The notes beneath the pieces are model-generated. The model did no database searches. It worked only from the letters and a program-made list of their open reading frames with translations, and was not told the origin of the DNA. 64,000 nt of DNA from an uncultured bacterium (GTDB taxonomy: Bacteria; Cyanobacteriota; Vampirovibrionia; Gastranaerophilales; Gastranaerophilaceae): contig CASEYP010000029.1 in NCBI GenBank assembly GCA_949292185.1, positions 62,001 through 126,000 on the forward strand, in the 5' to 3' direction. The first letter of the stretch is position 1, and the number at the start of each line of letters is the position of its first letter. Made by a program: the position numbers and the translations under genes. Shown in pieces: positions 1-64,000 of this stretch.

Positions 1-1651
1 CTGCCATATATCTTAATCTGGATGTTGAAATTTGGTTAGAATTTATTTTTTCACCGTAATAATTACGATCGTTATCTTCCATAAAACCAAAACCTAATCT
101 ATGACGGAAGGTCAAATCTTTACCTTCCATTAAGAAATCTCTTTTTCTATAACCTTTATCATAGTAAATTTCAGCCATATATTTAGGCATTCTTGCACCC
201 ATAAACCATTCATCCATATATGAATTAGCCGCATATTGCAAGAACAAATTATCATCTAATCTTTGAATACCTTTCAAGAAAAATATATCAGCCGCAGAGC
301 CATAACCTAATTCAGTAGAGTTGTAAGTATTTCTATACTTCAAAGCGCCACCAAATCCAAAATCACCATGTTGGTAATTCAAAAACGGAATAACTTTCAT
401 TACAGAACCGCCAGGACCGCCAAACACAAATCCAGGACCAATAAACATACCCAACTTTCTTCTTGAACCAAATTCAGGATAATTAGCCTCAAAATAATCC
501 CTATTTTTATTTGTGTACGCAGTCAAACTTGGCCAAGTAAACCAATACTTGCCTTTTCTTCTAATTTCTATATTTTTTAAAGTAAAAACATCATGATTTT
601 TACGACCTTCAACATATATTTTTTCAACATTAAAATGTAACTGATTTCCGGTTGGATCACCAAAAAACAATGCTTTAGCATCATCATCAACAATCATACT
701 GCTGAACCTTGGACCAACCATTCTGGATGACATTCTATAAATCTGAGATTCATCTGAGTGTAAATTACCTTCTGTCAGAATTAATAACGAATTTTTTTGA
801 ACAGCATGCTTTGCATTCATTATAATAGTATTTGTTTTAGCCTCGATATTATCCATAACCATGGATTCTTCGTTCATATCAACTTCCATATAATCAGCTT
901 TAGCTGGCATACCATTTTTTACAACATAAACATGACCAATTCCTTTTAAGATATTAGAATCTTCATTATATGTCATCTTATCTGCTATAACTCTTGTATC
1001 CTGAGGCGGAATATACAAAACAGGACGACCGGTTGCAACAATATCACCTGTCTCTTCATCATAATTAATAAATTCACTGTCCAATTGAAGTTCTTTTTCA
1101 GTTACCTGCTCATTTACACCACCTTCCAAAGCCAGTGTATCAGAATTATCTACTGCTGAGGTTTCATTATGAATAGAATCTGCAATAGAGCCTTCTTCTG
1201 TTATAAGTTCAGAACTCTCATCACTAGCCTGTACTTCAGGTTCCTTTTGCCAAAACTTCATTTTTTTCCAGACATCAGACATTTTTAAAGGTGTTCCGCT
1301 ACTTTTTTTTGAAGAAGAACCTCTATTTTGAAGTTTATATTTTGCCATTAATCTTACTTGCTTAAATAATGGCATATTATCAGAATCTATATCTGAATAA
1401 TCACTTGTATAGGAATCAAAAGCATAATCATCAAAATTAGAAATAGAATCTTTCTGTTCGCCGGTAGCTGAAGCTGAAGGCTTACCACCTGAGACATCTC
1501 TTACATCCGGCATTCGCATAGGAGATTTAAAGAAAGTTTCACTACCATCCAAATCTGCAGGAGTAACAGCAGGCATATATTGTTCATCATAAGCATAAGC
1601 TGAACTTGTAAAACATAGTATAAAAAATATTATGAATATGAATTTTTTCAA
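1..1651 (-). CDS. lptD: LptD/OstA-like LPS-assembly outer membrane protein, C-terminus cut by window edge
   Basis: About 550 residues are readable from a TTG start at 1651; an AGAGG ribosome site lies about 8 bases upstream and no better ATG fits. A clear signal peptide (KKFIFIIFFILCFTSSAYA) is followed by a long polar, Ser/Glu-rich stretch to about residue 190. An OstA-type repeat region follows (...DSEFINYDEETGDIVATG..., then VIADKMTYNEDSNILKGIG). After that come alternating aromatic strands typical of an outer-membrane barrel (YFEANYPEFGSRRKLG). LptD inserts lipopolysaccharide into the outer leaflet. The gene lies 16 bases after the M23 gene and is probably cotranscribed with it. Family assignment rests on the OstA pattern and barrel-like sequence; other OstA-domain outer-membrane proteins are possible. 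Confidence 0.72.
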   Translation of the reverse strand, partial: MKKFIFIIFFILCFTSSAYAYDEQYMPAVTPADLDGSETFFKSPMRMPDVRDVSGGKPSASATGEQKDSISNFDDYAFDSYTSDYSDIDSDNMPLFKQVRLMAKYKLQNRGSSSKKSSGTPLKMSDVWKKMKFWQKEPEVQASDESSELITEEGSIADSIHNETSAVDNSDTLALEGGVNEQVTEKELQLDSEFINYDEETGDIVATGRPVLYIPPQDTRVIADKMTYNEDSNILKGIGHVYVVKNGMPAKADYMEVDMNEESMVMDNIEAKTNTIIMNAKHAVQKNSLLILTEGNLHSDESQIYRMSSRMVGPRFSSMIVDDDAKALFFGDPTGNQLHFNVEKIYVEGRKNHDVFTLKNIEIRRKGKYWFTWPSLTAYTNKNRDYFEANYPEFGSRRKLGMFIGPGFVFGGPGGSVMKVIPFLNYQHGDFGFGGALKYRNTYNSTELGYGSAADIFFLKGIQRLDDNLFLQYAANSYMDEWFMGARMPKYMAEIYYDKGYRKRDFLMEGKDLTFRHRLGFGFMEDNDRNYYGEKINSNQISTSRLRYMA

Positions 1652-1667
1652 ATAAAATACCTCTGTT

Positions 1668-2837
1668 TTAAATATAATTCAATGGATTTGTCGGTTTACC
1701 ATTTACACGAACCTCGAAATGGCAATGTGGACCGGTACTATAACCTGTTGAACCTTCTCTACCTACAGTTTGTCCTTTTTTAACATTTTGACCACTGCTT
1801 ACATTGATAGCTGACATGTGACCGTATAATGTTGTAATTGGTTTACCATTGATTACACCGTGATCCAAAATTACAACCTTACCATAACCGCCATACCAAC
1901 CAGCATATATTACTCTTCCATCATTAGAAGCCTTTATTGCTCCACCATTAGGACCTGCTATATCTATACCTGAATGGAAGATTCTACTTTTAAATATCGG
2001 GTGAGTTCTCCAACCAAAAGGTGAAGTAATTCTACCGGATATTGGATATATAAATCCTGTTGAAGAAACTCTTACAGGAGATGAACCTGAAGATGCATTT
2101 CGTCTGGTCATCTGCTCAATCATACTCTGGATACTTGCAGATTGTCTAGCCAACTCTCTTTCTGAACGTTCATAATAACTTTTATCCTTTTGTAAACGTT
2201 CAATCATTGATTTATTTTCTGCAATAGAACCTTGGATTGTAGCACGCTGATTATTAATATCCCTAATTGAAGCTTCTACCATTCTTTTTTGATTTTCAAC
2301 CTGAGTTTTCAACATGGCAATTTCATTGGCTTTTTCTTTAACTTGCTGCATACGTTTGTAATCATCTTGAATAATAATTTTTTCAAAATAAAACATATCC
2401 ATCAAATTATTAACATTTGTAGCAGACATAATCAACTCAAACATGCCTGTTCTTTGATGCTTATAAACTTGTCTAATACGAGATTTCATCGCAGCATCAA
2501 TACTTTTAAATTCAGCTATTGCATTAGCTAACTGATGTTCCATTGATGATAAGTTAGACATCAATGAATTATAACGCTGAGTTGTTGTTCTTAATTCAGA
2601 TTGAGCCTGTTCTAATTTTTGTTGATTATTACTCAACTTATTTTTTTCAGTACGCAATTTCAAATCCGCTTGTCTTTTCTTTTGCATAAAGTAATAACGT
2701 TTATTATTCGTCTGCTTTAACTTTTGAGTAAGTGAAGATTTTGTTGCAGCACTAACCGAAGTACCTCCAAAACCAAGCGTACCAAATATTATCCAGCTTA
2801 TCAATATATATTTTAAAAATTTATTATTATTTCTCAT
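1668..2837 (-). CDS. M23 family murein peptidase with coiled-coil (EnvC/NlpD-like)
   Basis: 389 residues. A signal peptide occupies about residues 1-30. A long coiled-coil rich in Gln, Lys and Glu runs from about 35 to 250, and a LytM/M23 domain from about 275 to 388. All zinc and catalytic positions are present: HSGID (His288, Asp292), YGHM (His340) and HCH (His371, His373). It could therefore be an active glycyl/DD-endopeptidase rather than a degenerate EnvC-type activator. It probably acts in the periplasm on peptidoglycan during division or remodelling. The start has no Shine-Dalgarno site but lies 8 bases after the stop of a 34-codon ORF, which suggests translational coupling. The lptD-like gene follows directly. 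Confidence 0.9.
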   Translation of the reverse strand: MRNNNKFLKYILISWIIFGTLGFGGTSVSAATKSSLTQKLKQTNNKRYYFMQKKRQADLKLRTEKNKLSNNQQKLEQAQSELRTTTQRYNSLMSNLSSMEHQLANAIAEFKSIDAAMKSRIRQVYKHQRTGMFELIMSATNVNNLMDMFYFEKIIIQDDYKRMQQVKEKANEIAMLKTQVENQKRMVEASIRDINNQRATIQGSIAENKSMIERLQKDKSYYERSERELARQSASIQSMIEQMTRRNASSGSSPVRVSSTGFIYPISGRITSPFGWRTHPIFKSRIFHSGIDIAGPNGGAIKASNDGRVIYAGWYGGYGKVVILDHGVINGKPITTLYGHMSAINVSSGQNVKKGQTVGREGSTGYSTGPHCHFEVRVNGKPTNPLNYI

Positions 2838-2845
2838 TGTTTATT

Positions 2846-2950
2846 TTATTTCACAAGTAGAGGGAGCAACATTAAACCAATAGTCCAAGCTATAAAAGTA
2901 ACACTTATAACTGCTATTATTAATCGTCTATGTTTTCTGAAAAATTCCAT
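2846..2950 (-). CDS. 34-residue single-pass membrane micropeptide
   Basis: The ORF begins MEFFRKHRRLII and is one basic N-terminus (RKHRR) followed by a hydrophobic segment of about 22 residues ending in LLVK. A strong GGGGAGAAG ribosome site precedes the ATG at 2950. Its stop is 8 bases before the M23 peptidase start, so it is probably the first gene of the M23-lptD operon. The basic-plus-membrane layout resembles the N-terminal anchor of SurA/PpiD-type periplasmic chaperones. Nothing else of such a protein is present, so it is either a relic or a stand-alone anchor peptide. Function is unknown. Confidence 0.55.
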   Translation of the reverse strand: MEFFRKHRRLIIAVISVTFIAWTIGLMLLPLLVK

Positions 2951-3078
2951 AACTTCTCCCCTTATATAATAAATATTGTACTATTAAAAAAAACTTTGTG
3001 CAAGAATTTTACCATACAATATTTACTAAAGGAAATGAGTCAAAGATATATAAATCCCAAATGTTACAAAAAATAATA

Positions 3079-3114
3079 TTTACAAAAAAATGAACTTTTT
3101 TAGTATAAAATCGT
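3079..3114 (+). promoter_or_regulatory. Promoter region of the ECF sigma operon (sigma-70-like and ECF-like motifs)
   Basis: Two overlapping possibilities are visible. A vegetative-type pair is TTTACA at 3079-3084 and TATAAA at 3104-3109 with a long 19-base spacer. An ECF-type pair is GAAC at 3092-3095 and CGT at 3112-3114 with a 16-base spacer, matching the general GAAC-N16/17-CGT pattern of autoregulated ECF sigma promoters. Either would transcribe the anti-sigma gene at 3139. Confidence 0.4.
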
Positions 3115-3138
3115 TATAAGGGTATAGAGGTTGATAAA

Positions 3139-3483
3139 ATGAAAGAAAAATGTACAAAATATGAAGCACTCTTTACTTTTAGAGATGAAAAAGAGTTAAA
3201 TGAACATATTCAAAACTGCGAAGACTGCAGACTTGAACATGGAAAAATGGCTCGAGTATCTGAGTTAATTCAAGAAGCTAAACCTTATTTCATTGAAAAG
3301 CGTAAAAATTTAGCAAAAGTAAAAGCTGCTTGTGCATTATTTATGCTAATGATTTGCGGAACAACCCTTGGCATAGTTAATTTCAACACCGATATCTCTG
3401 ACACCCTAAAATATGGTACGACATTAAGCGCAGAGGACTTAGATTTTCCTGTTGATTCATACGGGTTAATTTCTCTGGAATAG
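3139..3483 (+). CDS. Zinc-finger anti-sigma factor, single-pass membrane
   Basis: 114 residues. A ZAS-type zinc motif H-x3-C-x2-C (His23, Cys27, Cys30) near the N-terminus is typical of cytoplasmic anti-sigma domains. One transmembrane segment lies at about 62-84, followed by a short extracytoplasmic tail of about 30 residues. It probably holds the ECF sigma factor encoded 10 bases downstream, with its tail or a partner sensing envelope stress. The order is unusual: the anti-sigma gene precedes the sigma gene. The start has a TAGAGG ribosome site. The assignment rests on motif, topology and adjacency. Confidence 0.75.
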   Translation: MKEKCTKYEALFTFRDEKELNEHIQNCEDCRLEHGKMARVSELIQEAKPYFIEKRKNLAKVKAACALFMLMICGTTLGIVNFNTDISDTLKYGTTLSAEDLDFPVDSYGLISLE

Positions 3484-3492
3484 AGAAGGTTA

Positions 3493-3990
3493 ATGAATTT
3501 CAAAGAAGTAATTAATTCTAATAAACAGAATATAAAAAACATTATTCGCCTTATAACCAAAGAAGACAACGAAGACTTAGAACAGGAAGTCTATCTTAAA
3601 ATTTGGAAAAATTCCGACAAATACAAAGAACAAGGTTCAATAAAAAGTTGGATAAGTTCTATTACCAGAAATGCATCTTTGGATTATCTAAAGTCTGCCT
3701 ATCATAAAGTCTCTCAAACATCTACATCAGATGAATTTGTCTTAGCAAGTATTAAAGACAAAAAAACAACACCTGAATCAAATATCGTAAGTTTGGAAAG
3801 ACAAAAAACAATAGTTAAGGCAATTAATCGATTAAAACCAAAGTTTAAAGAAGTAATTATAATGTGCGAAATTAACGGATATTCTTACGAAGAATGCGCA
3901 CAAAGATTAAAATGTCCGGTAGGAACAATAAAATCGAGGTTATATAACGCTAAAAAAGAGTTAGCTATAGAACTTCAAGATTTATTATAA
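3493..3990 (+). CDS. ECF-type RNA polymerase sigma factor
   Basis: 165 residues. The region 2 pattern EDLEQEVYLKIWKN... and SIKSWISSITRNASLDYL is clear. The region 4 helix-turn-helix NRLKPKFKEVIIMCEINGYSYEECAQRL-KCPVGTIKSRLYNAKKEL is also present (written here in two parts). There is no region 1.1 or 3, so it belongs to the small ECF (sigma-70 group 4) type. It is sandwiched between its probable anti-sigma factor and a Spy/CpxP-like periplasmic protein, which makes it a likely envelope-stress regulator. A GAGAAGG ribosome site overlaps the end of the anti-sigma gene. Confidence 0.9.
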   Translation: MNFKEVINSNKQNIKNIIRLITKEDNEDLEQEVYLKIWKNSDKYKEQGSIKSWISSITRNASLDYLKSAYHKVSQTSTSDEFVLASIKDKKTTPESNIVSLERQKTIVKAINRLKPKFKEVIIMCEINGYSYEECAQRLKCPVGTIKSRLYNAKKELAIELQDLL

Positions 3991-4007
3991 TAATAAGAAA
4001 GGATAAT

Positions 4008-4595
4008 ATGAAAAAAACATTCTCATTATTATTTATAGCAGCAATATTGGCAACTTGTCCAATTACATTAGCAGCAGAAGCTGCCCCTCAAAAAGCTGAA
4101 GATAATATAAAACATCAAAATCAAACACCTCCTCCACGCCCATCAAAAGAAGAGATGAAGCGTCAGTTTGAACAGAGATTACAATTAACAGATAAACAAA
4201 AAGAAAAAGCTAAAATTATACACCAAAAAGGTCGCGCAAAAATGAAACCTGTTATGATGCAAATTGATTACAAAAGACAGGAAATAGAAACATTAAAACT
4301 TACGAAGATGTCTGAACGTATGCAAAAAGAAAAAACAGACAAACTACTTGCTGAAATAAAAGAACTTGAAAAGCAAGCGGACGCAATCAGAAAAGAAAAT
4401 ACTCAAGAATTTGAAAAAATATTGACCAAAAAGCAAAAGGCTGAACTTGAACAAATGAAAGCTGAAGGTCGAGCAAGATTTGCAAAAGAACACCCCCCTC
4501 GTCCACCATTTCAAGGACTTGGAACTCCAGGGTTTATGTTACGACCACTGCTTCCACCTCCACCAAATCAACCGGATAACAATTTTTGGAAATAA
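4008..4595 (+). CDS. Spy/CpxP-like periplasmic protein
   Basis: 195 residues. The signal peptide ends near ALAAEA. The mature protein is highly charged and helical, with two LTxxQ-type motifs (LQLTDKQKEKAK and ILTKKQKAELEQ) characteristic of Spy/CpxP/CnrX-like proteins. A proline-rich tail PPPRPS... begins the mature part and PPRPPFQGLG / PPPPNQPDNNFWK ends it. Spy-type proteins bind misfolded periplasmic proteins, and CpxP/CnrX types act as stress sensors. Here it follows the sigma gene by 17 bases and a terminator comes right after. It is therefore probably both a target and a modulator of the sigma/anti-sigma pair. Confidence 0.75.
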   Translation: MKKTFSLLFIAAILATCPITLAAEAAPQKAEDNIKHQNQTPPPRPSKEEMKRQFEQRLQLTDKQKEKAKIIHQKGRAKMKPVMMQIDYKRQEIETLKLTKMSERMQKEKTDKLLAEIKELEKQADAIRKENTQEFEKILTKKQKAELEQMKAEGRARFAKEHPPRPPFQGLGTPGFMLRPLLPPPPNQPDNNFWK

Positions 4596-4597
4596 AA

Positions 4598-4627
4598 AAG
4601 AAGGATTTAATATCCTTCTTTTTTTTT
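4598..4627 (+). terminator. Rho-independent terminator of the sigma/Spy operon
   Basis: A perfect 9-base-pair stem AAGAAGGAT / ATCCTTCTT with a 5-base loop is followed by a run of T. It overlaps the stop of the convergent gene at 4626. Confidence 0.85.
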
Positions 4628-4961
4628 AATTATCTAACGTCTTTTTTCGTTCTTCTTCTTCCTTGATAAACTTACAAACTTCTTCTAAACGCTTATCTTC
4701 CATCGCATCTATCAAGTCTTGAATATCCTTAAATTTGCCAAGTGCAAAACCTATTTCTGCAATCAAAACACAGTCATTACACAATCTATATTGCCCATAT
4801 TGAATAGATCCGGCAAGGCATTTATTTTTACCACAACAATCGCAATCGAAATACTCATTAGCACAATCCGGATTTTCATCAATATCATCCTGCACCATTT
4901 GATTTGCAACCAATTGCATTTCAGCAATAATTTCTTCAGGAGTTTTATTATTATCAACCAT
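4626..4961 (-). CDS. Small cysteine-rich (zinc-ribbon-like) cytoplasmic protein
   Basis: 111 residues from the ATG at 4961. A TTG two codons upstream (4967) is only 2 bases from the AAGGAG site at 4970-4975, whereas the ATG is 8 bases away, so the ATG is preferred. A cluster of cysteines (CANEYFDCDCCGKNKC ... CNDC) suggests a bound zinc or Fe-S site. The rest is acidic and helical, with a Lys/Glu-rich tail. The ribosome site overlaps the pdxJ stop, so it is the distal gene of a murT-pdxJ operon. I do not recognise a named family. Confidence 0.65.
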   Translation of the reverse strand: MVDNNKTPEEIIAEMQLVANQMVQDDIDENPDCANEYFDCDCCGKNKCLAGSIQYGQYRLCNDCVLIAEIGFALGKFKDIQDLIDAMEDKRLEEVCKFIKEEEERKKTLDN

Positions 4962-4973
4962 AATCAATTCTCC

Positions 4974-5684
4974 TTATTTAATTAAATCAGCCATTTCTCT
5001 AACAGCACTACCAAGGCCGTCAAATACAGCTTTTGAAATTATACTGTGCCCAATATTCAATTCATACAAACCTTCAATTTCATGCATTCTGCCAACATTA
5101 TGATAATTCAAACCATGACCTGCATTTACTCTTAAACCTAATGTTTGAGCCAATTCTGCAGCATTTTTCAAATCTTCAAAAGCATCCTCTTCTTCTAATG
5201 TTCCATAAACCAAAGAATAATGACCCGTATGCAATTCAATAAATTGAGCACCTGTTTGTGAACTTGCCATAACCTGTTCTTTAGTTGGGTCTATAAACAA
5301 ACTTACAATAATTCCTGCATCTGTTAATGGCTGAATAAAATTAATAATTTTTGTTAATTGACCTTGAACATCCAAACCGCCCTCTGTTGTAACTTCCTGT
5401 CTTTTTTCAGGAACTAAACATACTGAATGAGGCTTAATTTCAAGTGCAATTTTTTGCATTTCTTCTGTTACTGCCATTTCTAAATTCAAATTAGTTTTCA
5501 AAACTTTTATCAACGTTCTTACATCAGCATCTTTTATATGACGTCTGTCTTCGCGCAAATGTGTTGTGATAGAAGTTGCCCCATTTGCTTCACAAATTTC
5601 AGCAGCTTTAATAGGATCCGGATCAACTCCACCTCTTGCATTTCTTAATGTTGCTATATGATCAATATTTACACCTAAAAGCAT
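4974..5684 (-). CDS. pdxJ: Pyridoxine 5'-phosphate synthase
   Basis: 236 residues, the normal PdxJ length. The opening LGVNIDHIATLRNARGG is diagnostic. HLREDRRHI (phosphate/active site loop), E..LVPEKRQEVTTEGG and the C-terminal VNAGHGLNYHN / ELNIGHSIIS motifs are also present. It condenses 1-deoxyxylulose 5-phosphate with 3-amino-2-oxopropyl phosphate to make pyridoxine 5'-phosphate, a step of the DXP-dependent vitamin B6 route. It lies 13 bases after the MurT-like gene and has an AAAGGA ribosome site. Confidence 0.97.
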   Translation of the reverse strand: MLLGVNIDHIATLRNARGGVDPDPIKAAEICEANGATSITTHLREDRRHIKDADVRTLIKVLKTNLNLEMAVTEEMQKIALEIKPHSVCLVPEKRQEVTTEGGLDVQGQLTKIINFIQPLTDAGIIVSLFIDPTKEQVMASSQTGAQFIELHTGHYSLVYGTLEEEDAFEDLKNAAELAQTLGLRVNAGHGLNYHNVGRMHEIEGLYELNIGHSIISKAVFDGLGSAVREMADLIK

Positions 5685-5697
5685 AATTTTATCCTTT

Positions 5698-7041
5698 CTA
5701 AAATTTCATTTTACTAATTTTTAATAATGCAGTATAAGATGGAAGAATTGTAATTTTCTCATCCTCATTATCAGATTTTGCTGCCAATTCAATCGCTGAT
5801 TTTATATCCTCCATAACTACAATTTTATCTTGCGGAATTCCCGCGTATTTTAACCTTGTTGCCATATCTTTCGCTCTAATCCCTGATGTTATAACAAGTT
5901 TTTGAGCTCCTTTTAATCTTTCAAAATCACTATCCCATAACCATGAAATATCTCTTCCGTCAGCATAATTATCATTTATTGCAACAACAATATTTGAAGA
6001 TAAATCAACTGTTTTTAAGACTTCACTTGCACCAGTTGGATTTTTTATCAGTTGAATTAAAGCTTCATGACCATTTATAACTCTTCTTTCTGCCCTGCCA
6101 AAAATTGATTTGTAAGATAAAACTGCATCTTTTATCACATCATAATCAATTCCAAGAACTAATGCTGCAGTAATTGCTCCTAAAGCGTTATAAGCGTTAT
6201 ATAAACCAACTAAATTAATTCTAAACTCATAAGTTTTAGAATTTTGTTTATCAACAACTGTTAAATCTGAATAATCAGAATAGATTTTTACATAACCCTT
6301 AAAATCAGGCTCAGGTCGTCTATACCCACAAGAATCACAGTAATAATGACCTTCTTGTGCAAAAAACTGTTTTGAATATTTCAAAGGTTCCCCACAAACG
6401 CAATTAAAAACTTCTGTCGGAGCATTAGAAGTTGAATTATGAATATCTGAACAGAATTCTACCTCTTCAAATCCATAATAAATAGCATCCCTGCCTTTTC
6501 CAAAATTTGTTACTAGCGGATCATCTGCATTTAACAATAAAATCAAGGACTTATTTTTATCGATAGCATTTTGAATAAAACTTGCCGTTGTTGCAAGCTC
6601 GCCATATCTATCTAATTGATCTCTGAATAAATTTGTTACAAGTAAGAAATCTGCATCAAAATAATCATACAACTTTGTTAAATAAGCTTCATCGGACTCA
6701 ATTACAGCATAATCAAACTTTTTAAAAGGTAAAATATTCAAAGCAAAAGCATTTGCAATGCCTGTTAACATATTTGCACCCTTAACATTATGAATAACTT
6801 GATTTTTATCATCCTCTAAGATGTGAGCTAATAACCCGGATGTTGTAGTCTTACCGTTAGTTCCTGAAACAGTAACAGCAGCTGATGTAATATAATTTTT
6901 ACAGTAAGCTAAAAATTTTGGACAAAATTTCAAAGTCATCATACCGACAAAAGATGTTCCTGATGATTTACCCAAAAGTTTTATTGCCAAATAAAGCGCT
7001 CTTGCTAATATTAAAGATATATAAAATCTAAACTTATCCAT
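5698..7041 (-). CDS. murT: MurT-like Mur ligase (lipid II isoglutaminyl synthase subunit type, DUF1727)
   Basis: 447 residues. An N-terminal hydrophobic stretch is followed by the Mur ligase ATP loop SGTNGKTTTSG (about 59-69). The central domain contains a Cys4 zinc ribbon (CVCGEP ... CDSCGYR). The C-terminal DUF1727 part carries INDNYADGRDISWLWD, which includes the aspartate required in MurT. In Gram-positive bacteria MurT works with the glutaminase GatD to amidate D-Glu of lipid II. No gatD-like gene is adjacent here. It probably modifies the peptidoglycan precursor, but the amide donor partner is not visible in the window. It leads a pdxJ operon. Confidence 0.85.
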   Translation of the reverse strand: MDKFRFYISLILARALYLAIKLLGKSSGTSFVGMMTLKFCPKFLAYCKNYITSAAVTVSGTNGKTTTSGLLAHILEDDKNQVIHNVKGANMLTGIANAFALNILPFKKFDYAVIESDEAYLTKLYDYFDADFLLVTNLFRDQLDRYGELATTASFIQNAIDKNKSLILLLNADDPLVTNFGKGRDAIYYGFEEVEFCSDIHNSTSNAPTEVFNCVCGEPLKYSKQFFAQEGHYYCDSCGYRRPEPDFKGYVKIYSDYSDLTVVDKQNSKTYEFRINLVGLYNAYNALGAITAALVLGIDYDVIKDAVLSYKSIFGRAERRVINGHEALIQLIKNPTGASEVLKTVDLSSNIVVAINDNYADGRDISWLWDSDFERLKGAQKLVITSGIRAKDMATRLKYAGIPQDKIVVMEDIKSAIELAAKSDNEDEKITILPSYTALLKISKMKF

Positions 7042-7129
7042 ATAAAATAGTCCTTTAGACGTATTCCAAAAATGGGAATAATAATATATTATTTCTTATA
7101 ATATATTACAAAAAATGAAAAGATAAAAG

Positions 7130-7492
7130 ATGTTGACACTATTTTTTACAATAATATTTTTAGCAGAGCTTATCATAACACTTTGGGTAGTTTCACTACT
7201 TCAAAAGGCTGATCGCAAGGTTTGTGAAGCAAATAATTTAGTAACTAGTTATAGATTAGAGCTTAAAACAAAACTAGATAAATTAAATGCAATATTAAAC
7301 ATTGCGCATCTAAGTCTTGAATATGCAATTGAGTATGCCAAAGAAAAGAAAAATAATATAGAACAATTTTTCAAAAAAGACCTAATTATGACACTGCTTG
7401 TTTTTACACTAAAAATACCTGAACATAATATTGCAAAAGGTCTTAAAATTTTTCTCATATTAAAACAAGCGTATTTAAAACTTTTTAAATAA
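7130..7492 (+). CDS. Unknown membrane-anchored helical protein
   Basis: 120 residues. One strongly hydrophobic N-terminal helix (about 3-24) is followed by an amphipathic, Lys/Glu-rich region that could form a coiled coil, then a second, weaker hydrophobic stretch around 84-98. The start has no good ribosome site (AAAAGATAAAAG precedes it). A terminator directly downstream supports a real transcription unit. The layout resembles other short membrane-anchored helical proteins such as the DUF948/YtxH type, but no family motif is recognised. Confidence 0.6.
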   Translation: MLTLFFTIIFLAELIITLWVVSLLQKADRKVCEANNLVTSYRLELKTKLDKLNAILNIAHLSLEYAIEYAKEKKNNIEQFFKKDLIMTLLVFTLKIPEHNIAKGLKIFLILKQAYLKLFK

Positions 7493-7501
7493 ATATAAAT
7501 A

Positions 7502-7535
7502 AAAAATGCAGATAATACATTATCTGCATTTTTTA
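7502..7535 (+). terminator. Rho-independent terminator (both directions)
   Basis: The stem AAATGCAGATAAT / ATTATCTGCATTT has a very short loop and is flanked by A and T runs. It can serve the plus-strand gene at 7130 and the convergent pseudopilin. Confidence 0.85.
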
Positions 7536-7555
7536 TACTTGAATAATATTAACTT

Positions 7556-8833
7556 TTATCTATATTTTACAGTCCAGGTTACACCATTATATTGGTAATC
7601 TCTATAAGCACCACCCGTTGTAAATACAACAGAAGATCTGCTAGCCTTAATTCCTTCTCCTGATTGCCATCCACAAGTAGGATTACCGGCAAATACACCT
7701 GTAACACCCAAAAGTGCACATGAAAGCGGACTAGAACAACGAGGATATGTTATCATAAACTCATGTCTTTGATAAGAAGAAGACTCTAAGACGGATTTCA
7801 GCATCATTCCATTCATAGCTCCAACCCTTACGCCATCACAGAATAAATAAATCATTGGCGGTGTAGCTGGTAATTTCTTTATCGTCTTGCCATTTTGTGT
7901 TGCCGTAGAACTGCTACCTTGAATACTAGGAACTTCTGAACATTTTGGAGTTGAAGTTGTAGCATAATTCAACTTACAAGTTGATGGATACATGTCTAAA
8001 CTCAAAAGTATATCACTTGCACATACTGGAATTTGTGATGATACAGAAGGATTTTGACAACATTGATGATCAGGGCCTGTAATTGCACCTTTTTTAGCCT
8101 TATACAAACAACATTCCTTAGAATAATCATCAACACCACAAGGGCTTTCTTCATCACCAACTATATTTTCATGCTTTATTGTTATAACCTCAGCAGGTGA
8201 AGCTCCCGCTATAAGATTTGTTTCAGCATCTGAAAATTCAACCATATCCAATTTTATACGTCTATAATCACGATCTAAAACATTTGGCCCCTTTTTCCCA
8301 TTCATATCAATAATACCCTGAGCCGGCTCTGAACCTATTTGAGGTTTTAAACAAATAGATGCACCAGATTTTAAAATTGCACACGCACCAGAAACTTCCG
8401 GTGCAAATTTAGATCTGGACTTACCAGCGGTACTAATACCTCCTGCATTATAATCATAATATTCCTCAGCAAAAGCATCTTTAGCCTCATTAGTAGAACC
8501 GTCACCCAGATATTTGCTAATATTTAGATATTTTTTTATAAACATACCGGCTGTAGAGTCACTTGAGTACGTGGAACCTGATTTTACCCACATCGTAGTA
8601 GCGCCAAAATTAGCCTTATTTTCTTTTACAGCTAAACTTCTTAATGAATCAGATAAAGTCTGCTGAAGTCTTGCATACTGGTTGTTCATTACCGTCATCT
8701 GATAGTTTGAAATGACCTTTGGCATAACCAATGCTGCGATAACACCTACAATACCAACAGCTATTAACACTTCGGTCAAAGTAAACGCTTTTTTATCACT
8801 TATTCTTCCCAGTATGCCCCTATAAAAATCCAT
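7556..8833 (-). CDS. Large type IV pilin-like (pseudopilin) secreted protein, cysteine-rich
   Basis: 425 residues. A class III signal sequence KKA-FTLTEVLIAVGIVGV (cleavage before Phe, Glu at +5) is followed by one hydrophobic helix. Alanine replaces the usual glycine before the cleavage point. The remaining 380 residues are far larger than in a normal pilin and hold many cysteines (CGVDDYSKECC, CCQNPS, CASD), which suggests disulphide-rich surface exposure. The ATG at 8833 has an AAGGAG site 7 bases upstream; an out-of-frame ATG four bases earlier stops after five codons. It is probably a minor pilin or an adhesin exported by a type IV pilus/type II secretion machine. No other pilus gene lies in this window. 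Confidence 0.82.
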   Translation of the reverse strand: MDFYRGILGRISDKKAFTLTEVLIAVGIVGVIAALVMPKVISNYQMTVMNNQYARLQQTLSDSLRSLAVKENKANFGATTMWVKSGSTYSSDSTAGMFIKKYLNISKYLGDGSTNEAKDAFAEEYYDYNAGGISTAGKSRSKFAPEVSGACAILKSGASICLKPQIGSEPAQGIIDMNGKKGPNVLDRDYRRIKLDMVEFSDAETNLIAGASPAEVITIKHENIVGDEESPCGVDDYSKECCLYKAKKGAITGPDHQCCQNPSVSSQIPVCASDILLSLDMYPSTCKLNYATTSTPKCSEVPSIQGSSSTATQNGKTIKKLPATPPMIYLFCDGVRVGAMNGMMLKSVLESSSYQRHEFMITYPRCSSPLSCALLGVTGVFAGNPTCGWQSGEGIKASRSSVVFTTGGAYRDYQYNGVTWTVKYR

Positions 8834-8968
8834 CCATTAACTCCTTGTATCCTCGTAACCAACATTATATTACTCTTATTATAACAGTATTTCCCATTTT
8901 TTGCAATAACTATAGGCTTTAGTTAAACTTCATCTAATGTATAAACACAAATAGTTGATATGATTATC

Positions 8969-8997
8969 TTGAAATCGTCGAAAAAATATGTTACAAT
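8969..8997 (+). promoter_or_regulatory. Sigma-70-type promoter of the ytxH-DUF948 unit
   Basis: TTGAAA (8969-8974) and TACAAT (8992-8997) are separated by exactly 17 bases. The predicted transcription start is near 9004, giving a leader of about 26 bases to the ATG at 9030. Confidence 0.7.
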
Positions 8998-9029
8998 TAT
9001 GAAGAAATTTAAATATGAGGTTTACAACT

Positions 9030-9362
9030 ATGAGTAAGAACAACAAAGCATTTATGTTTTCAATGGGAATGATTGCCGGTGTCGTAGGCGGTATCATTGC
9101 AGGTGTATTATATGCCCCAAAATCCGGAGAAGAATCAAGAAAAGAGATCCAAGATACTGTATGTGATTTTTACGACAAACACGCTCCTCAAATTGAAGAA
9201 GCAAAAAAACAAGCTATGGAATCTATTGATTTGATGAAATACAAAATGGAAAGACAATTTAGAAAATTAAATAATTCAGTTAAATCTAAAAAAATGCAAA
9301 AGGCAAAAGCTTTAGAAGATTCTGAAAACGGAAACGAAAACGAAAACGAATTTGATTACTAA
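9030..9362 (+). CDS. YtxH-domain membrane protein
   Basis: 110 residues from the ATG at 9030, chosen because a GAGG site lies 9 bases upstream and YtxH proteins begin just before the hydrophobic segment. An upstream ATG at 9015 has no good site. A glycine-rich membrane segment (GMIAGVVGGIIAGVLYAP) ends in the typical APKSGEESRKEI motif. A helical charged region and an Asn/Glu-rich tail (GNENENE) follow. YtxH proteins are small membrane proteins of unclear, often stress-related, function. It is followed by a DUF948 gene, the same pairing as ytxG-ytxH of Bacillus. Confidence 0.85.
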   Translation: MSKNNKAFMFSMGMIAGVVGGIIAGVLYAPKSGEESRKEIQDTVCDFYDKHAPQIEEAKKQAMESIDLMKYKMERQFRKLNNSVKSKKMQKAKALEDSENGNENENEFDY

Positions 9363-9386
9363 AAACAAGATAAGGAATAGAATAAA

Positions 9387-9752
9387 ATGAGTATAGAATT
9401 ATCACAAATAGTCCTAAATAATGGTTTAACATTCCTAGCTCTTACAACTGCTGTATTTTTAATTGTTGTAGGATATTTCCTTGTTAAACTTCTTAGAGAT
9501 TTGTCTGATTTAACCAGAAATACTAATGAGACATCTTTATTATTGAACTCTGAACTTAAACCAGCATTAAAAGAATTGAATGAAACAGTAAAAGCACTTA
9601 ATTCAATAGTTCAAAATACTGATGAAGGTATAGGCAGTGTTAAATTAGGCTTAGAAAATGCCGTTACAAAAACAAAAGCAATATCAGAAAGCCTATTAGG
9701 CGGATTTTTGAAAGGATTTTTAACTGTATTTTCATTAATTAGACGAAAATAA
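9387..9752 (+). CDS. DUF948-type (YtxG-like) membrane protein
   Basis: 121 residues. One N-terminal transmembrane helix (about 12-36) is followed by an amphipathic helix with regular leucine spacing (LSDLTRNTNETSLLLNSEL, ALKELNETVKALNSIVQ), characteristic of DUF948. It lies between two ytxH genes. Function is unknown; adjacency to YtxH proteins suggests a shared membrane-associated role. Confidence 0.75.
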   Translation: MSIELSQIVLNNGLTFLALTTAVFLIVVGYFLVKLLRDLSDLTRNTNETSLLLNSELKPALKELNETVKALNSIVQNTDEGIGSVKLGLENAVTKTKAISESLLGGFLKGFLTVFSLIRRK

Positions 9753-9753
9753 A

Positions 9754-9784
9754 ACTTTTAGGTAATGAAAAATTACATAAAAGT
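9754..9784 (+). other. Intergenic stem-loop between DUF948 and second ytxH
   Basis: ACTTTTA / TAAAAGT and the inner GTAAT / ATTAC form a 12-base-pair stem with one mismatch around a 5-base loop. There is no T run, so it is not a normal terminator. It could slow decay or processing of the upstream mRNA. TATAAT at 9789-9794 could be the -10 box of a separate promoter for the next gene. Confidence 0.45.
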
Positions 9785-9821
9785 ATTTATAATCAAGTCA
9801 TATAAAAAAGGAGAATAAAAT

Positions 9822-10157
9822 ATGTCAGTATCAAGATTTATAGCAGGTTTCGTTGTCGGCGGTGCAATTGGTGCTATCGCAGGTATTTTACTTGCACCAA
9901 AATCAGGCGCAGAAACCAGAAAAATATTAGCAGACACAGCACAAGATATGGCTAAAAGAGCAGATGAAACTGCAAGACAAATTCAAGTAAAAGCTGATGA
10001 TGCTGTTTCTGATCTTCAGAAAAAAGGTGAAGAAATCAAAGAAAAATTACAAGATTTAATCAGTAAACAAAAAGAAGGTAAAGAAGCTAAAGAAGAAAAA
10101 CCTGCTGAAGCTCCGGCTGAAGAAGCTAAACCTGAAAATTCTGAAGAAAACAAATAA
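9822..10157 (+). CDS. YtxH-domain membrane protein with Ala/Glu/Lys-rich tail
   Basis: 111 residues. The glycine-rich membrane segment GFVVGGAIGAIAGILLAPKSGAETRK is the YtxH signature (about residues 8-33). A long helix follows, then a low-complexity tail (EEKPAEAPAEEAKPEN). It is a paralogue of the gene at 9030. A GGAG site precedes the ATG, and a terminator follows. Confidence 0.85.
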   Translation: MSVSRFIAGFVVGGAIGAIAGILLAPKSGAETRKILADTAQDMAKRADETARQIQVKADDAVSDLQKKGEEIKEKLQDLISKQKEGKEAKEEKPAEAPAEEAKPENSEENK

Positions 10158-10176
10158 TTAAATAAATTTATCTAAG

Positions 10177-10204
10177 GAGAGGTCGCGTATGCGGCCTCTT
10201 TTTT
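10177..10204 (+). terminator. Rho-independent terminator of the ytxH cluster
   Basis: AGAGGTCGC / GCGGCCTCT pair (one G-T) around a GTAT loop, followed by T6. Confidence 0.9.
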
Positions 10205-10231
10205 GCATTCTTTGAAATAAAATTTTTAATG

Positions 10232-10246
10232 TATAATGAAACTATG
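10232..10246 (+). promoter_or_regulatory. -10 box placed for a leaderless tatD transcript
   Basis: TATAAT (10232-10237), six bases (GAAACT), then ATG (10244). A start site 7 bases after the -10 box would put +1 on the A of ATG. No Shine-Dalgarno sequence is present. The -35 box is weak (TTGAAA at 10212 has a 14-base spacer). Confidence 0.5.
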
Positions 10247-11026
10247 GATAAACAACCTTACATTATAAATACACATTCCCACGTCAATATGCTAAAAGAT
10301 AATGATATTGACCTTGCAATATCTAATGCCAGAAAAGCCGGAATTATTACAATTGTTCCTTCCACTACAGTTGAAGATATTTTTGAAGTTGATAAATTTA
10401 TCCAAAAATACGACGATATATACGGATATGTTGGAGTGTTCCCTGAAGAAGTTAAAGATTTTACCGACAAAACTCTATCTGATATGGAAACACTTATAAA
10501 AAATAATAAAAAAATCATTGGAATTGGTGAAGTCGGGCTTGATTATTACTGGGATAAGTCGTTTAAAGAACTTCAAAAAGAAGTTTTTATAAAACAGATT
10601 GAATTTGCAAATCAAATGAACTTACCGCTTAATATTCACTCTAGAGAAGCTCATCTTGATACATTGGAAATCCTAAAAAAATATAATAAAAATTCTACAG
10701 CAATTCTCCACTGCTATTCAGGGAGTCTTGAATTTGCTAAAGAATGTATTAAAGAGGGAATTTATATAGCTTTGGGAGGTGTGGTAACTTTTAAAAATGC
10801 ACTTAAGGCAAAAGAAGTTGCTGCAAATATTCCACTAGAATATTTACTGTTAGAAACTGACGATCCTTATTTAGCACCTGTACCGTACAGAGGCAAGGAA
10901 AATCAACCGCTTTATGTAACTTATGTTGCTCAAGCTATTGCAGATTTAAGAAATACCACAGTGGATGAAATCGCAAAATCTACAACAGCTAACGCAGAAA
11001 GGATTTTTAATTTCAATGCAAAATAA
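10244..11026 (+). CDS. tatD: TatD-family metal-dependent hydrolase/DNase
   Basis: 260 residues from the ATG at 10244; the in-frame ATG at 10229 lies inside the presumed promoter. Metal ligands of the family are visible in order: NTHSH, GEVGLDYYW, NIHSREA, LHCYSG and LLETDDPYLAP. TatD proteins are magnesium-dependent 3'-5' exonucleases acting on DNA and RNA. The last 11 bases overlap the tlyA start, so the two genes form an operon. The gene probably has a leaderless mRNA. Confidence 0.93.
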   Translation: MDKQPYIINTHSHVNMLKDNDIDLAISNARKAGIITIVPSTTVEDIFEVDKFIQKYDDIYGYVGVFPEEVKDFTDKTLSDMETLIKNNKKIIGIGEVGLDYYWDKSFKELQKEVFIKQIEFANQMNLPLNIHSREAHLDTLEILKKYNKNSTAILHCYSGSLEFAKECIKEGIYIALGGVVTFKNALKAKEVAANIPLEYLLLETDDPYLAPVPYRGKENQPLYVTYVAQAIADLRNTTVDEIAKSTTANAERIFNFNAK

Positions 11027-11831
11027 AGAACGCCTTGATAAATACCTTACTGACCTTGGTTATTTCGAAACTAAAAGTAAAGCTTCTGCTGCAATTTTGG
11101 CAGGAAACGTCAAAATTAATGATGAATATATTACAAAAGCAGGATATCAAATAAATCTGAATAAAGAATATGACATTCAAGTTAAATCAATGCCTTTTGT
11201 TTCACGTGGAGGTTTTAAGTTAAAAAAAGCTATTGATACTTTTAATCCCGAAATCGAAAATCGTATTTGCTTTGATGCAGGAGCATCTACCGGAGGTTTT
11301 ACAGATTGTTTGCTACAAAACGGGGCTAAATTTGTTTATGCCGTTGATGTCGGATACGGTCAGCTTGATTGGAAAATTCGCTCTGATAAAAGAGTTAAGA
11401 CTATTGAAAAAACTAATTTAAAAATCTGTACACCTCAAGATATTTACTCAGATGATGATACTTGGGCAGATCTTTTAGTTAGTGATCTTTCTTTCATTTC
11501 TCTAACAAGAGTATTACCAAACTTAAAAACCCTCCTAGCTCCGAATTTTCATGAAATGATTTGTCTTATAAAACCTCAATTTGAAGCCGGAAAAGATAAC
11601 GTTGAAAAAGGCGGAGTTGTAAAAGACCCCAAAGTTCATAAAGAAGTAATTGAAAACGTCATAAATTGCGCAACTGATTTAAATTACTCAATCAAAGGAC
11701 TAACTTACTCTTCTATAAAAGGTCCTGCCGGAAACATTGAATACCTTATTTGGCTTTCCACAGAAGATCTGCAAAACAATTATGATATTCAAGAAATTGT
11801 TAATTCAGCTTTCGAAAACTTAAATAATTAA
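11016..11831 (+). CDS. tlyA: TlyA-family rRNA 2'-O-methyltransferase / hemolysin A
   Basis: 271 residues from the ATG at 11016, where the S4 domain starts (ERLDKYLTDLGYFETKSKA). An upstream in-frame ATG at 10965 would extend far into tatD. An S4 RNA-binding domain (about 1-65) is followed by an FtsJ/RrmJ-type methyltransferase with SAM loop DAGASTGGFTDCLL and VSDLSFISL, and KPQFEAG near the end. In mycobacteria TlyA methylates 16S and 23S rRNA; hemolysin activity is a historical label. It overlaps tatD. Confidence 0.92.
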   Translation: MQNKERLDKYLTDLGYFETKSKASAAILAGNVKINDEYITKAGYQINLNKEYDIQVKSMPFVSRGGFKLKKAIDTFNPEIENRICFDAGASTGGFTDCLLQNGAKFVYAVDVGYGQLDWKIRSDKRVKTIEKTNLKICTPQDIYSDDDTWADLLVSDLSFISLTRVLPNLKTLLAPNFHEMICLIKPQFEAGKDNVEKGGVVKDPKVHKEVIENVINCATDLNYSIKGLTYSSIKGPAGNIEYLIWLSTEDLQNNYDIQEIVNSAFENLNN

Positions 11832-11833
11832 TT

Positions 11834-12250
11834 TTAGAATATAGTTTCAGGCTTTTTAGACAAATTCAATTCAATATATTTAAAAATATTTAAGACAATT
11901 CCGGGTTGGAAATAATAATTGTTATCTGCAGGTGTTATTCTAACCATACCTTGATTAGTATTTACGTTAGACACCATTGCCAAGAACTTTTTGTTTACTG
12001 CCGTAAATAAAATATATCCTGACTTTGATTGAATTTCATCTACAGTAAATCTGTTTGCATTTATCGCCGCTAATGTAAGATAAAATAATGAAACGTGATC
12101 TGTATTAAAGACTTTTGTACAATTTTCATAATGAACATTCTGCGCAGTAATAAGTGTACTCAAATTAAAAGTTTCACCAGCAGCATTTACCGGCATTATT
12201 GATAAACATAATACTACCAAAACTATACTTAATTTTATGATTCTTTCCAT
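11834..12250 (-). CDS. Secreted protein of unknown function
   Basis: 138 residues. The signal peptide is IKLSIVLVVLCLSIMPVNA. The mature part is about 114 residues with a single cysteine (NCTKVF) and alternating hydrophobic strands (YILFTAVNKKFLAMVSNV), compatible with a small beta-rich periplasmic domain. The ATG lies inside the last codons of polA (16-base overlap) with an AGGAG site, so it is translationally coupled to polA. No family is recognised. Confidence 0.75.
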   Translation of the reverse strand: MERIIKLSIVLVVLCLSIMPVNAAGETFNLSTLITAQNVHYENCTKVFNTDHVSLFYLTLAAINANRFTVDEIQSKSGYILFTAVNKKFLAMVSNVNTNQGMVRITPADNNYYFQPGIVLNIFKYIELNLSKKPETIF

Positions 12251-15105
12251 GATTCTCCTACATTTATATCAACTAATAATGGAACTTTTAACGGTTGATC
12301 CAATTCCATAGACTTTAATATTAAACTCTTAACTTCTTCTAATTCACTTTTCAAAACTTCGACAACCAGTTCATCGTGAACTTGAATAATTAATTTTGAT
12401 TTTAAATTATTATCTTTTAAAGCTTTTGAAAAATCTATCATTGCAAGTTTAATCAAATCAGAAGCTGAACCTTGCATTGGGTGATTTATGGCAGCACGCT
12501 TTGCAAATTCTCTAATCATAGCATTCGGACTATTTATTTCACTATCTAAATATCTGCGACGGCCAAATATTGTTTCTACATACCCCTGTTCTTCTACTAA
12601 GGTAACCATATCCTGCATATAGGTTTTAATTCTAGGATATGTTTCAAAATACTTATTTATAAATGACTCAGCCTCATCAGGTTTTATGCCTAATGCCTTT
12701 GCTAACCCATATTTGCTCTGGCCATAAACGATTCCAAAATTTACAGCTTTTGATTTATATCTCATATCTTTTGTAACTTCTTCTACAGGAACATCAAAAA
12801 CTTTAGATGCTGTTAGTGTATGAACATCTATCCCTGATTTAAATGCATTTATCAAATTAACATCACCTGACACGTGTGCTAATAATCTTAATTCGATTTG
12901 AGAATAATCAGCTGACATTATAAGTGCATTTTGTCTGTCTTGAGGGACAAAAGCTTGTCGAATTTTGTTTCCTTCTTCTGTTCTTACAGGAATATTTTGT
13001 AAATTGGGATTTGATGAAGACAATCTTCCGGTTGTTGTTACTGTTTGATTGTATGTTGTATGAATTCTTCCATCTTTTGAATCAATTAGGGCAGGTAGCG
13101 CCTCTGTATATGTTGATTTTAATTTTGCATATTTTCTATATTCCAAAATATATTTTGCTATATCATATTCTTGCGCCAAAGTATTTAAAACTTCTGCACT
13201 TGTTGAATTTTTAGACTTGCCACGCTTTTTAGAACTTTTTAATTCCAATTTATCAAATAAAATATATGCAACCTGCTTTGGAGAATTTATATTAAACTCT
13301 TCTCCTGCTAATTCATAAATTTTTTGTCCAACAAATGAAATATTTAAATCAATCTCATTTGTCAATTTATTCAAATAATCAACATCTACACAAACCCCAT
13401 TATATTCCATCTGTGCCAAAACAGCAGCTAATGGGATTTCAATATCAGATAATATTTTATATTCTTTTGGTTCCAAATGTTCTAACCAATATTTTGTCAA
13501 TGCATACAAACTTGCAATTACATCGGCACTATAATCACATATCTCTGTAATTTCTTTATCTGCTATTGTTGATTTTTTGGTATCTGAAACCATTGTCGGC
13601 AATATATGGTCAATTTGTTCCATACATTGAATATCAAATGATGAATTTGCGTTTGAATTTTTTATATAACAAGCTAACATAGTATCAAATATTACGCCTT
13701 GCAAATCGATACCTAATGTTTTTAAAATACAATCTTCAACTTTCACATCGTGTGTTATTTTCTTTATTTGAGGATTTGCTAAAATATCTGATAATTTTCC
13801 TGCTACATAATCTATATCTAATTGTTTTTCAATATTGTGATTTAAAGGAATATAATAAGCCTTCGTCGTTGAATTATTTTGATTAAATTCAAAATGCTCT
13901 TTAAATGAAAAATCATTATTATACCCTAGCCCAATACCATAAACTTTTGAGGTTACAGCATTAGTTACTTCGGCAAACAATCTTATTGCAATAACAGATT
14001 GTTTTGACAATTCATCTATCATTGATTCAAAATCTTCACTATCTGTGATAAGTTTTGAATCGTAATTAAACTGTTCCTTGTTGACTTCTGATTGAACTGC
14101 CTGAGCAAATAATCCTAATTGCCCATTTGAAGAAGAAACTGACTCTTTTTGCTCAAATAAAGGAGTCTCTTCCTCAACTTTTATATCAGAAACTTCTTTA
14201 GAATTCTTATCAAATGATTTTAAAATATATTCGATATTTTTTAAGAAGCTGTAAAATTGCATTCCTCTTAAAAATTCCGTAACATTTGCAATATCAGGAA
14301 CTTCAATTTTAGTCTTGTCAAAATCAAAAGGAACATCAACATCCCTTACGATTGTAGCTAAATACTTACTTAATTTAGCATCTTCAACACCATTTCTTAT
14401 CTTTTCTTGAACGGATTTTCCTGAAATATTATCAACATTTGCAAGTACATTATCAACAGTTTTAAATTCATCCAAAAGTTTAACTGCTGTTTTTTCACCA
14501 ATTCCTCTAATGCCGGGAATATTATCAGATGTATCACCTCTTAGAGCCTTATAATCAATAACTTGATTAGGATAAACACCTAACTTTTGATGAACTTTTT
14601 CCCAATCATATTCAATAAGTTCACCCTTTGACGGGATAATAACTTTTACACATCCATTTTGTTCAATTAACTGAAAAGAATCTTGATCTCCTGTTAATAT
14701 CAAAACTCTATGCCCAAGCTCACAAGCCCTTTTTGAAATTGTACCAATAACATCATCAGCTTCAAAGCCTTCTTTTGTATATATTGGTATATTAAAAGCT
14801 TTTAAGCCTTCATAAATCAATCCCATTTGAATTCGCATAGGATCAGGCATAGCTTCTCTATTTGCCTTATACTCTTCATATTTCTCAGTTCTAAATGTAT
14901 GATGAGAAACATCAAACGCAACACCAATCGCATCAGGTTGCAAATCTTTGTTCTTTAATAAATCAAAAATAGCCTTAAAAAAACCATATACAGCCCAAGT
15001 TGGAGTACCATCTTTTGTCTGCATATTAGTTCTTTCTAACGCATAATACTGTCTAAACGCTAATGCATGACCATCAATTAATATTAAAGTTTTTTGCTCA
15101 CCCAT
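12235..15105 (-). CDS. polA: DNA polymerase I, proofreading domain probably inactive
   Basis: 956 residues. The 5'-3' exonuclease domain is intact (LILIDGHALAFRQYYAL, GFEADDVIG, LTGDQDSFQLI, RGDTSDNIPGIRGIGEKTA). The polymerase domain is intact: motif A (ADYSQIELRLLAH), motif B (KSKAVNFGIVYGQSKYGL) and motif C (QVHDELVVEV). The middle domain is present by length. Where motif I should read DxE it reads VIAIRLFAEVTN, and motif II has KVED, so the 3'-5' exonuclease is probably dead, as in several other phyla. Role: Okazaki fragment maturation and repair. A 138-residue secreted protein gene overlaps its end. Confidence 0.97.
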   Translation of the reverse strand: MGEQKTLILIDGHALAFRQYYALERTNMQTKDGTPTWAVYGFFKAIFDLLKNKDLQPDAIGVAFDVSHHTFRTEKYEEYKANREAMPDPMRIQMGLIYEGLKAFNIPIYTKEGFEADDVIGTISKRACELGHRVLILTGDQDSFQLIEQNGCVKVIIPSKGELIEYDWEKVHQKLGVYPNQVIDYKALRGDTSDNIPGIRGIGEKTAVKLLDEFKTVDNVLANVDNISGKSVQEKIRNGVEDAKLSKYLATIVRDVDVPFDFDKTKIEVPDIANVTEFLRGMQFYSFLKNIEYILKSFDKNSKEVSDIKVEEETPLFEQKESVSSSNGQLGLFAQAVQSEVNKEQFNYDSKLITDSEDFESMIDELSKQSVIAIRLFAEVTNAVTSKVYGIGLGYNNDFSFKEHFEFNQNNSTTKAYYIPLNHNIEKQLDIDYVAGKLSDILANPQIKKITHDVKVEDCILKTLGIDLQGVIFDTMLACYIKNSNANSSFDIQCMEQIDHILPTMVSDTKKSTIADKEITEICDYSADVIASLYALTKYWLEHLEPKEYKILSDIEIPLAAVLAQMEYNGVCVDVDYLNKLTNEIDLNISFVGQKIYELAGEEFNINSPKQVAYILFDKLELKSSKKRGKSKNSTSAEVLNTLAQEYDIAKYILEYRKYAKLKSTYTEALPALIDSKDGRIHTTYNQTVTTTGRLSSSNPNLQNIPVRTEEGNKIRQAFVPQDRQNALIMSADYSQIELRLLAHVSGDVNLINAFKSGIDVHTLTASKVFDVPVEEVTKDMRYKSKAVNFGIVYGQSKYGLAKALGIKPDEAESFINKYFETYPRIKTYMQDMVTLVEEQGYVETIFGRRRYLDSEINSPNAMIREFAKRAAINHPMQGSASDLIKLAMIDFSKALKDNNLKSKLIIQVHDELVVEVLKSELEEVKSLILKSMELDQPLKVPLLVDINVGESWKES

Positions 15106-15173
15106 AACTACTCTTTTCTTAACATAATTTTGGCATAAAAACGTGCTTTTGGCAATTTTAAATTCAAAAGATA

Positions 15174-15201
15174 TTGCATATTAAAAAAGTAGTGATATTA
15201 T
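15174..15201 (+). promoter_or_regulatory. Probable promoter of the DUF4013-like gene
   Basis: TTGCAT (15174-15179) and TATTAT (15196-15201) with a 16-base spacer lie upstream of an AAAAGGAG ribosome site. Confidence 0.5.
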
Positions 15202-15224
15202 AGTATCCAAAAGGAGAATATATT

Positions 15225-15956
15225 ATGGATATTATAAAAGCTTTCACTTACTCATTTAAAGAAAAAAATTGGTACTATAATTTGTTAATTGGAGCAATAA
15301 TAGCTTTTCCATTGTGTATTTCACAATACTTATTCGATTTAGCTGACAAAAATCCTTTTAACTTCCCATATCTTTTGATATCTACGGTTTACTGTATTTG
15401 CACAGCTGTAGTAGGAATATTTCTAAACGGATATTTATGTGCTAACGCTCATTACAGATTAAACCATACAGAAACACCCCATATAAGTTGGAAAAACCTT
15501 GATATAATTATAATCTCAGGTCTAAAAGCTTTATTTGCAAATATTATTTATAAAATTCCGCTTATTATAATCTTATTTATAGGATTTATTGCTACACTAT
15601 TTGCAATGTTTGATGTTTTTAACAACGATCCTAGTGACGTATTTTATAATACTCTAAATATAATCAGCGCCCTGTCTTATCTTATTGAAGTATTTATTAT
15701 ACCTTCCTTTATCGTAGATTTAAAACTACACTCCCTATTTAACTTTAGAAGAATAGGAACTCTTATAAAAAATAATCCTACAGGTTTTCTAATTTTACTT
15801 ATTACATCTTTATTATTAACAGGAGCATACACACTATTAAACAAATATTTTAGACTAACTCCTGAAATCTGGGTATTTATAAATTCATTTTTAACATTCT
15901 ACATAATAACAGTAAAAAGTGATTTATTTACACAATTTGTTAGTGATGAAAATTAA
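15225..15956 (+). CDS. DUF4013-like polytopic membrane protein
   Basis: 243 residues with about six hydrophobic segments. The opening DIIKAFTYSFKEKNWYYNLLIGAI resembles the DUF4013 entry motif (a basic/aromatic segment, then W, then a long membrane helix). The pattern NGYLCANAHYRLN after the second helix also fits. No catalytic motif is seen; the role is unknown. It stands alone, convergent to clpX, and shares a terminator with it. Confidence 0.65.
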   Translation: MDIIKAFTYSFKEKNWYYNLLIGAIIAFPLCISQYLFDLADKNPFNFPYLLISTVYCICTAVVGIFLNGYLCANAHYRLNHTETPHISWKNLDIIIISGLKALFANIIYKIPLIIILFIGFIATLFAMFDVFNNDPSDVFYNTLNIISALSYLIEVFIIPSFIVDLKLHSLFNFRRIGTLIKNNPTGFLILLITSLLLTGAYTLLNKYFRLTPEIWVFINSFLTFYIITVKSDLFTQFVSDEN

Positions 15957-15975
15957 AAAATCTAACTATACATAA

Positions 15976-16010
15976 AAAAATAAGCCCTTTAATAAAGGGC
16001 TTATTTTTTT
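15976..16010. terminator. Bidirectional terminator between DUF4013-like gene and clpX
   Basis: The stem AATAAGCCCTTT / AAAGGGCTTATT has a 3- to 4-base loop, with A7 before and T7 after. It can end transcription in both directions. Confidence 0.92.
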
Positions 16011-16029
16011 ATTCAACATTTATCTAAGA

Positions 16030-17334
16030 TTAAGCGATTTCACTTGCTTCAGTATCTTTTGTTGGAAGAGGCACTACTTCAGCATTTTTACGATTCTTAA
16101 CCATATCAGCTGTTACAACAAATTTTGTAATATTTTCTTTTGTTGGAACATCATACATTACATCTAACATAATCTCCTCAACTATTGAACGTAATGCACG
16201 AGCACCTGTTTTACGTTTGATAGCCTCTTTTGCAATTAAATCGACTGCCTCAGGTTCAAATTCCAAATCAACACCATCCATTTTTAACAATGCTTGGTAT
16301 TGTTTTAATACAGCATTCTTTGGTTCAGTTAAAATCATTTTTAATGTTTTTTCATTCAACTGGTCTAATACTGCATACACCGGAATACGACCGATAAATT
16401 CAGGGATTAAACCGAATTTTAACAAATCTTCAGGCTGCAATTTCTTTAATAACTTAACTGCATTTGCTTCCTTTTCTGCTTGAGATAATGGAGCCTTAGC
16501 GCCAAACCCAACGGAATTACCTTCACCGGCACGTCTATCAACAATCTTTTCTAACCCGACAAACGCACCACCTACGATAAATAGGATATTACTTGTATCA
16601 ATTTCAATAAATTCTTGATGAGGGTGCTTTCTTCCACCTTGTGGCGGAACATGAGCAACAGTACCTTCTATCATTTTCAATAAGGCTTGTTGTACACCTT
16701 CACCTGATACATCTCTTGTTATTGATGTATTTTCAGATTTTCTTGAAATTTTATCGATTTCATCGATGTAAATAATACCTCGTTCAGCCTTAGCAGAATC
16801 AAACTCAGCATTTTGATATAAACGAAGCAATATGTTTTCAACATCATCACCAACATATCCGGCTTCAGTTAAAGTTGTAGCATCTGCAACTGCAAACGGT
16901 ACATCTAACATCTTTGCCAGAGTTTGAGCTAACAATGTCTTACCTGAACCTGTAGGACCAACAAGCAAAATATTAGATTTTTGTATTTCTACAGAATCTT
17001 TATTTGCATCCTTATTGTGTTTTAATCTCTTATAGTGATTGTAAACAGCAACTGACAATACTTTTTTAGCATCATCCTGTCCTACAATATATTGATCTAA
17101 ATATTCTTTTATTTCGTGAGGTTTTGGAATAGGTTTTTCAGATTTTTCTAAGTTTTCACCCTCTGTAGTACCTTCCTTTTCCTTTGATTCGAAAAATTCT
17201 TCATCCAAAATTTCGTTACAAAGTTCTACACACTCATCGCAGATATAAACTTCTGGACCAGCAATTAATTTTTTAACTTGGTCTTGAGTTTTTCCGCAAA
17301 AAGAACATTTTAATTTGTCATCATTTTTTGGCAT
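16030..17334 (-). CDS. clpX: ATP-dependent Clp protease ATP-binding subunit ClpX
   Basis: 434 residues. The N-terminal zinc-binding domain has Cys10, Cys13, Cys32 and Cys35. The AAA+ module has Walker A GPTGSGKT (about 125), pore loop [12 protein letters not shown], Walker [11 protein letters not shown], sensor/arginine region PEFIGRIPV and the sensor 2 motif TGARALRSI. An acidic linker ([16 protein letters not shown]) joins them and is longer than average. ClpX unfolds tagged substrates and feeds them to ClpP. It lies 24 bases downstream of clpP in a tig-clpP-clpX operon. Confidence 0.98.
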
Positions 17335-17358
17335 TTAAATATCTCCAATTTATAATAC

Positions 17359-17949
17359 CTATTTTACAGCATCACGAGAAATGACTTTATCAATCATACC
17401 GTATTCCAAAGCTTCCTGAGGAGTCATAATATAATCTCTATCAGTATCTTTTTCGATTTTCTTAATAGATTGTCCGGTATTGCTTGCTAAAATTTCATTC
17501 AATGATTTTTTAATTCTGATAATTTCAGCTGCTTGAATTTCAATATCAGTAGCCTGACCTTGAGCACCACCTAAAGGTTGGTGAATTAAAACTCTTGAAT
17601 GAGGTAAAGCCATTCTCTTACCTTTTGTTCCTGAAGAAAGTAAAAATGCACCCATTGAAGCAGCTTGACCTAAACAAATTGTAGATACATCTGCTCTAAT
17701 GTGTTGCATTGTATCATAAATTGCGAAACCTGCAGTAACACTTCCGCCAGGGCTGTTGATATATAACATAATATCTTTTTCAGGATTTTCACTATCCAAT
17801 AACAATAATTGAGCTACAACTAAATTTGCAACCATATCATCAATTGCAGTTCCTAAAAAGATAATTCTTTCTCTCAACAATCTTGAGAAAATATCAAATG
17901 ATCTTTCACCTCTGCTTGATTGTTCAATTACTACAGGTACAAAACTCAT
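17359..17949 (-). CDS. clpP: ATP-dependent Clp protease proteolytic subunit
   Basis: 196 residues, standard length. The serine protease triad is in the usual positions: Ser98 (GQAASMGAF), His123 (LIHQPLGG) and Asp172 (DRDYIMTP). The N-terminal processing region is short ([20 protein letters not shown]). It forms the tetradecameric chamber partnered by ClpX. It sits between tig and clpX with gaps of 43 and 24 bases. Confidence 0.98.
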
Positions 17950-17992
17950 GATTTAATTCCCTTTCTTATTTTTACATTATAACTATTATTTG

Positions 17993-19321
17993 CTAAGCTT
18001 CAACTGCTTTCTTGTCTGATTTAATTTCAACATATTCAAATTTATTATTAGAAATTAAATACTCTCTAACTTTATCATTAACAATTTGTTGAGATAAAGT
18101 AGCTAAGAAATCAGGGTTTTGACCAAACTGTTTCATCAATTCTTGAACAGTTGTGCCATAAGCAGCTGCTAATTGATTGATTTTATCTTGGAAATCTTTT
18201 TGTTCAACTTTAACATCTGCTTCTTTTGCAATTTTATCAATAATTAAAGAATTTTTAATTCTTGCTTTTGCATCATCTACTAAAGTTTGATTAAATACAG
18301 ATTCATCACCTTGAGATTTAACAAATGTATCCCAATCAATACCTTGATAAGATAATCTTTGTTTGTAATCAGCTTTTAATGATTCAACTTCTCTATCAAT
18401 CATACTTTGTGGAATTTCAACTGATGAAGTGTCTGCAACTTGTTTAAATACAACATTTTCAGCACTTACTTTTCTTAAGTTTTCTCTTTGTTTTTCTAAG
18501 TAATCTTTGATATCTGCTTTTAATTCATCAACTGTTGAGAATTTAGTTGTCTTTTTAACAAATTCATCTGTTAATTCAGGTAAAACTCTTTGTTTAATTT
18601 CGTTGATCTTAATAGCAAAAGTTGCAGGCTGACCTTTTAACTTTTCATCATGATAATCTTCCGGGAATGTAACTTGAATATCAAATTCATCCTTGATATT
18701 GTGTCCAACTAATTGTTCAGCAAATCCAGGAATAAAATTAGAATGACCTAAATCAAGAGCATAACCTTTTGCAGCTCCGCCTTGAATAGCCTCACCGTTA
18801 CAAGTTCCTTCAAAATCAAATACAACTGTATCAGTATCATTAGATGGTCTATCTAATACCAATTCCATAGATGCGTGTTGTGCTAAGAAATTATTTAAAG
18901 CTTTATCAAATGCATCATCTACTTCAGCTGCAATTTCAACTTTCAAATCTAAATCTTTATAAACACCTAAATTAACTTCAGGTCTTGTTTCAACTTCAAA
19001 AGTAACTTCAACATCTTTACCTTGTTCAAATTTATAACCAGTAATAGCAGGTTGGCTTATTACATCCAACTTGTTATCATAAATAGCTTGACCTAAATAT
19101 TTTGGTAATAAAATTTCCAAAGCTTCTTGTTGAATTCTGTCAACGCCAACGTGTCTTTCAACTACAGCCTTTGGAGCTTTACCTTTTCTAAAACCATCAA
19201 TATTGATATGTTGAGAAATACGGCTAACAGCTTGATTGTATGCAGTTGCACCTTCTTTTTCAGGAATTACAACTTCTATACTAACTAAATTTTCTTTTCC
19301 TTTTGTTAATGTTGTTTTCAT
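17993..19321 (-). CDS. tig: Trigger factor, ribosome-associated chaperone and peptidyl-prolyl isomerase
   Basis: 442 residues. The ribosome-binding signature INIDGFRKGKAPKAVVERHVG lies in the N-terminal domain (about residues 33-53). The FKBP-type domain follows (DTDTVVFDFEGTCNGE, then FIPGFAEQLVGHN, about 160-240), and a long helical C-terminal chaperone domain ends the protein. It is first in the tig-clpP-clpX order common in bacteria including cyanobacteria. An AAGGATG ribosome site precedes the ATG. Confidence 0.96.
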   Translation of the reverse strand: MKTTLTKGKENLVSIEVVIPEKEGATAYNQAVSRISQHINIDGFRKGKAPKAVVERHVGVDRIQQEALEILLPKYLGQAIYDNKLDVISQPAITGYKFEQGKDVEVTFEVETRPEVNLGVYKDLDLKVEIAAEVDDAFDKALNNFLAQHASMELVLDRPSNDTDTVVFDFEGTCNGEAIQGGAAKGYALDLGHSNFIPGFAEQLVGHNIKDEFDIQVTFPEDYHDEKLKGQPATFAIKINEIKQRVLPELTDEFVKKTTKFSTVDELKADIKDYLEKQRENLRKVSAENVVFKQVADTSSVEIPQSMIDREVESLKADYKQRLSYQGIDWDTFVKSQGDESVFNQTLVDDAKARIKNSLIIDKIAKEADVKVEQKDFQDKINQLAAAYGTTVQELMKQFGQNPDFLATLSQQIVNDKVREYLISNNKFEYVEIKSDKKAVEA

Positions 19322-19488
19322 TTTTTCATCCTTTTTTATTATTACATGTATATCTTGTTAAATTTTATCTCAAAAAAGAATAAAAGCAACTCATATAAAA
19401 GGATTACATCTCTAGCGAGATAAGTATTCTACATAAAATTAACAAACACTTGCAAGAAAAAAATATTTATGATTAAATCAAGACAGAG

Positions 19489-19545
19489 TCAGGAGATTCC
19501 TCTTTATCCTGATTCAGGTAATCTAACAAGCGGCGGTTAGCTTAC
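19489..19545 (+). promoter_or_regulatory. Two-hairpin leader upstream of rpsP (possible ribosomal-protein leader)
   Basis: Hairpin one is TCAGGA (19489-19494) with TCCTGA (19507-19512). Hairpin two is GTAATCTAAC (19518-19527) with GTTAGCTTAC (19536-19545), one mismatch, loop AAGCGGCG. Both fall just before the rpsP ribosome site. A 23-codon ORF (19469-19540) also spans this region but has no ribosome site. A regulatory leader is inferred from structure and position only. Confidence 0.35.
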
Positions 19546-19582
19546 TGATACAAATGAAAGTAATAAAGAAGGAAAAAACAAA

Positions 19583-19951
19583 ATGTTAAAAATCAGATTA
19601 AAAAGATTGGGTGCTAAGAAAAACCCTACATACAGAATTATCGTTATCAATTCAACAACAAAAAGAGAAGGTAGACCAATTCAAGAATTAGGTCATTACA
19701 ATCCTAAAACTAAAGTTATGAAATTAGATAAAGCATCTGCCCTAGACTGGATTTCAAAAGGTGCTCAACCTACAGAAACAGTTGCTTATTTAATTAAGAA
19801 TTGCAACGAAGATGGTACTTTAAACTATGTTAAAAAAGAAACTGTAAAATTATCTAAAAAAGCATTAGCTAAAAAACAAGCTGAAGAAGAAGCTGCAAAA
19901 GCTGCCGCTGAAGCTGAAGCTGCTGCTCAAGAAGCTCCTGCTGAAGCGTAG
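19583..19951 (+). CDS. rpsP: 30S ribosomal protein bS16 with Ala/Glu-rich extension
   Basis: 122 residues. The core (about 1-85) has the bS16 opening MLKIRLKRLGAKKNPTYRI, then GRPIQELGHYNP and GAQPTETVAYLIK. The last 30 residues are a low-complexity Ala/Glu/Lys tail (EEEAAKAAAEAEAAAQEAP), longer than in the usual bS16 of about 80-90 residues. It stands alone: no rimM or trmD follows, but a terminator does. An AAGAAGGA ribosome site precedes the ATG. Confidence 0.97.
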   Translation: MLKIRLKRLGAKKNPTYRIIVINSTTKREGRPIQELGHYNPKTKVMKLDKASALDWISKGAQPTETVAYLIKNCNEDGTLNYVKKETVKLSKKALAKKQAEEEAAKAAAEAEAAAQEAPAEA

Positions 19952-19973
19952 TTTTATAAAATTTAAAAACCTG

Positions 19974-20009
19974 AAACGAGTTTCCTTAAATTTTGGAAAC
20001 TCGTTTTTA
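19974..20009 (+). terminator. Rho-independent terminator of rpsP
   Basis: The stem AACGAGTTTCC / GGAAACTCGTT has an 8- to 10-base loop and is followed by T5. Confidence 0.9.
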
Positions 20010-20016
20010 TATGTTT

Positions 20017-22761
20017 TTATTGCCATTTTGAAAGTTTCTTTGATTTATTTCGTTTTAAAGATGAAAATGCTAAATTTCTTGCTTTTAATAATATTTTTCG
20101 CCCCTCTAAATTTCTTGTATAAACACATTCGCAAGGTCCGATATATTTCATCCACAACTTTTCAAAAACCTGTACATCCTTTTTCTTTGATGAAAATATA
20201 GCAGGAATAGCAAAATAATCAGTCTGGTTAATAAATTTTGCAAATTTATCTTTTTTTATAAGAATATACCTTGGATTTTCAATAGGATCCAAAAATTCCT
20301 TCATTGAATTTATCAAAAGATTGTTTTCTTCAGTTGGTAAGTTTTCGCAGTCAACAAATACACTTAACTCTGTAGAATCAACATGTATACCAACTTTTTT
20401 CAATGAAGTATTTATGTACCCGAGATAGCTTAAAGTTTCCAGATGAACAATAGCAATCTGTTTCATTATTGATTCTACAGTTCCGGTTCTGAGATAGTGA
20501 TAAGCCACATAAATAAAAGCAAGCAAAGTGCCTATGATAAACACTATAAATGCAACCATTACCGAAAACTCAATCAAAAAATAACATACAGCAAAAACAA
20601 TAGCTAATATACTGAATAAGATTGCTTTATAACCCGAATAACAAAGAGTTTTAGCAGTAGGTCTGGCAACATCAACTCCTGTTCTCAAATGCATATAAGA
20701 ACTATTATACCCGAGATTTAAAGATTTTTGCCACCATTGTTTTGTCTGTTCTCTGTTTTTTGCAAGAGTCATTATTTTCCCGTTTAGATTTTGAAAAAAT
20801 CTTTGTTCACCCAAAATCTTCAACATTTGAAAATCTTTTAATGAAAAAACTCTGTCAATCCCATTTACGATTTCGTGATTAAAGAAATATGAAGGAGCTT
20901 CAAAGCCCTCAAACCTTTTTGCTAATTGCTTCAAATCATAAAGTCCGGCATTGAGAGAATCTATATCATTGGAAGTCAAAACAGGTGCAAAAATATTATT
21001 ATCCAAATCATTATCAGATTGCGGAACTTGAATGGATGCAAGATGCCAGATATTAGAAACTTTATCAGGATTATTTTTATCTATTCTTATAGCTCTGCCC
21101 CGCATCTGGTTAGAAAGCATATAAGAACTAACTGTACTTGAAAGAATTAAAGAATTTATAGAAGGTGCATCCCAGCCTTCACCTAAAAGAGCCTGCGTTC
21201 CGACAAGAACATTAACAAACCCCTTATTGAACATTTCTGTAATCAATGCAACAATACAGTGCTTAGCAGAATCTTTCGGAGTAATTTTTATAAAATTGAA
21301 ATCCTCTTTATATTCGGTAACTGAAATACAATCCTCAGCAATATTTTCAGCCTTTAAAAGATTATAAAAAGCTTCTTTTACACCTGCCGGTAATAAAATA
21401 AGAGAACCGCATAAAATGCCTATATTTAAAGTTTTAAACTTATTTTTTAATATTCTCCAGATAGGTACAACACCGAGATGAGAATTATCCACATCATTTG
21501 CTCTTATATAATCAGCAAGGATAACCATACGCAAAGCATTTCCAAGATTATTAGATTCCAATTCAACAATTTTGACAATAGAATCAAGTTTACCAAGAGA
21601 ATTTGCGATTTGTTTTTGAACTTTCACGCTATCATCAAGAACAATTTTTTTATTGTGAATCAAGCCAAGTTTTCTTGCAAAAGAACGATATTCCTGAATT
21701 TTTTCTTCCATTTCAGGAAACTCAAAAGAGTCTGAACATAAAAAGCCGTTTAGAAAAATTTTTGCCTGTTTAATGTTAAATTTAGGAAGTTCAATTTCTT
21801 TTGCTCCGAATAAATTAAGAAAACTCTTCGGGATTTTTACCCCCTTCATTTTTAATAAAGCTGCTACAGACACATAAAACTCGGGATTATCTAAAATTTT
21901 TTCAATTTGAATATTATCTTCACATTCCAAAACCTTTATTGAACTAAAATATGCAATCAATTCTTCATCTGCAAACAGCTTATCTAAAAATTGAGAAATT
22001 TTAGCTGTATAGTTGTTTATAAATTCTTTTTCATTTTTTCTAAGCAATGAAAAATATATAAAATCCTGATGCGGGCATAAGTCACCATTTTTCACCAGTT
22101 CGGGAATAGATATAACTTCATCTATATCTCCGCAAAGGTCTTCATATCTCTGCCACTCGGCATAATCAACATCATAAGGCGGAGTCGCCGTCAACGCAAC
22201 AGTCTGCTCCGGTTGAAGTTCTTCAACCAGATAAGTCAAAGCCTTCCACCATTCTTTTCTTAAATGATGAGCCTCATCAAAACATAATAGGGAAATTTTT
22301 GCAGATTTTAAAATTTCAATAATTTCATCAGCCTTTGAAGAATTGAAACGTTTAGAAGAAACTATGGATTCCTCATTTTCTTCCTCCGAAAGTTCAGAAT
22401 TATCCTGTTCTTCAAAATTATCCTCCTTTGCACCTGAACAAAAAGCCGCAAGCAATGCTTGATATGTAGTCACAGTAATAAAAGAAGGCTTTCTTATATT
22501 AACTGATACCAGATTATAATCTTCAGGCTCAAGAAAAGATGAACATATTCTCTCTTTCCATTGATTTTTAATTGTATTTGTCGGCACCAAAATTAAAACG
22601 GGTTTATTTATACGAGCAATAACTTCAACTCCTAAAGTAGTTTTACCGGCACCCGGTGCCGCAACAATATGAAGCTTCTTATCACTAAGGTGAAACTCAA
22701 GACTGTCTAATATTCTTTTTTGATATACTCTCCAGGTACCTTTGAATTTTAATTTCAACAC
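20017..22761 (-). CDS. SF2 DEAH-type helicase with two transmembrane segments
   Basis: 914 residues. The N-terminal RecA-like domain has Walker A APGAGKTTLG (about 34-43), an acidic insert (EEQDNSELSEEENEES), motif II CFDEAHHL (about 160) and motif III ALTATPP. The second RecA-like domain has VNVLVGTQALLGEGWDAPS and the motif VI segment QMRGRAIRID. Helicases of the type III restriction/UvrB family share this plan. Unusually, two adjacent hydrophobic helices follow at about 705-755. A C-terminal domain of 160 residues then contains VFVDCENLPTEEN and a basic end. No methyltransferase or nuclease gene is adjacent. A membrane-anchored nucleic-acid motor is inferred; substrate and role are unknown. 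It lies 23 bases downstream of the response regulator gene. Confidence 0.85.
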   Translation of the reverse strand: MLKLKFKGTWRVYQKRILDSLEFHLSDKKLHIVAAPGAGKTTLGVEVIARINKPVLILVPTNTIKNQWKERICSSFLEPEDYNLVSVNIRKPSFITVTTYQALLAAFCSGAKEDNFEEQDNSELSEEENEESIVSSKRFNSSKADEIIEILKSAKISLLCFDEAHHLRKEWWKALTYLVEELQPEQTVALTATPPYDVDYAEWQRYEDLCGDIDEVISIPELVKNGDLCPHQDFIYFSLLRKNEKEFINNYTAKISQFLDKLFADEELIAYFSSIKVLECEDNIQIEKILDNPEFYVSVAALLKMKGVKIPKSFLNLFGAKEIELPKFNIKQAKIFLNGFLCSDSFEFPEMEEKIQEYRSFARKLGLIHNKKIVLDDSVKVQKQIANSLGKLDSIVKIVELESNNLGNALRMVILADYIRANDVDNSHLGVVPIWRILKNKFKTLNIGILCGSLILLPAGVKEAFYNLLKAENIAEDCISVTEYKEDFNFIKITPKDSAKHCIVALITEMFNKGFVNVLVGTQALLGEGWDAPSINSLILSSTVSSYMLSNQMRGRAIRIDKNNPDKVSNIWHLASIQVPQSDNDLDNNIFAPVLTSNDIDSLNAGLYDLKQLAKRFEGFEAPSYFFNHEIVNGIDRVFSLKDFQMLKILGEQRFFQNLNGKIMTLAKNREQTKQWWQKSLNLGYNSSYMHLRTGVDVARPTAKTLCYSGYKAILFSILAIVFAVCYFLIEFSVMVAFIVFIIGTLLAFIYVAYHYLRTGTVESIMKQIAIVHLETLSYLGYINTSLKKVGIHVDSTELSVFVDCENLPTEENNLLINSMKEFLDPIENPRYILIKKDKFAKFINQTDYFAIPAIFSSKKKDVQVFEKLWMKYIGPCECVYTRNLEGRKILLKARNLAFSSLKRNKSKKLSKWQ

Positions 22762-22784
22762 TAACTCCCAAAATTATTGAAATC

Positions 22785-23489
22785 TTATGCGTCAATATTC
22801 AATTTATAACCGCCGCCGTAGATTGTTTCAATATATTTTTTTCCGTTTGCAATTTTATCAATCTTACTTCTCAAATGTCTTATATGAACTCTTATTGTTT
22901 CAATGTCATCATCGGGAGAATATCCCCAGATATCTTTTAATAACTTTGCAGATGATACCATATTCCCATGATTTTGAAATAACAAATTAAATATATCAAA
23001 TTCTATAGGTGTTAATTTTGCCTGTTTATCACCTATTTTTACACTATACTGCTCTGGCAGCAATGTTATTTCGCCAAGAGTCAACAAATCTCTTGTTGAA
23101 GCAGATTCAGGAATTTGCTTAGTTCTTTTTAACAAAGCCCTAACCCTCACCATAAGTTCTTCAACTTCAAAAGGCTTAACCAAATAATCATCTACCCCAA
23201 TATTAAAACCGTTAACTTTATCATTTAATTGAGATAACGCAGTTAGCATAATAATTGGAATATTCTTTGTTTCTTCGTTTTGCCTGATTCTTTTGGCAAC
23301 CGTGAATCCATCAACATCAGGCATCATTACATCTAAAATAATTAAAGACGGCATTTCCTGTTTTACCAAAGCAAACCCTTTCACACCATCATAAGCCTGA
23401 ATAACACTATAACCTGATAACTCTAAATTTACCTTTATTAATTCATTTATAGACGGATCATCATCTATTACTATAATTTTATTATTCAT
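22785..23489 (-). CDS. OmpR/PhoB-family response regulator (orphan)
   Basis: 234 residues. The receiver domain has the acidic pair in IDDDPS, the phosphorylated aspartate in IILDVMMPD, the threonine in IIMLTALS and the lysine in VKPFEVEEL. The C-terminal winged helix ends RVHIRHLRSKIDKI...YGGGYKL. It should be a transcription activator/repressor controlled by phosphorylation. No histidine kinase is in the window. The helicase gene follows after 23 bases and may be cotranscribed. It probably has a leaderless mRNA. Confidence 0.95.
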   Translation of the reverse strand: MNNKIIVIDDDPSINELIKVNLELSGYSVIQAYDGVKGFALVKQEMPSLIILDVMMPDVDGFTVAKRIRQNEETKNIPIIMLTALSQLNDKVNGFNIGVDDYLVKPFEVEELMVRVRALLKRTKQIPESASTRDLLTLGEITLLPEQYSVKIGDKQAKLTPIEFDIFNLLFQNHGNMVSSAKLLKDIWGYSPDDDIETIRVHIRHLRSKIDKIANGKKYIETIYGGGYKLNIDA

Positions 23490-23501
23490 ACTTTGATTTT
23501 A
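23487..23501 (-). promoter_or_regulatory. -10 box placed for a leaderless response-regulator mRNA
   Basis: On the minus strand TAAAAT (23496-23501) is followed by six bases (CAAAGT) and the ATG (23489). There is no Shine-Dalgarno sequence. The -35 box is not convincing. Confidence 0.4.
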
Positions 23502-23580
23502 GTACAAATGCCACCATTTTAAAATACGATTAATAAAACTTAACATGTATAAATTTATTCAAATGTAAGGTACTAGTGTC

Positions 23581-23689
23581 TTTATGACATTTAATAAAAA
23601 TTTAATATGCATTAGCCCACAAAGAACTAACAAAAAAAAAACTTTTGTTATATTATGTATTTGTGTGAAAAATATACATTTATGACATA
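23581..23689 (+). repeat. Pair of 10-base direct repeats upstream of speD
   Basis: TTTATGACAT occurs at 23581-23590 and again at 23680-23689, flanking the probable speD promoter region (TATATT at 23649-23654). This spacing is compatible with an operator pair, but chance is possible in such AT-rich DNA. Confidence 0.3.
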
Positions 23690-23703
23690 AGGAGACAATT
23701 AAA

Positions 23704-24159
23704 TTGACAGAATCACCATTAGACATGTTTCAATTAAATTCAGATATTGATGAAATCCATTTAGGACAACACGTATTAGCCGAATTTTTTGAATGTGACC
23801 CTAATACATTAAACAGTTTAGATAAAGTAGAGAAATATATGATAGATTCAGCACTAGAATGTGGAGCAACTATTGTTCAAAAATGCTTCCATATGTTTAG
23901 TCCATACGGAGTTTCAGGAGTTGTTATTATTGCCGAAAGTCATTTAGCAATACATACATGGCCGGAATTAGGGTATGCAGCTGTTGATTTATTCACTTGT
24001 GGTTCAAAATGTGATCCAAAAGTTGCTTATGAATTTTTAAAAGATAAATTCAGATCAAAAAGAGCAAGTTTCACAGAATTAAAAAGAGGTATTATTACAA
24101 GAAACACAATGAAAGTCGTTGAAAAACCTTTTGAAATAATGGCTCAAATAGAAAGTTAG
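23704..24159 (+). CDS. speD: S-adenosylmethionine decarboxylase proenzyme
   Basis: 151 residues from a TTG start with an AAGGAGA site 8 bases upstream. The self-cleavage site is Glu78-Ser79 in AESHLAIHTWPE; Ser79 becomes the pyruvoyl group. His84 and Cys99 (DLFTCG) are also in place, as in the bacterial class 1B enzyme. The product supplies decarboxylated SAM for spermidine synthesis. No speE is in this window. A PLP-dependent basic amino acid decarboxylase at 39.3 kb may provide the diamine branch. Confidence 0.95.
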   Translation: MTESPLDMFQLNSDIDEIHLGQHVLAEFFECDPNTLNSLDKVEKYMIDSALECGATIVQKCFHMFSPYGVSGVVIIAESHLAIHTWPELGYAAVDLFTCGSKCDPKVAYEFLKDKFRSKRASFTELKRGIITRNTMKVVEKPFEIMAQIES

Positions 24160-24192
24160 CACATTAAAATAAATAAAAATAGATAAAAAATA

Positions 24193-24242
24193 ATATAACC
24201 TGATGGGAGAGAGATGGTTAAAATTATCCTGTCAGGTTATAT
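24193..24242 (+). other. Perfect 11-base inverted repeat (stem-loop) after speD
   Basis: ATATAACCTGA (24193-24203) and TCAGGTTATAT (24232-24242) are exact reverse complements around a 28-base loop rich in GA. No T run follows, so it is not a classical terminator. It sits between speD and the gene at 24316 and may act as an RNA element for either. Confidence 0.5.
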
Positions 24243-24315
24243 GTTTCTAAAAATTAGCAAGTTTAATATAATATATGAATTAAAAATAGACTCAAAAACA
24301 GAAAAGGAGAAAAAT

Positions 24316-24669
24316 ATGAACGTAACAAAAATCACATTTACCGGTAGAGAAGATATGTTAACAAAAGGCATACAAAAAGCTAGCTCTGCAGCTCAAGAAT
24401 ATGTAAAAGCTAGTAAAATATACAGCCCAAAAGAAATCAAAGCTGTAGAAAATGCAATAAGTGAATCTAAATTCCACGATACAACAATGAGAATGTTAGA
24501 AGAAGAAAGCAATGCTGCTAGATATTCAAGCCCATTTGCACCAACATTAAACAGCAGAGCTACTGACCTTTCTCAAACAAGAAATAACAACTACAACTGG
24601 GCTGTTGCTCACGGAACTCCGGTTGCAGAAGCTAAAGATGCTAGTATGCATATCGATATCTTTGGTTAA
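24316..24669 (+). CDS. Small protein of unknown function with N-terminal ITFTG motif
   Basis: 117 residues from the ATG at 24316 (AAAAGGAG site 7 bases upstream). The longer in-frame ORF from 24214 would run through the inverted repeat. There is no signal peptide or membrane segment. The start MNVTKITFTGRED is followed by a helical region and an Asn/Ser-rich C-terminus (TDLSQTRNNNYNWAVAHG). A similar F[T/K]G motif near the N-terminus occurs in the two proteins at 57.8-59.6 kb. Its stop overlaps the stop of the convergent nnrD gene. Family not recognised. Confidence 0.7.
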   Translation: MNVTKITFTGREDMLTKGIQKASSAAQEYVKASKIYSPKEIKAVENAISESKFHDTTMRMLEEESNAARYSSPFAPTLNSRATDLSQTRNNNYNWAVAHGTPVAEAKDASMHIDIFG

Positions 24670-25484
24670 TCCAACAAAGTTTTTATAGCATTTGGAATAA
24701 AGCTTATCAAATCTTCAGCCATTACTGAATATTCGGTAAGCTTTTCTGCTGCTATATCTCCACTTAAGCCGTGCAAATATACACCCATTACAGAAGCTTC
24801 AAATATATCCATTTTTTGTGCAACAAACCCTGCTATCATGCCAGCCAAAACATCCCCTGAACCAGCTTTTGCCATAGCACTATTTCCCGTATGGTTTATA
24901 TAATGTCTGCCATCAGGCGATACTACAACAGTATTATGAGTTTTTAAAACCGTAATACAATTGTATATTTCAGATATTTTATTCGCAGCAGATCCAACAT
25001 CTGATAATACATAATCCAAAGAGCAATCCAAAAGTCTTGAAGCTTCCTTTGGATGAGGAGTCAGTATAATATTTGAAATTTCACTTGATGTTAAAACTTC
25101 CGGAGCCCTTGATAAAATATTTAATCCATCTGCATCAATAATTAATGGAATATTCTTATCTACATTTTCAACAACAGTATTAAAAATATTTACAGCATTA
25201 TCGCTTTGAGATAAGCCACAACCAATTTCAACTACATCTGAAATATTTAAGTTTTCAAGCAACTTATCTAACGGAACAAAAACAATATTCTGAGTTTGTG
25301 CAGCAACTGTTTTTAAAACGCTATCTTCTGAGCATAAAAAACAATACCCACAACCTACTTTTAATGCTGATACACTTGATAAATATGCAGCACCCGGCAT
25401 ATACTCAGACCCTGCAACATTTAATACTCTGCCATAAGTTCCCTTATTGGAATTTGGAACCCTTTTAGGTAATTTATAATCCAT
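24666..25484 (-). CDS. nnrD: ADP/ATP-dependent NAD(P)H-hydrate dehydratase
   Basis: 272 residues from the ATG at 25484 (an ATG six codons upstream has no ribosome site). The ribokinase-like dehydratase domain shows GTYGRVLNVAGSEYMPGAA, LTPHPKEASRLL and the catalytic loop AKAGSGDVLAGMIAGF. It repairs hydrated NADH/NADPH. The epimerase domain (YjeF N-terminus), often fused to it, is absent. The gene overlaps trmL. Its stop shares a TTAA with the stop of the convergent gene at 24316. Confidence 0.92.
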   Translation of the reverse strand: MDYKLPKRVPNSNKGTYGRVLNVAGSEYMPGAAYLSSVSALKVGCGYCFLCSEDSVLKTVAAQTQNIVFVPLDKLLENLNISDVVEIGCGLSQSDNAVNIFNTVVENVDKNIPLIIDADGLNILSRAPEVLTSSEISNIILTPHPKEASRLLDCSLDYVLSDVGSAANKISEIYNCITVLKTHNTVVVSPDGRHYINHTGNSAMAKAGSGDVLAGMIAGFVAQKMDIFEASVMGVYLHGLSGDIAAEKLTEYSVMAEDLISFIPNAIKTLLD

Positions 25485-25923
25485 TTTGCCTAATTGCCTC
25501 ATAAGCTACTATCGCTACAGAATTAGATAAATTTAAACTTCTTTGACCTTCCTTCATAGGAATTGTTCTGGCATGTGAATCTTTCACATATTTATCAGGC
25601 AATCCTCTTGTTTCCGGACCAAAAACAATAAAATCACCGTCTTTGAATTTGATATCGGTATATAATTTATCTGTCTTCGTTGTTAAATAATAGAATGTTC
25701 CATTAGGAAATTCATTATACAACTCGTCCATAGACTCAAGTTTATGAATATCTACACTGTCCCAATAATCCAAACCTGCACGTTTTGTATATTTACTGGA
25801 TAATGAAAAACCCAATTTACCAACCAAATACAAACTTGCGCCACAACATGCACAAAGTCTTGCTATATTTCCTGTATTTTGCGGAATTTCAGGTTCATAT
25901 AAAACTATATTCAACTTAGCCAT
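25474..25923 (-). CDS. trmL: tRNA (cytidine/uridine-34-2'-O)-methyltransferase
   Basis: 149 residues, the compact SPOUT type. Diagnostic elements are LYEPEIPQNTGNIARLCA at the start, FGPETRGLP (SAM loop) and RSLNLSNSVAIVAYEA at the knot. TrmL methylates the wobble ribose of tRNA-Leu. It overlaps nnrD by 11 bases and lies 19 bases downstream of the CDP-alcohol transferase. Confidence 0.95.
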   Translation of the reverse strand: MAKLNIVLYEPEIPQNTGNIARLCACCGASLYLVGKLGFSLSSKYTKRAGLDYWDSVDIHKLESMDELYNEFPNGTFYYLTTKTDKLYTDIKFKDGDFIVFGPETRGLPDKYVKDSHARTIPMKEGQRSLNLSNSVAIVAYEAIRQNGL

Positions 25924-25942
25924 AACTTATCAAACAATCTTA

Positions 25943-26560
25943 CTACTTATTTATAATATTCTTACACTCTAATACTACAGGTAACCCTCTAACAACACAA
26001 AATATAATTGCAATCCAAGCAAGAACTATACCTACAGTATTTAATATCGGTGTCCAAGAATAAACTTCCATACCAGGAGTATTGGCAAGAATAATAATTA
26101 TAAATGCCATAACTTTTGCAACCGCATAAGATATTCTCATAAATCTTGAAGCACAAATAAATTTACCAATAGGAGTAGACTGCATAGTTTTATCGCCAAA
26201 CGCTGTAAAGCCTTTTGATAAAGCTACACTTCTAATTCCATCTGTAGTAAATGCTCTGGCTACACAAACAATAGGAAACATTGCATTTAAAGCTTGATTT
26301 TCACCTGCAAGATAACCTAATACCGCAAAAGCAACCCAAAAAGAAACTTCTACGATTCTATCACCCATAATATCTAATACAGAACCTAATTCAGATTCTT
26401 CATGAAATTTTCTTGCGACATAACCATCAACACCATCTAATGAGAATGCAATAATAGTCAAAACAAATGCAACAGCATAAGCTAATGTTGTTGGCACAAA
26501 TAATAAAAATACTGCTAATAATGCCACAAATATTCTAAATATTGAAATAAAATTTGCCAT
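25943..26560 (-). CDS. CDP-alcohol phosphatidyltransferase (PgsA-like)
   Basis: 205 residues, about five to six membrane helices. The family motif D-x2-D-G-x2-A-R-x8-G-x3-D-x3-D is complete (LDGVDGYVARKF, then GSVLDIMGDR). Such enzymes displace CMP from CDP-diacylglycerol, most often with glycerol 3-phosphate; the exact acceptor cannot be told from sequence alone. A GAGGGAG ribosome site precedes it. Confidence 0.88.
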   Translation of the reverse strand: MANFISIFRIFVALLAVFLLFVPTTLAYAVAFVLTIIAFSLDGVDGYVARKFHEESELGSVLDIMGDRIVEVSFWVAFAVLGYLAGENQALNAMFPIVCVARAFTTDGIRSVALSKGFTAFGDKTMQSTPIGKFICASRFMRISYAVAKVMAFIIIILANTPGMEVYSWTPILNTVGIVLAWIAIIFCVVRGLPVVLECKNIINK

Positions 26561-26578
26561 ATCTCCCTCTTTTACAAA

Positions 26579-27580
26579 TTATAATTTTTTAGATCTTGAT
26601 AAAGCAAAATCTACATGGTCTAAATTCTTTGCTCTATCACCAAGCATAATTTTTTCTGCTTCTTCTAATATACTAACTACAATAAAACCATTTTCCCCAT
26701 CAGATCTGGCTTTTTTACCGGTTTCACAACAACTGATAAAATGCTGACATTCTAATTTTAATGGTTCAATCTCCAAATAATCTAACTGAACATTTTCAAT
26801 AGTTCCAGCCTTATAATTATCATAAATAGTTAATTTATGTTCCGGAACAGTATCATCTAAAATGGCAGTAGCCTTAGTTCCTCTAACCAAAAGTTGAACA
26901 TGTTTTCTCGGTGTAATCCAACTATCAGTAATATGAGCAATTGCGCCACCTTCCATTAATATTCCGATATGCGTAATATCCATAATATCATTACCATCAG
27001 AAGAACATCCGATAGCCGAAATTACACGTTTTGGATTTTTACCTAAAACATAACTAATCATAGAAACATCATGTGGAGCTAAATCCCACATTACACTTCT
27101 ATCATTTTTAAAATAATTTATATTTAAACGATCACTTTGAGCATATACAATATCACCCAAAACTCCGTCTTCGACAAGCATTTTTAATCTGTTTACGGCA
27201 GGATGATACAACAATAAGTGACCTACCATCAAAACTAACCCTTTGCTATCAGCCAAATCAGTTAAATCACGAGCCTCTTGCGCTACTGTTGAAATAGGCT
27301 TTTCAACATATACATTTTTACCTGCTTCAAGCATTGCTTTTACAAACTTATAATGAGTATGACTTGGTGTAACAACTACAACACCAGTTATATCTTTACT
27401 GTTTAAAATATCATGAAAATCTTTAGTTGTTGGAATTCCAGGATATTGCTCTTTAACTTTTGCAAGGTTTTCATCATCCAAATCACATACCATACCTAAA
27501 GCATTAAGATTATAGAAATTTCGAACGATATTTCGTCCCCACAAACCGCAACCTAATACTGCTATTTTTTGTTCCTTCAT
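26579..27580 (-). CDS. Gfo/Idh/MocA-family NAD(P)-dependent oxidoreductase
   Basis: 333 residues. The Rossmann start AVLGCGLWGRNIVRNF is followed by the family motif VEKPISTVAQEA (catalytic-type Lys in EKP) and the C-terminal substrate domain (DRLNINYFKNDRSVMWDLAPHD). The latter resembles enzymes that oxidise nucleotide sugars, such as WlbA/WbpB types. With a glycosyltransferase next to it, a role in surface sugar synthesis is likely but unproven. Confidence 0.88.
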   Translation of the reverse strand: MKEQKIAVLGCGLWGRNIVRNFYNLNALGMVCDLDDENLAKVKEQYPGIPTTKDFHDILNSKDITGVVVVTPSHTHYKFVKAMLEAGKNVYVEKPISTVAQEARDLTDLADSKGLVLMVGHLLLYHPAVNRLKMLVEDGVLGDIVYAQSDRLNINYFKNDRSVMWDLAPHDVSMISYVLGKNPKRVISAIGCSSDGNDIMDITHIGILMEGGAIAHITDSWITPRKHVQLLVRGTKATAILDDTVPEHKLTIYDNYKAGTIENVQLDYLEIEPLKLECQHFISCCETGKKARSDGENGFIVVSILEEAEKIMLGDRAKNLDHVDFALSRSKKL

Positions 27581-27662
27581 ATTTACCCTAACTTTCCTAA
27601 CCTAAATAGTATCTTAATTTAATTATAAACTTGAAAATATTATTTGTAAATATTATAAAAAG

Positions 27663-28541
27663 CTATCGACCTCTACGTTCTTGCGCTCTAAGATTTTTTA
27701 CAGCTTCAACACGCATATCATACATTTGTTGATATCTTTCATAAAATAAATCCCTATCTTCAGGAGGGAAAGTATCAACCAATTTATCCAATAATGGTTT
27801 TGGAATTTCAGATAATTTTACAAGTCTATCAAGCACCTCATTTGTCATTGGATAAAAAGCTTTATAATTTTTATAAAAAATATGGCTACATTCAGCTTCA
27901 ACCTGCACGGAATGTTTAGTAACCTGTTCGCCTACTTTACAAGTTACTGAAATAGGTTCAAACAAAACACCTTTAAATCCACCTAACAACAGCCTTATTG
28001 TCAAATCATAATCTGCCATAATCTTAAATTTATCATCAAAGAAATTTAATTTTTCTAAAGCAGAACGTTTAAAAAACATTGCCTGTCTAGGACAAGGAAC
28101 AACCTGAAAAGCATTCAGCATTGCCGGCGTAAATTGAAATACATACCCTTCAGGATGGCAACAATATGCAGGGAAGAAACAAAAATCTGCATCCTCTGTT
28201 TCCATAAGGTTAACGATATCAGCAATAGCAGTTATATCATGATAAAAATCATCACAACTGATAAAGGATAAATATTTTCCTTTTGCTCTTAATGCTCCTT
28301 TATTATATGCATCAAATTTTCCCCTATCAGGTTCTGAGAAAAAATTTAAATACCCGGCATTCTTATATTCTTTTAACAACACTTGAGTGCCATCACTAGA
28401 TGCATTATCCATAACCAACAATTCTACATACGGATAAGTTTGTTTTTCTAATAAATTTACCAACAGCGTAAAATCGTCTGATTGATTTTTGTCTACTATA
28501 TTTGAAGTTGAAACAATTACTGATACTTCTGGTTCGTACAT
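27663..28541 (-). CDS. Family 2 glycosyltransferase
   Basis: 292 residues. The GT-A fold has VSVIVSTSN at the start, a nucleotide-binding DNASSDGT, the stretch KFDAYNKGALRAKGKYLSF and a metal-binding-type SCDDFYHD. No membrane segment is seen, so it is cytoplasmic or peripheral. Its start is 22 bases after dacB. It probably adds a sugar to a surface glycan; donor and acceptor are unknown. Confidence 0.9.
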   Translation of the reverse strand: MYEPEVSVIVSTSNIVDKNQSDDFTLLVNLLEKQTYPYVELLVMDNASSDGTQVLLKEYKNAGYLNFFSEPDRGKFDAYNKGALRAKGKYLSFISCDDFYHDITAIADIVNLMETEDADFCFFPAYCCHPEGYVFQFTPAMLNAFQVVPCPRQAMFFKRSALEKLNFFDDKFKIMADYDLTIRLLLGGFKGVLFEPISVTCKVGEQVTKHSVQVEAECSHIFYKNYKAFYPMTNEVLDRLVKLSEIPKPLLDKLVDTFPPEDRDLFYERYQQMYDMRVEAVKNLRAQERRGR

Positions 28542-28563
28542 ATTAAATCCTTTTCTTATCTTT

Positions 28564-29913
28564 TTAATTATTTATGTATACTTCACGAAGAATTTGTTCT
28601 TCAATATTTTTCTTATCTGCAGATGTTGTATCAGGATCATTTATCATAATATCAAATGCATAAATTTTACCTCTTCTTGATACTATGTAACCGGCTAAAG
28701 CACTTACACCTGATAATGTTCCTGTTTTTGCACGTAAATTATCTTTGAAATACAACATTCTATTTTTTAAAGTTCCCATACCTGGTGCTGGAAATAACAA
28801 TTCATAATCTGCGAAATTTTCAGACTTTGATTTCATAACAAGAAAATCTGTCATAAAATCAGCTGTAACCAAATTATTATGAGAAACCCCGCTAGCATCC
28901 ACTATATTAATATCTTTATTGCTTATATCGTATTTTTTCAAATATGCATTCAACATCCCCATTGAATTTTCAAAACTTCCTGATGAATTTGCCCAAACTG
29001 CACCTGCCGTTTTAAACAAAGTTTCTGAAGCTAAATTACTGCTATTTTTTAAGACTTCTGCAACAACATCGCTTAAATTGTGATCAACTTGAGAAACTAT
29101 ATATACATTTGATTTAGGTAACAAAGCTATTTTTATAGGATTAAAATATTGAAATTTTTTATTTCTCATAGCTTCTTCTAATCGTAAAATAAAATTCATT
29201 TTAGGATTTGAAACCGGAAGATATGTATTATAAAGCTTAGACACAACACCTGATATTTTTAACATATTAGGAATATTTGAATCGCTTTTTTCAATAGTCA
29301 CACTATTTTGCATATGCAAATCTGTCTCTACCAAATTCATAAAAGAAATTGGATAAAAAGGCTTAACTGTAACACTTGCAGGAACATGATTTGCAGTTGG
29401 AGCAACTTCTATTTTTAATAAATTTCCGTCAATATTATAAGCACTAAATTTTGGAACCGAAGATTCCAATTCATCTTCAGCTAACCAATCTTTTCCCCAC
29501 TCTACTCTATCAAAAATACTATCATCCAAATAAACATTCTTTGGAACAATATTTTTCGCAATGGCACCATCCAATAATAACCCTAAATCATTAGATGATA
29601 AAAGGGGATCTGCAGATAACTTTATATACAAATCATTATTTGTACTTTTATACATTTTAGTTGAAAACTTATAATCAGACCCTAATGTATCAACAGCAGC
29701 AGCCGTTGTAATAACTTTTAGAGTTGAGGCTGGAACCCTTTGTGTTTTTTCATGCAATTCATATAATACATTACCATTTTCAACATTTTTTATTGAAACA
29801 GATATATTATCTTTATTTACACCTAATGAACTTAAAGTTCTATTTATAGATTCCGCATATGCTGAAGTTAATGTAAACATTAATGAAATCAAAAGAATTA
29901 ATATTTTTCGCAT
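28564..29913 (-). CDS. dacB: D-alanyl-D-alanine carboxypeptidase/endopeptidase (PBP4 type)
   Basis: 449 residues, secreted: signal peptide MRKILILLISLMFTLTSAYA. Penicillin-binding motifs are SxxK in ASTLKVI (about residue 62-65), SxN in SGVSHNN and KTG in RAKTGTLSGV. The large insert between SxxK and SxN is typical of class C PBP4. It trims or cleaves peptidoglycan cross-links in the periplasm. A GAGGTG ribosome site and a 16-base overlap tie it to the upstream nitrilase gene. Confidence 0.94.
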   Translation of the reverse strand: MRKILILLISLMFTLTSAYAESINRTLSSLGVNKDNISVSIKNVENGNVLYELHEKTQRVPASTLKVITTAAAVDTLGSDYKFSTKMYKSTNNDLYIKLSADPLLSSNDLGLLLDGAIAKNIVPKNVYLDDSIFDRVEWGKDWLAEDELESSVPKFSAYNIDGNLLKIEVAPTANHVPASVTVKPFYPISFMNLVETDLHMQNSVTIEKSDSNIPNMLKISGVVSKLYNTYLPVSNPKMNFILRLEEAMRNKKFQYFNPIKIALLPKSNVYIVSQVDHNLSDVVAEVLKNSSNLASETLFKTAGAVWANSSGSFENSMGMLNAYLKKYDISNKDINIVDASGVSHNNLVTADFMTDFLVMKSKSENFADYELLFPAPGMGTLKNRMLYFKDNLRAKTGTLSGVSALAGYIVSRRGKIYAFDIMINDPDTTSADKKNIEEQILREVYINN

Positions 29914-30725
29914 AAGATTTTCACCTCATATTTATTTTTAATATCATTTAATATAGGAGCCTTCTTTCTAAAATCATACATCTCATCAATAGAAATGTCA
30001 GCACTAATAAGACCTTCTCCATCCATAATAGAAGCTACTTCATCGCCTTTGTAATCAATAATTCTGGATTGACCTAAATTATATTCCCCGTTTTCAATAT
30101 ACCCAGATTGAGTTAAAGCTAACATATAACATTGATTTTCTATAGCTCTTGATTTTGTCATCATTTCCCACGGTATAGGCTTTTTAGAACCCCACGCCGC
30201 ACAATCAACTAAAATATCTGCACCAGCTTTTGTATAAGCCCTGTAAAGTTCAGGGAAACGAATATCATAACATATACTAAGTCCGTACTTAACTCCATCT
30301 AACTCAACCATAACAGGAGTATCACCTTCTGAAACATAACTACCTTCATCACATCCATAATAAGAATATAAATGCATTTTAGAATATGTTGTTACTAATT
30401 TACCTTTTCTATCTAATACGGGACACGTATTATAAAACTTATCATCTTTTTTAGTAATATAACTCCCACCTATGATATTTGTATTATATTGCGTTGCTAC
30501 ATCTGATAAAAACTTTAAAACTATATCATTTTCAGACTCTTGAGCTGTTTTTCTAAAATTTGAGCAAGACCAACCTACAGTCCAAACTTCAGGCAATATA
30601 ATAACATCAGTTTTACAATTTAAATCCCTTTTTAAAATATTTGAAACTTTTTCAATATTCGCATCAACATCTCCAATAACAGAAGACATTTGCAATAATG
30701 AAATATTTACTTTCTTTTCTTCCAT
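29898..30725 (-). CDS. Carbon-nitrogen hydrolase (nitrilase superfamily)
   Basis: 275 residues. The Glu-Lys-Cys triad is visible: LPEVWTVGW, SKMHLYSYYG and LSICYDIRFPELYR. The length and motifs suit the omega-amidase/YafV or deaminated-glutathione amidase branch. The substrate is not determinable from sequence. It overlaps the DUF374 gene upstream and dacB downstream. Confidence 0.9.
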   Translation of the reverse strand: MEEKKVNISLLQMSSVIGDVDANIEKVSNILKRDLNCKTDVIILPEVWTVGWSCSNFRKTAQESENDIVLKFLSDVATQYNTNIIGGSYITKKDDKFYNTCPVLDRKGKLVTTYSKMHLYSYYGCDEGSYVSEGDTPVMVELDGVKYGLSICYDIRFPELYRAYTKAGADILVDCAAWGSKKPIPWEMMTKSRAIENQCYMLALTQSGYIENGEYNLGQSRIIDYKGDEVASIMDGEGLISADISIDEMYDFRKKAPILNDIKNKYEVKILCEKY

Positions 30726-31375
30726 AACTTTAACGCTTTCGCCTCCTTATATTTTTCAGGCGCAATTTTTTGCAAATTCATTAAAGAATTTCTTATTTCT
30801 TCTGCAACTTGCTTGTCAGATTTATCTTTTGCATATATAGGATCCCCATATAAATTCAACAACCAACATGGTCCAATAGGACATGTCATCTTATCCCAAG
30901 AAGGAAATTTTATAAATGTAAAATTCGGGGAATACCAATGTACAGGAACAATAGGAACATTAGCTTCTCTTGCTAAAACAATAGCTCCTGATTTAACCTT
31001 ATGCAATGGGCCCCTTGGACCATCAACCATTATTGCAATATTTTCACCGTCCTTTAACTTTGAAATCATTTTCAACGTTCCGGAAACGGCACCTTTTCTT
31101 TTTGAAGACCCCCTGCAAGTCTTAAACCCCCATTTTTCACAAACCCTGGCTATAATTTCACCATCAAGAGAGTTACTTATTAGAATATTAATATTACCTC
31201 TATCTTGAATTCCATGTAAACAAAATTGATTTTCATGCCACATCACATAAATACAAGGGGACAAATTAGGATTATTAAACTCCGCAACATAAGTAAAAAG
31301 TTCTTGCATCTTCATAATTGAATACGCAAGATCGGTAACTTGACCAATATTATTTTTATTAATAAGCCTAACCAT
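30707..31375 (-). CDS. DUF374 lysophospholipid acyltransferase-like protein
   Basis: 222 residues. The DUF374 pattern is present: MWHENQFC near the N-terminus, ISNSLDGEIIARVCEKWGF, then the basic RGSSKRKG and MVDGPRGPLHKVKSGAIVLA. Members are related to acyltransferases and are often near lipid A genes in diderms. Activity is inferred. It is the first gene of the minus-strand envelope block and starts about 85 bases from the tRNA promoter on the other strand. Confidence 0.85.
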   Translation of the reverse strand: MVRLINKNNIGQVTDLAYSIMKMQELFTYVAEFNNPNLSPCIYVMWHENQFCLHGIQDRGNINILISNSLDGEIIARVCEKWGFKTCRGSSKRKGAVSGTLKMISKLKDGENIAIMVDGPRGPLHKVKSGAIVLAREANVPIVPVHWYSPNFTFIKFPSWDKMTCPIGPCWLLNLYGDPIYAKDKSDKQVAEEIRNSLMNLQKIAPEKYKEAKALKLWKKRK

Positions 31376-31460
31376 AGTACGATAATTGTATCATAAGATA
31401 ATTTAAAATCATAATTATTAAAAATGTAAAATTAGAAAAAAATAATTACAATCAAAGTTC

Positions 31461-31489
31461 TTGACTTTGAAAAATGTTTGCCATAGAAT
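31461..31489 (+). promoter_or_regulatory. Promoter of tRNA-Pro
   Basis: TTGACT (31461-31466), a 17-base spacer, TAGAAT (31484-31489). This is the best sigma-70 match in the neighbourhood; the predicted start is near 31496, about 50 bases before the mature tRNA. Confidence 0.75.
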
Positions 31490-31515
31490 AAATCTTGTGA
31501 CAGCAATGTCAACCC

Positions 31516-31539
31516 AAAATAATGTAGACGCATTATTTT
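31516..31539 (+). other. Hairpin in the tRNA-Pro 5' leader
   Basis: AAAATAATG / CATTATTTT form a perfect 9-base-pair stem with a 6-base loop, 7 bases upstream of the mature tRNA end. It may guide processing or act as a weak attenuator. Confidence 0.45.
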
Positions 31540-31546
31540 ACCCCTA

Positions 31547-31623
31547 CGGGATGTAGCGCAGCTTGGTAGCGCACCTCGCTTGGGACGAGGGGGTCGCACG
31601 TTCAAATCGTGTCATCCCGACCA
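31547..31623 (+). tRNA. tRNA-Pro (anticodon TGG)
   Basis: 77 bases with the CCA encoded. The acceptor stem CGGGATG pairs with CATCCCG, followed by A and CCA. The D arm contains GCGCAGCTTGGTAGCGC. The anticodon stem CCTCG / CGAGG holds loop CTTGGGA with anticodon TGG and G37. The T loop TTCAAAT is normal. It has its own promoter and terminator. Confidence 0.97.
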
Positions 31624-31630
31624 TTTTAAA

Positions 31631-31664
31631 AAAGACTTTAGAATATATCTAAAGTCTTTTTTTT
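31631..31664 (+). terminator. Rho-independent terminator of tRNA-Pro
   Basis: AAAGACTTTAG / CTAAAGTCTTT stem with a 7-base loop, then T5 or more. Confidence 0.92.
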
Positions 31665-31744
31665 GTCTATTTTATATTGATTAGACCATATATTTATGTA
31701 ATATTAAAAATGTTGGGATTTATTTATAATTTACGTGGAAGAGA

Positions 31745-33106
31745 ATGAAAAAAAGATACATCATAGCATTTTTTATTACGATTCTTTTACTCATTTTAAC
31801 CCACCATATATGGTTAGGTTACAAAAGTTCTATTCATTTTGATGCGTTATTATTTATTATCATCCTGATTTTAGGATATTTGTTCAGCTTAAAAATAACT
31901 TCTTATATTGCGGACTTTAAATCTATTGAAAACAAATCAAGGATTGAAATTGTTTTTCTTTCCGTATTTTTTGTTCTTTTGTTTTTACCAATATCACGTA
32001 TCGATCAAAGCAAAATATCAATAAGCGAAAACAGGACTCTTGCTAAATACCCAAACCTTTTAACTAAAAATGGTAAGTTAAACATCAAATTTGGCAAAGA
32101 TTTTGAAAATTGGTTCAATGATCGATTTTTCTTAAGGAACGAACTTATTAATCTGAACACTATTTATAAAATTTTTTCATATAAACATTTTGAAACTAAT
32201 AAGACATTCTATTACAAAGAATACAATGTAGTTTTTAGTAAAACTCATATCCCTGAGAAGAACACTGTTCCCAAAAAGGAACTTCCAAAAATTGCAGCTT
32301 CACTAGACAAATTTAATTTATTTTGTCAAAAACATAACATAAAACTCTACGTACTAATTGTACCGTATAACCAATATATCTACCAAAACTATGCTAAAGA
32401 CTATGCAAATCCCAAAGGACTAATCCAATTAAATAATAATATTAAAGAATTACAAAAGTTATCAAATACTGATATAATTTATGTTTATGATGATTTAAAA
32501 AAAGCCTCTCAAAGCCAAAAAGAATCCGTAGCATTCAAAGTTGATCATCATTGGACAGAGTATGGCGCGTTTATTGGATACAAAAGATTGATGAAAGAGA
32601 TTAATAAAGATTATCCTAACATTGTACCTGTTAAAGAAGAAAGTTACAAAACATTTAGATCCAATAAAGTTAGATGTGATTTTGATAGAAAATTCACTAA
32701 TGGAAACACCCTAGAAATGGCACCAGGGTTAAATATTTATGCAAATAAAATTTTAAATACAAAATATTTATATTACGAAAATAAAAATCACAAATTATTA
32801 CAAACTGAAATCATAGACACAGATAATACTCGAAATAAAACCTTTTATTACCCAAAAGGAGCTAATTACAGAGTTTTAGAAACAGGAACAAGTATGAATG
32901 AAAACCTTTTACAATTTACTCCATACACCTTTAAAAACTTAAAATATATTAGTCTTAATAATATAAAAAACAGAAAAGACAGCGAAATATTCAAAATAAT
33001 GAAATATCATAAAAAAGATATTCTAGATTACAAACCTGATATTATTATACTTTGCATAACACCTTTAAATTTAAAAAGACTTCCGCAAATATTTGAGGAG
33101 AAATAA
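31745..33106 (+). CDS. DHHW/AlgX-J-like membrane protein (first copy)
   Basis: 453 residues. About three N-terminal transmembrane helices (4-26, 34-52, 69-86) are followed by an extracytoplasmic SGNH-like domain. Key motif FKVDHHWTEYGAFIGY carries the Asp-His pair of DHHW/AlgX/AlgJ proteins, and GTSMNENLL holds the probable nucleophile serine. Such proteins work with MBOAT acyltransferases to O-acetylate exported polysaccharides. The neighbour after the second copy is an MBOAT gene. This copy is followed by a tiny remnant resembling an MBOAT start. TATAAT at 31725 may be its -10 box. Confidence 0.82.
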   Translation: MKKRYIIAFFITILLLILTHHIWLGYKSSIHFDALLFIIILILGYLFSLKITSYIADFKSIENKSRIEIVFLSVFFVLLFLPISRIDQSKISISENRTLAKYPNLLTKNGKLNIKFGKDFENWFNDRFFLRNELINLNTIYKIFSYKHFETNKTFYYKEYNVVFSKTHIPEKNTVPKKELPKIAASLDKFNLFCQKHNIKLYVLIVPYNQYIYQNYAKDYANPKGLIQLNNNIKELQKLSNTDIIYVYDDLKKASQSQKESVAFKVDHHWTEYGAFIGYKRLMKEINKDYPNIVPVKEESYKTFRSNKVRCDFDRKFTNGNTLEMAPGLNIYANKILNTKYLYYENKNHKLLQTEIIDTDNTRNKTFYYPKGANYRVLETGTSMNENLLQFTPYTFKNLKYISLNNIKNRKDSEIFKIMKYHKKDILDYKPDIIILCITPLNLKRLPQIFEEK

Positions 33107-33109
33107 ATA

Positions 33110-33145
33110 ATGCTGTCTTTACTATCTTTGATATTTGTATTTTAA
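33110..33145 (+). pseudogene. Possible remnant of an MBOAT gene start after the first DHHW copy; rest of gap empty
   Basis: Twelve codons including the stop (MLSLLSLIFVF) begin four bases after the DHHW stop and behind the same GAGGA ribosome site. They resemble the start of the intact MBOAT gene at 34710 (MLFSSMTFVFVF); the DNA string TGAyATTTGTATTT is shared. The remaining 33146-33339 is AT-rich with stops in all frames and I see no other feature in it. This suggests an older DHHW-MBOAT pair whose MBOAT gene decayed. Confidence 0.4.
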
Positions 33146-33339
33146 ATTGTAATAATAAATTTTTATATATCAATTATAGAAATTAAAATCTTTTTGCAAT
33201 TTTGATTCTATTAACCTTATAAAACCTTTATTTTAATTTTGAATATTTATATCTTTATCTTGCATACTTCTGTATTTTAATGTAACATTGAGCATGTTCT
33301 ATTGACTGAAATCTATAGAATATATTCAATGGGATATTT

Positions 33340-34710
33340 ATGATTGGAATTAAGAAGAGATACTTTATAGCGTTAGGAATAACAATTATATTACTGTGCT
33401 TAACTCATCACTGCTGGTTAGGCTACAAAAATTCTACTCATTTTGATATTTTGTTATTTATAATTGTACTAATTTTAGGATATTTACTTAGTTTAAAGCT
33501 AACATCTTACATTGCAGATTTTAAATCTATAAAAAAACAATCCAGAATTGAAATTATTTTTCTTACTGTATTTTTTATTCTTCTATTTTTGCCAATATCT
33601 CACATCGATCAAAGTAAAATTTCATATACCGAAAACAGAACTCTTGCTAAATACCACCCACTAATAACTAAAAAAGGCAAGTTAAATCTAAAATTCGGCA
33701 AAGAATATGAAGAATGGTTTAATGACAGATTCTTTCTTCGAAAAAATTTAATTTTTCTCCATTATACAACTAGATTACTTATAAATAAAAAAATTAGTGA
33801 TGATACAATACTTTATTCAAGCTCTAATAATTGGGCTATTTATAAAAGTCATATTCCAAATAAAAGAAATTTAGATAAGAATACATATTTGAAAAGCCTA
33901 TCTAATTTAGATATGTTTAACAAATTTTGTATAAAAAATAACATCAAATTATATGTTTTAATCGTACCCTTTAATGCATACCTATATCAAGAACAACAAA
34001 TAAAAGAAGCCAAAAACCAAGATGCTTTACAATTTATAAACAACAATATTTATAAACTACAAAAAGAATCTGACGCTACGATTATCTATCCATTTAACGA
34101 ATTAAAAAAAGCCTCTGAAAATGATTGGGTAGCATTTAAGGTTGACCATCATTGGACTGAATACGGAGCATTTATCGGTTATCAAGAACTAATAAAAGCT
34201 ATTCATAAAGATTATTCTAATATTATACCAGTTAATGAAGCTGATTACAATACATTCAAATCAAAAAAAATAAGAAGTTATTTTAATCGACAATTTTTTA
34301 ACGGTAATGCCTTAAATAGCGCACCATTTTTAAACATTTATGCAAATAAAATTCTAGATACAAAATATTTATACTATGAAAATAAAAATAAGAACTTATT
34401 AAAAGTAAAAATAAAAGATATTGAAGGTGCAAAAAACAAAACATTCTATTATCCAAAAGGTGCAAACTATAGAGTTTTAGAAATGGGCACAAGCATGAAT
34501 GAAAACTTATTACAATTTACTCCTTATACTTTTAAAAACTTAAAATATATCCGTTTTAACAGCGTTAAAAACAGAAAAACTGAAGAAGAATTTAAAATAA
34601 TGAAATATTATAAAAAAGATATTTTAAATTATAAACCTGATATAATTATACTCTGCATTACTCCAGGAAATTTGCAAGAGTTAAAAAATATATTTGTGGA
34701 GGATAAGTAA
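33340..34710 (+). CDS. DHHW/AlgX-J-like membrane protein (second copy)
   Basis: 456 residues, a close paralogue of the gene at 31745. The membrane region and the last 90 residues are nearly the same (KTFYYPKGANYRVLE, NENLLQFTPYTFKNLKYI), while residues about 140-190 differ strongly. It retains VDHHWTEYGAFIGY and GTSMNENLL. The stop TAA overlaps the MBOAT start ATG by one base, a tight coupling. It is a probable partner of the acyltransferase that follows. A GGGA site precedes the ATG. Confidence 0.85.
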   Translation: MIGIKKRYFIALGITIILLCLTHHCWLGYKNSTHFDILLFIIVLILGYLLSLKLTSYIADFKSIKKQSRIEIIFLTVFFILLFLPISHIDQSKISYTENRTLAKYHPLITKKGKLNLKFGKEYEEWFNDRFFLRKNLIFLHYTTRLLINKKISDDTILYSSSNNWAIYKSHIPNKRNLDKNTYLKSLSNLDMFNKFCIKNNIKLYVLIVPFNAYLYQEQQIKEAKNQDALQFINNNIYKLQKESDATIIYPFNELKKASENDWVAFKVDHHWTEYGAFIGYQELIKAIHKDYSNIIPVNEADYNTFKSKKIRSYFNRQFFNGNALNSAPFLNIYANKILDTKYLYYENKNKNLLKVKIKDIEGAKNKTFYYPKGANYRVLEMGTSMNENLLQFTPYTFKNLKYIRFNSVKNRKTEEEFKIMKYYKKDILNYKPDIIILCITPGNLQELKNIFVEDK

Positions 34711-36113
34711 TGTTATTTAGCTCAATGACATTTGTATTTGTATTTTTACCAATTGTTTTGTTACTTTATTTAGTCACCAAAAAAGAACTTCACAATCCGA
34801 TTTTACTTATAGCAAGTATTATTTTTTATGCTTGGGGTGAACCTAGATACCTTGCAATAATGCTTTTAACTATACTTATAAATTGGCTTGGTGCTATTGC
34901 TATTGACAAATTTAAAAATCATAAAAAGATTTATTTAACTTTAACGATTATTACAAATTTAGGATTTTTAATATACTTCAAATATTTTAATTTTCTAATA
35001 GATAATTGCAATCATATCTTACACGCTCATATAGATCCGTTAAATATTGTTATGCCAATTGGAATATCTTTTTATACTTTCCAGGCTTTATCTTATGTTG
35101 TTGATGTTTATAGAGGGGATTGTAAAGTTCAAAAAGATATCTACAAATTAGCACTATACATATGCTTATTTCCACAGCTTATTGCAGGTCCGATTGTTAA
35201 ATATCATGATGTAGCAGAACAAATCGATTCTCGTGAAGTTAATTTTGAAAAAGTTGATCTTGGTGTAAAAAGATTTATTATCGGATTATCTAAAAAGATG
35301 CTTATCGCAAATACAATGGGAGCTATCGCTGATAAAATTTTTATTCAATCACCAGATACTTTCTCTCCACTTATTGCTTGGATTGGGTCTATTGCATATT
35401 CGTTCCAATTATACTTTGATTTTAGCGGATATTCAGATATGGCTATTGGATTAGGTTTAATCTTTGGTTTTAAGTTTATGGAAAACTTCAATTATCCTTA
35501 TATTTCAAAATCAATAACAGAATTTTGGAGAAGATGGCATATATCTTTATCTACTTGGTTTAAAGAATACGTTTATATTCCACTAGGAGGAAATAGACAC
35601 GGTAAACTAAACACACTTAAAAATCTTGGAATAGTATTTTTATTAACAGGTATCTGGCATGGTGCAGCTTGGAATTTTATTTTCTGGGGTATGTGGCACG
35701 GATTTTTCATAATTTTAGAAAAAATAATCAATATTAAAGAATTTGAAAAAAAATATACTCAAAAGTGGGTTCATTTCTTGCAACATATATATTGCATTTT
35801 TGCATTTGTAATAGGTTGGGTTATGTTCAGAGCGGAAACTATGTCTTATGCTCTAACTTATTAAAAAAATATGTTTGGATTTGTTAAAATTCACGATATT
35901 GTGTATGGGTTCAGTTATTACATAGATACATTTGAAATTATTATATTTGTAGCTGCAATATTATGCTCAGTTCCATTATTTTCTAAAATGTTGGAAGTTA
36001 AAAATAAATTTGCAAAAATTGCTATAAATATTTGGCTTATTATTTTATTCATACTATCCAGTGCAACTATTGCTGCTAGTACATATAATCCATTTATTTA
36101 TTTCAGATTTTAA
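34710..36113 (+). pseudogene. MBOAT O-acyltransferase (AlgI-like) interrupted by in-frame TAA
   Basis: Frame-continuous from 34710 to 36113 except for one TAA at 35862-35864. The N-terminal 384 residues hold the family core: FPQLIAGPIVKYHD, WRRWHISLSTWFKEYVYIPLGG and the catalytic-type His in TGIWHGAAWNF. After the stop the same frame continues KNMFGFVKIHDIVYG and ends YNPFIYFRF, exactly the C-terminal region of AlgI-type enzymes. Full length without the stop would be 467 residues, normal for the family. The expected codon at the stop is TTA (Leu), one base from TAA. The interior ATG at 35871 has no ribosome site. It may be a nonsense mutation, a variable allele, a read-through site or an assembly error. 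Confidence 0.85.
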
Positions 36114-36203
36114 ACAACAAAAATCAATCGTTGTTTGACTTAACTTATTGTTTATATTATATTCTACAGAGAGAGATTTTACACTAAAGAGAGGATTAGG
36201 GAA

Positions 36204-37298
36204 GTGGATTTCATTACTTTAACTATAAAATTTTTAAGCTTATTAGCTAAATTTGTCGGTAGCTACGGTTTAGCAATTATACTTTTGACAATAATCGTTA
36301 GAGCTGCTATGTGGCACTTGAATGTCCAACAACAACGCTCTATGAAGATGATGCAAACTCTACAACCGAAAATGAAAGCTATCCAAGATAGATATCAAAA
36401 CAATCCGCAAATGATGCAACAAAAAATGATGGAGTTCTATAAAGAACATAAATTCAATCCAATGGGCGGATGTTTACCACTTTTAATTCAAATGCCGATA
36501 TTCATCTTGTTATATTCAGCATTAATAAGCCCTCAATTTATACAAGTTGCAGGTGATCAACATTTCCTATTTATAAAAAGTTTAGCAACAACAATGAGGG
36601 CTACTGCAGGAATTTCTCAAGACGGTAAACTTGGTGCTGCTAAAGGTGATAAATTCATTTTAGGTAACACTGCTACTGTTTATTTACCTGATGAAACTTT
36701 GAAAAATGTAAAAGTTAGTGATCCTACTCAAGCTATAGATATTCAAGGTGAACTTATTCCTGGACAAGATGTTACTTTGGAAGTTAGTTTGAATAGCTTT
36801 AATAAACTAAAATACAGCCAACTTAATAAAATTGAGAAAGCTGATTTAACTGTTACTAACAGTAATATTAGAGAAAGTGAAACAGTTACTTTCGTAAGAG
36901 ATCAAAAACTTGATGACGGTATTTTAAGAGCTACAATTCCTACCGTACCCGTTAACAAAACTCTTCACTGGGACGTTATAATTTTAATCTTGTTATTTGC
37001 TGTAACAATGATTATTTCCCAAAAGATTATGATGTCTATGAATAAAACAGACTCAACAGACCCAACTCAACAAGCTTTACAAAAATCAATGGGAACATTT
37101 ATGCCACTTATGATTATTGCAACATTTGTGGTAATCCCAATTCCGGCAGGGGTTTTGCTATATCTTATAACAAGTAACATTATCCAAATATTACAAACAG
37201 TTCTTATCAATAAACAAATTGATGAAGAAGAAGCTAAGAAAAAAGAAGCTGTTAATGATAGCGAATTAAAAAATGCAAAAAAAGTAAACGAAAAATAA
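36204..37298 (+). CDS. yidC: YidC/Oxa1-family membrane protein insertase, cyanobacterial-type insertion
   Basis: 364 residues from a GTG start with a GAGG site about 9 bases upstream. The first helices carry GLAIILLTIIVRAAMWHLNVQQQRSM, then LNPMGGC-type loop FNPMGGCLPLLIQMPIF. A beta-rich insertion of about 135 residues (about 120-255) follows the second helix. The last helices include ITSNIIQILQT. In cyanobacteria the extra domain sits at this same place; in proteobacterial YidC it lies between the first two helices. It inserts membrane proteins together with Sec or alone. Confidence 0.95.
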   Translation: MDFITLTIKFLSLLAKFVGSYGLAIILLTIIVRAAMWHLNVQQQRSMKMMQTLQPKMKAIQDRYQNNPQMMQQKMMEFYKEHKFNPMGGCLPLLIQMPIFILLYSALISPQFIQVAGDQHFLFIKSLATTMRATAGISQDGKLGAAKGDKFILGNTATVYLPDETLKNVKVSDPTQAIDIQGELIPGQDVTLEVSLNSFNKLKYSQLNKIEKADLTVTNSNIRESETVTFVRDQKLDDGILRATIPTVPVNKTLHWDVIILILLFAVTMIISQKIMMSMNKTDSTDPTQQALQKSMGTFMPLMIIATFVVIPIPAGVLLYLITSNIIQILQTVLINKQIDEEEAKKKEAVNDSELKNAKKVNEK

Positions 37299-37317
37299 TT
37301 AAATAGAATACAAAAAA

Positions 37318-37350
37318 CAGCTCCAATATTATAATATTGGAGTTGTTTTT
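37318..37350 (+). terminator. Rho-independent terminator of yidC
   Basis: CTCCAATATT / AATATTGGAG with flanking CAG/TTG pairs and T5. The loop is only two to four bases. Confidence 0.88.
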
Positions 37351-37368
37351 ATAAAAAAGGATAAAATC

Positions 37369-38430
37369 ATGAATATTTCAGAATTCGATTATAATTTACC
37401 TGAAGAATTAATTGCTCAAATGCCATCAGATAAACGAGAAAATTCAAAAATGATGGTACTGGATCGTGAAAATAAAACAATAGAACATAAACACTTTTTC
37501 GATATTGTTGATTATATTGATGATAATTGTATTTTAGTTCTAAATAACACAAAGGTTTTACCTGCAAGATTATATGGGCACAAAGATACAGGTGCTAAAA
37601 TTGAAGTTTTCTTACTTGAAGTAGATAAAAGTAACACTGACAAAGATAAATGTATTTGGAAAGCTTTAATTAAACCGTCAAAAAGAGTAAAACCTGATAC
37701 AATAATCAAAATAAGTGATGAATTATCAGTAAAAATCTTAGAAAAACTGGAAGATGATGGAGAATGGCAAATAGAAATGCTTTATGAAGGTGATTTATTT
37801 GAAATTTTGCACCGAGTAGGGAATATTCCACTTCCACCTTATATTGAGAGGAAAATGCAATCTGAGGAAATTAAACACTTTGATATGGAAAGATATCAAA
37901 CAGTTTATGCAAAAGATGAAGGATCTGTTGCAGCTCCGACTGCCGGTTTACATTTCACAAAAGACATCCTAGAAAAGTTAAAAGCAAAAGGTGTTGAGAT
38001 TGTATACATCACATTAAATGTCGGTCTTGGGACATTTAGACCTGTAAAATGTGAAAACATTTTAGACCATAAAATGCACTCTGAAACATTTGAAATAACT
38101 CAAGAAGCTGCAAATAAAATAAATAAAGCAAAAGAATCAGGCAAAAAGATTGTAGCCGTTGGAACAACAACAGTAAGAACTCTTGAAACAGCCTATCAGC
38201 AATTTGGCTGTATTAAAGCCTGTCATAGCCATTCTGAATTATTTATCTATCCGCCTTATGAATTTAAAGTTATAGATAGATTAATAACTAATTTTCACTT
38301 ACCAAAATCAACATTACTAATGCTTGTAAGTGCATTGGCTGGAAAAGATTTTATTTTAAAAGCCTATGAAGAGGCTATAAAAAATAAATATCGATTTTTC
38401 TCCTATGGAGATTGCATGTTTATAAAATAA
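37369..38430 (+). CDS. queA: S-adenosylmethionine:tRNA ribosyltransferase-isomerase
   Basis: 353 residues, normal size. Signatures: FDYNLPEELIAQMP at the start, LNNTKVLPARLYG, VAAPTAGLHFT, YITLNVGLGTFRPV and the C-terminal NFHLPKSTLLMLVSAL. QueA transfers and isomerises the ribosyl part of SAM onto preQ1-tRNA to make epoxyqueuosine. QueC, an earlier step, is also encoded in this window (55976). An AAAAGGAT ribosome site precedes the ATG. Confidence 0.97.
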   Translation: MNISEFDYNLPEELIAQMPSDKRENSKMMVLDRENKTIEHKHFFDIVDYIDDNCILVLNNTKVLPARLYGHKDTGAKIEVFLLEVDKSNTDKDKCIWKALIKPSKRVKPDTIIKISDELSVKILEKLEDDGEWQIEMLYEGDLFEILHRVGNIPLPPYIERKMQSEEIKHFDMERYQTVYAKDEGSVAAPTAGLHFTKDILEKLKAKGVEIVYITLNVGLGTFRPVKCENILDHKMHSETFEITQEAANKINKAKESGKKIVAVGTTTVRTLETAYQQFGCIKACHSHSELFIYPPYEFKVIDRLITNFHLPKSTLLMLVSALAGKDFILKAYEEAIKNKYRFFSYGDCMFIK

Positions 38431-38560
38431 AAAATCTTTCGATATCTCCTAATTTATAATATTTATTGACATTTTAATCAATATCCTTAAACCATATGGA
38501 GGATACATTATTTTTAAAACTTAAGTAAAATAATAATGTATTGGGAGGTAGTATAATAAA

Positions 38561-39316
38561 ATGTTCTCTGAAATGATACAAAGCTTGTTAAATTCCGGTG
38601 GAAAAGCTGCTGCAATGAAACGGGCTTCGCAGCTTAATGGGTATGTGAATAATATTAATAAAAATTCACAACATCAAACTATCCAAAACTCACTTGATAC
38701 AATATATCCACCTAGTGCAAATAATGTTCAATCATTTGAAAAAGTTTTGGCAAATTCAACCAGCGGCAATTTTGGTTCATTACTACTAAACCCAAAAGCC
38801 TTAAATGTAACAGGCAATATTTATGACGGAGACATAGATACAAGCGGATTTCAAAATGCAACTCTTCGCAAAGCAATAGAAGAAGTAAATGATGCAACAA
38901 GAATTTATAATCCGCAAGAAAATAAAGCTAATACACCATCCAAAACCCAACTAATCGGCATGATAAATAAAGTTGCACAAAAACACGGAATAGATGAAAG
39001 ATTAGTTCAAGCACTAATAAAACAAGAATCAGGATTTAACCCAAATGCAACCTCAAGAACAGGAGCTATGGGCCTAATGCAACTAATGCCGGAAACTGCA
39101 AAAGCTCTAGGGGTTAACGATCCATACAATGCAACACAAAATGTTGACGGTGGCGTTAGATACTTAAAATCAATGTTAAATAAATATAACGGTAATATTA
39201 TACTAGCACTTGCAGCTTACAACGCAGGTCCTGGTGCTGTTGATAAATATGATGGAGTTCCACCATACAAAGAAACTCAAAACTATGTTAAAAACATCTT
39301 ATCTAATTATCTATAA
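38561..39316 (+). CDS. Lytic transglycosylase (SLT domain) without signal peptide
   Basis: 251 residues. The C-terminal SLT/goose-lysozyme-like domain (about 137-250) carries the catalytic Glu in KQESGFNP (about 155), then [21 protein letters not shown] and [12 protein letters not shown]. The first 130 residues are Asn/Ser-rich and lack a signal peptide, which is unusual for this family and suggests export by a specialised path or a cell-lysis role. A GGGAGG ribosome site precedes the ATG. The end overlaps the convergent gene at 39311 by 6 bases. Confidence 0.9.
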
Positions 39317-40348
39317 TTTAGATAACACATGTTGCAATCTATCAAGTTTTCTATTATCAGTACCTAAACCACACAATAACATTGTAGATTTTTCGTTTGT
39401 GCGCTCATCCTCAATACCAAAATCTTCATAGAGCATTTCTGATAATTCAAATCCTGATATTCCAGGAACCCTAATTAAAACTTTTAAAGGATCATCTCCA
39501 AAAAACTCACAACCATGACATTTTGCTCTAATTTTATCTAATCGAGCAATCAAATTATCTATTTCTTTTCTTCCTTCTCTTGAATCCAAATAATTAATAT
39601 TAGCCTCAATAGAAGCTAATAAAGGATAAGATGGAGAAGTTGTCATAAACATATTTAAAGCAGGTTTAACATCAATTTCACAATTGCAATGTAATAACGC
39701 AGTTGGATTTAAACCGCCGGCTGTTTTATGTAAAGATTGAACAGTAAAATCCGCAATATTAACAGCAGATAACGGCAAATTATCTGAAAACGGATACAAC
39801 GCACCATGAGCCTCATCAATAACCAAAAAAGCTCCATGTTTTTCACAAATTGATTTAATTTCTTCGATATCAGAAATAATACCCTCATAAGAAGGCGATG
39901 TAACAATTACAGTTCTTATATTATAACGACTTAAATAATAATCGATAACTTCAGGTTTTGTTTCTAATGGCACACCCCATTCAGGATCAATTTCTAAATC
40001 ATAAGTTAAAGCTCTCGCACCAGCAAGCCTTACAGCATTAAAATGACAAGGATGAGAGTTTGAAGCAATTAAAACCTTATCACCTACTTGAGTACAAGAT
40101 AAAACTGCTGCAATAATACCACTTGTTGAACCATTTGTAAGAAAAGTTGTTGAATATGTATGATAAATTGCACGTGCTCTTAATTGCGCACGTTCTAAAG
40201 CCTCTTGCGGATCTTGACATTCAGTTTCTGAAATGTCAATTTTATACATTTCTCTTAATGGCTCATATATAGCAAGTTTTTGACCATGAGAAGGGGTTGT
40301 AAATAGCATTTTCTCTGGTTTTTCATACAACAGCTTAACTAAACTCAT
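39311..40348 (-). CDS. Short PLP-dependent Orn/Lys/Arg decarboxylase-like protein
   Basis: 345 residues. The fold-type I core is present: [39 protein letters not shown] and [13 protein letters not shown], where the Lys (about 205) binds PLP. It matches the major domain of SpeA/LdcC-type decarboxylases, but at 345 residues it lacks part of the usual C-terminal domain (family about 460-490). It probably decarboxylates a basic amino acid. With speD at 23.7 kb it could serve polyamine synthesis; substrate is unproven. Confidence 0.83.
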
Positions 40349-40355
40349 TTTTAAC

Positions 40356-40952
40356 CTATTTATTCTTAATTTCTACATTTCTTTTTGCACAATACTGAAC
40401 AACCAGCATTTTATCCTGATTAGAATCATACACAAATTGACCTGAAACAGTATATCCACCCTCAGATTTTTTCTCAATTCTGATTGGCTGGAACTTACAA
40501 GTTATCACAGTATTATTTTCACCAAACAAAGGTAGTTGAAAATCATAAGAAGCATCAATATCCAACTTACAATCAGTAACAATTTTCATACCACCTGCTG
40601 AAATATCCAAAGTTGATACTTTGTATGATGTATTATCTAATTTTAAATCCAAATCATGAATATACTTGATACGAGTATATTGACGTCTTTGTAAGAATTT
40701 ATGTTTTGCAGGACTAGCTATAATAAGAGTTTTACCATTTATTTCTTTAGCATAAGAATCAAAATACAATTTGCCGTGAGAAGTTTGAGTATAAAACTCG
40801 CAATATGTATTTTCTAAAATACCATCCGGTTCATAATCCAATTCCAATGTAAAATCACCAGCTCTTACTGCCGTAACTTTACCTTTATTAGCAAACTTAA
40901 AATTTTGCGGAATCATTAAGATTTCTTGATTTTCAACAACTAATTCTCTCAT
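40356..40952 (-). CDS. PilZ-domain c-di-GMP receptor protein (YcgR-like)
   Basis: 198 residues. An N-terminal YcgR-N-like domain (about 1-85) is followed by a PilZ domain with the cyclic-di-GMP signature: QRRQYTRI (Arg89, Arg90, Arg94) and LDISAGGMKI (Asp116, Ser118, Gly120-121). It probably couples c-di-GMP to surface behaviour. Its start has an AAAGG ribosome site. The decarboxylase gene follows 8 bases after its stop. Confidence 0.88.
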   Translation of the reverse strand: MRELVVENQEILMIPQNFKFANKGKVTAVRAGDFTLELDYEPDGILENTYCEFYTQTSHGKLYFDSYAKEINGKTLIIASPAKHKFLQRRQYTRIKYIHDLDLKLDNTSYKVSTLDISAGGMKIVTDCKLDIDASYDFQLPLFGENNTVITCKFQPIRIEKKSEGGYTVSGQFVYDSNQDKMLVVQYCAKRNVEIKNK

Positions 40953-41040
40953 CTTTGTCCTTTCAAAAATAATATTCTATAGAGATTATACAATAATAAT
41001 AAAAAAGATGTCATAATGTTAAGAAAATCAAAATATTCAA

Positions 41041-41072
41041 AAAAAAAAGCCTTTCCTTGAACAAAGAAAGGC
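41041..41072 (-). terminator. Minus-strand Rho-independent terminator
   Basis: On the minus strand GCCTTTC / GAAAGGC with a 10-base loop is followed by T10. No protein gene ends here on that strand, which suggests a separate short transcript. Confidence 0.8.
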
Positions 41073-41150
41073 AAGCTGAGCAATCAGAAGAGTTGAGGAT
41101 TTACATAGAACATAATAAAGGTATTTTTTTCTTATTTCATTAGCTGAAAT
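41041..41150 (-). ncRNA. Candidate small RNA (about 105 bases) between pilZ and a secreted protein gene
   Basis: The unit is bounded by TATTAT (41157-41162, minus strand; possible -10) and the strong terminator at 41041. It includes a GGTATTT / AAATACC stem. A 39-codon ORF (41037-41156) covers it; its start MGISANEIRKKYL resembles the N-terminus of alanyl-tRNA synthetase, but it has no ribosome site and runs into the terminator T run. A non-coding RNA, a decoy gene fragment or a leader is possible. Confidence 0.3.
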
Positions 41151-41245
41151 ACCCATAATACAAGTAAAAATATTAGACTAAAGTATTGATAAATAAACAG
41201 AAATCACTTAAAATATAAAAGTGTAGAAGAATTAAGGAGTTATAT

Positions 41246-41611
41246 ATGAAAAGAATTTTTCCTATAATTATTGGTGCTTGCCTATTAACAATAACAAATA
41301 TTCAATTAGTAAATGCAATGCCATCAGGATATATGGACGTTCCAACAGGAGCAAACAGAAATTTTCAACCTATAATGCAACAACAATTTGAAAAAGAAGA
41401 TTCTCTGGATTTTATAAATAACCCTGAAGATTATAAAGAAAAAAGAGAAAGAAAAGACGCAATATTAGATTATCAAGAAGGTAAGACAAATGAAGTTCCG
41501 GCCTTTTTAAAACCAAAAATAAACGTTCAAAATACAAGACCTGGAGCAAATAACACAATGGAATTTACCAAAGATGAAAATGGTCAAATAAGAATTAAAG
41601 AAATTAGATAA
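41246..41611 (+). CDS. Secreted protein of unknown function
   Basis: 121 residues. The signal peptide (RIFPIIIGACLLTITNIQLVNA) is followed by a short, charged, low-complexity mature part with Pro, Asn, Lys and Glu and no cysteine. An AAGGAG ribosome site precedes the ATG, and a very strong terminator follows. It has no recognisable domain. It could be a small periplasmic or surface protein. Confidence 0.72.
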   Translation: MKRIFPIIIGACLLTITNIQLVNAMPSGYMDVPTGANRNFQPIMQQQFEKEDSLDFINNPEDYKEKRERKDAILDYQEGKTNEVPAFLKPKINVQNTRPGANNTMEFTKDENGQIRIKEIR

Positions 41612-41634
41612 AATACAATTAAAATAAAGCTTTT

Positions 41635-41675
41635 GGCGAAAACCTCTTATAAAATAAGAGGTTTTCGCCATTTTT
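41635..41675 (+). terminator. Strong Rho-independent terminator
   Basis: GGCGAAAACCTCTTAT / ATAAGAGGTTTTCGCC, a 16-base-pair perfect stem with a 3-base loop and T5 after one A. Confidence 0.95.
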
Positions 41676-41782
41676 ACACTAGACAACACACGATAAAAAA
41701 TCCGCCAAAACAAGCTACTTGCAAAAATTTTACTAAGTACTAAAATTGATATATAATTATTAAAACAAAATAGGAAAATTAT

Positions 41783-44002
41783 ATGATTAAGAACGAACAT
41801 TTAGATAAGTTGAGAGAATTTTTAACCTCATCAAAATTTGTAAAAATTGCATATTTATTAATTTTTACAATAATGATTACATCAATAGTAGCTTCACAGA
41901 ATTTCTTTTTCCAATCAATTATTGAAAACGGAATAAGTAAGAAAGATATTATTGCACAAAAAACACTTACCGTTGTCGATGTCAAAAGAACAGAACAACA
42001 CAAAAGGGAAGTTGCACAAAAAGTAGAACCTATTTTAGTTCCTGCAGAAGATGATTTCATCAAATCAAATTTGGAAACTATAGAAAACTCAGTTCTACAA
42101 ATTAGAAAAAAAGATTCTACCGAAAAAGAAAAACGAGATGAATTGAATGTTTTATTCGACTTATCTGATAATCCTAAAAGAAGTTTCATCTTAGATTTTC
42201 TATTACACGTTGATGATGCAAGTTTAAGAGAAGCATTTGACAAAGCATCATTATCTTTAGTAAATATCCTGCAAGTTGGGATCACAGAACAAGATTACAG
42301 CAAGGGAAATATCACAAATATTATTCAAAATAACTTAGTAAATAATGTATCAAAAAGACAGGTTTTGGTAATCACAGCACTACTGGAACAAGTTATTGTT
42401 CCAAACTTAGTTGTTGATGATGCAGCAACTGAAATTGCCAAAATGAATGCCCAAGATTCAGTAAAACCGTACAAAGTAACCTTCCAAAAAGGGGAAAAGA
42501 TAGTATTTGAAGGTGAACCTGTTACAAGATTAAAACGAGATGCTCTTCGTGAAGCCGGATACAACGTTTATGAATTAAATTGGCAAGGTATTCTATCAAT
42601 TTATATTTTAGTTCTTCTTGTAACTTTAATATTCATAGCTTATCTAAAAGTATTTGAAAAGAACTTCCTAGAACCAAGGTATATGGCGCTAACAAGTATG
42701 CTCGTAGCTTTAACTTGTATAACAGCAGTACTCTTACCAACAGGTTTCTCGCCATATATATTACCAATTCCTGGCGTAATTATTGTATCTGCGATATTTT
42801 TAAATCCTAGAATTTCATACTTACTTGCGACACTACTTTTGGTAATTCTAACAGTTGGTATGCAATACGATGCACAATTTATGATAGTCTTTACAATACT
42901 TTCTTTAATTGGAATGATTACGATATCAAAAATTCGATACACAAGAAGATTTGACTTAATCAAAGTAGGATTTAACCTTGGCGTGGCAGGCGTTTTAATA
43001 TTACTCAGCCTTTACTTTATTGATAAATGTCTAATCGATGTAAGCAACTATATGATATTAAAAAATTGCATCTACATATTTGCAAATGGCATTTTCAATT
43101 CAATAATCGTACTAGGTGCATCACCATTATTAGAAAGTACATTCCACATAATTACACCATACGGTTTGGCAGAACTTGGAGATCACAACCAACCTTTATT
43201 AAAAAGATTACAAATGGAAGCTCCAGGAACTTATCATCACAGCTTAATGGTATCAACACTTTGTGAAGCTGCCGCTGAAGCTATAGGTGCAAACCCTATA
43301 CTTGCAAGAGTTGGAGCGTTCTACCACGATATAGGAAAATTAAAAAGACCACTATTTTTTGTAGAAAACCAATCATATTTCAGTATTGAAAATCCACATA
43401 ACAAACTTAATCCAAGATTAAGTAAAATGGTTATTACTGCACATCCAAAAGACGGTCTTGAAATTGCTAAGAAAAACGGTTTACCAAGCGTTATATGTGA
43501 TTTTATAATGCAACACCACGGAGAAGGTCTTGCTAAATACTTCTATAACCAAGCAGTTAAAGAAGAAGGAGCCGAAAACGTTAAAGAAGAACAATTCCGC
43601 TACACTGGTCCTAAACCAAATTCTAAAGAAACAGCTATTCTAATGCTTGCAGACGCAGTTGAATCTGCTGTAAGAGCAATGAAAGGTGCTACAACTGATG
43701 AAATCGAAGGCATTATCGACAAAATCATAGTTGAAAGATTAAATGACGGACAACTTGCAGATAGCCCGCTAACTATTAAAGATTTAAAAATCATAGCTAC
43801 AACATTTAGTAGAATTTTAAGAGGTATGCAACATAACAGAATTAAATATCAAGAAAATATTGCAGAAGAATTTGCTAAAAACAAAATAGAAATTCCAAAC
43901 AAAATTCTTGATGAAGATTTGGAAAAGAAAATTAAAGAACTGGAAGAATCTAAACCTCAAACAAACGACAGTAGTGATACTAACAACAAAAAAGATAAAT
44001 AA
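41783..44002 (+). CDS. pgpH: 7TMR-HD family cyclic-di-AMP phosphodiesterase (PgpH-like)
   Basis: 739 residues. One N-terminal helix (about 19-40), a large extracytoplasmic domain (about 45-265), then seven membrane helices (about 270-460), and a cytoplasmic HD domain. HD motifs: TYHHSLMVSTL (about 480), AFYHDIGKLKRP (about 513), ITAHPKDGLEI and MQHHGEG. PgpH proteins hydrolyse cyclic-di-AMP in response to signals. The following ybeY and dgkA form the same order seen in many Firmicutes and cyanobacteria. The Lys/Glu-rich tail ends DTNNKKDK. Confidence 0.93.
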   Translation: MIKNEHLDKLREFLTSSKFVKIAYLLIFTIMITSIVASQNFFFQSIIENGISKKDIIAQKTLTVVDVKRTEQHKREVAQKVEPILVPAEDDFIKSNLETIENSVLQIRKKDSTEKEKRDELNVLFDLSDNPKRSFILDFLLHVDDASLREAFDKASLSLVNILQVGITEQDYSKGNITNIIQNNLVNNVSKRQVLVITALLEQVIVPNLVVDDAATEIAKMNAQDSVKPYKVTFQKGEKIVFEGEPVTRLKRDALREAGYNVYELNWQGILSIYILVLLVTLIFIAYLKVFEKNFLEPRYMALTSMLVALTCITAVLLPTGFSPYILPIPGVIIVSAIFLNPRISYLLATLLLVILTVGMQYDAQFMIVFTILSLIGMITISKIRYTRRFDLIKVGFNLGVAGVLILLSLYFIDKCLIDVSNYMILKNCIYIFANGIFNSIIVLGASPLLESTFHIITPYGLAELGDHNQPLLKRLQMEAPGTYHHSLMVSTLCEAAAEAIGANPILARVGAFYHDIGKLKRPLFFVENQSYFSIENPHNKLNPRLSKMVITAHPKDGLEIAKKNGLPSVICDFIMQHHGEGLAKYFYNQAVKEEGAENVKEEQFRYTGPKPNSKETAILMLADAVESAVRAMKGATTDEIEGIIDKIIVERLNDGQLADSPLTIKDLKIIATTFSRILRGMQHNRIKYQENIAEEFAKNKIEIPNKILDEDLEKKIKELEESKPQTNDSSDTNNKKDK

Positions 44003-44004
44003 AA

Positions 44005-44520
44005 ATGAACTATAATATCGAAATAGATAATCAATATCCTGATTGGATTATTGATGAAAATAAATATAAACAAATTATACAAAACATTTTTGAATTTTAT
44101 TTAACGTGTCCTGAAATAAAAGAGAAATGTTGCTTGATTAACTATGAATATGAAAAAATCGCCTTTGATATCCTATTTACAGACAGCAAAACAACTCACC
44201 AAATAAATAGAGAATACAGAAACAAAGACTATCCGGCAGATATAATTACATTTGCGATTTTTGCAGATTCACCAGAAGATGAAAAATTTGTTCTTGATAT
44301 GGAAATTAATTTAGGAGAGATTATAATAGGATTAGATAGAATAGTTGAGGAAGCAACAAAAAAAGAAATTGAAAAAGAAACCGAACTAATATTTATGCTA
44401 AGTCACGGAATTCTGCATTTATTAGGATTTGATCATCAAACAGAAGAAGAATTTAACTTTGTTGTAACTCATCAAAAGCTGGCACTAAAAAGTATGGGAA
44501 TAACTTATGACAAAATATAA
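44005..44520 (+). CDS. ybeY: Endoribonuclease YbeY, 16S rRNA maturation factor
   Basis: 171 residues. The zinc motif is HGILHLLGFDH (His-x3-His-x5-His type, about 133-143), preceded by the family stretch TTHQINREYRNKDYPADIITFA. YbeY acts in rRNA processing and ribosome quality control. It starts 2 bases after pgpH and overlaps dgkA by 14 bases. Confidence 0.96.
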   Translation: MNYNIEIDNQYPDWIIDENKYKQIIQNIFEFYLTCPEIKEKCCLINYEYEKIAFDILFTDSKTTHQINREYRNKDYPADIITFAIFADSPEDEKFVLDMEINLGEIIIGLDRIVEEATKKEIEKETELIFMLSHGILHLLGFDHQTEEEFNFVVTHQKLALKSMGITYDKI

Positions 44521-44887
44521 AAGACAAAATTTTGCCAATACATTCAAAAATGCACGAAAAGGTATGCGTCTTACAATAAAAAGTGAACGCAATATAAGAA
44601 TTCACTTTTTTGTAGCTGCACTGGTTCTTGCAAGCGCATATTGCCTACAATTTTCTGATATAAAATTCTGTATCTTGATTTTAACAATAGCATCCGTAAT
44701 ATCAGCTGAAATGTTCAATTCCGCAATAGAATTTGCACTTGATGCAACCTTTCACAACAAATTTTCAAGAATGGTCGGAATGGCAAAAGACATTGCAGCT
44801 GGAGCCGTAATGGTAGTAACAATTAGCGCGGTTCTAATAGGCGTCATATTATTTGCACCACCTATAATAAATTTAATAAAAAATTAG
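44507..44887 (+). CDS. dgkA: Diacylglycerol/undecaprenol kinase family protein
   Basis: 126 residues, three membrane helices. The family motif SAEMFNSAIEFALD (Glu68, Asn71, Glu75) holds metal- and lipid-binding residues. SERNIRIHF at the front is typical of the undecaprenol kinase branch. It phosphorylates lipid alcohols at the membrane and would feed the carrier lipid pool for wall and surface glycan synthesis. It overlaps ybeY. Confidence 0.92.
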   Translation: MTKYKRQNFANTFKNARKGMRLTIKSERNIRIHFFVAALVLASAYCLQFSDIKFCILILTIASVISAEMFNSAIEFALDATFHNKFSRMVGMAKDIAAGAVMVVTISAVLIGVILFAPPIINLIKN

Positions 44888-44891
44888 CAAC

Positions 44892-44922
44892 AAAAAGGGC
44901 TCTTACAAAATTGCAAGAACCC
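44892..44922 (-). terminator. Minus-strand terminator after the 67-residue ORF
   Basis: Minus strand GGGTTCTT / AAGAGCCC (one G-T pair) with T5. It supports real transcription of the gene at 44966. Confidence 0.7.
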
Positions 44923-44965
44923 ACACCTTTTACCAAATAAAACTTTATATATAATCAAACAAGAA

Positions 44966-45169
44966 TTAATTGTTACTTAATACCAAACGGAAAGCAGCAA
45001 GATTTTTTATAGATAACATAATATGTTTATTATGTTGTTCTTCTGAAATATTAAAGATTCTGATAATTCTTTGAATTTCAGCTAAATCTTTATATGATTC
45101 AATCTTGTACACATTGTTGATTGGATCTGAAACTACTGACATTAAAGTATTTAATTCCTGTTCTTTCAT
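44966..45169 (-). CDS. Small protein of unknown function (67 residues)
   Basis: A single small helical protein with no signal peptide or membrane segment (YKDLAEIQRIIRIFNISEEQ). It has a GAGG ribosome site 7 bases upstream and its own downstream terminator. Family unknown. The next minus-strand gene upstream (45274) may belong to the same unit; the gap is about 100 bases. Confidence 0.6.
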   Translation of the reverse strand: MKEQELNTLMSVVSDPINNVYKIESYKDLAEIQRIIRIFNISEEQHNKHIMLSIKNLAAFRLVLSNN

Positions 45170-45273
45170 TACCGTATCCTCTTTCCTATATACTCTTATA
45201 TAAAGTATTTTTATTTAAGAGAATTGCTTTTTTTATGTATTATATGTTAACAACTCTTAACAAATTTATTAAC

Positions 45274-45528
45274 TTAAGCCAAAAGGTCAATATTATTAGC
45301 TAAATGTTCGGAAGTTGCATTTGGACGCAAAAGACTATAAGGACCATCTCCATATATTGCCTGTGCAAAATCTGATGTATTATAATTTGAAGCTTGTACC
45401 GTCAAAGGATTAGATGCAGCAGACATAAGTCTATACAGTTTAATTCCTCTAGACGGATCCGTATTATTATAATCCATCACTTTTCCAATAGGTGCAGTTG
45501 AATTTGAACCTGAGTAAACGTATACCAT
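45274..45528 (-). CDS. Small protein of unknown function (84 residues)
   Basis: It is Ser/Asn/Tyr-rich with no signal peptide. The start MVYVYSGSNSTAPIG is followed by DYNNTDPSRGIKLYRLMS, and it ends NATSEHLANNIDLLA. An AAGGAT ribosome site precedes the ATG with about 7 bases spacing. No family is recognised. It lies between two terminators, which supports a separate transcript. Confidence 0.55.
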   Translation of the reverse strand: MVYVYSGSNSTAPIGKVMDYNNTDPSRGIKLYRLMSAASNPLTVQASNYNTSDFAQAIYGDGPYSLLRPNATSEHLANNIDLLA

Positions 45529-45590
45529 ATCCCTAAATCCTTATATTAATATTATAAACCATATTGTTAGAAAATAAAACCCCCTATATA

Positions 45591-45622
45591 AAAAAAGATT
45601 GCCAAAATCTGACAATCTTTTT
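45591..45622 (-). terminator. Terminator downstream of surE
   Basis: AAAAAGATTG / CAATCTTTTT on either side of an 11-base loop, with T7 on the minus strand. It ends surE. Confidence 0.85.
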
Positions 45623-45650
45623 CATTTTATAATTTAATTAGTTATATAAA

Positions 45651-46445
45651 TTAATACCAATCACAAGAACCGCTACCACAAAGGATTTTATCCAAATCTT
45701 GAATTGTTTCAGTCCTAGTCATCTCATAAGTTACAGGAGTAATTGAAATTTTATTATTTCTAACAGCTGCAAGATCAGTTTTTGCATCAGCAGGTTCTGT
45801 AATTAATTCCCCAGCCATCCAATAATAAACCTTTCCTCTTGGATCAATTCTCTTTTCGTAAGCATCAGTAAACATTTTACGACCCAATTCGGTAATTGCA
45901 ACACCAGCAATATCATCAGCCTCAAGTTTTGGAATATTAACATTCAAAATACATTTAGGTGGAAATTTAAAAGTTTTCAACTTATCTAACAATGCAGCAA
46001 CAAACCTTGCAGGGAACTTAAAATCTTCATAATCCGCATTCATTGTAGCTAAAGAAACGGCAATACTAGGAACTCCAAGCATAGCACCTTCCATAGCGCA
46101 ACTAACAGTCCCGGAATATAAAATATCAGCCCCTAAATTTGGACCATGGTTAATTCCAGAAATAACCAAATCCGGCTGTTCATCAGGTTCTAAAATTGCG
46201 TTAATACCAATTTTTACACAATCTCCAGGAGTACCTGTTGTTACCCAAGTTCTTTTTGCGCCATTTTTACCTTCATCTAACTCTTCAACCCTTAATGGTG
46301 TATGCAAAGTCAAAGAATGACCGGCCGCACTTCTTTCTCTATCCGGTGCTATTACATAAACATTATGTGTTTTAGCTAACTCTTCTGTTAAAGCTCTTAT
46401 ACCGTTAGCAGCTATTCCATCATCATTAGATATTAAAATATTCAT
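45651..46445 (-). CDS. surE: 5'/3'-nucleotidase SurE
   Basis: 264 residues. Metal and catalytic motifs: ISNDDGIAANGI (Asp8, Asp9), the APDRERSAAGHSLTLH segment, VISGINHGPNLG and YSGTVSCAMEGAM. SurE dephosphorylates nucleoside monophosphates and related compounds and aids stress survival. A GAGAGGG ribosome site precedes the ATG. It is a monocistronic gene here. Confidence 0.96.
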   Translation of the reverse strand: MNILISNDDGIAANGIRALTEELAKTHNVYVIAPDRERSAAGHSLTLHTPLRVEELDEGKNGAKRTWVTTGTPGDCVKIGINAILEPDEQPDLVISGINHGPNLGADILYSGTVSCAMEGAMLGVPSIAVSLATMNADYEDFKFPARFVAALLDKLKTFKFPPKCILNVNIPKLEADDIAGVAITELGRKMFTDAYEKRIDPRGKVYYWMAGELITEPADAKTDLAAVRNNKISITPVTYEMTRTETIQDLDKILCGSGSCDWY

Positions 46446-46589
46446 AATTTTATCCCTCTCAATTATCTCAAACTACTAATATTAGTATAAATCACATATT
46501 ATGCATTTTCATTATATTAAGTAATATTACAACTTATAAAAATAATATAGCAATTTTATATACAAAAAATACTTTATATATATGTAAAC

Positions 46590-46710
46590 ACGAGGACGTG
46601 CTTAATTGAGGAATCAAAAAGGACTTAAGCACACACTTCACACTTCACTATTACGAGGAATGGCTAAAAGTTTACATTCCAAGAGCTCTTCTTTTAGAGC
46701 TCTTTTTTTT
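46590..46710 (+). ncRNA. Candidate small RNA with three hairpins and a terminator
   Basis: Three stems in a row: GTGCTTAA (46598-46605) with TTAAGCAC (46625-46632); GGAATG (46657-46662) with CATTCC (46675-46680); and AAGAGCTC with GAGCTCTT at 46681-46704 followed by T8. The last stem is a clear terminator. No ORF with a ribosome site fits. Five GGA triplets are seen in the unpaired parts and loops. ACGAGGA occurs twice. TATATA-type -10 candidates lie at 46577-46583. A free-standing regulatory RNA is the simplest reading. Confidence 0.6.
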
Positions 46711-46723
46711 ATGCAAACAAGAC

Positions 46724-46870
46724 CTAATCAGCCTTTTCAGTAAGATAAACTTCGGCTAACTTACCTGAACGATTATTTTTAAAGCGAATAATTTTTTGCT
46801 CAGGTTCTTTAGGTTTAAACTCATCTTTTTGATAAGCATATAAAAATTTCATAAATTCTTTACTATACAT
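46724..46870 (-). CDS. Small basic protein (48 residues), unannotated by length
   Basis: MYSKEFMKFLYAYQKDEFK is the start; it ends AEVYLTEKAD. An AAGGTG ribosome site is 5 bases upstream of the ATG. It is soluble, Lys/Glu-rich, with no domain recognised. Its frame is clean and codon use agrees with neighbours. The 242 bases from 46871 to 47112 hold only the promoter region of the SLH gene. Confidence 0.5.
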   Translation of the reverse strand: MYSKEFMKFLYAYQKDEFKPKEPEQKIIRFKNNRSGKLAEVYLTEKAD

Positions 46871-47069
46871 AAAAACACCTTCACACAATATTATTGAAAA
46901 CCTTCACATATATATAAAAACACAAAACAGATAAATATTGCTAAGTTATAAAGAATTTGTTACAAAGATAGTAATTTAAATATCACCCACTTGAATAAGT
47001 AGTTTTGCTAATGTTTTAAACTCTGTCAAAAGTACATAATCTGGTATAAGTTTGTTTTTTAAATAAAAA

Positions 47070-47090
47070 TTTTGTTTAAAATAAACAAAA
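47070..47090 (+). promoter_or_regulatory. 9-base perfect inverted repeat before the SLH gene
   Basis: TTTTGTTTA / TAAACAAAA with a 3-base centre, 22 bases before the ATG and upstream of an AAGGAGG ribosome site. It may be an mRNA hairpin or an operator. Confidence 0.4.
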
Positions 47091-47112
47091 CTCATAAAAC
47101 AAGGAGGTAAAA

Positions 47113-49149
47113 ATGTCAATTAAAAAACTAACTATGGCAGCTGCGATTGCCGTTGGAATAGCAACGTGTTCCTTGAATTCAGTAATGGCAGCTTGCCCGT
47201 GCAATACACCGGCACCGGCTGAAAAATTACCGGTAGTAACAGGTGCAGCATGTCCATGTGGCACTCCGCAAGCAACGACTTGTGACAAGTGCAAAAAAGC
47301 ATTACCGGACTGTGATTGCAAAAAATCAACACCATGTCCTGTAAAAGCTGAACCTACACCGTGCCCTACAAAAAAAGATGACTGTGGATGTCCTGATGGA
47401 ATAAGTTGTGATAAACCGGCAGTTCCATCAACAGCATTATGTCCTCAAACAGGCAAACCTGACAAAGCAGAAATGAAACAAGTTTATGGTTATCCGCAAG
47501 CAATTTACGGGACAAACAACTACGTAGGACAACCTGCAAATTCAATTTTCTCAACAGAAACAGCAATGAAAGGTACACCAGCCAGCAGAATGTCTTCAAA
47601 TATTAGCGGTGCAACAGTTGCAACAGAAGGACAAATGACAGGTGCAGCAACTCAAATGCCTTGTTTAAACGAATGTCCAAATAAATATAATGGAATAACT
47701 ATTGACAGAAACGAACGTAAAATGGATGGAAATTCTTGTCCAATAGATATTCAATCTGCAAACTCAATTAATGCAGTTAAAAAGACTTTAATCCCTTATG
47801 AAATCCCTCAACAAATTCAAAACAATATAACAGGCGCAGCAGCACCCTTTGGCTGTAGTATGTTTCCTGATGTATCACAAAATCATTGGGCAGCATGTGA
47901 TATCGACAAACTTGCAATGAATGACGTTGTCGTAGGTTATCCTAACGGATTATTCAAACCAAATCAAAACATCTCTCGTGCAGAATTTGCAACAATGCTT
48001 GTAAAAGGATTTAACCTGGATTGCGATTTAGATGAACAAGTATTATTCTCAGATGTTCCAAAAAGCAACTGGGCTAACGCTGCTATTGCTAAAGCCGTAG
48101 ATGAAGATCTACTAAAAGGTTATCCAAATAAACAATTCAAACCTCAAAACCCTGTAACTCGTGTTGAAGCTTTAACTTCAATTGCAAAAGGTATGACTTG
48201 TGATATTGATAAATGTAAAGCAGATGAGATTTTAAGTAAATATACCGATGGTTGTCAAGTACCGGATTGGGCAAGAATACCAGTAGCAAAATCTTTGCAA
48301 AACGGTGCATTAAAAGATTCACCTAATCCAAACATGATTATGCCAAATAAAGATGCGACAAGAGCAGATGTAGCATCTATGATGCAGACAGTACGTGTAG
48401 CACTTGGTTACGATACCAACCCAAAAACAGCTAATAACATCTGCCCTGCATGTCCTATCAATAAAAACGCACTTATTGAACACGAAGAAATTGTAAAAAT
48501 TCCTACATTGAAACTTTCAATGATAGACCAAATTACAGCAAAATCTTCTCACGTAGGACAATACTTTAGAGCCAATACATTGGAAGATATTACCATAAAT
48601 GGTGTAACTTATCCTTGCGGTTCTACAGTAACAGGACAAGTTGTTGAAGTAATAAGACCTTCAGGCTGTGATAAAGGTGCTTTAAAATTAGCATTTACTG
48701 AAATTAAAAATGGCGACTGCAAAACAAAATTGCCAAAACAAATCTTACAAGCACAAGTTAATAAATCAAAAACAGTTAACCCTGTGGCAAGACTTGTTGA
48801 AATGCCATTTACTTGGGCAGGATCACTCGTTGGTATTGTTGGTAGAACTGCCGGCGGCATCTTGACAAACGTTGGTAACGCTGCTGAAAATATTTCAAAT
48901 GATGCAGGTTATATGTTAGGCCACGCATTCCAAGGTGAATTTGGCGCAGCTGCCAGAAGTTTAGGAGACGGTCTATTCGAAACTGTTAAAGCTCCTGTTG
49001 ATGTAACAAGAACTGCTTTATCAGGAACAATGGGCTTATTCCAAACTACAGGTGATGAATTTGCTTACCTTGTTGATCCTCGCGGATACAAAATATCTGC
49101 TGTAAATCCTAGGGAACACGTTACTATCGCTTTTGGGTGTAATGAATAA
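47113..49149 (+). CDS. SLH-domain surface protein with cysteine-rich N-terminus
   Basis: 678 residues. The signal peptide ends near SVMA-ACPC. Residues about 27-115 hold many CP/CxC motifs (CPCGTP, CDKCKK, CDCKK, CGCPDG), unusual for an SLH protein. Three SLH repeats follow (about 252-305, 315-370 and 385-435), each with the pattern GYPNG/N.-F.P....SRAE (FKPNQNISRAEF, FKPQNPVTRVEA). C-terminal about 210 residues hold CGSTVTGQVVEVI and a Gly-rich helical end (GRTAGGILTNVGNAAEN). SLH domains tether proteins to the cell wall or outer-membrane-linked peptidoglycan. An AAGGAGG ribosome site precedes it. Confidence 0.88.
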   Translation: MSIKKLTMAAAIAVGIATCSLNSVMAACPCNTPAPAEKLPVVTGAACPCGTPQATTCDKCKKALPDCDCKKSTPCPVKAEPTPCPTKKDDCGCPDGISCDKPAVPSTALCPQTGKPDKAEMKQVYGYPQAIYGTNNYVGQPANSIFSTETAMKGTPASRMSSNISGATVATEGQMTGAATQMPCLNECPNKYNGITIDRNERKMDGNSCPIDIQSANSINAVKKTLIPYEIPQQIQNNITGAAAPFGCSMFPDVSQNHWAACDIDKLAMNDVVVGYPNGLFKPNQNISRAEFATMLVKGFNLDCDLDEQVLFSDVPKSNWANAAIAKAVDEDLLKGYPNKQFKPQNPVTRVEALTSIAKGMTCDIDKCKADEILSKYTDGCQVPDWARIPVAKSLQNGALKDSPNPNMIMPNKDATRADVASMMQTVRVALGYDTNPKTANNICPACPINKNALIEHEEIVKIPTLKLSMIDQITAKSSHVGQYFRANTLEDITINGVTYPCGSTVTGQVVEVIRPSGCDKGALKLAFTEIKNGDCKTKLPKQILQAQVNKSKTVNPVARLVEMPFTWAGSLVGIVGRTAGGILTNVGNAAENISNDAGYMLGHAFQGEFGAAARSLGDGLFETVKAPVDVTRTALSGTMGLFQTTGDEFAYLVDPRGYKISAVNPREHVTIAFGCNE

Positions 49150-49185
49150 TTACAATCCTAGACCATAGTTATATTCATCACAAAG

Positions 49186-49219
49186 AAAGAGACGGATAAA
49201 ATTTATCCGCCTCTTTTCT
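49186..49219 (+). terminator. Terminator of the SLH gene
   Basis: AAAGAGACGGATAAA / TTTATCCGCCTCTTT with one mismatch, then CTTTTA. Confidence 0.88.
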
Positions 49220-49238
49220 TTTATATATTTCAAAACTA

Positions 49239-50573
49239 TTAACGTAAATATCTGAAATATAAATAGAATGAACTTAATACCATAGATATTAATGTTACTA
49301 AAGAACCATATTTCATAAATCTCATAAATGAAATTTTATGACCTTTAGAAGCTGCAGTTTCACTAACTAAAACGTTAGCAGCAGCACCGATAATAGTTAA
49401 GTTACCGCCTAAGCAAGCACCTAATGATAATGCCCACCATAATGCGTGTGTATGACCAGTTATTGCTTCAGGATTAGCCGGGTTAATCAATTCTGAAATC
49501 AATGGAGCCATTGTTGCTGTGTATGGAATATTATCAATAAATCCTGATAACAAACCTGATGCCCACAAGATAACCATTGTTGCTAATTCCAAGCTACCGT
49601 GAGTTAAAACGATTAACTTATCAGCTAAGAATTTAATACCACCATTAGCTTCAAATCCACCAATAATGATAAATAAACCGATGAAGAAGAATATTGTTAA
49701 CCATTCAACATCTCTGTAAATTTCTTTTGGTTTTTCGAATAATAACAAGAATGATGCACCGGCAACAGCAAATACGAATGCTGAAATATGAGTGATATCA
49801 TGAGTAACAAAACCTAAGATAACACATGCTAATGTAATTACTGATCTAATCATAAGTTTTTTATCATTAATAGTTTTTGAATTATCCAAATTAGCAATAT
49901 GTTCCATTTTTTCAGGAGTAGCTTTCAAACCTTTTCTAAATAAGAAAACTAAAGTTCCAACTGAAACTAGGAAGATTAAAACAACAATCGGAGTTAATTC
50001 TCTAACGAAATCCATAAAGCTTAAACCGGCTCTTGTACCAATAATAATGTTTGGTGGATCACCGATTAATGTTGCAGTACCACCGATGTTTGAAGCGAAA
50101 ACTTCAGTAATCAAAAATGGTATTGGATCAGTATCAAATTCTTTTGCAATAACAAAAGTAATTGGCATCATTAGAACAACTGTTGTTACGTTATCTAAAA
50201 ATGCTGAAGCTAAAGCTGTAAATGCTGCAATAGCAAATAAAACTGTTTTTGGATGACCTTTTGTTGCTTTTAATAAATGTAATGCCATCCACTTAAATAC
50301 ACCACTTCGACTGGCAATATTTACAATAATCATCATACCAACAAGTAAAAAGATAACTTCAAAGTCAACGTGTTCAAATACGCCTTTTACATAAGTCATA
50401 CTTGTAGTATCTAAATGCCCGGTCAAAGGGATCAATCCTAGTAGCATTGTCAAAGATGCACCAACTAAAGCTACTACAGATTTTTGAATTTTTTCACTGG
50501 CAATGAATACATATGCAATCAAAAGAATTGCACCAGATATAATCATTCCGTGAGTTTGAATAAAATCTAACAT
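49239..50573 (-). CDS. ArsB/NhaD-family ion transporter
   Basis: 444 residues, about 11-12 membrane helices. NhaD/ArsB-type motifs: ASAFLDNVTTVVLMMPIT, ASNIGGTATLIGDPPNIIIG and GACLGGNLTIIGAAANVL. Typical members exchange sodium for protons or move oxyanions. The substrate cannot be told here. Clear leader and AAGG-type site before the ATG. Confidence 0.9.
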   Translation of the reverse strand: MLDFIQTHGMIISGAILLIAYVFIASEKIQKSVVALVGASLTMLLGLIPLTGHLDTTSMTYVKGVFEHVDFEVIFLLVGMMIIVNIASRSGVFKWMALHLLKATKGHPKTVLFAIAAFTALASAFLDNVTTVVLMMPITFVIAKEFDTDPIPFLITEVFASNIGGTATLIGDPPNIIIGTRAGLSFMDFVRELTPIVVLIFLVSVGTLVFLFRKGLKATPEKMEHIANLDNSKTINDKKLMIRSVITLACVILGFVTHDITHISAFVFAVAGASFLLLFEKPKEIYRDVEWLTIFFFIGLFIIIGGFEANGGIKFLADKLIVLTHGSLELATMVILWASGLLSGFIDNIPYTATMAPLISELINPANPEAITGHTHALWWALSLGACLGGNLTIIGAAANVLVSETAASKGHKISFMRFMKYGSLVTLISMVLSSFYLYFRYLR

Positions 50574-50644
50574 CTTTCACTTTCTCCCTTTTACAAACAA
50601 ATTAATTATAACATAAACAGAGAGAAAAAATATGTTAGATAAAC

Positions 50645-52012
50645 CTATATTTTATGTTTTACAAGAGCATATATATCGTTAAAAACTACAAATATCATAA
50701 ATAAAATCAACAACATAAAGAAGACTGAACTTACTTTATTTATAGTTTCTTCATCAACAGGTTTACCTCTTAGCTTTTCAATAACCAAGAACATAAAATG
50801 TCCGCCATCCAAAGCCGGTATAGGTAAAAAGTTCACCAAAGCTAAATCTAAAGATATCATTGCTGTTAATAATAAGCCTGAGAAGAAGCCGCTATTTTGA
50901 ATTACATCACCGCCGACTTTTGTAATAACTACAATACCATGCAAATCCTTCATTGGGATTTTACCGGTAAATAACTGCCACAATCCGTAAACTAACATAT
51001 AAGTTTGTTCCCACAAGTATCTGAATGTACCTTTAATTGCTTGCGGAATGGTCTTAGTTGGCATAAGAACTTCTTTTGCTTCTATCATTACACCAATTAA
51101 CCCGTCTTTATTTGGATAAATCGGCTTTAAATCAATAGTTTTACCATTTCTTAGAACCGTTAAATTAACAGGTCTTTTGCCATCTGATAAAGCATAAGCT
51201 ATATCATTTAAAGTTGTCTTACCATCAGCAGTATAACTTTTTTTATTTAAAAGTTCATCTCTTAATTTTATTTGATGTTCAGATAATCCTACCTGAGTAT
51301 CTTTATATAAAGCGTAACCCTTCAAAATTTCTTCATCAATATGTAAAGCTGCTTCATCTTGTTTTGTAGGTAACATTACTAATGTTTTTTCTTTTATAAC
51401 ACCATTATCAACAACTTTTGGATTTAATTTCTTTAAGCTATCTAAATTTTTCTGAACAAAATCTTGATCAGCCTTACCGTCATTTAATTTACTATTTTTT
51501 GAATATAAAGTAAGTGCATAACTTGAATTGATATCAGTTCCATTAATTTTAAGAACTCTATCACCTTTTTGCAAACCACTTGACCAAACAGATTCACCTT
51601 TAGCAGCAGCTATTTTATTTATATAAACTTCATACTGTCCTGAAGGTAATTTTCCCCATACAAAAGCGGTTATCAAAACAAAAACGACAGCTGTTAAAAC
51701 ATTTGCAATTACACCTGCTGAAATTACAATCATTCTTTGCCAAACAGGTCTGTTTATAAAACGTTCTTTTGAATCTACAGGAATATCACAATCTTTTTCA
51801 TCATCTGGAAAAGATACATAACCTCCAAGTAAAAAAGCATGAACGAGAACTTCTACATCACCGATTTGTTTACTCCACAAAGTCGGACCTATTGGCAAAC
51901 CAAAGCCAAACTTTGAAACTTTTATTCCCAACATACGAGCTGCACAAAAATGTCCAGCCTCATGTATCAAGACTAAAAAACTAAGTAATAAAATCATTAT
52001 TATAATAGACAT
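50645..52012 (-). CDS. rseP: Site-2 intramembrane zinc protease RseP
   Basis: 455 residues. HEAGH (His17, Glu18, His21) lies in the first helix, and NFLPIPALDGGHF in the second catalytic helix. PDZ-like segments lie between (GLQKGDRVLKINGTD). RseP cuts anti-sigma factors in the membrane; the ECF anti-sigma at 3.1 kb would be a candidate client. It starts 43 bases after pheS. Confidence 0.95.
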   Translation of the reverse strand: MSIIIMILLLSFLVLIHEAGHFCAARMLGIKVSKFGFGLPIGPTLWSKQIGDVEVLVHAFLLGGYVSFPDDEKDCDIPVDSKERFINRPVWQRMIVISAGVIANVLTAVVFVLITAFVWGKLPSGQYEVYINKIAAAKGESVWSSGLQKGDRVLKINGTDINSSYALTLYSKNSKLNDGKADQDFVQKNLDSLKKLNPKVVDNGVIKEKTLVMLPTKQDEAALHIDEEILKGYALYKDTQVGLSEHQIKLRDELLNKKSYTADGKTTLNDIAYALSDGKRPVNLTVLRNGKTIDLKPIYPNKDGLIGVMIEAKEVLMPTKTIPQAIKGTFRYLWEQTYMLVYGLWQLFTGKIPMKDLHGIVVITKVGGDVIQNSGFFSGLLLTAMISLDLALVNFLPIPALDGGHFMFLVIEKLRGKPVDEETINKVSSVFFMLLILFMIFVVFNDIYALVKHKI

Positions 52013-52054
52013 AAAAATCCTCTAACTCACTTTAAACGAATAATATTCTAATAA

Positions 52055-53092
52055 TTATTTAAACTGTTCTAAGAATCTAACATCATCATTAAAGAACAAT
52101 CTGATATCGTCAATTGCATACTTAAGCATAGCCAATCTTTCTACGCCCATACCGAACGCAAAACCTGAATATACATCAGGATCGATACCAACACCTCTCA
52201 ATACGTTAGGGTCAACCATGCCGGCACCTAAAATTTCTAACCAGCCAGTTCCAGAACAAGTTCTACAACCTTTACCTTCGCACATAATACATTGAACATC
52301 GATTTCAGCTGAAGGCTCAGTGAATGGGAAAAAGCTATTTCTAAATCTTGTTGGTCTGCTTGTACCAAAATATAATCTGATAAATTCGTTTAAAACACCT
52401 TTCAAATCACCAAATGTAATATCTTTATCCACATATAAACCTTCAATTTGGTGGAAGAAATTATTTTTACGAGAATTTATATTTTCATTTCTATAAACTC
52501 TACCTGGTGCAATAATTCTAATAGGAGGTTTTTGATTTTCCATAACGTGAATTTGAGCACCTGAAGTTTGGCTTCGTAATACTACATTTTTTGCAATATT
52601 AGTAAAGAATGTATCTTGCATATCACGAGCAGGGTGATCTTTTGGAACATTCAACATATCAAAGTTAAAATACTCAGTTTCAACCTCCGGAGAATCTTCA
52701 CTTGGTGCAACTGAAAATCCTAAACTTTGGAAAATTGAAACAATTTCATTTGTAGTAGAAGTTAAAGGATGAACATGACCTCTTGGAATATATTGACCAG
52801 GTAATGTTACATCAATTCTTTCTTTTTCTAATTTTTCATTCAATTCTTTTTCATAAAATACTCTAAATTTTTCTTGAATTGAAGATTCCAACTTTTGAGT
52901 AATTTCGTTTGCTAAAGAACCTACTATTTTTTTATCTTCAACAGATAAATCTTTTAAACCTTTTTTTATTTCATTAAATTCACCTTTTCTGCTCAAATAT
53001 TTAGATTTAATTTCTTCTAAATCTTTGACAGAAGAAGCTTTTTCTATATCAGAAACTGCATCTGCATAAATTTTTTCTAACTGTTCCTTCAT
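52055..53092 (-). CDS. pheS: Phenylalanyl-tRNA synthetase alpha subunit
   Basis: 345 residues. The N-terminal coiled coil (about 1-90) is followed by the class II catalytic core: PRGHVHPLTSTTNEIV, LLRSQTS-type VVLRSQTSGAQIHVM, FHQIEGLYVDKD, and the GFAFGMGVERLAML motif 3. A Cys cluster CIMCEGKGCRTCSGTG gives the zinc-like site seen in many PheS. No pheT is adjacent here. Confidence 0.97.
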   Translation of the reverse strand: MKEQLEKIYADAVSDIEKASSVKDLEEIKSKYLSRKGEFNEIKKGLKDLSVEDKKIVGSLANEITQKLESSIQEKFRVFYEKELNEKLEKERIDVTLPGQYIPRGHVHPLTSTTNEIVSIFQSLGFSVAPSEDSPEVETEYFNFDMLNVPKDHPARDMQDTFFTNIAKNVVLRSQTSGAQIHVMENQKPPIRIIAPGRVYRNENINSRKNNFFHQIEGLYVDKDITFGDLKGVLNEFIRLYFGTSRPTRFRNSFFPFTEPSAEIDVQCIMCEGKGCRTCSGTGWLEILGAGMVDPNVLRGVGIDPDVYSGFAFGMGVERLAMLKYAIDDIRLFFNDDVRFLEQFK

Positions 53093-53102
53093 TTTTATAC
53101 CT

Positions 53103-53729
53103 CTATAAATTTATAATTTCATTATACTTTTTCTCAAAATCAATAGTTGTCTTAGGACCGTGCCCAGGATAAACAACAGTAGATTCTGGCAATTTAAATA
53201 ATTTATCTTTTATACTTGTTTTAATAGCATCCCAGCTGCCACCTGTTAAATCACAGCGGCCAACGCTACCTTGAAACATCGTATCACCTGAAAATAAAGT
53301 ATCTCCAATCAAATAACACATACCGCCTTCAGTATGACCAGGAGTTGAAATAGCCTTTATTTTCATATTTCCGACAACAAATTCATCTCCATCTTTAACA
53401 AAATGATTGATAGAAGAAATATTAACAGGCAACATGCCGGCAAACATCTGCATCATATCTGGTACCAAACGAACTTGTGTCATATCTTCTTTGGCAACAT
53501 AAGTATCTACACCAAACACTTCATGAAACTTATCAACACCCAACAAATGATCAAAATGTCCATGCGTTAATAATATATATTTTAAGTTCACACCGGTAGA
53601 TTTTATTTCTTCAATAAAAGAATCTTCCGCAGATGAACAATCAATTAATACTGCGTCATTTGTTTTCTCATCTATTACTAAATAATTATTTGCATCAATA
53701 GGGCCTTTTACAAAAACTTTTATAATCAT
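53103..53729 (-). CDS. Metallo-beta-lactamase-fold hydrolase (glyoxalase II-like)
   Basis: 208 residues. THGHFDHLLG holds His56, His58, Asp60 and His61; TPGHTEGGMCYLI, LFSGDTMFQGSVG and YPGHGPKTTI supply the remaining metal ligands. This is the glyoxalase II/persulfide dioxygenase-like subclass. The C-terminal glutathione domain is missing, so substrate may be different. Its ATG overlaps the kdsA stop by one base. Confidence 0.9.
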   Translation of the reverse strand: MIIKVFVKGPIDANNYLVIDEKTNDAVLIDCSSAEDSFIEEIKSTGVNLKYILLTHGHFDHLLGVDKFHEVFGVDTYVAKEDMTQVRLVPDMMQMFAGMLPVNISSINHFVKDGDEFVVGNMKIKAISTPGHTEGGMCYLIGDTLFSGDTMFQGSVGRCDLTGGSWDAIKTSIKDKLFKLPESTVVYPGHGPKTTIDFEKKYNEIINL

Positions 53730-54553
53730 TAGTGTCTAACTACCTCGAAAATTTCTTTACATTTAGCAAATAAATCTTTAGCATCTTTCAACGCAACCAT
53801 ATTAGGTCCATCGCATAAAGCCTTATCCGGCTCTGGGTGAACTTCAAAGAATAAAACATTTGCCCCAGCAGCCATAGCAGCTTTTGCCAACGTTGGAACA
53901 AATCTTCTATCTCCACCTGAACATGTTCCGTTTGCTCCAGGTAATTGAACACTATGTGTAGCATCAAATACAACAGGATACCCGCAAGATTGCATAATAG
54001 GTATTCCCCTAAAATCAACTACCAAATTGTTATACCCAAAAGATGAACCTCTATCTGTTAATAAAATATTATGATTTCCGGAATCTTCAACCTTTTTAAC
54101 CAAAGGTGCCATCTGCTCAGGAGCTAAGAACTGACCTTTTTTAATATTAACGATTTTACCTGTTTTTGCAGCCGCAACCAATAAATCAGTCTGCCTGCAT
54201 AAAAATGCCGGAATTTGTAAAATATCAGCAACTTCAGCTACAGGCTCAGCTTGCTCAGGCAAGTGTATATCAGTAACTATCGGCAAATCATAACGATCTT
54301 TTATAAGCTTTAACATCTCCAAACCCTTTTCCATACCAGGGCCTCTAAATGAAGTTATTGAAGATCTGTTTGCTTTATCAAAAGAAGACTTGAATACAAA
54401 ATTTATATCTAAATCCTCAGTAATTTTCTTTAAACCTTCAGCGGTTTTATCTAAAATTTCTTGACTTTCTATAGCACAAGGACCGGCAAGAATAGTTAAT
54501 TTATCCCCACCAATCTCAAAATCCCTTAATTTTATTCTCTTAATATTATCCAT
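53729..54553 (-). CDS. kdsA: 3-deoxy-8-phosphooctulonate (Kdo-8-P) synthase
   Basis: 274 residues. The DAHP/KDO8P synthase motifs are clear: LTILAGPCAIESQEI, FKSSFDKANRSSITSFRGPG, TDIHLPEQAEPVAEVADIL, FDATHSVQLPG and EVHPEPDKALCDGPNMV. It makes Kdo 8-phosphate for LPS, which shows that the organism makes an outer membrane with Kdo. It probably has a leaderless mRNA. Confidence 0.96.
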   Translation of the reverse strand: MDNIKRIKLRDFEIGGDKLTILAGPCAIESQEILDKTAEGLKKITEDLDINFVFKSSFDKANRSSITSFRGPGMEKGLEMLKLIKDRYDLPIVTDIHLPEQAEPVAEVADILQIPAFLCRQTDLLVAAAKTGKIVNIKKGQFLAPEQMAPLVKKVEDSGNHNILLTDRGSSFGYNNLVVDFRGIPIMQSCGYPVVFDATHSVQLPGANGTCSGGDRRFVPTLAKAAMAAGANVLFFEVHPEPDKALCDGPNMVALKDAKDLFAKCKEIFEVVRH

Positions 54554-54588
54554 ACCTGAATTATATTAAAAATAAAGTTAAAATACAA
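54551..54588 (-). promoter_or_regulatory. Leaderless promoter of kdsA
   Basis: Minus strand: TTGTAT (54583-54588), 17-base spacer, TATAAT (54560-54565), six bases (TCAGGT), ATG (54553). The transcription start would fall on the A of ATG. The AGG in the six-base gap could also look like a ribosome site but would not be transcribed. Confidence 0.65.
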
Positions 54589-54649
54589 GTTCTGAAAACT
54601 TCACTTTATTACCGAAAATAAATAAGAAATTATCTGAAAATAAAATAAA

Positions 54650-55420
54650 TTATTCAACAATAACTCTAGCCGGGAAATTGCTCTTTAACAAGTTATTAGC
54701 AGCTTGTTGCGCTTTTTCACGAGATGAATATGAACCAACTTGCAAAGTATAATATCCGCCAAGATTTTTAACTATTGGGGTTACACCTAATCCTGCGTCT
54801 TGAATAATAGTTTTAGCAACCTCAGCCTGCTTATCTGTTGCATAATAACCTACAACAACCTTTGCATTAACGATCTGTTCAGAAACAGGAGCAGGAGCTT
54901 GAGATGTTGGAGTTACAGAATGGTGAGCTGCTTTTTCCTGTTGAATAGGAGCAGAAGACTGTGCTTGGAATGTTTTTTGACCATTGCTTACTTCATTTCC
55001 TTGATTTTTAGCCTCATCCATTTGAATAGCTTTTTCAGCTTCCATTTGACCTACGGTTTTTTTGTGCTGTGTTGGCAAAACCACCTTTTCATCTAACTCA
55101 GGTGAAAACATTTCTTCATCACCTGCGACTTTGCCTTCATCTTCCATCTGAATTTTACGTAATCTTTCATCTATAGCCATTGATGAAGTACTTTCATCTT
55201 CTGCATCATCAGCCACAGAAGAAACCTCATCATCTACACTAACTCCAACATCTACATTGGGAGATAATACTCTGGCAAAACCCAAAATTATTAATAAACC
55301 TATAATAAATACAGATACAAAAATCATCAAATCACTATTTGGAGATTTTTTTACTTTCTTTTTGTATTCGCTATAGGTAAAATGAGATGAAGACTCATAT
55401 TTATCAGCATTTTTTAACAT
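54650..55420 (-). CDS. SPOR-domain membrane protein
   Basis: 256 residues. One transmembrane helix (about 30-48) after a basic cytoplasmic end (SEYKKKVKKSPNS), then a disordered acidic/Gln/Ser-rich linker, then a C-terminal SPOR domain (about 186-256; YYTLQVGSYSSREKAQQAANNL). SPOR domains bind denuded peptidoglycan at division sites. The stop of the upstream gene touches its ATG. Confidence 0.88.
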   Translation of the reverse strand: MLKNADKYESSSHFTYSEYKKKVKKSPNSDLMIFVSVFIIGLLIILGFARVLSPNVDVGVSVDDEVSSVADDAEDESTSSMAIDERLRKIQMEDEGKVAGDEEMFSPELDEKVVLPTQHKKTVGQMEAEKAIQMDEAKNQGNEVSNGQKTFQAQSSAPIQQEKAAHHSVTPTSQAPAPVSEQIVNAKVVVGYYATDKQAEVAKTIIQDAGLGVTPIVKNLGGYYTLQVGSYSSREKAQQAANNLLKSNFPARVIVE

Positions 55421-55974
55421 TAAACACCCCTAACCTTGGTACTTGCCAAAATTATATCATCCAATTCTTCGCTATAGTTTTTCATAACTTCTATAGCAAA
55501 ATCTTTTACATCAGAAATACCTAAATCCGTTTTCAAAGCTGAAACCGGAATTGGTGCTCCTTCTGACAATATATTCACACCAGTGTGAATTAATACCGAT
55601 GTAACTGATTTAGTTGCAATAGATACAGAAAGCTTTTTACCGTTCACAAATAAATCATCACCATCTCTTGATACTAAAAATCCACGTTTTTCCAAAGCTT
55701 CCTTTATACAACACATCAAAAGTCTTTGACGAAAAACACCTTCCACTAATTCGATATTAAATTGTTCTGTTATGAAACTAAGCATATATTTACTATAAAT
55801 AGGCTCATTATTTATAACATCTTCAATATCAACCATTTCAGTTAACTTAACATCACATTCGCCACAAAAAGCAACTATTGCATCACCTTGAATTTTAAAA
55901 TTTTTATAAATCCAATGTGGTGCTAACTGAGATCCTATATATTTAATTTCGTGGTCGATAAATAATGTTTTCAT
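55420..55974 (-). CDS. DUF366 family protein
   Basis: 184 residues. The family opening KTLFIDHEIKYIGSQLAPHWIY and GDAIVAFCGECDVKLTEMVD are diagnostic. C-terminal part: INILSEG-type VNILSEGAPIPVSALKTDLG. Function unknown. It lies one base after queC, so a link to queuosine or a similar deazaguanine route is reasonable but unproven. Confidence 0.85.
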   Translation of the reverse strand: MKTLFIDHEIKYIGSQLAPHWIYKNFKIQGDAIVAFCGECDVKLTEMVDIEDVINNEPIYSKYMLSFITEQFNIELVEGVFRQRLLMCCIKEALEKRGFLVSRDGDDLFVNGKKLSVSIATKSVTSVLIHTGVNILSEGAPIPVSALKTDLGISDVKDFAIEVMKNYSEELDDIILASTKVRGV

Positions 55975-55975
55975 A

Positions 55976-56641
55976 TTATTTAAATAAAACCTTTACATAA
56001 TGAGTGTCATGATTTGCTTCAAGAGCATTTTTTAATCTTGTGCATGACTCACATATCCCGCAATGTCCTTCGCCTTCTTGATAACAGCTCATCGTTAAAT
56101 CTAACGGTATGTTATTTTTTAAAGCTAACATGACTATATCATTTTTTGTATAATTTATCAAGGGCGCAATAATCTTTGGCTGTTTCATTGTAGAATACAA
56201 TAATTCTTTATTAACAGCCTCAACAAATTCCATTGTATTATCGGGGAAAGTTTGTCCTTCTTCCTTATTTGCACCAATCAATATACAATCATATCCGAAA
56301 GAATCCGCAAAACTTGCTGCAATATTTAAAAATAAGCCGTTTCTATTTGGAACCCACACAGATTTTGCAGACATTGAAGAATCTTCTAATTCTTTTCCTG
56401 ACGGAACATCATTTTCTGAAACCAAAGCCGTTTGAGTTATATCTTTTAGCCAATCTAATTTTATAACCTTTAATTCGATTCCATAATACTTACAAATTTT
56501 TTCAGAAGCCGCAATTTCTTTTTTGACAGCCTTTTGTCCATAATCAAAAGTTAAAGCTAAAGATATATTTAATTCTTCTTTCTTTAACCCTAAACTAACT
56601 AATGAATCCAATCCCCCGGATAATAAAATTATTGATTTCAT
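55976..56641 (-). CDS. queC: 7-cyano-7-deazaguanine synthase
   Basis: 221 residues. PP-loop LLSGGLDSLVSLG at the N-terminus, VPNRNGLFLNIAASFAD, and the zinc cluster CYQEGEGHCGICESC near the C-terminus. QueC makes preQ0 from 7-carboxy-7-deazaguanine. QueA (37369) acts later in the same pathway. A GAGGAA ribosome site precedes the ATG. Confidence 0.97.
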   Translation of the reverse strand: MKSIILLSGGLDSLVSLGLKKEELNISLALTFDYGQKAVKKEIAASEKICKYYGIELKVIKLDWLKDITQTALVSENDVPSGKELEDSSMSAKSVWVPNRNGLFLNIAASFADSFGYDCILIGANKEEGQTFPDNTMEFVEAVNKELLYSTMKQPKIIAPLINYTKNDIVMLALKNNIPLDLTMSCYQEGEGHCGICESCTRLKNALEANHDTHYVKVLFK

Positions 56642-56646
56642 ATAAT

Positions 56647-57615
56647 TTATTCCTCATCCTCTACATTGTCATTTTCATATTCTTCAAGAATAGACACCGC
56701 TTCAACTTTTAAACTATCAGGATAATTTGGAGAATTTATAACTTCATCTAATATAGATCTATCAGACATATTATATAAAGCAATCATGGCATTTTTCTTA
56801 ACTTCAATATCAGGATCATTTTCCAAGCATTTTTTAATTGTTTCAAATGCTCTTGGATGATCACTATCCATCAAAGCCTCTATTGCATTAACTCTAACTT
56901 GAATTGATTCATCAGATAAAGAATTTTTCAAAGCCCTAAAAACTCTTTCATTATCACAAAAGCCCATTTTTGTAAGTGCTTCAATAGCTCTTTCTTTCAA
57001 AAATGTAAACTTATCCATAATTCCTTGTTTAGTTTCCAAAATGCTAACCAAAGGATCAACAGCCCTAGAATCCCCCAACAAGCCTAAAGCTGATACAGCA
57101 GATTCTTTTAAATATACAGATTTTTCATCTTCGTCATTTATAACTTCAACCAAAGGTGCAACAGCATATCGATCACCAATTCTACCTAAAGCATCTGCGC
57201 AAGCCAACCTAACCCTATAATGCTCGTCCTTATTATTTAAACAATACAATAAAGAAGAAACCACATCAGTATTTTTTTGATTTGCAATTGCTCTTGCACA
57301 CATTACCCGAACATTATTGTATTTTTCTTTTGTTTCCTCATCAAGAGAAGATGTATTTCTCAACAACAGAATATCAACTAAATACTCCAAACTTGAAGGA
57401 TCTCTATATTCATCAACACATCTTATTAACTGCATAATAACTTCAGGCTGCTTGGCATGAATTAACATATAATTATATATATCGACCAAATCTTTGGATG
57501 AATATTTTTCAGATAACTTATTTATATTGTCGATAACAACACCGGCTTCCGTATTAGAAAATAATCCGCAATTTTCCGCAATCATCTTTAAATTTAAATT
57601 TGTGCCGTTGTTCAC
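56647..57615 (-). CDS. HEAT-repeat protein
   Basis: 322 residues from the GTG at 57615, preferred over the TTG at 57621 because GAGG is 7 bases from the GTG and only about 1 base from the TTG. Repeated helices of about 30-35 residues include LACADALGRIGDRYAVAPLV, ESAVSALGLLGDSRAVDPLV and ALTKMG..VNAIEALMDSDHP. HEAT proteins are scaffolds or phycobilin-lyase-like in cyanobacteria; function here is unknown. It precedes queC by 5 bases and is probably cotranscribed. Confidence 0.88.
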   Translation of the reverse strand: MNNGTNLNLKMIAENCGLFSNTEAGVVIDNINKLSEKYSSKDLVDIYNYMLIHAKQPEVIMQLIRCVDEYRDPSSLEYLVDILLLRNTSSLDEETKEKYNNVRVMCARAIANQKNTDVVSSLLYCLNNKDEHYRVRLACADALGRIGDRYAVAPLVEVINDEDEKSVYLKESAVSALGLLGDSRAVDPLVSILETKQGIMDKFTFLKERAIEALTKMGFCDNERVFRALKNSLSDESIQVRVNAIEALMDSDHPRAFETIKKCLENDPDIEVKKNAMIALYNMSDRSILDEVINSPNYPDSLKVEAVSILEEYENDNVEDEE

Positions 57616-57675
57616 TACCAATCCTCGTCCCTCAATTGAAGTAAAACATCGTTGTTAACATTTTTGATCAACTAT

Positions 57676-57704
57676 ATATTATAATAAAAACTCTGTTATT
57701 TCAA
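57676..57704 (-). promoter_or_regulatory. Promoter of the HEAT-queC-DUF366-SPOR unit
   Basis: Minus strand TTGAAA (57699-57704), 17-base spacer, TAATAT (57676-57681); TATAAT at 57678-57683 gives a 15-base spacer. Confidence 0.45.
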
Positions 57705-57839
57705 GAAAATACACTATATTTCGTAAATATAATAATAATTTATAATTTTTTGTAACATTTTTGTAAACATGCAGCAAAAAAAAATTTTCTTTGATTTAGA
57801 ATAAGTGTATATCAGTTATTTAATTTTATATGGTGTGAA

Positions 57840-58703
57840 ATGAACATAGACTCAATTAAAAATTATCCCACAGGCACTCAAGCCAAACATCGACATAGGG
57901 GCATGATCGATTATCAACAGAAGAGTGCAGGTTTGTGCGAAGGAAAAAGTGTGAATAAAAATAACTACAACGGCAGTTTTACGGGTTTGAACGTGGCTGC
58001 CGTTGCAAGTTCTATAAGCCCTAAAAAAAGTTCAACCTTTTTGGACAAAATTCTTACACTTTGCGATAAGCATACAGTTATCGCTCAAAACTTAGTTGCA
58101 TTATTTCTAGCAGCAGGTTTAAGACCAATAGCAATTATGTCACTTCCCGGACAGAAAAAAGACAAAGATGACAAAATATATGCTTCTGGTCACTCAATAG
58201 CTTCCGGTTTAATCGGATTTGCATTCTCAAGTATTGTAATGTATCCGCTAGGAGCTGCTGTTGGTAAAATCAAGAAATCAATTAAAGATACATCTACTGC
58301 AATTAAATTAATTACAAATCATGCAAATCTAAGTCAAGAACAAATTGAACTTCTTGATGGCTTAAAGAAAAAATATAAAGTTAATGACATTCTGGATCTT
58401 GAAAATGTAAAACCATTCAAGAAAATGAAAGAAATTTACAAAGTAAAATCAATCGAAGAACTTGAACATTCAAAATCATTCAAGAATGTAACCAAAATGC
58501 TTGATATGGCTCCGGATGTATTTATCTTTGGTGTATTAAAAGCAATGTTAACAGTTGCATTGATTCCACCAATATTAAAATATGTTTTCGGAATAGAAAA
58601 GAAAAAGGCTCCACAAGCACCTGTTAATAAACCGGTAGAACAAACACCTTCTCCGGCAATGCAAAAACCGGAAATGAAAAAATTTGCAGGAGGGTTAAAC
58701 TAA
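57840..58703 (+). CDS. Lineage-type membrane protein of unknown function (first of a pair)
   Basis: 287 residues. The N-terminal 60 residues are polar and include GSFTGLN (about 45-51). About three hydrophobic stretches follow (about 80-105, 118-142 and 226-250), separated by a charged helix region with two alike segments (NVKPFKKMKEIYKVKSIEEL and HSKSFKNVTKMLD). The end is Pro/Lys-rich. No ribosome site is clear; GGTGTG is the only candidate. Its stop overlaps the next ATG (TAATG). The next protein shares the same layout. Confidence 0.75.
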   Translation: MNIDSIKNYPTGTQAKHRHRGMIDYQQKSAGLCEGKSVNKNNYNGSFTGLNVAAVASSISPKKSSTFLDKILTLCDKHTVIAQNLVALFLAAGLRPIAIMSLPGQKKDKDDKIYASGHSIASGLIGFAFSSIVMYPLGAAVGKIKKSIKDTSTAIKLITNHANLSQEQIELLDGLKKKYKVNDILDLENVKPFKKMKEIYKVKSIEELEHSKSFKNVTKMLDMAPDVFIFGVLKAMLTVALIPPILKYVFGIEKKKAPQAPVNKPVEQTPSPAMQKPEMKKFAGGLN

Positions 58704-59593
58704 TGAACGTAACATTACAAACAAATAAATTTAACTCTCAATACAGCTACAATGCTAATCAAAATAAACAAACCAAGAGAAATAATTTACCATTATATTC
58801 TCAACCAAGCTTCAAAGGTATTGAAGACCTACCTGCAAAATCAAATCTTTTAAACCCATTTAAAAGAGTATTCAACTCAATAACTACTTGGATTGCAGAT
58901 AAATATACTGCTAACTTATATACATCTAAATTAGCAAAATTCTTATCTAACCACACTGAAAAACTTGATAGTGTAGTTGACCATATGCAAGTAATGGGAT
59001 CTATTATCATCTCAGGCATGTATATGTCCGAAACATTAAGAAACAAACAATTAGATGAAGATAGAAGACGTACACTTGCTGTAAACCAAGGTTTAACATT
59101 CTTATTATCTACAATCGGATCTTACACAATAGACCGAAGTTTAGATACTTGGTGGGAAAACATAACTGCAAAATACGCTCAAGGACAAACTGGAGATAAT
59201 CAACTTATCGACAAAATTAAACGAATGAACGATGAGATTATCAAAAATGCAGAACACACTCATAATACTACTTGGAAAAACATACCGAAAAAGCAACGTC
59301 CAAAATTAGTAACGACACTAAAATATGTTGAAGATAATATGCCAAATACAGGCCTAGAATCAAAACTAAGAGGTATGGGTGTATTGAAAAAACTAATCGT
59401 ATTCGGAACAGTTTACCGATTCTTGGCTCCGGTTGTAGTAACTCCATTTGCAACAATGATTGGTAATAAACTTGCAAGCCATAAAAACAATAGCGCAGAT
59501 AAAAAAGCCACAGAAGTTGCAAAAGAAACGGCACCAAAAGCAGAAGCTACTAATAACCAAGAAACAAAAAAAGTAGAAACTAAAACAAAATAA
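58703..59593 (+). CDS. Lineage-type membrane protein of unknown function (second of a pair)
   Basis: 296 residues. N-terminal Asn/Gln-rich region with PSFKGIED (about 35-42), then hydrophobic helices (about 95-112, 129-147 and 230-250). It ends with a charged, low-complexity tail (AEATNNQETKKVETKTK). The layout matches the upstream protein (motif F[T/K]G, helices, charged middle, charged tail), so they are probably distant paralogues. It overlaps the upstream gene by one base and ends at a terminator. Confidence 0.78.
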   Translation: MNVTLQTNKFNSQYSYNANQNKQTKRNNLPLYSQPSFKGIEDLPAKSNLLNPFKRVFNSITTWIADKYTANLYTSKLAKFLSNHTEKLDSVVDHMQVMGSIIISGMYMSETLRNKQLDEDRRRTLAVNQGLTFLLSTIGSYTIDRSLDTWWENITAKYAQGQTGDNQLIDKIKRMNDEIIKNAEHTHNTTWKNIPKKQRPKLVTTLKYVEDNMPNTGLESKLRGMGVLKKLIVFGTVYRFLAPVVVTPFATMIGNKLASHKNNSADKKATEVAKETAPKAEATNNQETKKVETKTK

Positions 59594-59612
59594 AAATACA
59601 TAAACCTTAAAT

Positions 59613-59654
59613 AAAAAAATAGGTATAAGTTTAAAAACTTATACCTATTTTTTT
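59613..59654. terminator. Bidirectional Rho-independent terminator
   Basis: AATAGGTATAAGTTT / AAACTTATACCTATT with a 2- to 3-base loop, flanked by A7 and T7. It can end the pair at 57840-59593 and the convergent gene at 59673. Confidence 0.93.
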
Positions 59655-59672
59655 ATAAACTTCCATACAAAC

Positions 59673-60158
59673 TTATGGAGAAACTTTTTGAGGAACACAG
59701 AAATAAGGATTATTCTGATATTTAGCCCAAGTAATATAAGCCTTATTTCCTTTTATAGTTGTCGTTCCAACACTTACATACTTAGTTTTTCCAGTTTTTT
59801 GATCAGTTTGCTGTGCAAAATTTTCCAACTCATATCGTTCAACCTCTCTAGAACGATCTTTCATTGCCGCATACAAATCATCTACCTGAAGATTTGTAAA
59901 AGTACAATCCAATTTATATTCACTGCTTGGCGATTTTATAGTCTCTTGATATTTACAAAAACCATTTCTCCAACCTTGGATTTGTCGATTTGTAACAAAA
60001 GATTGTCCTTCAAATTCAGAAGTTATGGTTTCTTCATACTTATCACAATCTTTAAAATGTTTTATAAATTTAGAAGAAAATTTTGTATACTCTGCTGCAA
60101 AAACACAACTTCCAAAAACTAATATAGAAATCAGCATTAAAATTGATATCTTTTTCAT
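59673..60158 (-). CDS. Secreted protein of unknown function
   Basis: 161 residues. Signal peptide KKISILMLISILVFGSCVFA, then a mature domain of about 140 residues with four cysteines (DCDKYEE, GFCKYQ, KLDCTF and YFCVPQ) and an acid-polar pattern. Possibly a small disulphide-bonded periplasmic protein. A GGGGAAGGA ribosome site precedes the ATG. Family not recognised. Confidence 0.75.
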   Translation of the reverse strand: MKKISILMLISILVFGSCVFAAEYTKFSSKFIKHFKDCDKYEETITSEFEGQSFVTNRQIQGWRNGFCKYQETIKSPSSEYKLDCTFTNLQVDDLYAAMKDRSREVERYELENFAQQTDQKTGKTKYVSVGTTTIKGNKAYITWAKYQNNPYFCVPQKVSP

Positions 60159-60295
60159 TTCCTTCCCCTTTCTTCCTATTTTAATAATAGCATTATAGCA
60201 GAATTTTTATATTTAGAAAAGAGATAAAAAATTTTTCAACATAAATATCAAATTTAAACAAAAAAATAAATATCCTCATTTTGTATGATTACAAA

Positions 60296-60392
60296 TTCAG
60301 AGGAAATGCTAACATAACAATATACTCCTTAGAGACTAAGATACACATATCCCTAATCAACAGCTATGCACCTCTGTACATAGCTTTTTTTT
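60296..60392 (+). ncRNA. Candidate small RNA upstream of mnmE
   Basis: A run of about 97 bases with a -10-like TATGAT (60284-60289), a small CTTAG / CTAAG hairpin (60328-60340), and a terminator AGCTATG / CATAGCT with T8 (60362-60392). AGAGG and CCTCT could pair over the whole unit. No coding ORF. The rest of the gap from 60159 has no other visible feature. Either a small RNA or an attenuator, though mnmE starts 54 bases later with its own box. Confidence 0.45.
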
Positions 60393-60433
60393 ATGGGAGA
60401 AATAGATTTATATAAAATAAAAATCTTTTGTTA

Positions 60434-60448
60434 TATAATCGAATTATG
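60434..60448 (+). promoter_or_regulatory. -10 box placed for a leaderless mnmE mRNA
   Basis: TATAAT (60434-60439), six bases (CGAATT), ATG (60446). No Shine-Dalgarno site. The -35 box is weak. Confidence 0.5.
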
Positions 60449-61789
60449 AATATTATACAGGAATTTGAAACAATAGCTGCAATATCTACCCCCCTAGGGA
60501 CAGGTGGAGTAGGAGTTATAAGAATTTCAGGTGATAAAAGCTATGAAATTGCACAGAAAATTTTAACAACAAAAAATCTCACAGCCGGAAGAATTTGTCA
60601 CGGATGGGTTGTTGACGGTGATACAAAAATTGATGAAGTAGTTATTTTACCATTCAAAAACCCAAACAGCTACACAGGTGAAGATGTAATCGAAATTCAA
60701 TGTCACGGCGGAATTAATGTTGTAAAAAACATTTTAGATACAGTTTTAAAAAACGGTGCCAGAATGGCAGAACGTGGAGAATTTACCAAACGAGCATTTC
60801 TAAATAAAAAGCTTGACCTATCACAAGCTGAAGCAGTAGATGATTTAATTCACGCAAAAACATCTAATTTTGCTATTCAATCCGCAAGAAATCTATCAGG
60901 CGTACTTGCAGATAAGATAAAAGAAATCAAAAGTGAACTATTTGAAACATCATCAAGAATTGTTGCGGGAATAGATTTTCCTGAAGATGTTCCGGAACCT
61001 GAATATTCTCATCTTATCGAAAGTTTTAAACATACAATAGATGAAATAAATTCAATCCTAGATTGTGCAAAATCATCAGACATTCTAAGACAGGGAATAA
61101 AAGTTGCAATTGTAGGACGTCCAAATGTTGGGAAATCATCTTTATTTAATGCATTGCTAAATATCAATAGGGCAATCGTAACCGATATTGCAGGAACAAC
61201 AAGAGACGTAATAAAAGAAAGCCTTGACCTTGGAGTTGCAGTAACTTTAATAGATACAGCAGGTATCAGAGAAGATGATAATATCGACAAAGTAGAAGAA
61301 ATCGGTATTGAATATTCAAAACAATCTGCTAAAGAAGCTGATTTTATTCTTTTTATGTACGATGCAAAAGCAGGTTTAACAAATGAAGATAAAGAAATTT
61401 ATGAAATAATAAAAGATAAACCACATCTTGTTATCGCCAATAAAACCGATTTAATTGATAACTTTAAAGAAGAAATTCCGAACACAATAAAAATTTCAAT
61501 AAATACCAAAGACGGACTTGATGATTTAAAAGAAAAAATTAAAGACGCAATATATAAATTCACCCCTGAAGAAACAGAATTTATAACAAACAAGCGTCAA
61601 CAAAATTGTCTTGAACGAAGCAAGGAATGTTTAGAACGAGCTTTGCACGCTGCACAAGCAGAAGAATTGCAAGATATGATTTATATTGATGTAAAATCAG
61701 CTCTTCTTGCCTTGGAAGAAATTACGGGCGAAGTTATAAATGATGATATCTTAAATAACATCTTCGACCATTTTTGTATTGGTAAATAA
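60446..61789 (+). CDS. mnmE: tRNA uridine-5-carboxymethylaminomethyl modification GTPase MnmE
   Basis: 447 residues from the ATG at 60446; an ATG six codons upstream (60428) lies within the promoter. The N-terminal tetrahydrofolate domain has ISTPLGTGGVGVIRISG and GEFTKRAFLNKKLDLSQAEA. The G domain has GRPNVGKSSLFNALL, TDIAGTTRDVI, DTAGIRE and NKTDLID. The C-terminus ends in the catalytic FCIGK. It modifies tRNA wobble uridine together with MnmG. Confidence 0.97.
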   Translation: MNIIQEFETIAAISTPLGTGGVGVIRISGDKSYEIAQKILTTKNLTAGRICHGWVVDGDTKIDEVVILPFKNPNSYTGEDVIEIQCHGGINVVKNILDTVLKNGARMAERGEFTKRAFLNKKLDLSQAEAVDDLIHAKTSNFAIQSARNLSGVLADKIKEIKSELFETSSRIVAGIDFPEDVPEPEYSHLIESFKHTIDEINSILDCAKSSDILRQGIKVAIVGRPNVGKSSLFNALLNINRAIVTDIAGTTRDVIKESLDLGVAVTLIDTAGIREDDNIDKVEEIGIEYSKQSAKEADFILFMYDAKAGLTNEDKEIYEIIKDKPHLVIANKTDLIDNFKEEIPNTIKISINTKDGLDDLKEKIKDAIYKFTPEETEFITNKRQQNCLERSKECLERALHAAQAEELQDMIYIDVKSALLALEEITGEVINDDILNNIFDHFCIGK

Positions 61790-61799
61790 ATTACAAAAA

Positions 61800-62360
61800 T
61801 TAGCTATTACTAGAAGTAAAATCTTTGTATTTATAACTTAAAATACTATAGCTTGAAACATCGGTAGATGAATCATCATCGCCATAGAAGATTGATGTTC
61901 CTGTTGCTTTTTTGTAATTTTCTTCATCAAGTTTTTCTTGTCTTTGGCAATCGTAAGTATAAGCTGAGATTTCAGCACTTGTAACTCTACCATCGTGATT
62001 TGAATCGATTTCATCAAAGTTATCAAGAATTTTACTTACCATATCACTTGAATAAGCACCAGATGCAGCAAGTTGTGTAAGTTCTGAACGAGAAACCCCT
62101 GATGATGCGATTGTATTTGTAAGTTTAGAAATTTCATCTGCGCCGATTACACCATCACCATCTTTATCAAGTGTTGAAAAATTATTTTGCAAATAAGACG
62201 CAAATGATTGGTTTAAAGTTAAATAATTTGTAGAATCATTTCTTGCTTTTGTTATATTTTCGTAAGTAACACCATCTTCAGGATACAAAGAAGCTAAATA
62301 TGAATATGTATTAGCCAAATTAGAAGATATACTTGTAATAATAGATGAACCTGATGCCAT
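61800..62360 (-). CDS. EF-hand calcium-binding protein
   Basis: 186 residues. Two canonical EF-hand loops: DKDGDGVIGADE (about 65-76) and DSNHDGRVTSAE (about 118-129). The rest is Ser/Thr/Asn/Tyr-rich and there is no signal peptide. A Ser/Asp-rich stretch follows (GDDDSSTDVSSYS). AAGGA ribosome site precedes the ATG. It might be a cytoplasmic or non-classically exported calcium binder. Confidence 0.85.
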   Translation of the reverse strand: MASGSSIITSISSNLANTYSYLASLYPEDGVTYENITKARNDSTNYLTLNQSFASYLQNNFSTLDKDGDGVIGADEISKLTNTIASSGVSRSELTQLAASGAYSSDMVSKILDNFDEIDSNHDGRVTSAEISAYTYDCQRQEKLDEENYKKATGTSIFYGDDDSSTDVSSYSILSYKYKDFTSSNS

Positions 62361-62485
62361 AATATAAATCCTTCTTATTTTTCTACCTTATCTTTATAAT
62401 AATAATTTTTTAGAAAAAATCAACTATTAATATAACTGATATAGAATATTTATATGATAAAATACAAATAAAAGACGAGGGAAGT

Positions 62486-63070
62486 ATGTTAAAAAATAAA
62501 GATGAAATTGTTGAAGTTTTAAATAATAATGGCGTTATCGCTTATGTTACAGATACAGTTTGGGGACTTGGCTGTCTTCCAAACAACGAAAAAGCCGTAA
62601 AAAAAATCTACGAAATAAAAAAACGCGAAGCACAAAAACCGCTGATTTTAATGTCAAATGACATATATCACCTGTTAAATTACGTAAAACCAATCCCAAA
62701 AATAGGGCAACAACTAATAAAAAAATATTTTCCTGGAGCACTAACAATCGTAACGGATAAAAATGAAAACACACCGGATTACATTACATCGAATATGTCA
62801 ACTGTTGGAATAAGAGTTCCTGACAATAAGGTTTTTCAAGAAATTTGCGAGACAATTCCGGGACACGTTTTGGCAACAACCAGTGCAAACTTATCACATC
62901 AACCTTCTGCAAAAACTTATGAACAAGCTCTTGAAAATATGACAGGATTAGCTGACCTTATCATAGAAGATTATGGCTGCCACGCAAAAGGTCTTGAATC
63001 TACTGTTGTTGGCGTTATGAATAACGAACTGAGAATATTTAGACAAGGCGAAATCCATTTAGAAATTTAA
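62486..63070 (+). CDS. tsaC: Threonylcarbamoyl-AMP synthase (TsaC/Sua5/YciO family)
   Basis: 194 residues. Family motifs: GVIAYVTDTVWGLGC, KKREAQKPLILM, FPGALTIVTDKN, STVGIRVPDN and ATTSANLSHQPSA. It is probably the enzyme that makes threonylcarbamoyl-AMP for t6A in tRNA; the related YciO cannot be excluded. A GAGGGAAG ribosome site precedes the ATG. Confidence 0.9.
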   Translation: MLKNKDEIVEVLNNNGVIAYVTDTVWGLGCLPNNEKAVKKIYEIKKREAQKPLILMSNDIYHLLNYVKPIPKIGQQLIKKYFPGALTIVTDKNENTPDYITSNMSTVGIRVPDNKVFQEICETIPGHVLATTSANLSHQPSAKTYEQALENMTGLADLIIEDYGCHAKGLESTVVGVMNNELRIFRQGEIHLEI

Positions 63071-63126
63071 ATGATTTGAAATTTATTTCTTTTTTTAATA
63101 AGATGATAAATAATGAGGGTATTTTT

Positions 63127-64000
63127 ATGGAATTGATTTTATATATCATTTATTTATACTTAATAATTTACACACTTTATCTTTTAATTTTGTCTGTCAG
63201 AAACCTAAAAGATAAACCTTTCACGATTGAAAAAAAATATTCAAAACACGATGATATAAAAAACAATTTTGCAGTAGTAATATACAGCCATAACCATAAA
63301 GAATGCCTGCAAGAACTTATTGAACAAATAAAAATGCAAGATTACCCTCTAGCAAATTTCAAAGTTTATGTAATCTTAGATAATTGCAATGACGGCTCTG
63401 AAAAATTATTTGAATATGACAATTTCTTACACGTATTAAATATTCAAGATGTAGGAACCTTGGGCAAAGATAAATCAATAGCAATGCTATTGGAGGAAAT
63501 AAAAAAAGATACTACAATAGATGCTTATATATTTATTGACAGTATAAGAAAAATCGCTCCTGACTTTTTAACATTAGCTAATGCTGCAATTAGAAAAGCC
63601 GATGTTGTAACCGGTGAACTAAACATTAATAGAGAAAATTTAGATATCGTAGATAGCATCAAATCTGTCCATAAAAAATACCATGCAAATTTCTTTAAAC
63701 AAGCACGCTCATTACTGGGACTTGCAACACAAATCGATTCAGGCTTATTTATCATAAAGAAATCTGCACTTGAAGATATTGAAAATAATCATGATATAAA
63801 CTTTAAAGATGCAAATTCAGAATTAGAATTCAGTCTTTTATTATCTCAAACAGGGCACAAATGTGTTTATAATCCAAATATTCAATCCTATATTTTAGGT
63901 CAAGATTGCACATTTAGAAAACCTAGATTATCAAAAAGATTTAACCTTTTAAAAAATAATTTTAAAAATTTAAAATCTTTTAATTTCACATTTTTAGAAC
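63127..64000 (+). CDS. Membrane-associated family 2 glycosyltransferase, 3' end cut by window
   Basis: 291 residues visible from the ATG at 63127 (GAGGG site 7-8 bases upstream), open to the window edge. An N-terminal helix (about 3-22) precedes the GT-A domain: FAVVIYSHNHKECL, VYVILDNCNDGSE, DVGTLGKDKSIAML and FIDSIRKIAPDFL. The layout resembles processive or exopolysaccharide glycosyltransferases with a later membrane region. Substrate is unknown. Confidence 0.85.
   Translation, partial: MELILYIIYLYLIIYTLYLLILSVRNLKDKPFTIEKKYSKHDDIKNNFAVVIYSHNHKECLQELIEQIKMQDYPLANFKVYVILDNCNDGSEKLFEYDNFLHVLNIQDVGTLGKDKSIAMLLEEIKKDTTIDAYIFIDSIRKIAPDFLTLANAAIRKADVVTGELNINRENLDIVDSIKSVHKKYHANFFKQARSLLGLATQIDSGLFIIKKSALEDIENNHDINFKDANSELEFSLLLSQTGHKCVYNPNIQSYILGQDCTFRKPRLSKRFNLLKNNFKNLKSFNFTFLE

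Follow-up and report, generated by a model that had tools for sequence, protein, structure and literature searches.

Introduction

The sponge RNAs CsrB/CsrC and RsmX/Y/Z carry many repeated GGA motifs, end in a terminator and contain no open reading frame (ORF). In Cyanobacteria, the two conserved small RNAs (sRNAs) Yfr1 and Yfr2 carry nearly complementary motifs, and Yfr2 is reported to counteract Yfr1, one RNA relieving the repression exerted by the other (PMC6778093). Yfr1 is 54–69 nt long and holds the ultraconserved, unpaired ACUCCUCACAC between two stem-loops (PMC2190773), and Yfr2 is multi-copy and occupies unconserved loci (PMC6778093, PMC2190773). A literature search, at the level of listed entries, returned nothing relevant on small regulatory RNAs of Gastranaerophilales.

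Here we describe an sRNA gene of an uncultured member of this order, found in a stretch of 64,000 nucleotides (the window), and compare it with these systems. The RNA is called A, four other sRNAs are called B, C, D and E, and G000 denotes the genome from which the window derives.

Gene structure and upstream region

The gene for A lies at 46583-46710 on the forward strand (G000:C29:108583-108710) and ends at a T-run, giving a predicted RNA of about 125-128 nt. Its conserved block opens with TGTAAAC at 46583, so the transcript probably starts near 46583-46590, slightly 5' of the interval originally noted. The original prediction had described ordered stems, a clean terminator and no ORF, and each of these features was borne out. 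The minimum free energy of 46590-46710 is -32.5 kcal/mol (z -4.6), a stability reached by 0 of 200 shuffles, and the fold contains three helices. At the 5' end, the element UAAACACGAGGA (46585-46596) is a perfect complement of sRNA C (UCCUCGUGUUUA). Helix 1 (46598-46632) pairs GTGCTTAA (46598-46605) with TTAAGCAC (46625-46632) around an apical TTGAGGAATCAA, and leads into the G-free linker CACACACTTCACACTTCACTATT (46630-46652), for which unpaired probabilities were computed and which is invariant in the genus except for repeat number and small insertions. The 3' module ACGAGGAAUG..CAUUCC (46653-46680), common to the paralogs described below, contains helix 2 (46657-46662 with 46675-46680). Helix 3 with the T-run (46681-46710) forms a covarying intrinsic terminator; 46681-46704, followed by T8, is the sole terminator-like site of the region (shuffle mean 0.1). 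All of these elements are on the forward strand. The ORF list for A holds a single 45-aa TTG frame that crosses the terminator, and we rejected a coding RNA on the grounds that the AUG within GGAAUG reads GGAAUU in several orthologs and is hence unconserved.

Upstream of A, a promoter-like block AATATAGCAATTTTATATAC..AAAAATACTTTATATATATG (46544-46583, forward strand) is conserved within the genus. A consensus promoter scan did not call this block, and its promoter function is putative. Its ATACTTTATATATATGTAA part also stands 5' of other genes and sRNAs in the same genome, and mRNA leaders behind the same promoter begin alike (GTAAACACGATAGA). At L105, L109, L110 and L111, the ATACTTTATATATATGTAA block precedes clustered small-protein genes and, by reading, a ribbon-helix-helix-like gene, with the blocks in tandem about 360-380 bp apart. 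Following the upstream block of A to its other occurrences led to sRNAs B and C.

No Rfam family matched A at its gathering score, the best sub-threshold hit being sau-6072 (22 of 50 bits). A shares with 6S RNA the character of a free-standing conserved sRNA, but 6S RNA (RF00013) gave no match in A; the 6S match of G000 lies elsewhere (G000:C2:148123, below the gathering score), as it does in 53 of 59 genomes at E <= 0.001. A phage or viral origin was likewise rejected, with no match in phages and the exact linker 20-mer in 0 viral contigs.

Conservation across relatives

BLAST with a 161-base query recovered the complete A RNA in 32 of the 36 genomes of the genus; G005, G019 and G030 hold incomplete copies cut off by the contig edge, and G018 gave no match. 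The other 23 genomes returned only short promoter-like matches to this query. Each of the 32 full-length loci has both the linker 20-mer and the 5' element. Searched as an exact string in genome contigs, the linker 20-mer occurs in 45 stretches, 41 of which are A RNA and four of which are unrelated by context (L045, L049, L070, L072). Named contigs with A are Gastranaerophilales or Melainabacteria metagenome-assembled genomes, many from rumen and gut. One contig labelled Muribaculaceae (JAMPCZ010000080.1) carries A together with a Gastranaerophilales-type surE and is probably mislabelled or mis-binned.

Of the 31 loci with enough flank (two were too short), 22 have a divergent surE gene some 185 nt upstream of A. 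Since surE is missing from some loci and the right-hand neighbour changes from locus to locus, A is taken to be a free-standing gene. Two small ORFs on the reverse strand, 46724-46888 (54 aa) and 45274-45528 (84 aa), have homologs near many orthologous loci and no match in Pfam.

An alignment of 40 genus sequences comprises UGUAAACACGAGG, helix 1 (UGCUU/AAGCA), the linker CACACUUCACACUUCACUAUU, a GGAAU..AUUCC hairpin and a variable terminator, with the CACUUC linker among its most constant stretches. The patterns used to collect this alignment and a larger set of 49 sequences demanded the 5' ACACGAGG and nearly demanded the 3' module and the linker, so conservation of these parts is partly by construction; the 32 full-length loci found by BLAST provide the unbiased count. 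A covariance search across relatives had been proposed as a check on the original prediction. In the set of 49, most positions of helix 3 covary, and the closing pair of helix 2 is GC in 39 sequences and UA in five; covariation was not significant in the nearly invariant helices 1 and 2. RNAalifold on the MAFFT alignment gave helix 2 only, because the terminator was misaligned. The linker of these 49 sequences holds one, two or three ACUUCAC repeats, and some relatives have more by reading (L252).

Together, these comparisons show A as an independent RNA gene with its own promoter-like block and predicted terminator. As a conserved, free-standing, terminated unit with variable right-hand neighbours, it deserves its initial description as the clearest non-coding RNA candidate of the stretch; judged from sequence, the non-coding RNA gene is real and is widely conserved among uncultured gut bacteria whose genus is without CsrA.

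GGA motifs and the CsrA and Hfq searches

Five GGA motifs had been claimed for this RNA; we count four (46594, 46610, 46621 and 46657), a number that does not clearly exceed chance, being reached by a fraction of 0.0895 of dinucleotide shuffles. What is non-random is the larger unit: GAGGA is present three times (0.0005 of shuffles), and ACGAGGA, as previously noted, occurs twice (46590 and 46653; 0 of 2000 dinucleotide shuffles). The placement of GGA outside stems holds in part: one GGA is in an apical loop, but helix 2 uses the fourth as its 5' arm, and pairing with CUUC is open to the GAGG of the first. Of 49 sequences, 43 retain GAGGA at the first of its three places, 41 at the second and 48 at the third, with the first and third figures partly forced by the search pattern. 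In several orthologs GGA has become GGG or GGC within an otherwise retained ACACGAGG, an argument against GGA being what is recognised.

A check for csrA in the genome had been proposed, and the CsrA profile (PF02599) gave no match in G000 or in any other of the 36 genus genomes; 17 of 23 other genomes and the control genomes were positive. Across the order, CsrA is present in 90 of 241 genomes. Likewise, the Hfq profile (PF17209) matched 0 of 59 genomes, with controls found, and A is accordingly not placed among the Hfq-dependent sRNAs.

A multi-copy RNA family

Of 241 genomes searched across the order, 137, from 30 of 50 genera, contain the 3' module, sought as ACGAGGAAU-N5-18-AUUCC; 137 is an upper figure, because some matches (such as L228, L229, L233 and L251) resemble coding sequence and probably arose by chance. 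A backwards control pattern matched few genomes. CsrA is encoded by 26 of these 137 genomes, leaving 111 without it. A-type RNA was recognised by context in six sampled genera of the family (g18, g22, g23, g24, g25 and g27; linkers of the kind GCACACUACACUUCACACUAUU), and other RNA types combine the same module with linkers such as CACUACCUACUACACACUAACCUUCUACAC. The common plan consists of a 5' ACACGAG element, a G-free CA/CU linker, the ACGAGGAAU hairpin and a terminator. G000 has three module copies, namely A and its two paralogs D (C14:37516) and E (C20:123990), each followed by a terminator-like hairpin and T-run. By this sequence comparison, A is shown to belong to a multi-copy family of sRNAs in gut-dwelling Gastranaerophilales. 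One locus (G114:C6:73250-73850) has two near-identical D-type sRNAs in tandem, 230 bp apart, and similar spacing recurs in further genomes of two genera.

Predicted pairing among the small RNAs

Both RNAs reached through the upstream block are encoded on the reverse strand of their segments, and neither locus matched Rfam. sRNA C (G000:C31:79589-79779; about 440-299 of segment L159, 79300-80600) is about 142 nt long, and sRNA B (G000:C7; about 444-313 of segment L123, 82700-83700) carries AUUCCUAUUCCUAAUUCCUAG. Matches to C above 95 bits were obtained in 42 of 46 genus genomes (exceptions G025, G027, G028 and G065). C contains a stretch that is near-invariant in the genus, ACUCUCUCUCUUAAUAUCCUCGUGUUUAUUUAAUGUUGCC, and its seed ACUCUCUCUCUUAAUAUCCUCGUGUUUAUUUAAUG is conserved across the family; of 23 sites from other genera, picked for exact matches to the seed, 22 retain the seed together with its CU run. 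Some genera that lack the A module nevertheless have C. B has matches in all 46 genus genomes; in 43 these score at least 85 bits, and in the other three the best match may represent the shared promoter alone.

In G000, A and C share 12 nt of perfect complementarity. Their duplex energy is -45.7 against a shuffled mean of -30.0 (equalled by 1 of 500 shuffles), and cofolding gains -15.4 against -7.2 for shuffled sequences (1 of 100) and leaves the remaining helices of A intact. Both RNAs could be compared in 29 genomes (three others yielded no C to compare), and in every one of the 29 the longest perfect complement lies at the 5' end of A, at its position 3 or 4; it measures 13 nt in 12 genomes, 12 nt in 14, 11 nt in two and 9 nt in one. 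C hardly varies within the genus, and compensatory changes can therefore not prove this pairing; the C seed is moreover mostly paired in the predicted fold of C and would have to open.

Two other sRNAs, B and D, are predicted to pair with C as well as or better than A does. B and C are complementary along some 30 nt, interrupted by a bulge, with 15 nt as the longest perfect run, at -39.3 against -8.1 for shuffled sequences (0 of 500 and 0 of 100 shuffles), and 0 of 100 shuffles pair as well as D with C. Pairing of E with C was no better than chance (66 of 100 shuffles), and a sponge formed by A and B through GAGGAAU and AUUCCU was rejected at chance level (74 of 500 and 91 of 100). The string AAACACGAG is found at eight places in G000: directly in A, B and D, as its complement both in C and in a 3' UTR belonging to a sigma-like gene, and at three coding-looking sites. 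The sigma-70-like gene, so named by reading (L223; G000:C7 around 201152), has UUUCUCGUGUUUAUUU in its 3' UTR before a terminator-like hairpin, and this segment resembles the C seed. The perfect 5' complementarity of A to C suggests a network of mutually pairing sRNAs, and sRNA C as RNA partner would account better than CsrA for the 5' GAGGA copy.

Discussion

We infer, with a probability of roughly 50%, that A is a trans-acting, base-pairing sRNA of the family that works without Hfq and without CsrA, contacts mRNA through its linker and is coupled to the hub RNA C. Target mRNAs would be contacted by the G-free CACACUUCACACUUCAC linker, which is single-stranded and, as a seed, would meet mRNA sites of the GUGAAGUG type. 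Our search for such targets found 17 near-matches to the linker complement besides the linker itself, no more than in the control, and none lay clearly at a start site. The 5' ACACGAGGA of A would pair with UCCUCGUGU of C, coupling A to a hub that is common to B and D; we propose that C and its ACACGAG-tagged partners thereby titrate or destroy one another.

Several other readings can be set against base pairing of A with both C and mRNA. A might have no mRNA target of its own and simply titrate C, along with its 3' UTR relative, freeing the other targets of C. This is rather unlikely, although the 5' complement of C in 29 of 29 genomes, the second ACGAGGA copy and the multi-copy paralogs are all in keeping with it, as is the way in which Yfr2 is reported to counteract Yfr1 (PMC6778093); the very constant CACUUC linker is not complementary to C, however, and C persists in genera that have no A module. 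Titration of a protein other than CsrA, through repeated ACUUCAC and/or GAGGA, would give meaning to the variable ACUUCAC repeat number and to the three conserved GAGGA places, but the protein searches, which covered CsrA and Hfq, yielded no candidate, and we regard this explanation as unlikely. The complementarity could also be incidental, with ACACGAG a leader set by the promoter or by initial transcription and A, B, C and D unrelated stable RNAs. The similar mRNA leaders behind the same promoter are what such a leader would produce; against it, C contains the complement and not the leader, the B-C pairing far exceeds that of shuffled sequences, and in D the motif is found more than 30 nt downstream of the inferred transcript start and not at the start itself, making coincidence decidedly unlikely.

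Two further possibilities have far less to recommend them. It is very improbable that A is the riboswitch or attenuator leader of a downstream gene: some minimum-energy folds do contain alternative pairings ahead of the terminator (UGUAAAC with GUUUACA), but downstream neighbours differ, the nearest one here is on the opposite strand, and Rfam gave no match. The long-range UGUAAAC/GUUUACA stem itself was rejected as unconserved, its GUUUACA arm being lost in L017, L019 and L030. The CsrA-type sponge, the function to which the original prediction had likened this RNA, is scarcely tenable. The apical-loop GGA and the presence of CsrA in other genera of the order are compatible with it, yet the absence of CsrA matches in the genus contradicts it there, barring a CsrA too divergent for PF02599, as do the GGA changes within a retained ACACGAGG, and most module-carrying genomes are also without the protein.

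Extending the base-pairing reading of A to the whole family gives a more tentative picture, which we consider possible but doubtful. In it, gut Gastranaerophilales would share an Hfq-free network in which a hub sRNA uses its ultraconserved seed, roughly 30 nt long (ACUCUCUCUUAAUAUCCUCGUGUUUAUUU), to read the address tag ACACGAG within the 5' portions of A, B and D, each of which has its own targeting region; the network would persist without CsrA and be an independent counterpart of Yfr1/Yfr2. If this is right, uncultured gut relatives of Cyanobacteria regulate via interlocking sRNAs, without Hfq and, in module-carrying genomes, mostly without CsrA.

Among known systems, A resembles CsrB/CsrC and RsmX/Y/Z in its repeated GGA, its terminator and its lack of an ORF, and differs from them in belonging to a genus without CsrA, in having four GGA and not many, and in being built from GAGGA(AU) and a CACUUC linker. 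It is like Yfr2 in having several copies at unconserved loci (the three module copies of G000) and a motif complementary to a second conserved sRNA, as seen in every genome pair compared and rarely matched by shuffles (1 of 500 and 1 of 100). In contrast to Yfr1, neither A nor C contains the undecanucleotide ACUCCUCACAC, and their lengths are about 128 and 142 nt compared with 54–69 nt. On our best reading, the network of A and C would work like Yfr1/Yfr2, the nearest known arrangement; with the Yfr1 motif absent, the likeness to Yfr1/Yfr2 extends to the proposed manner of working rather than to demonstrated membership.
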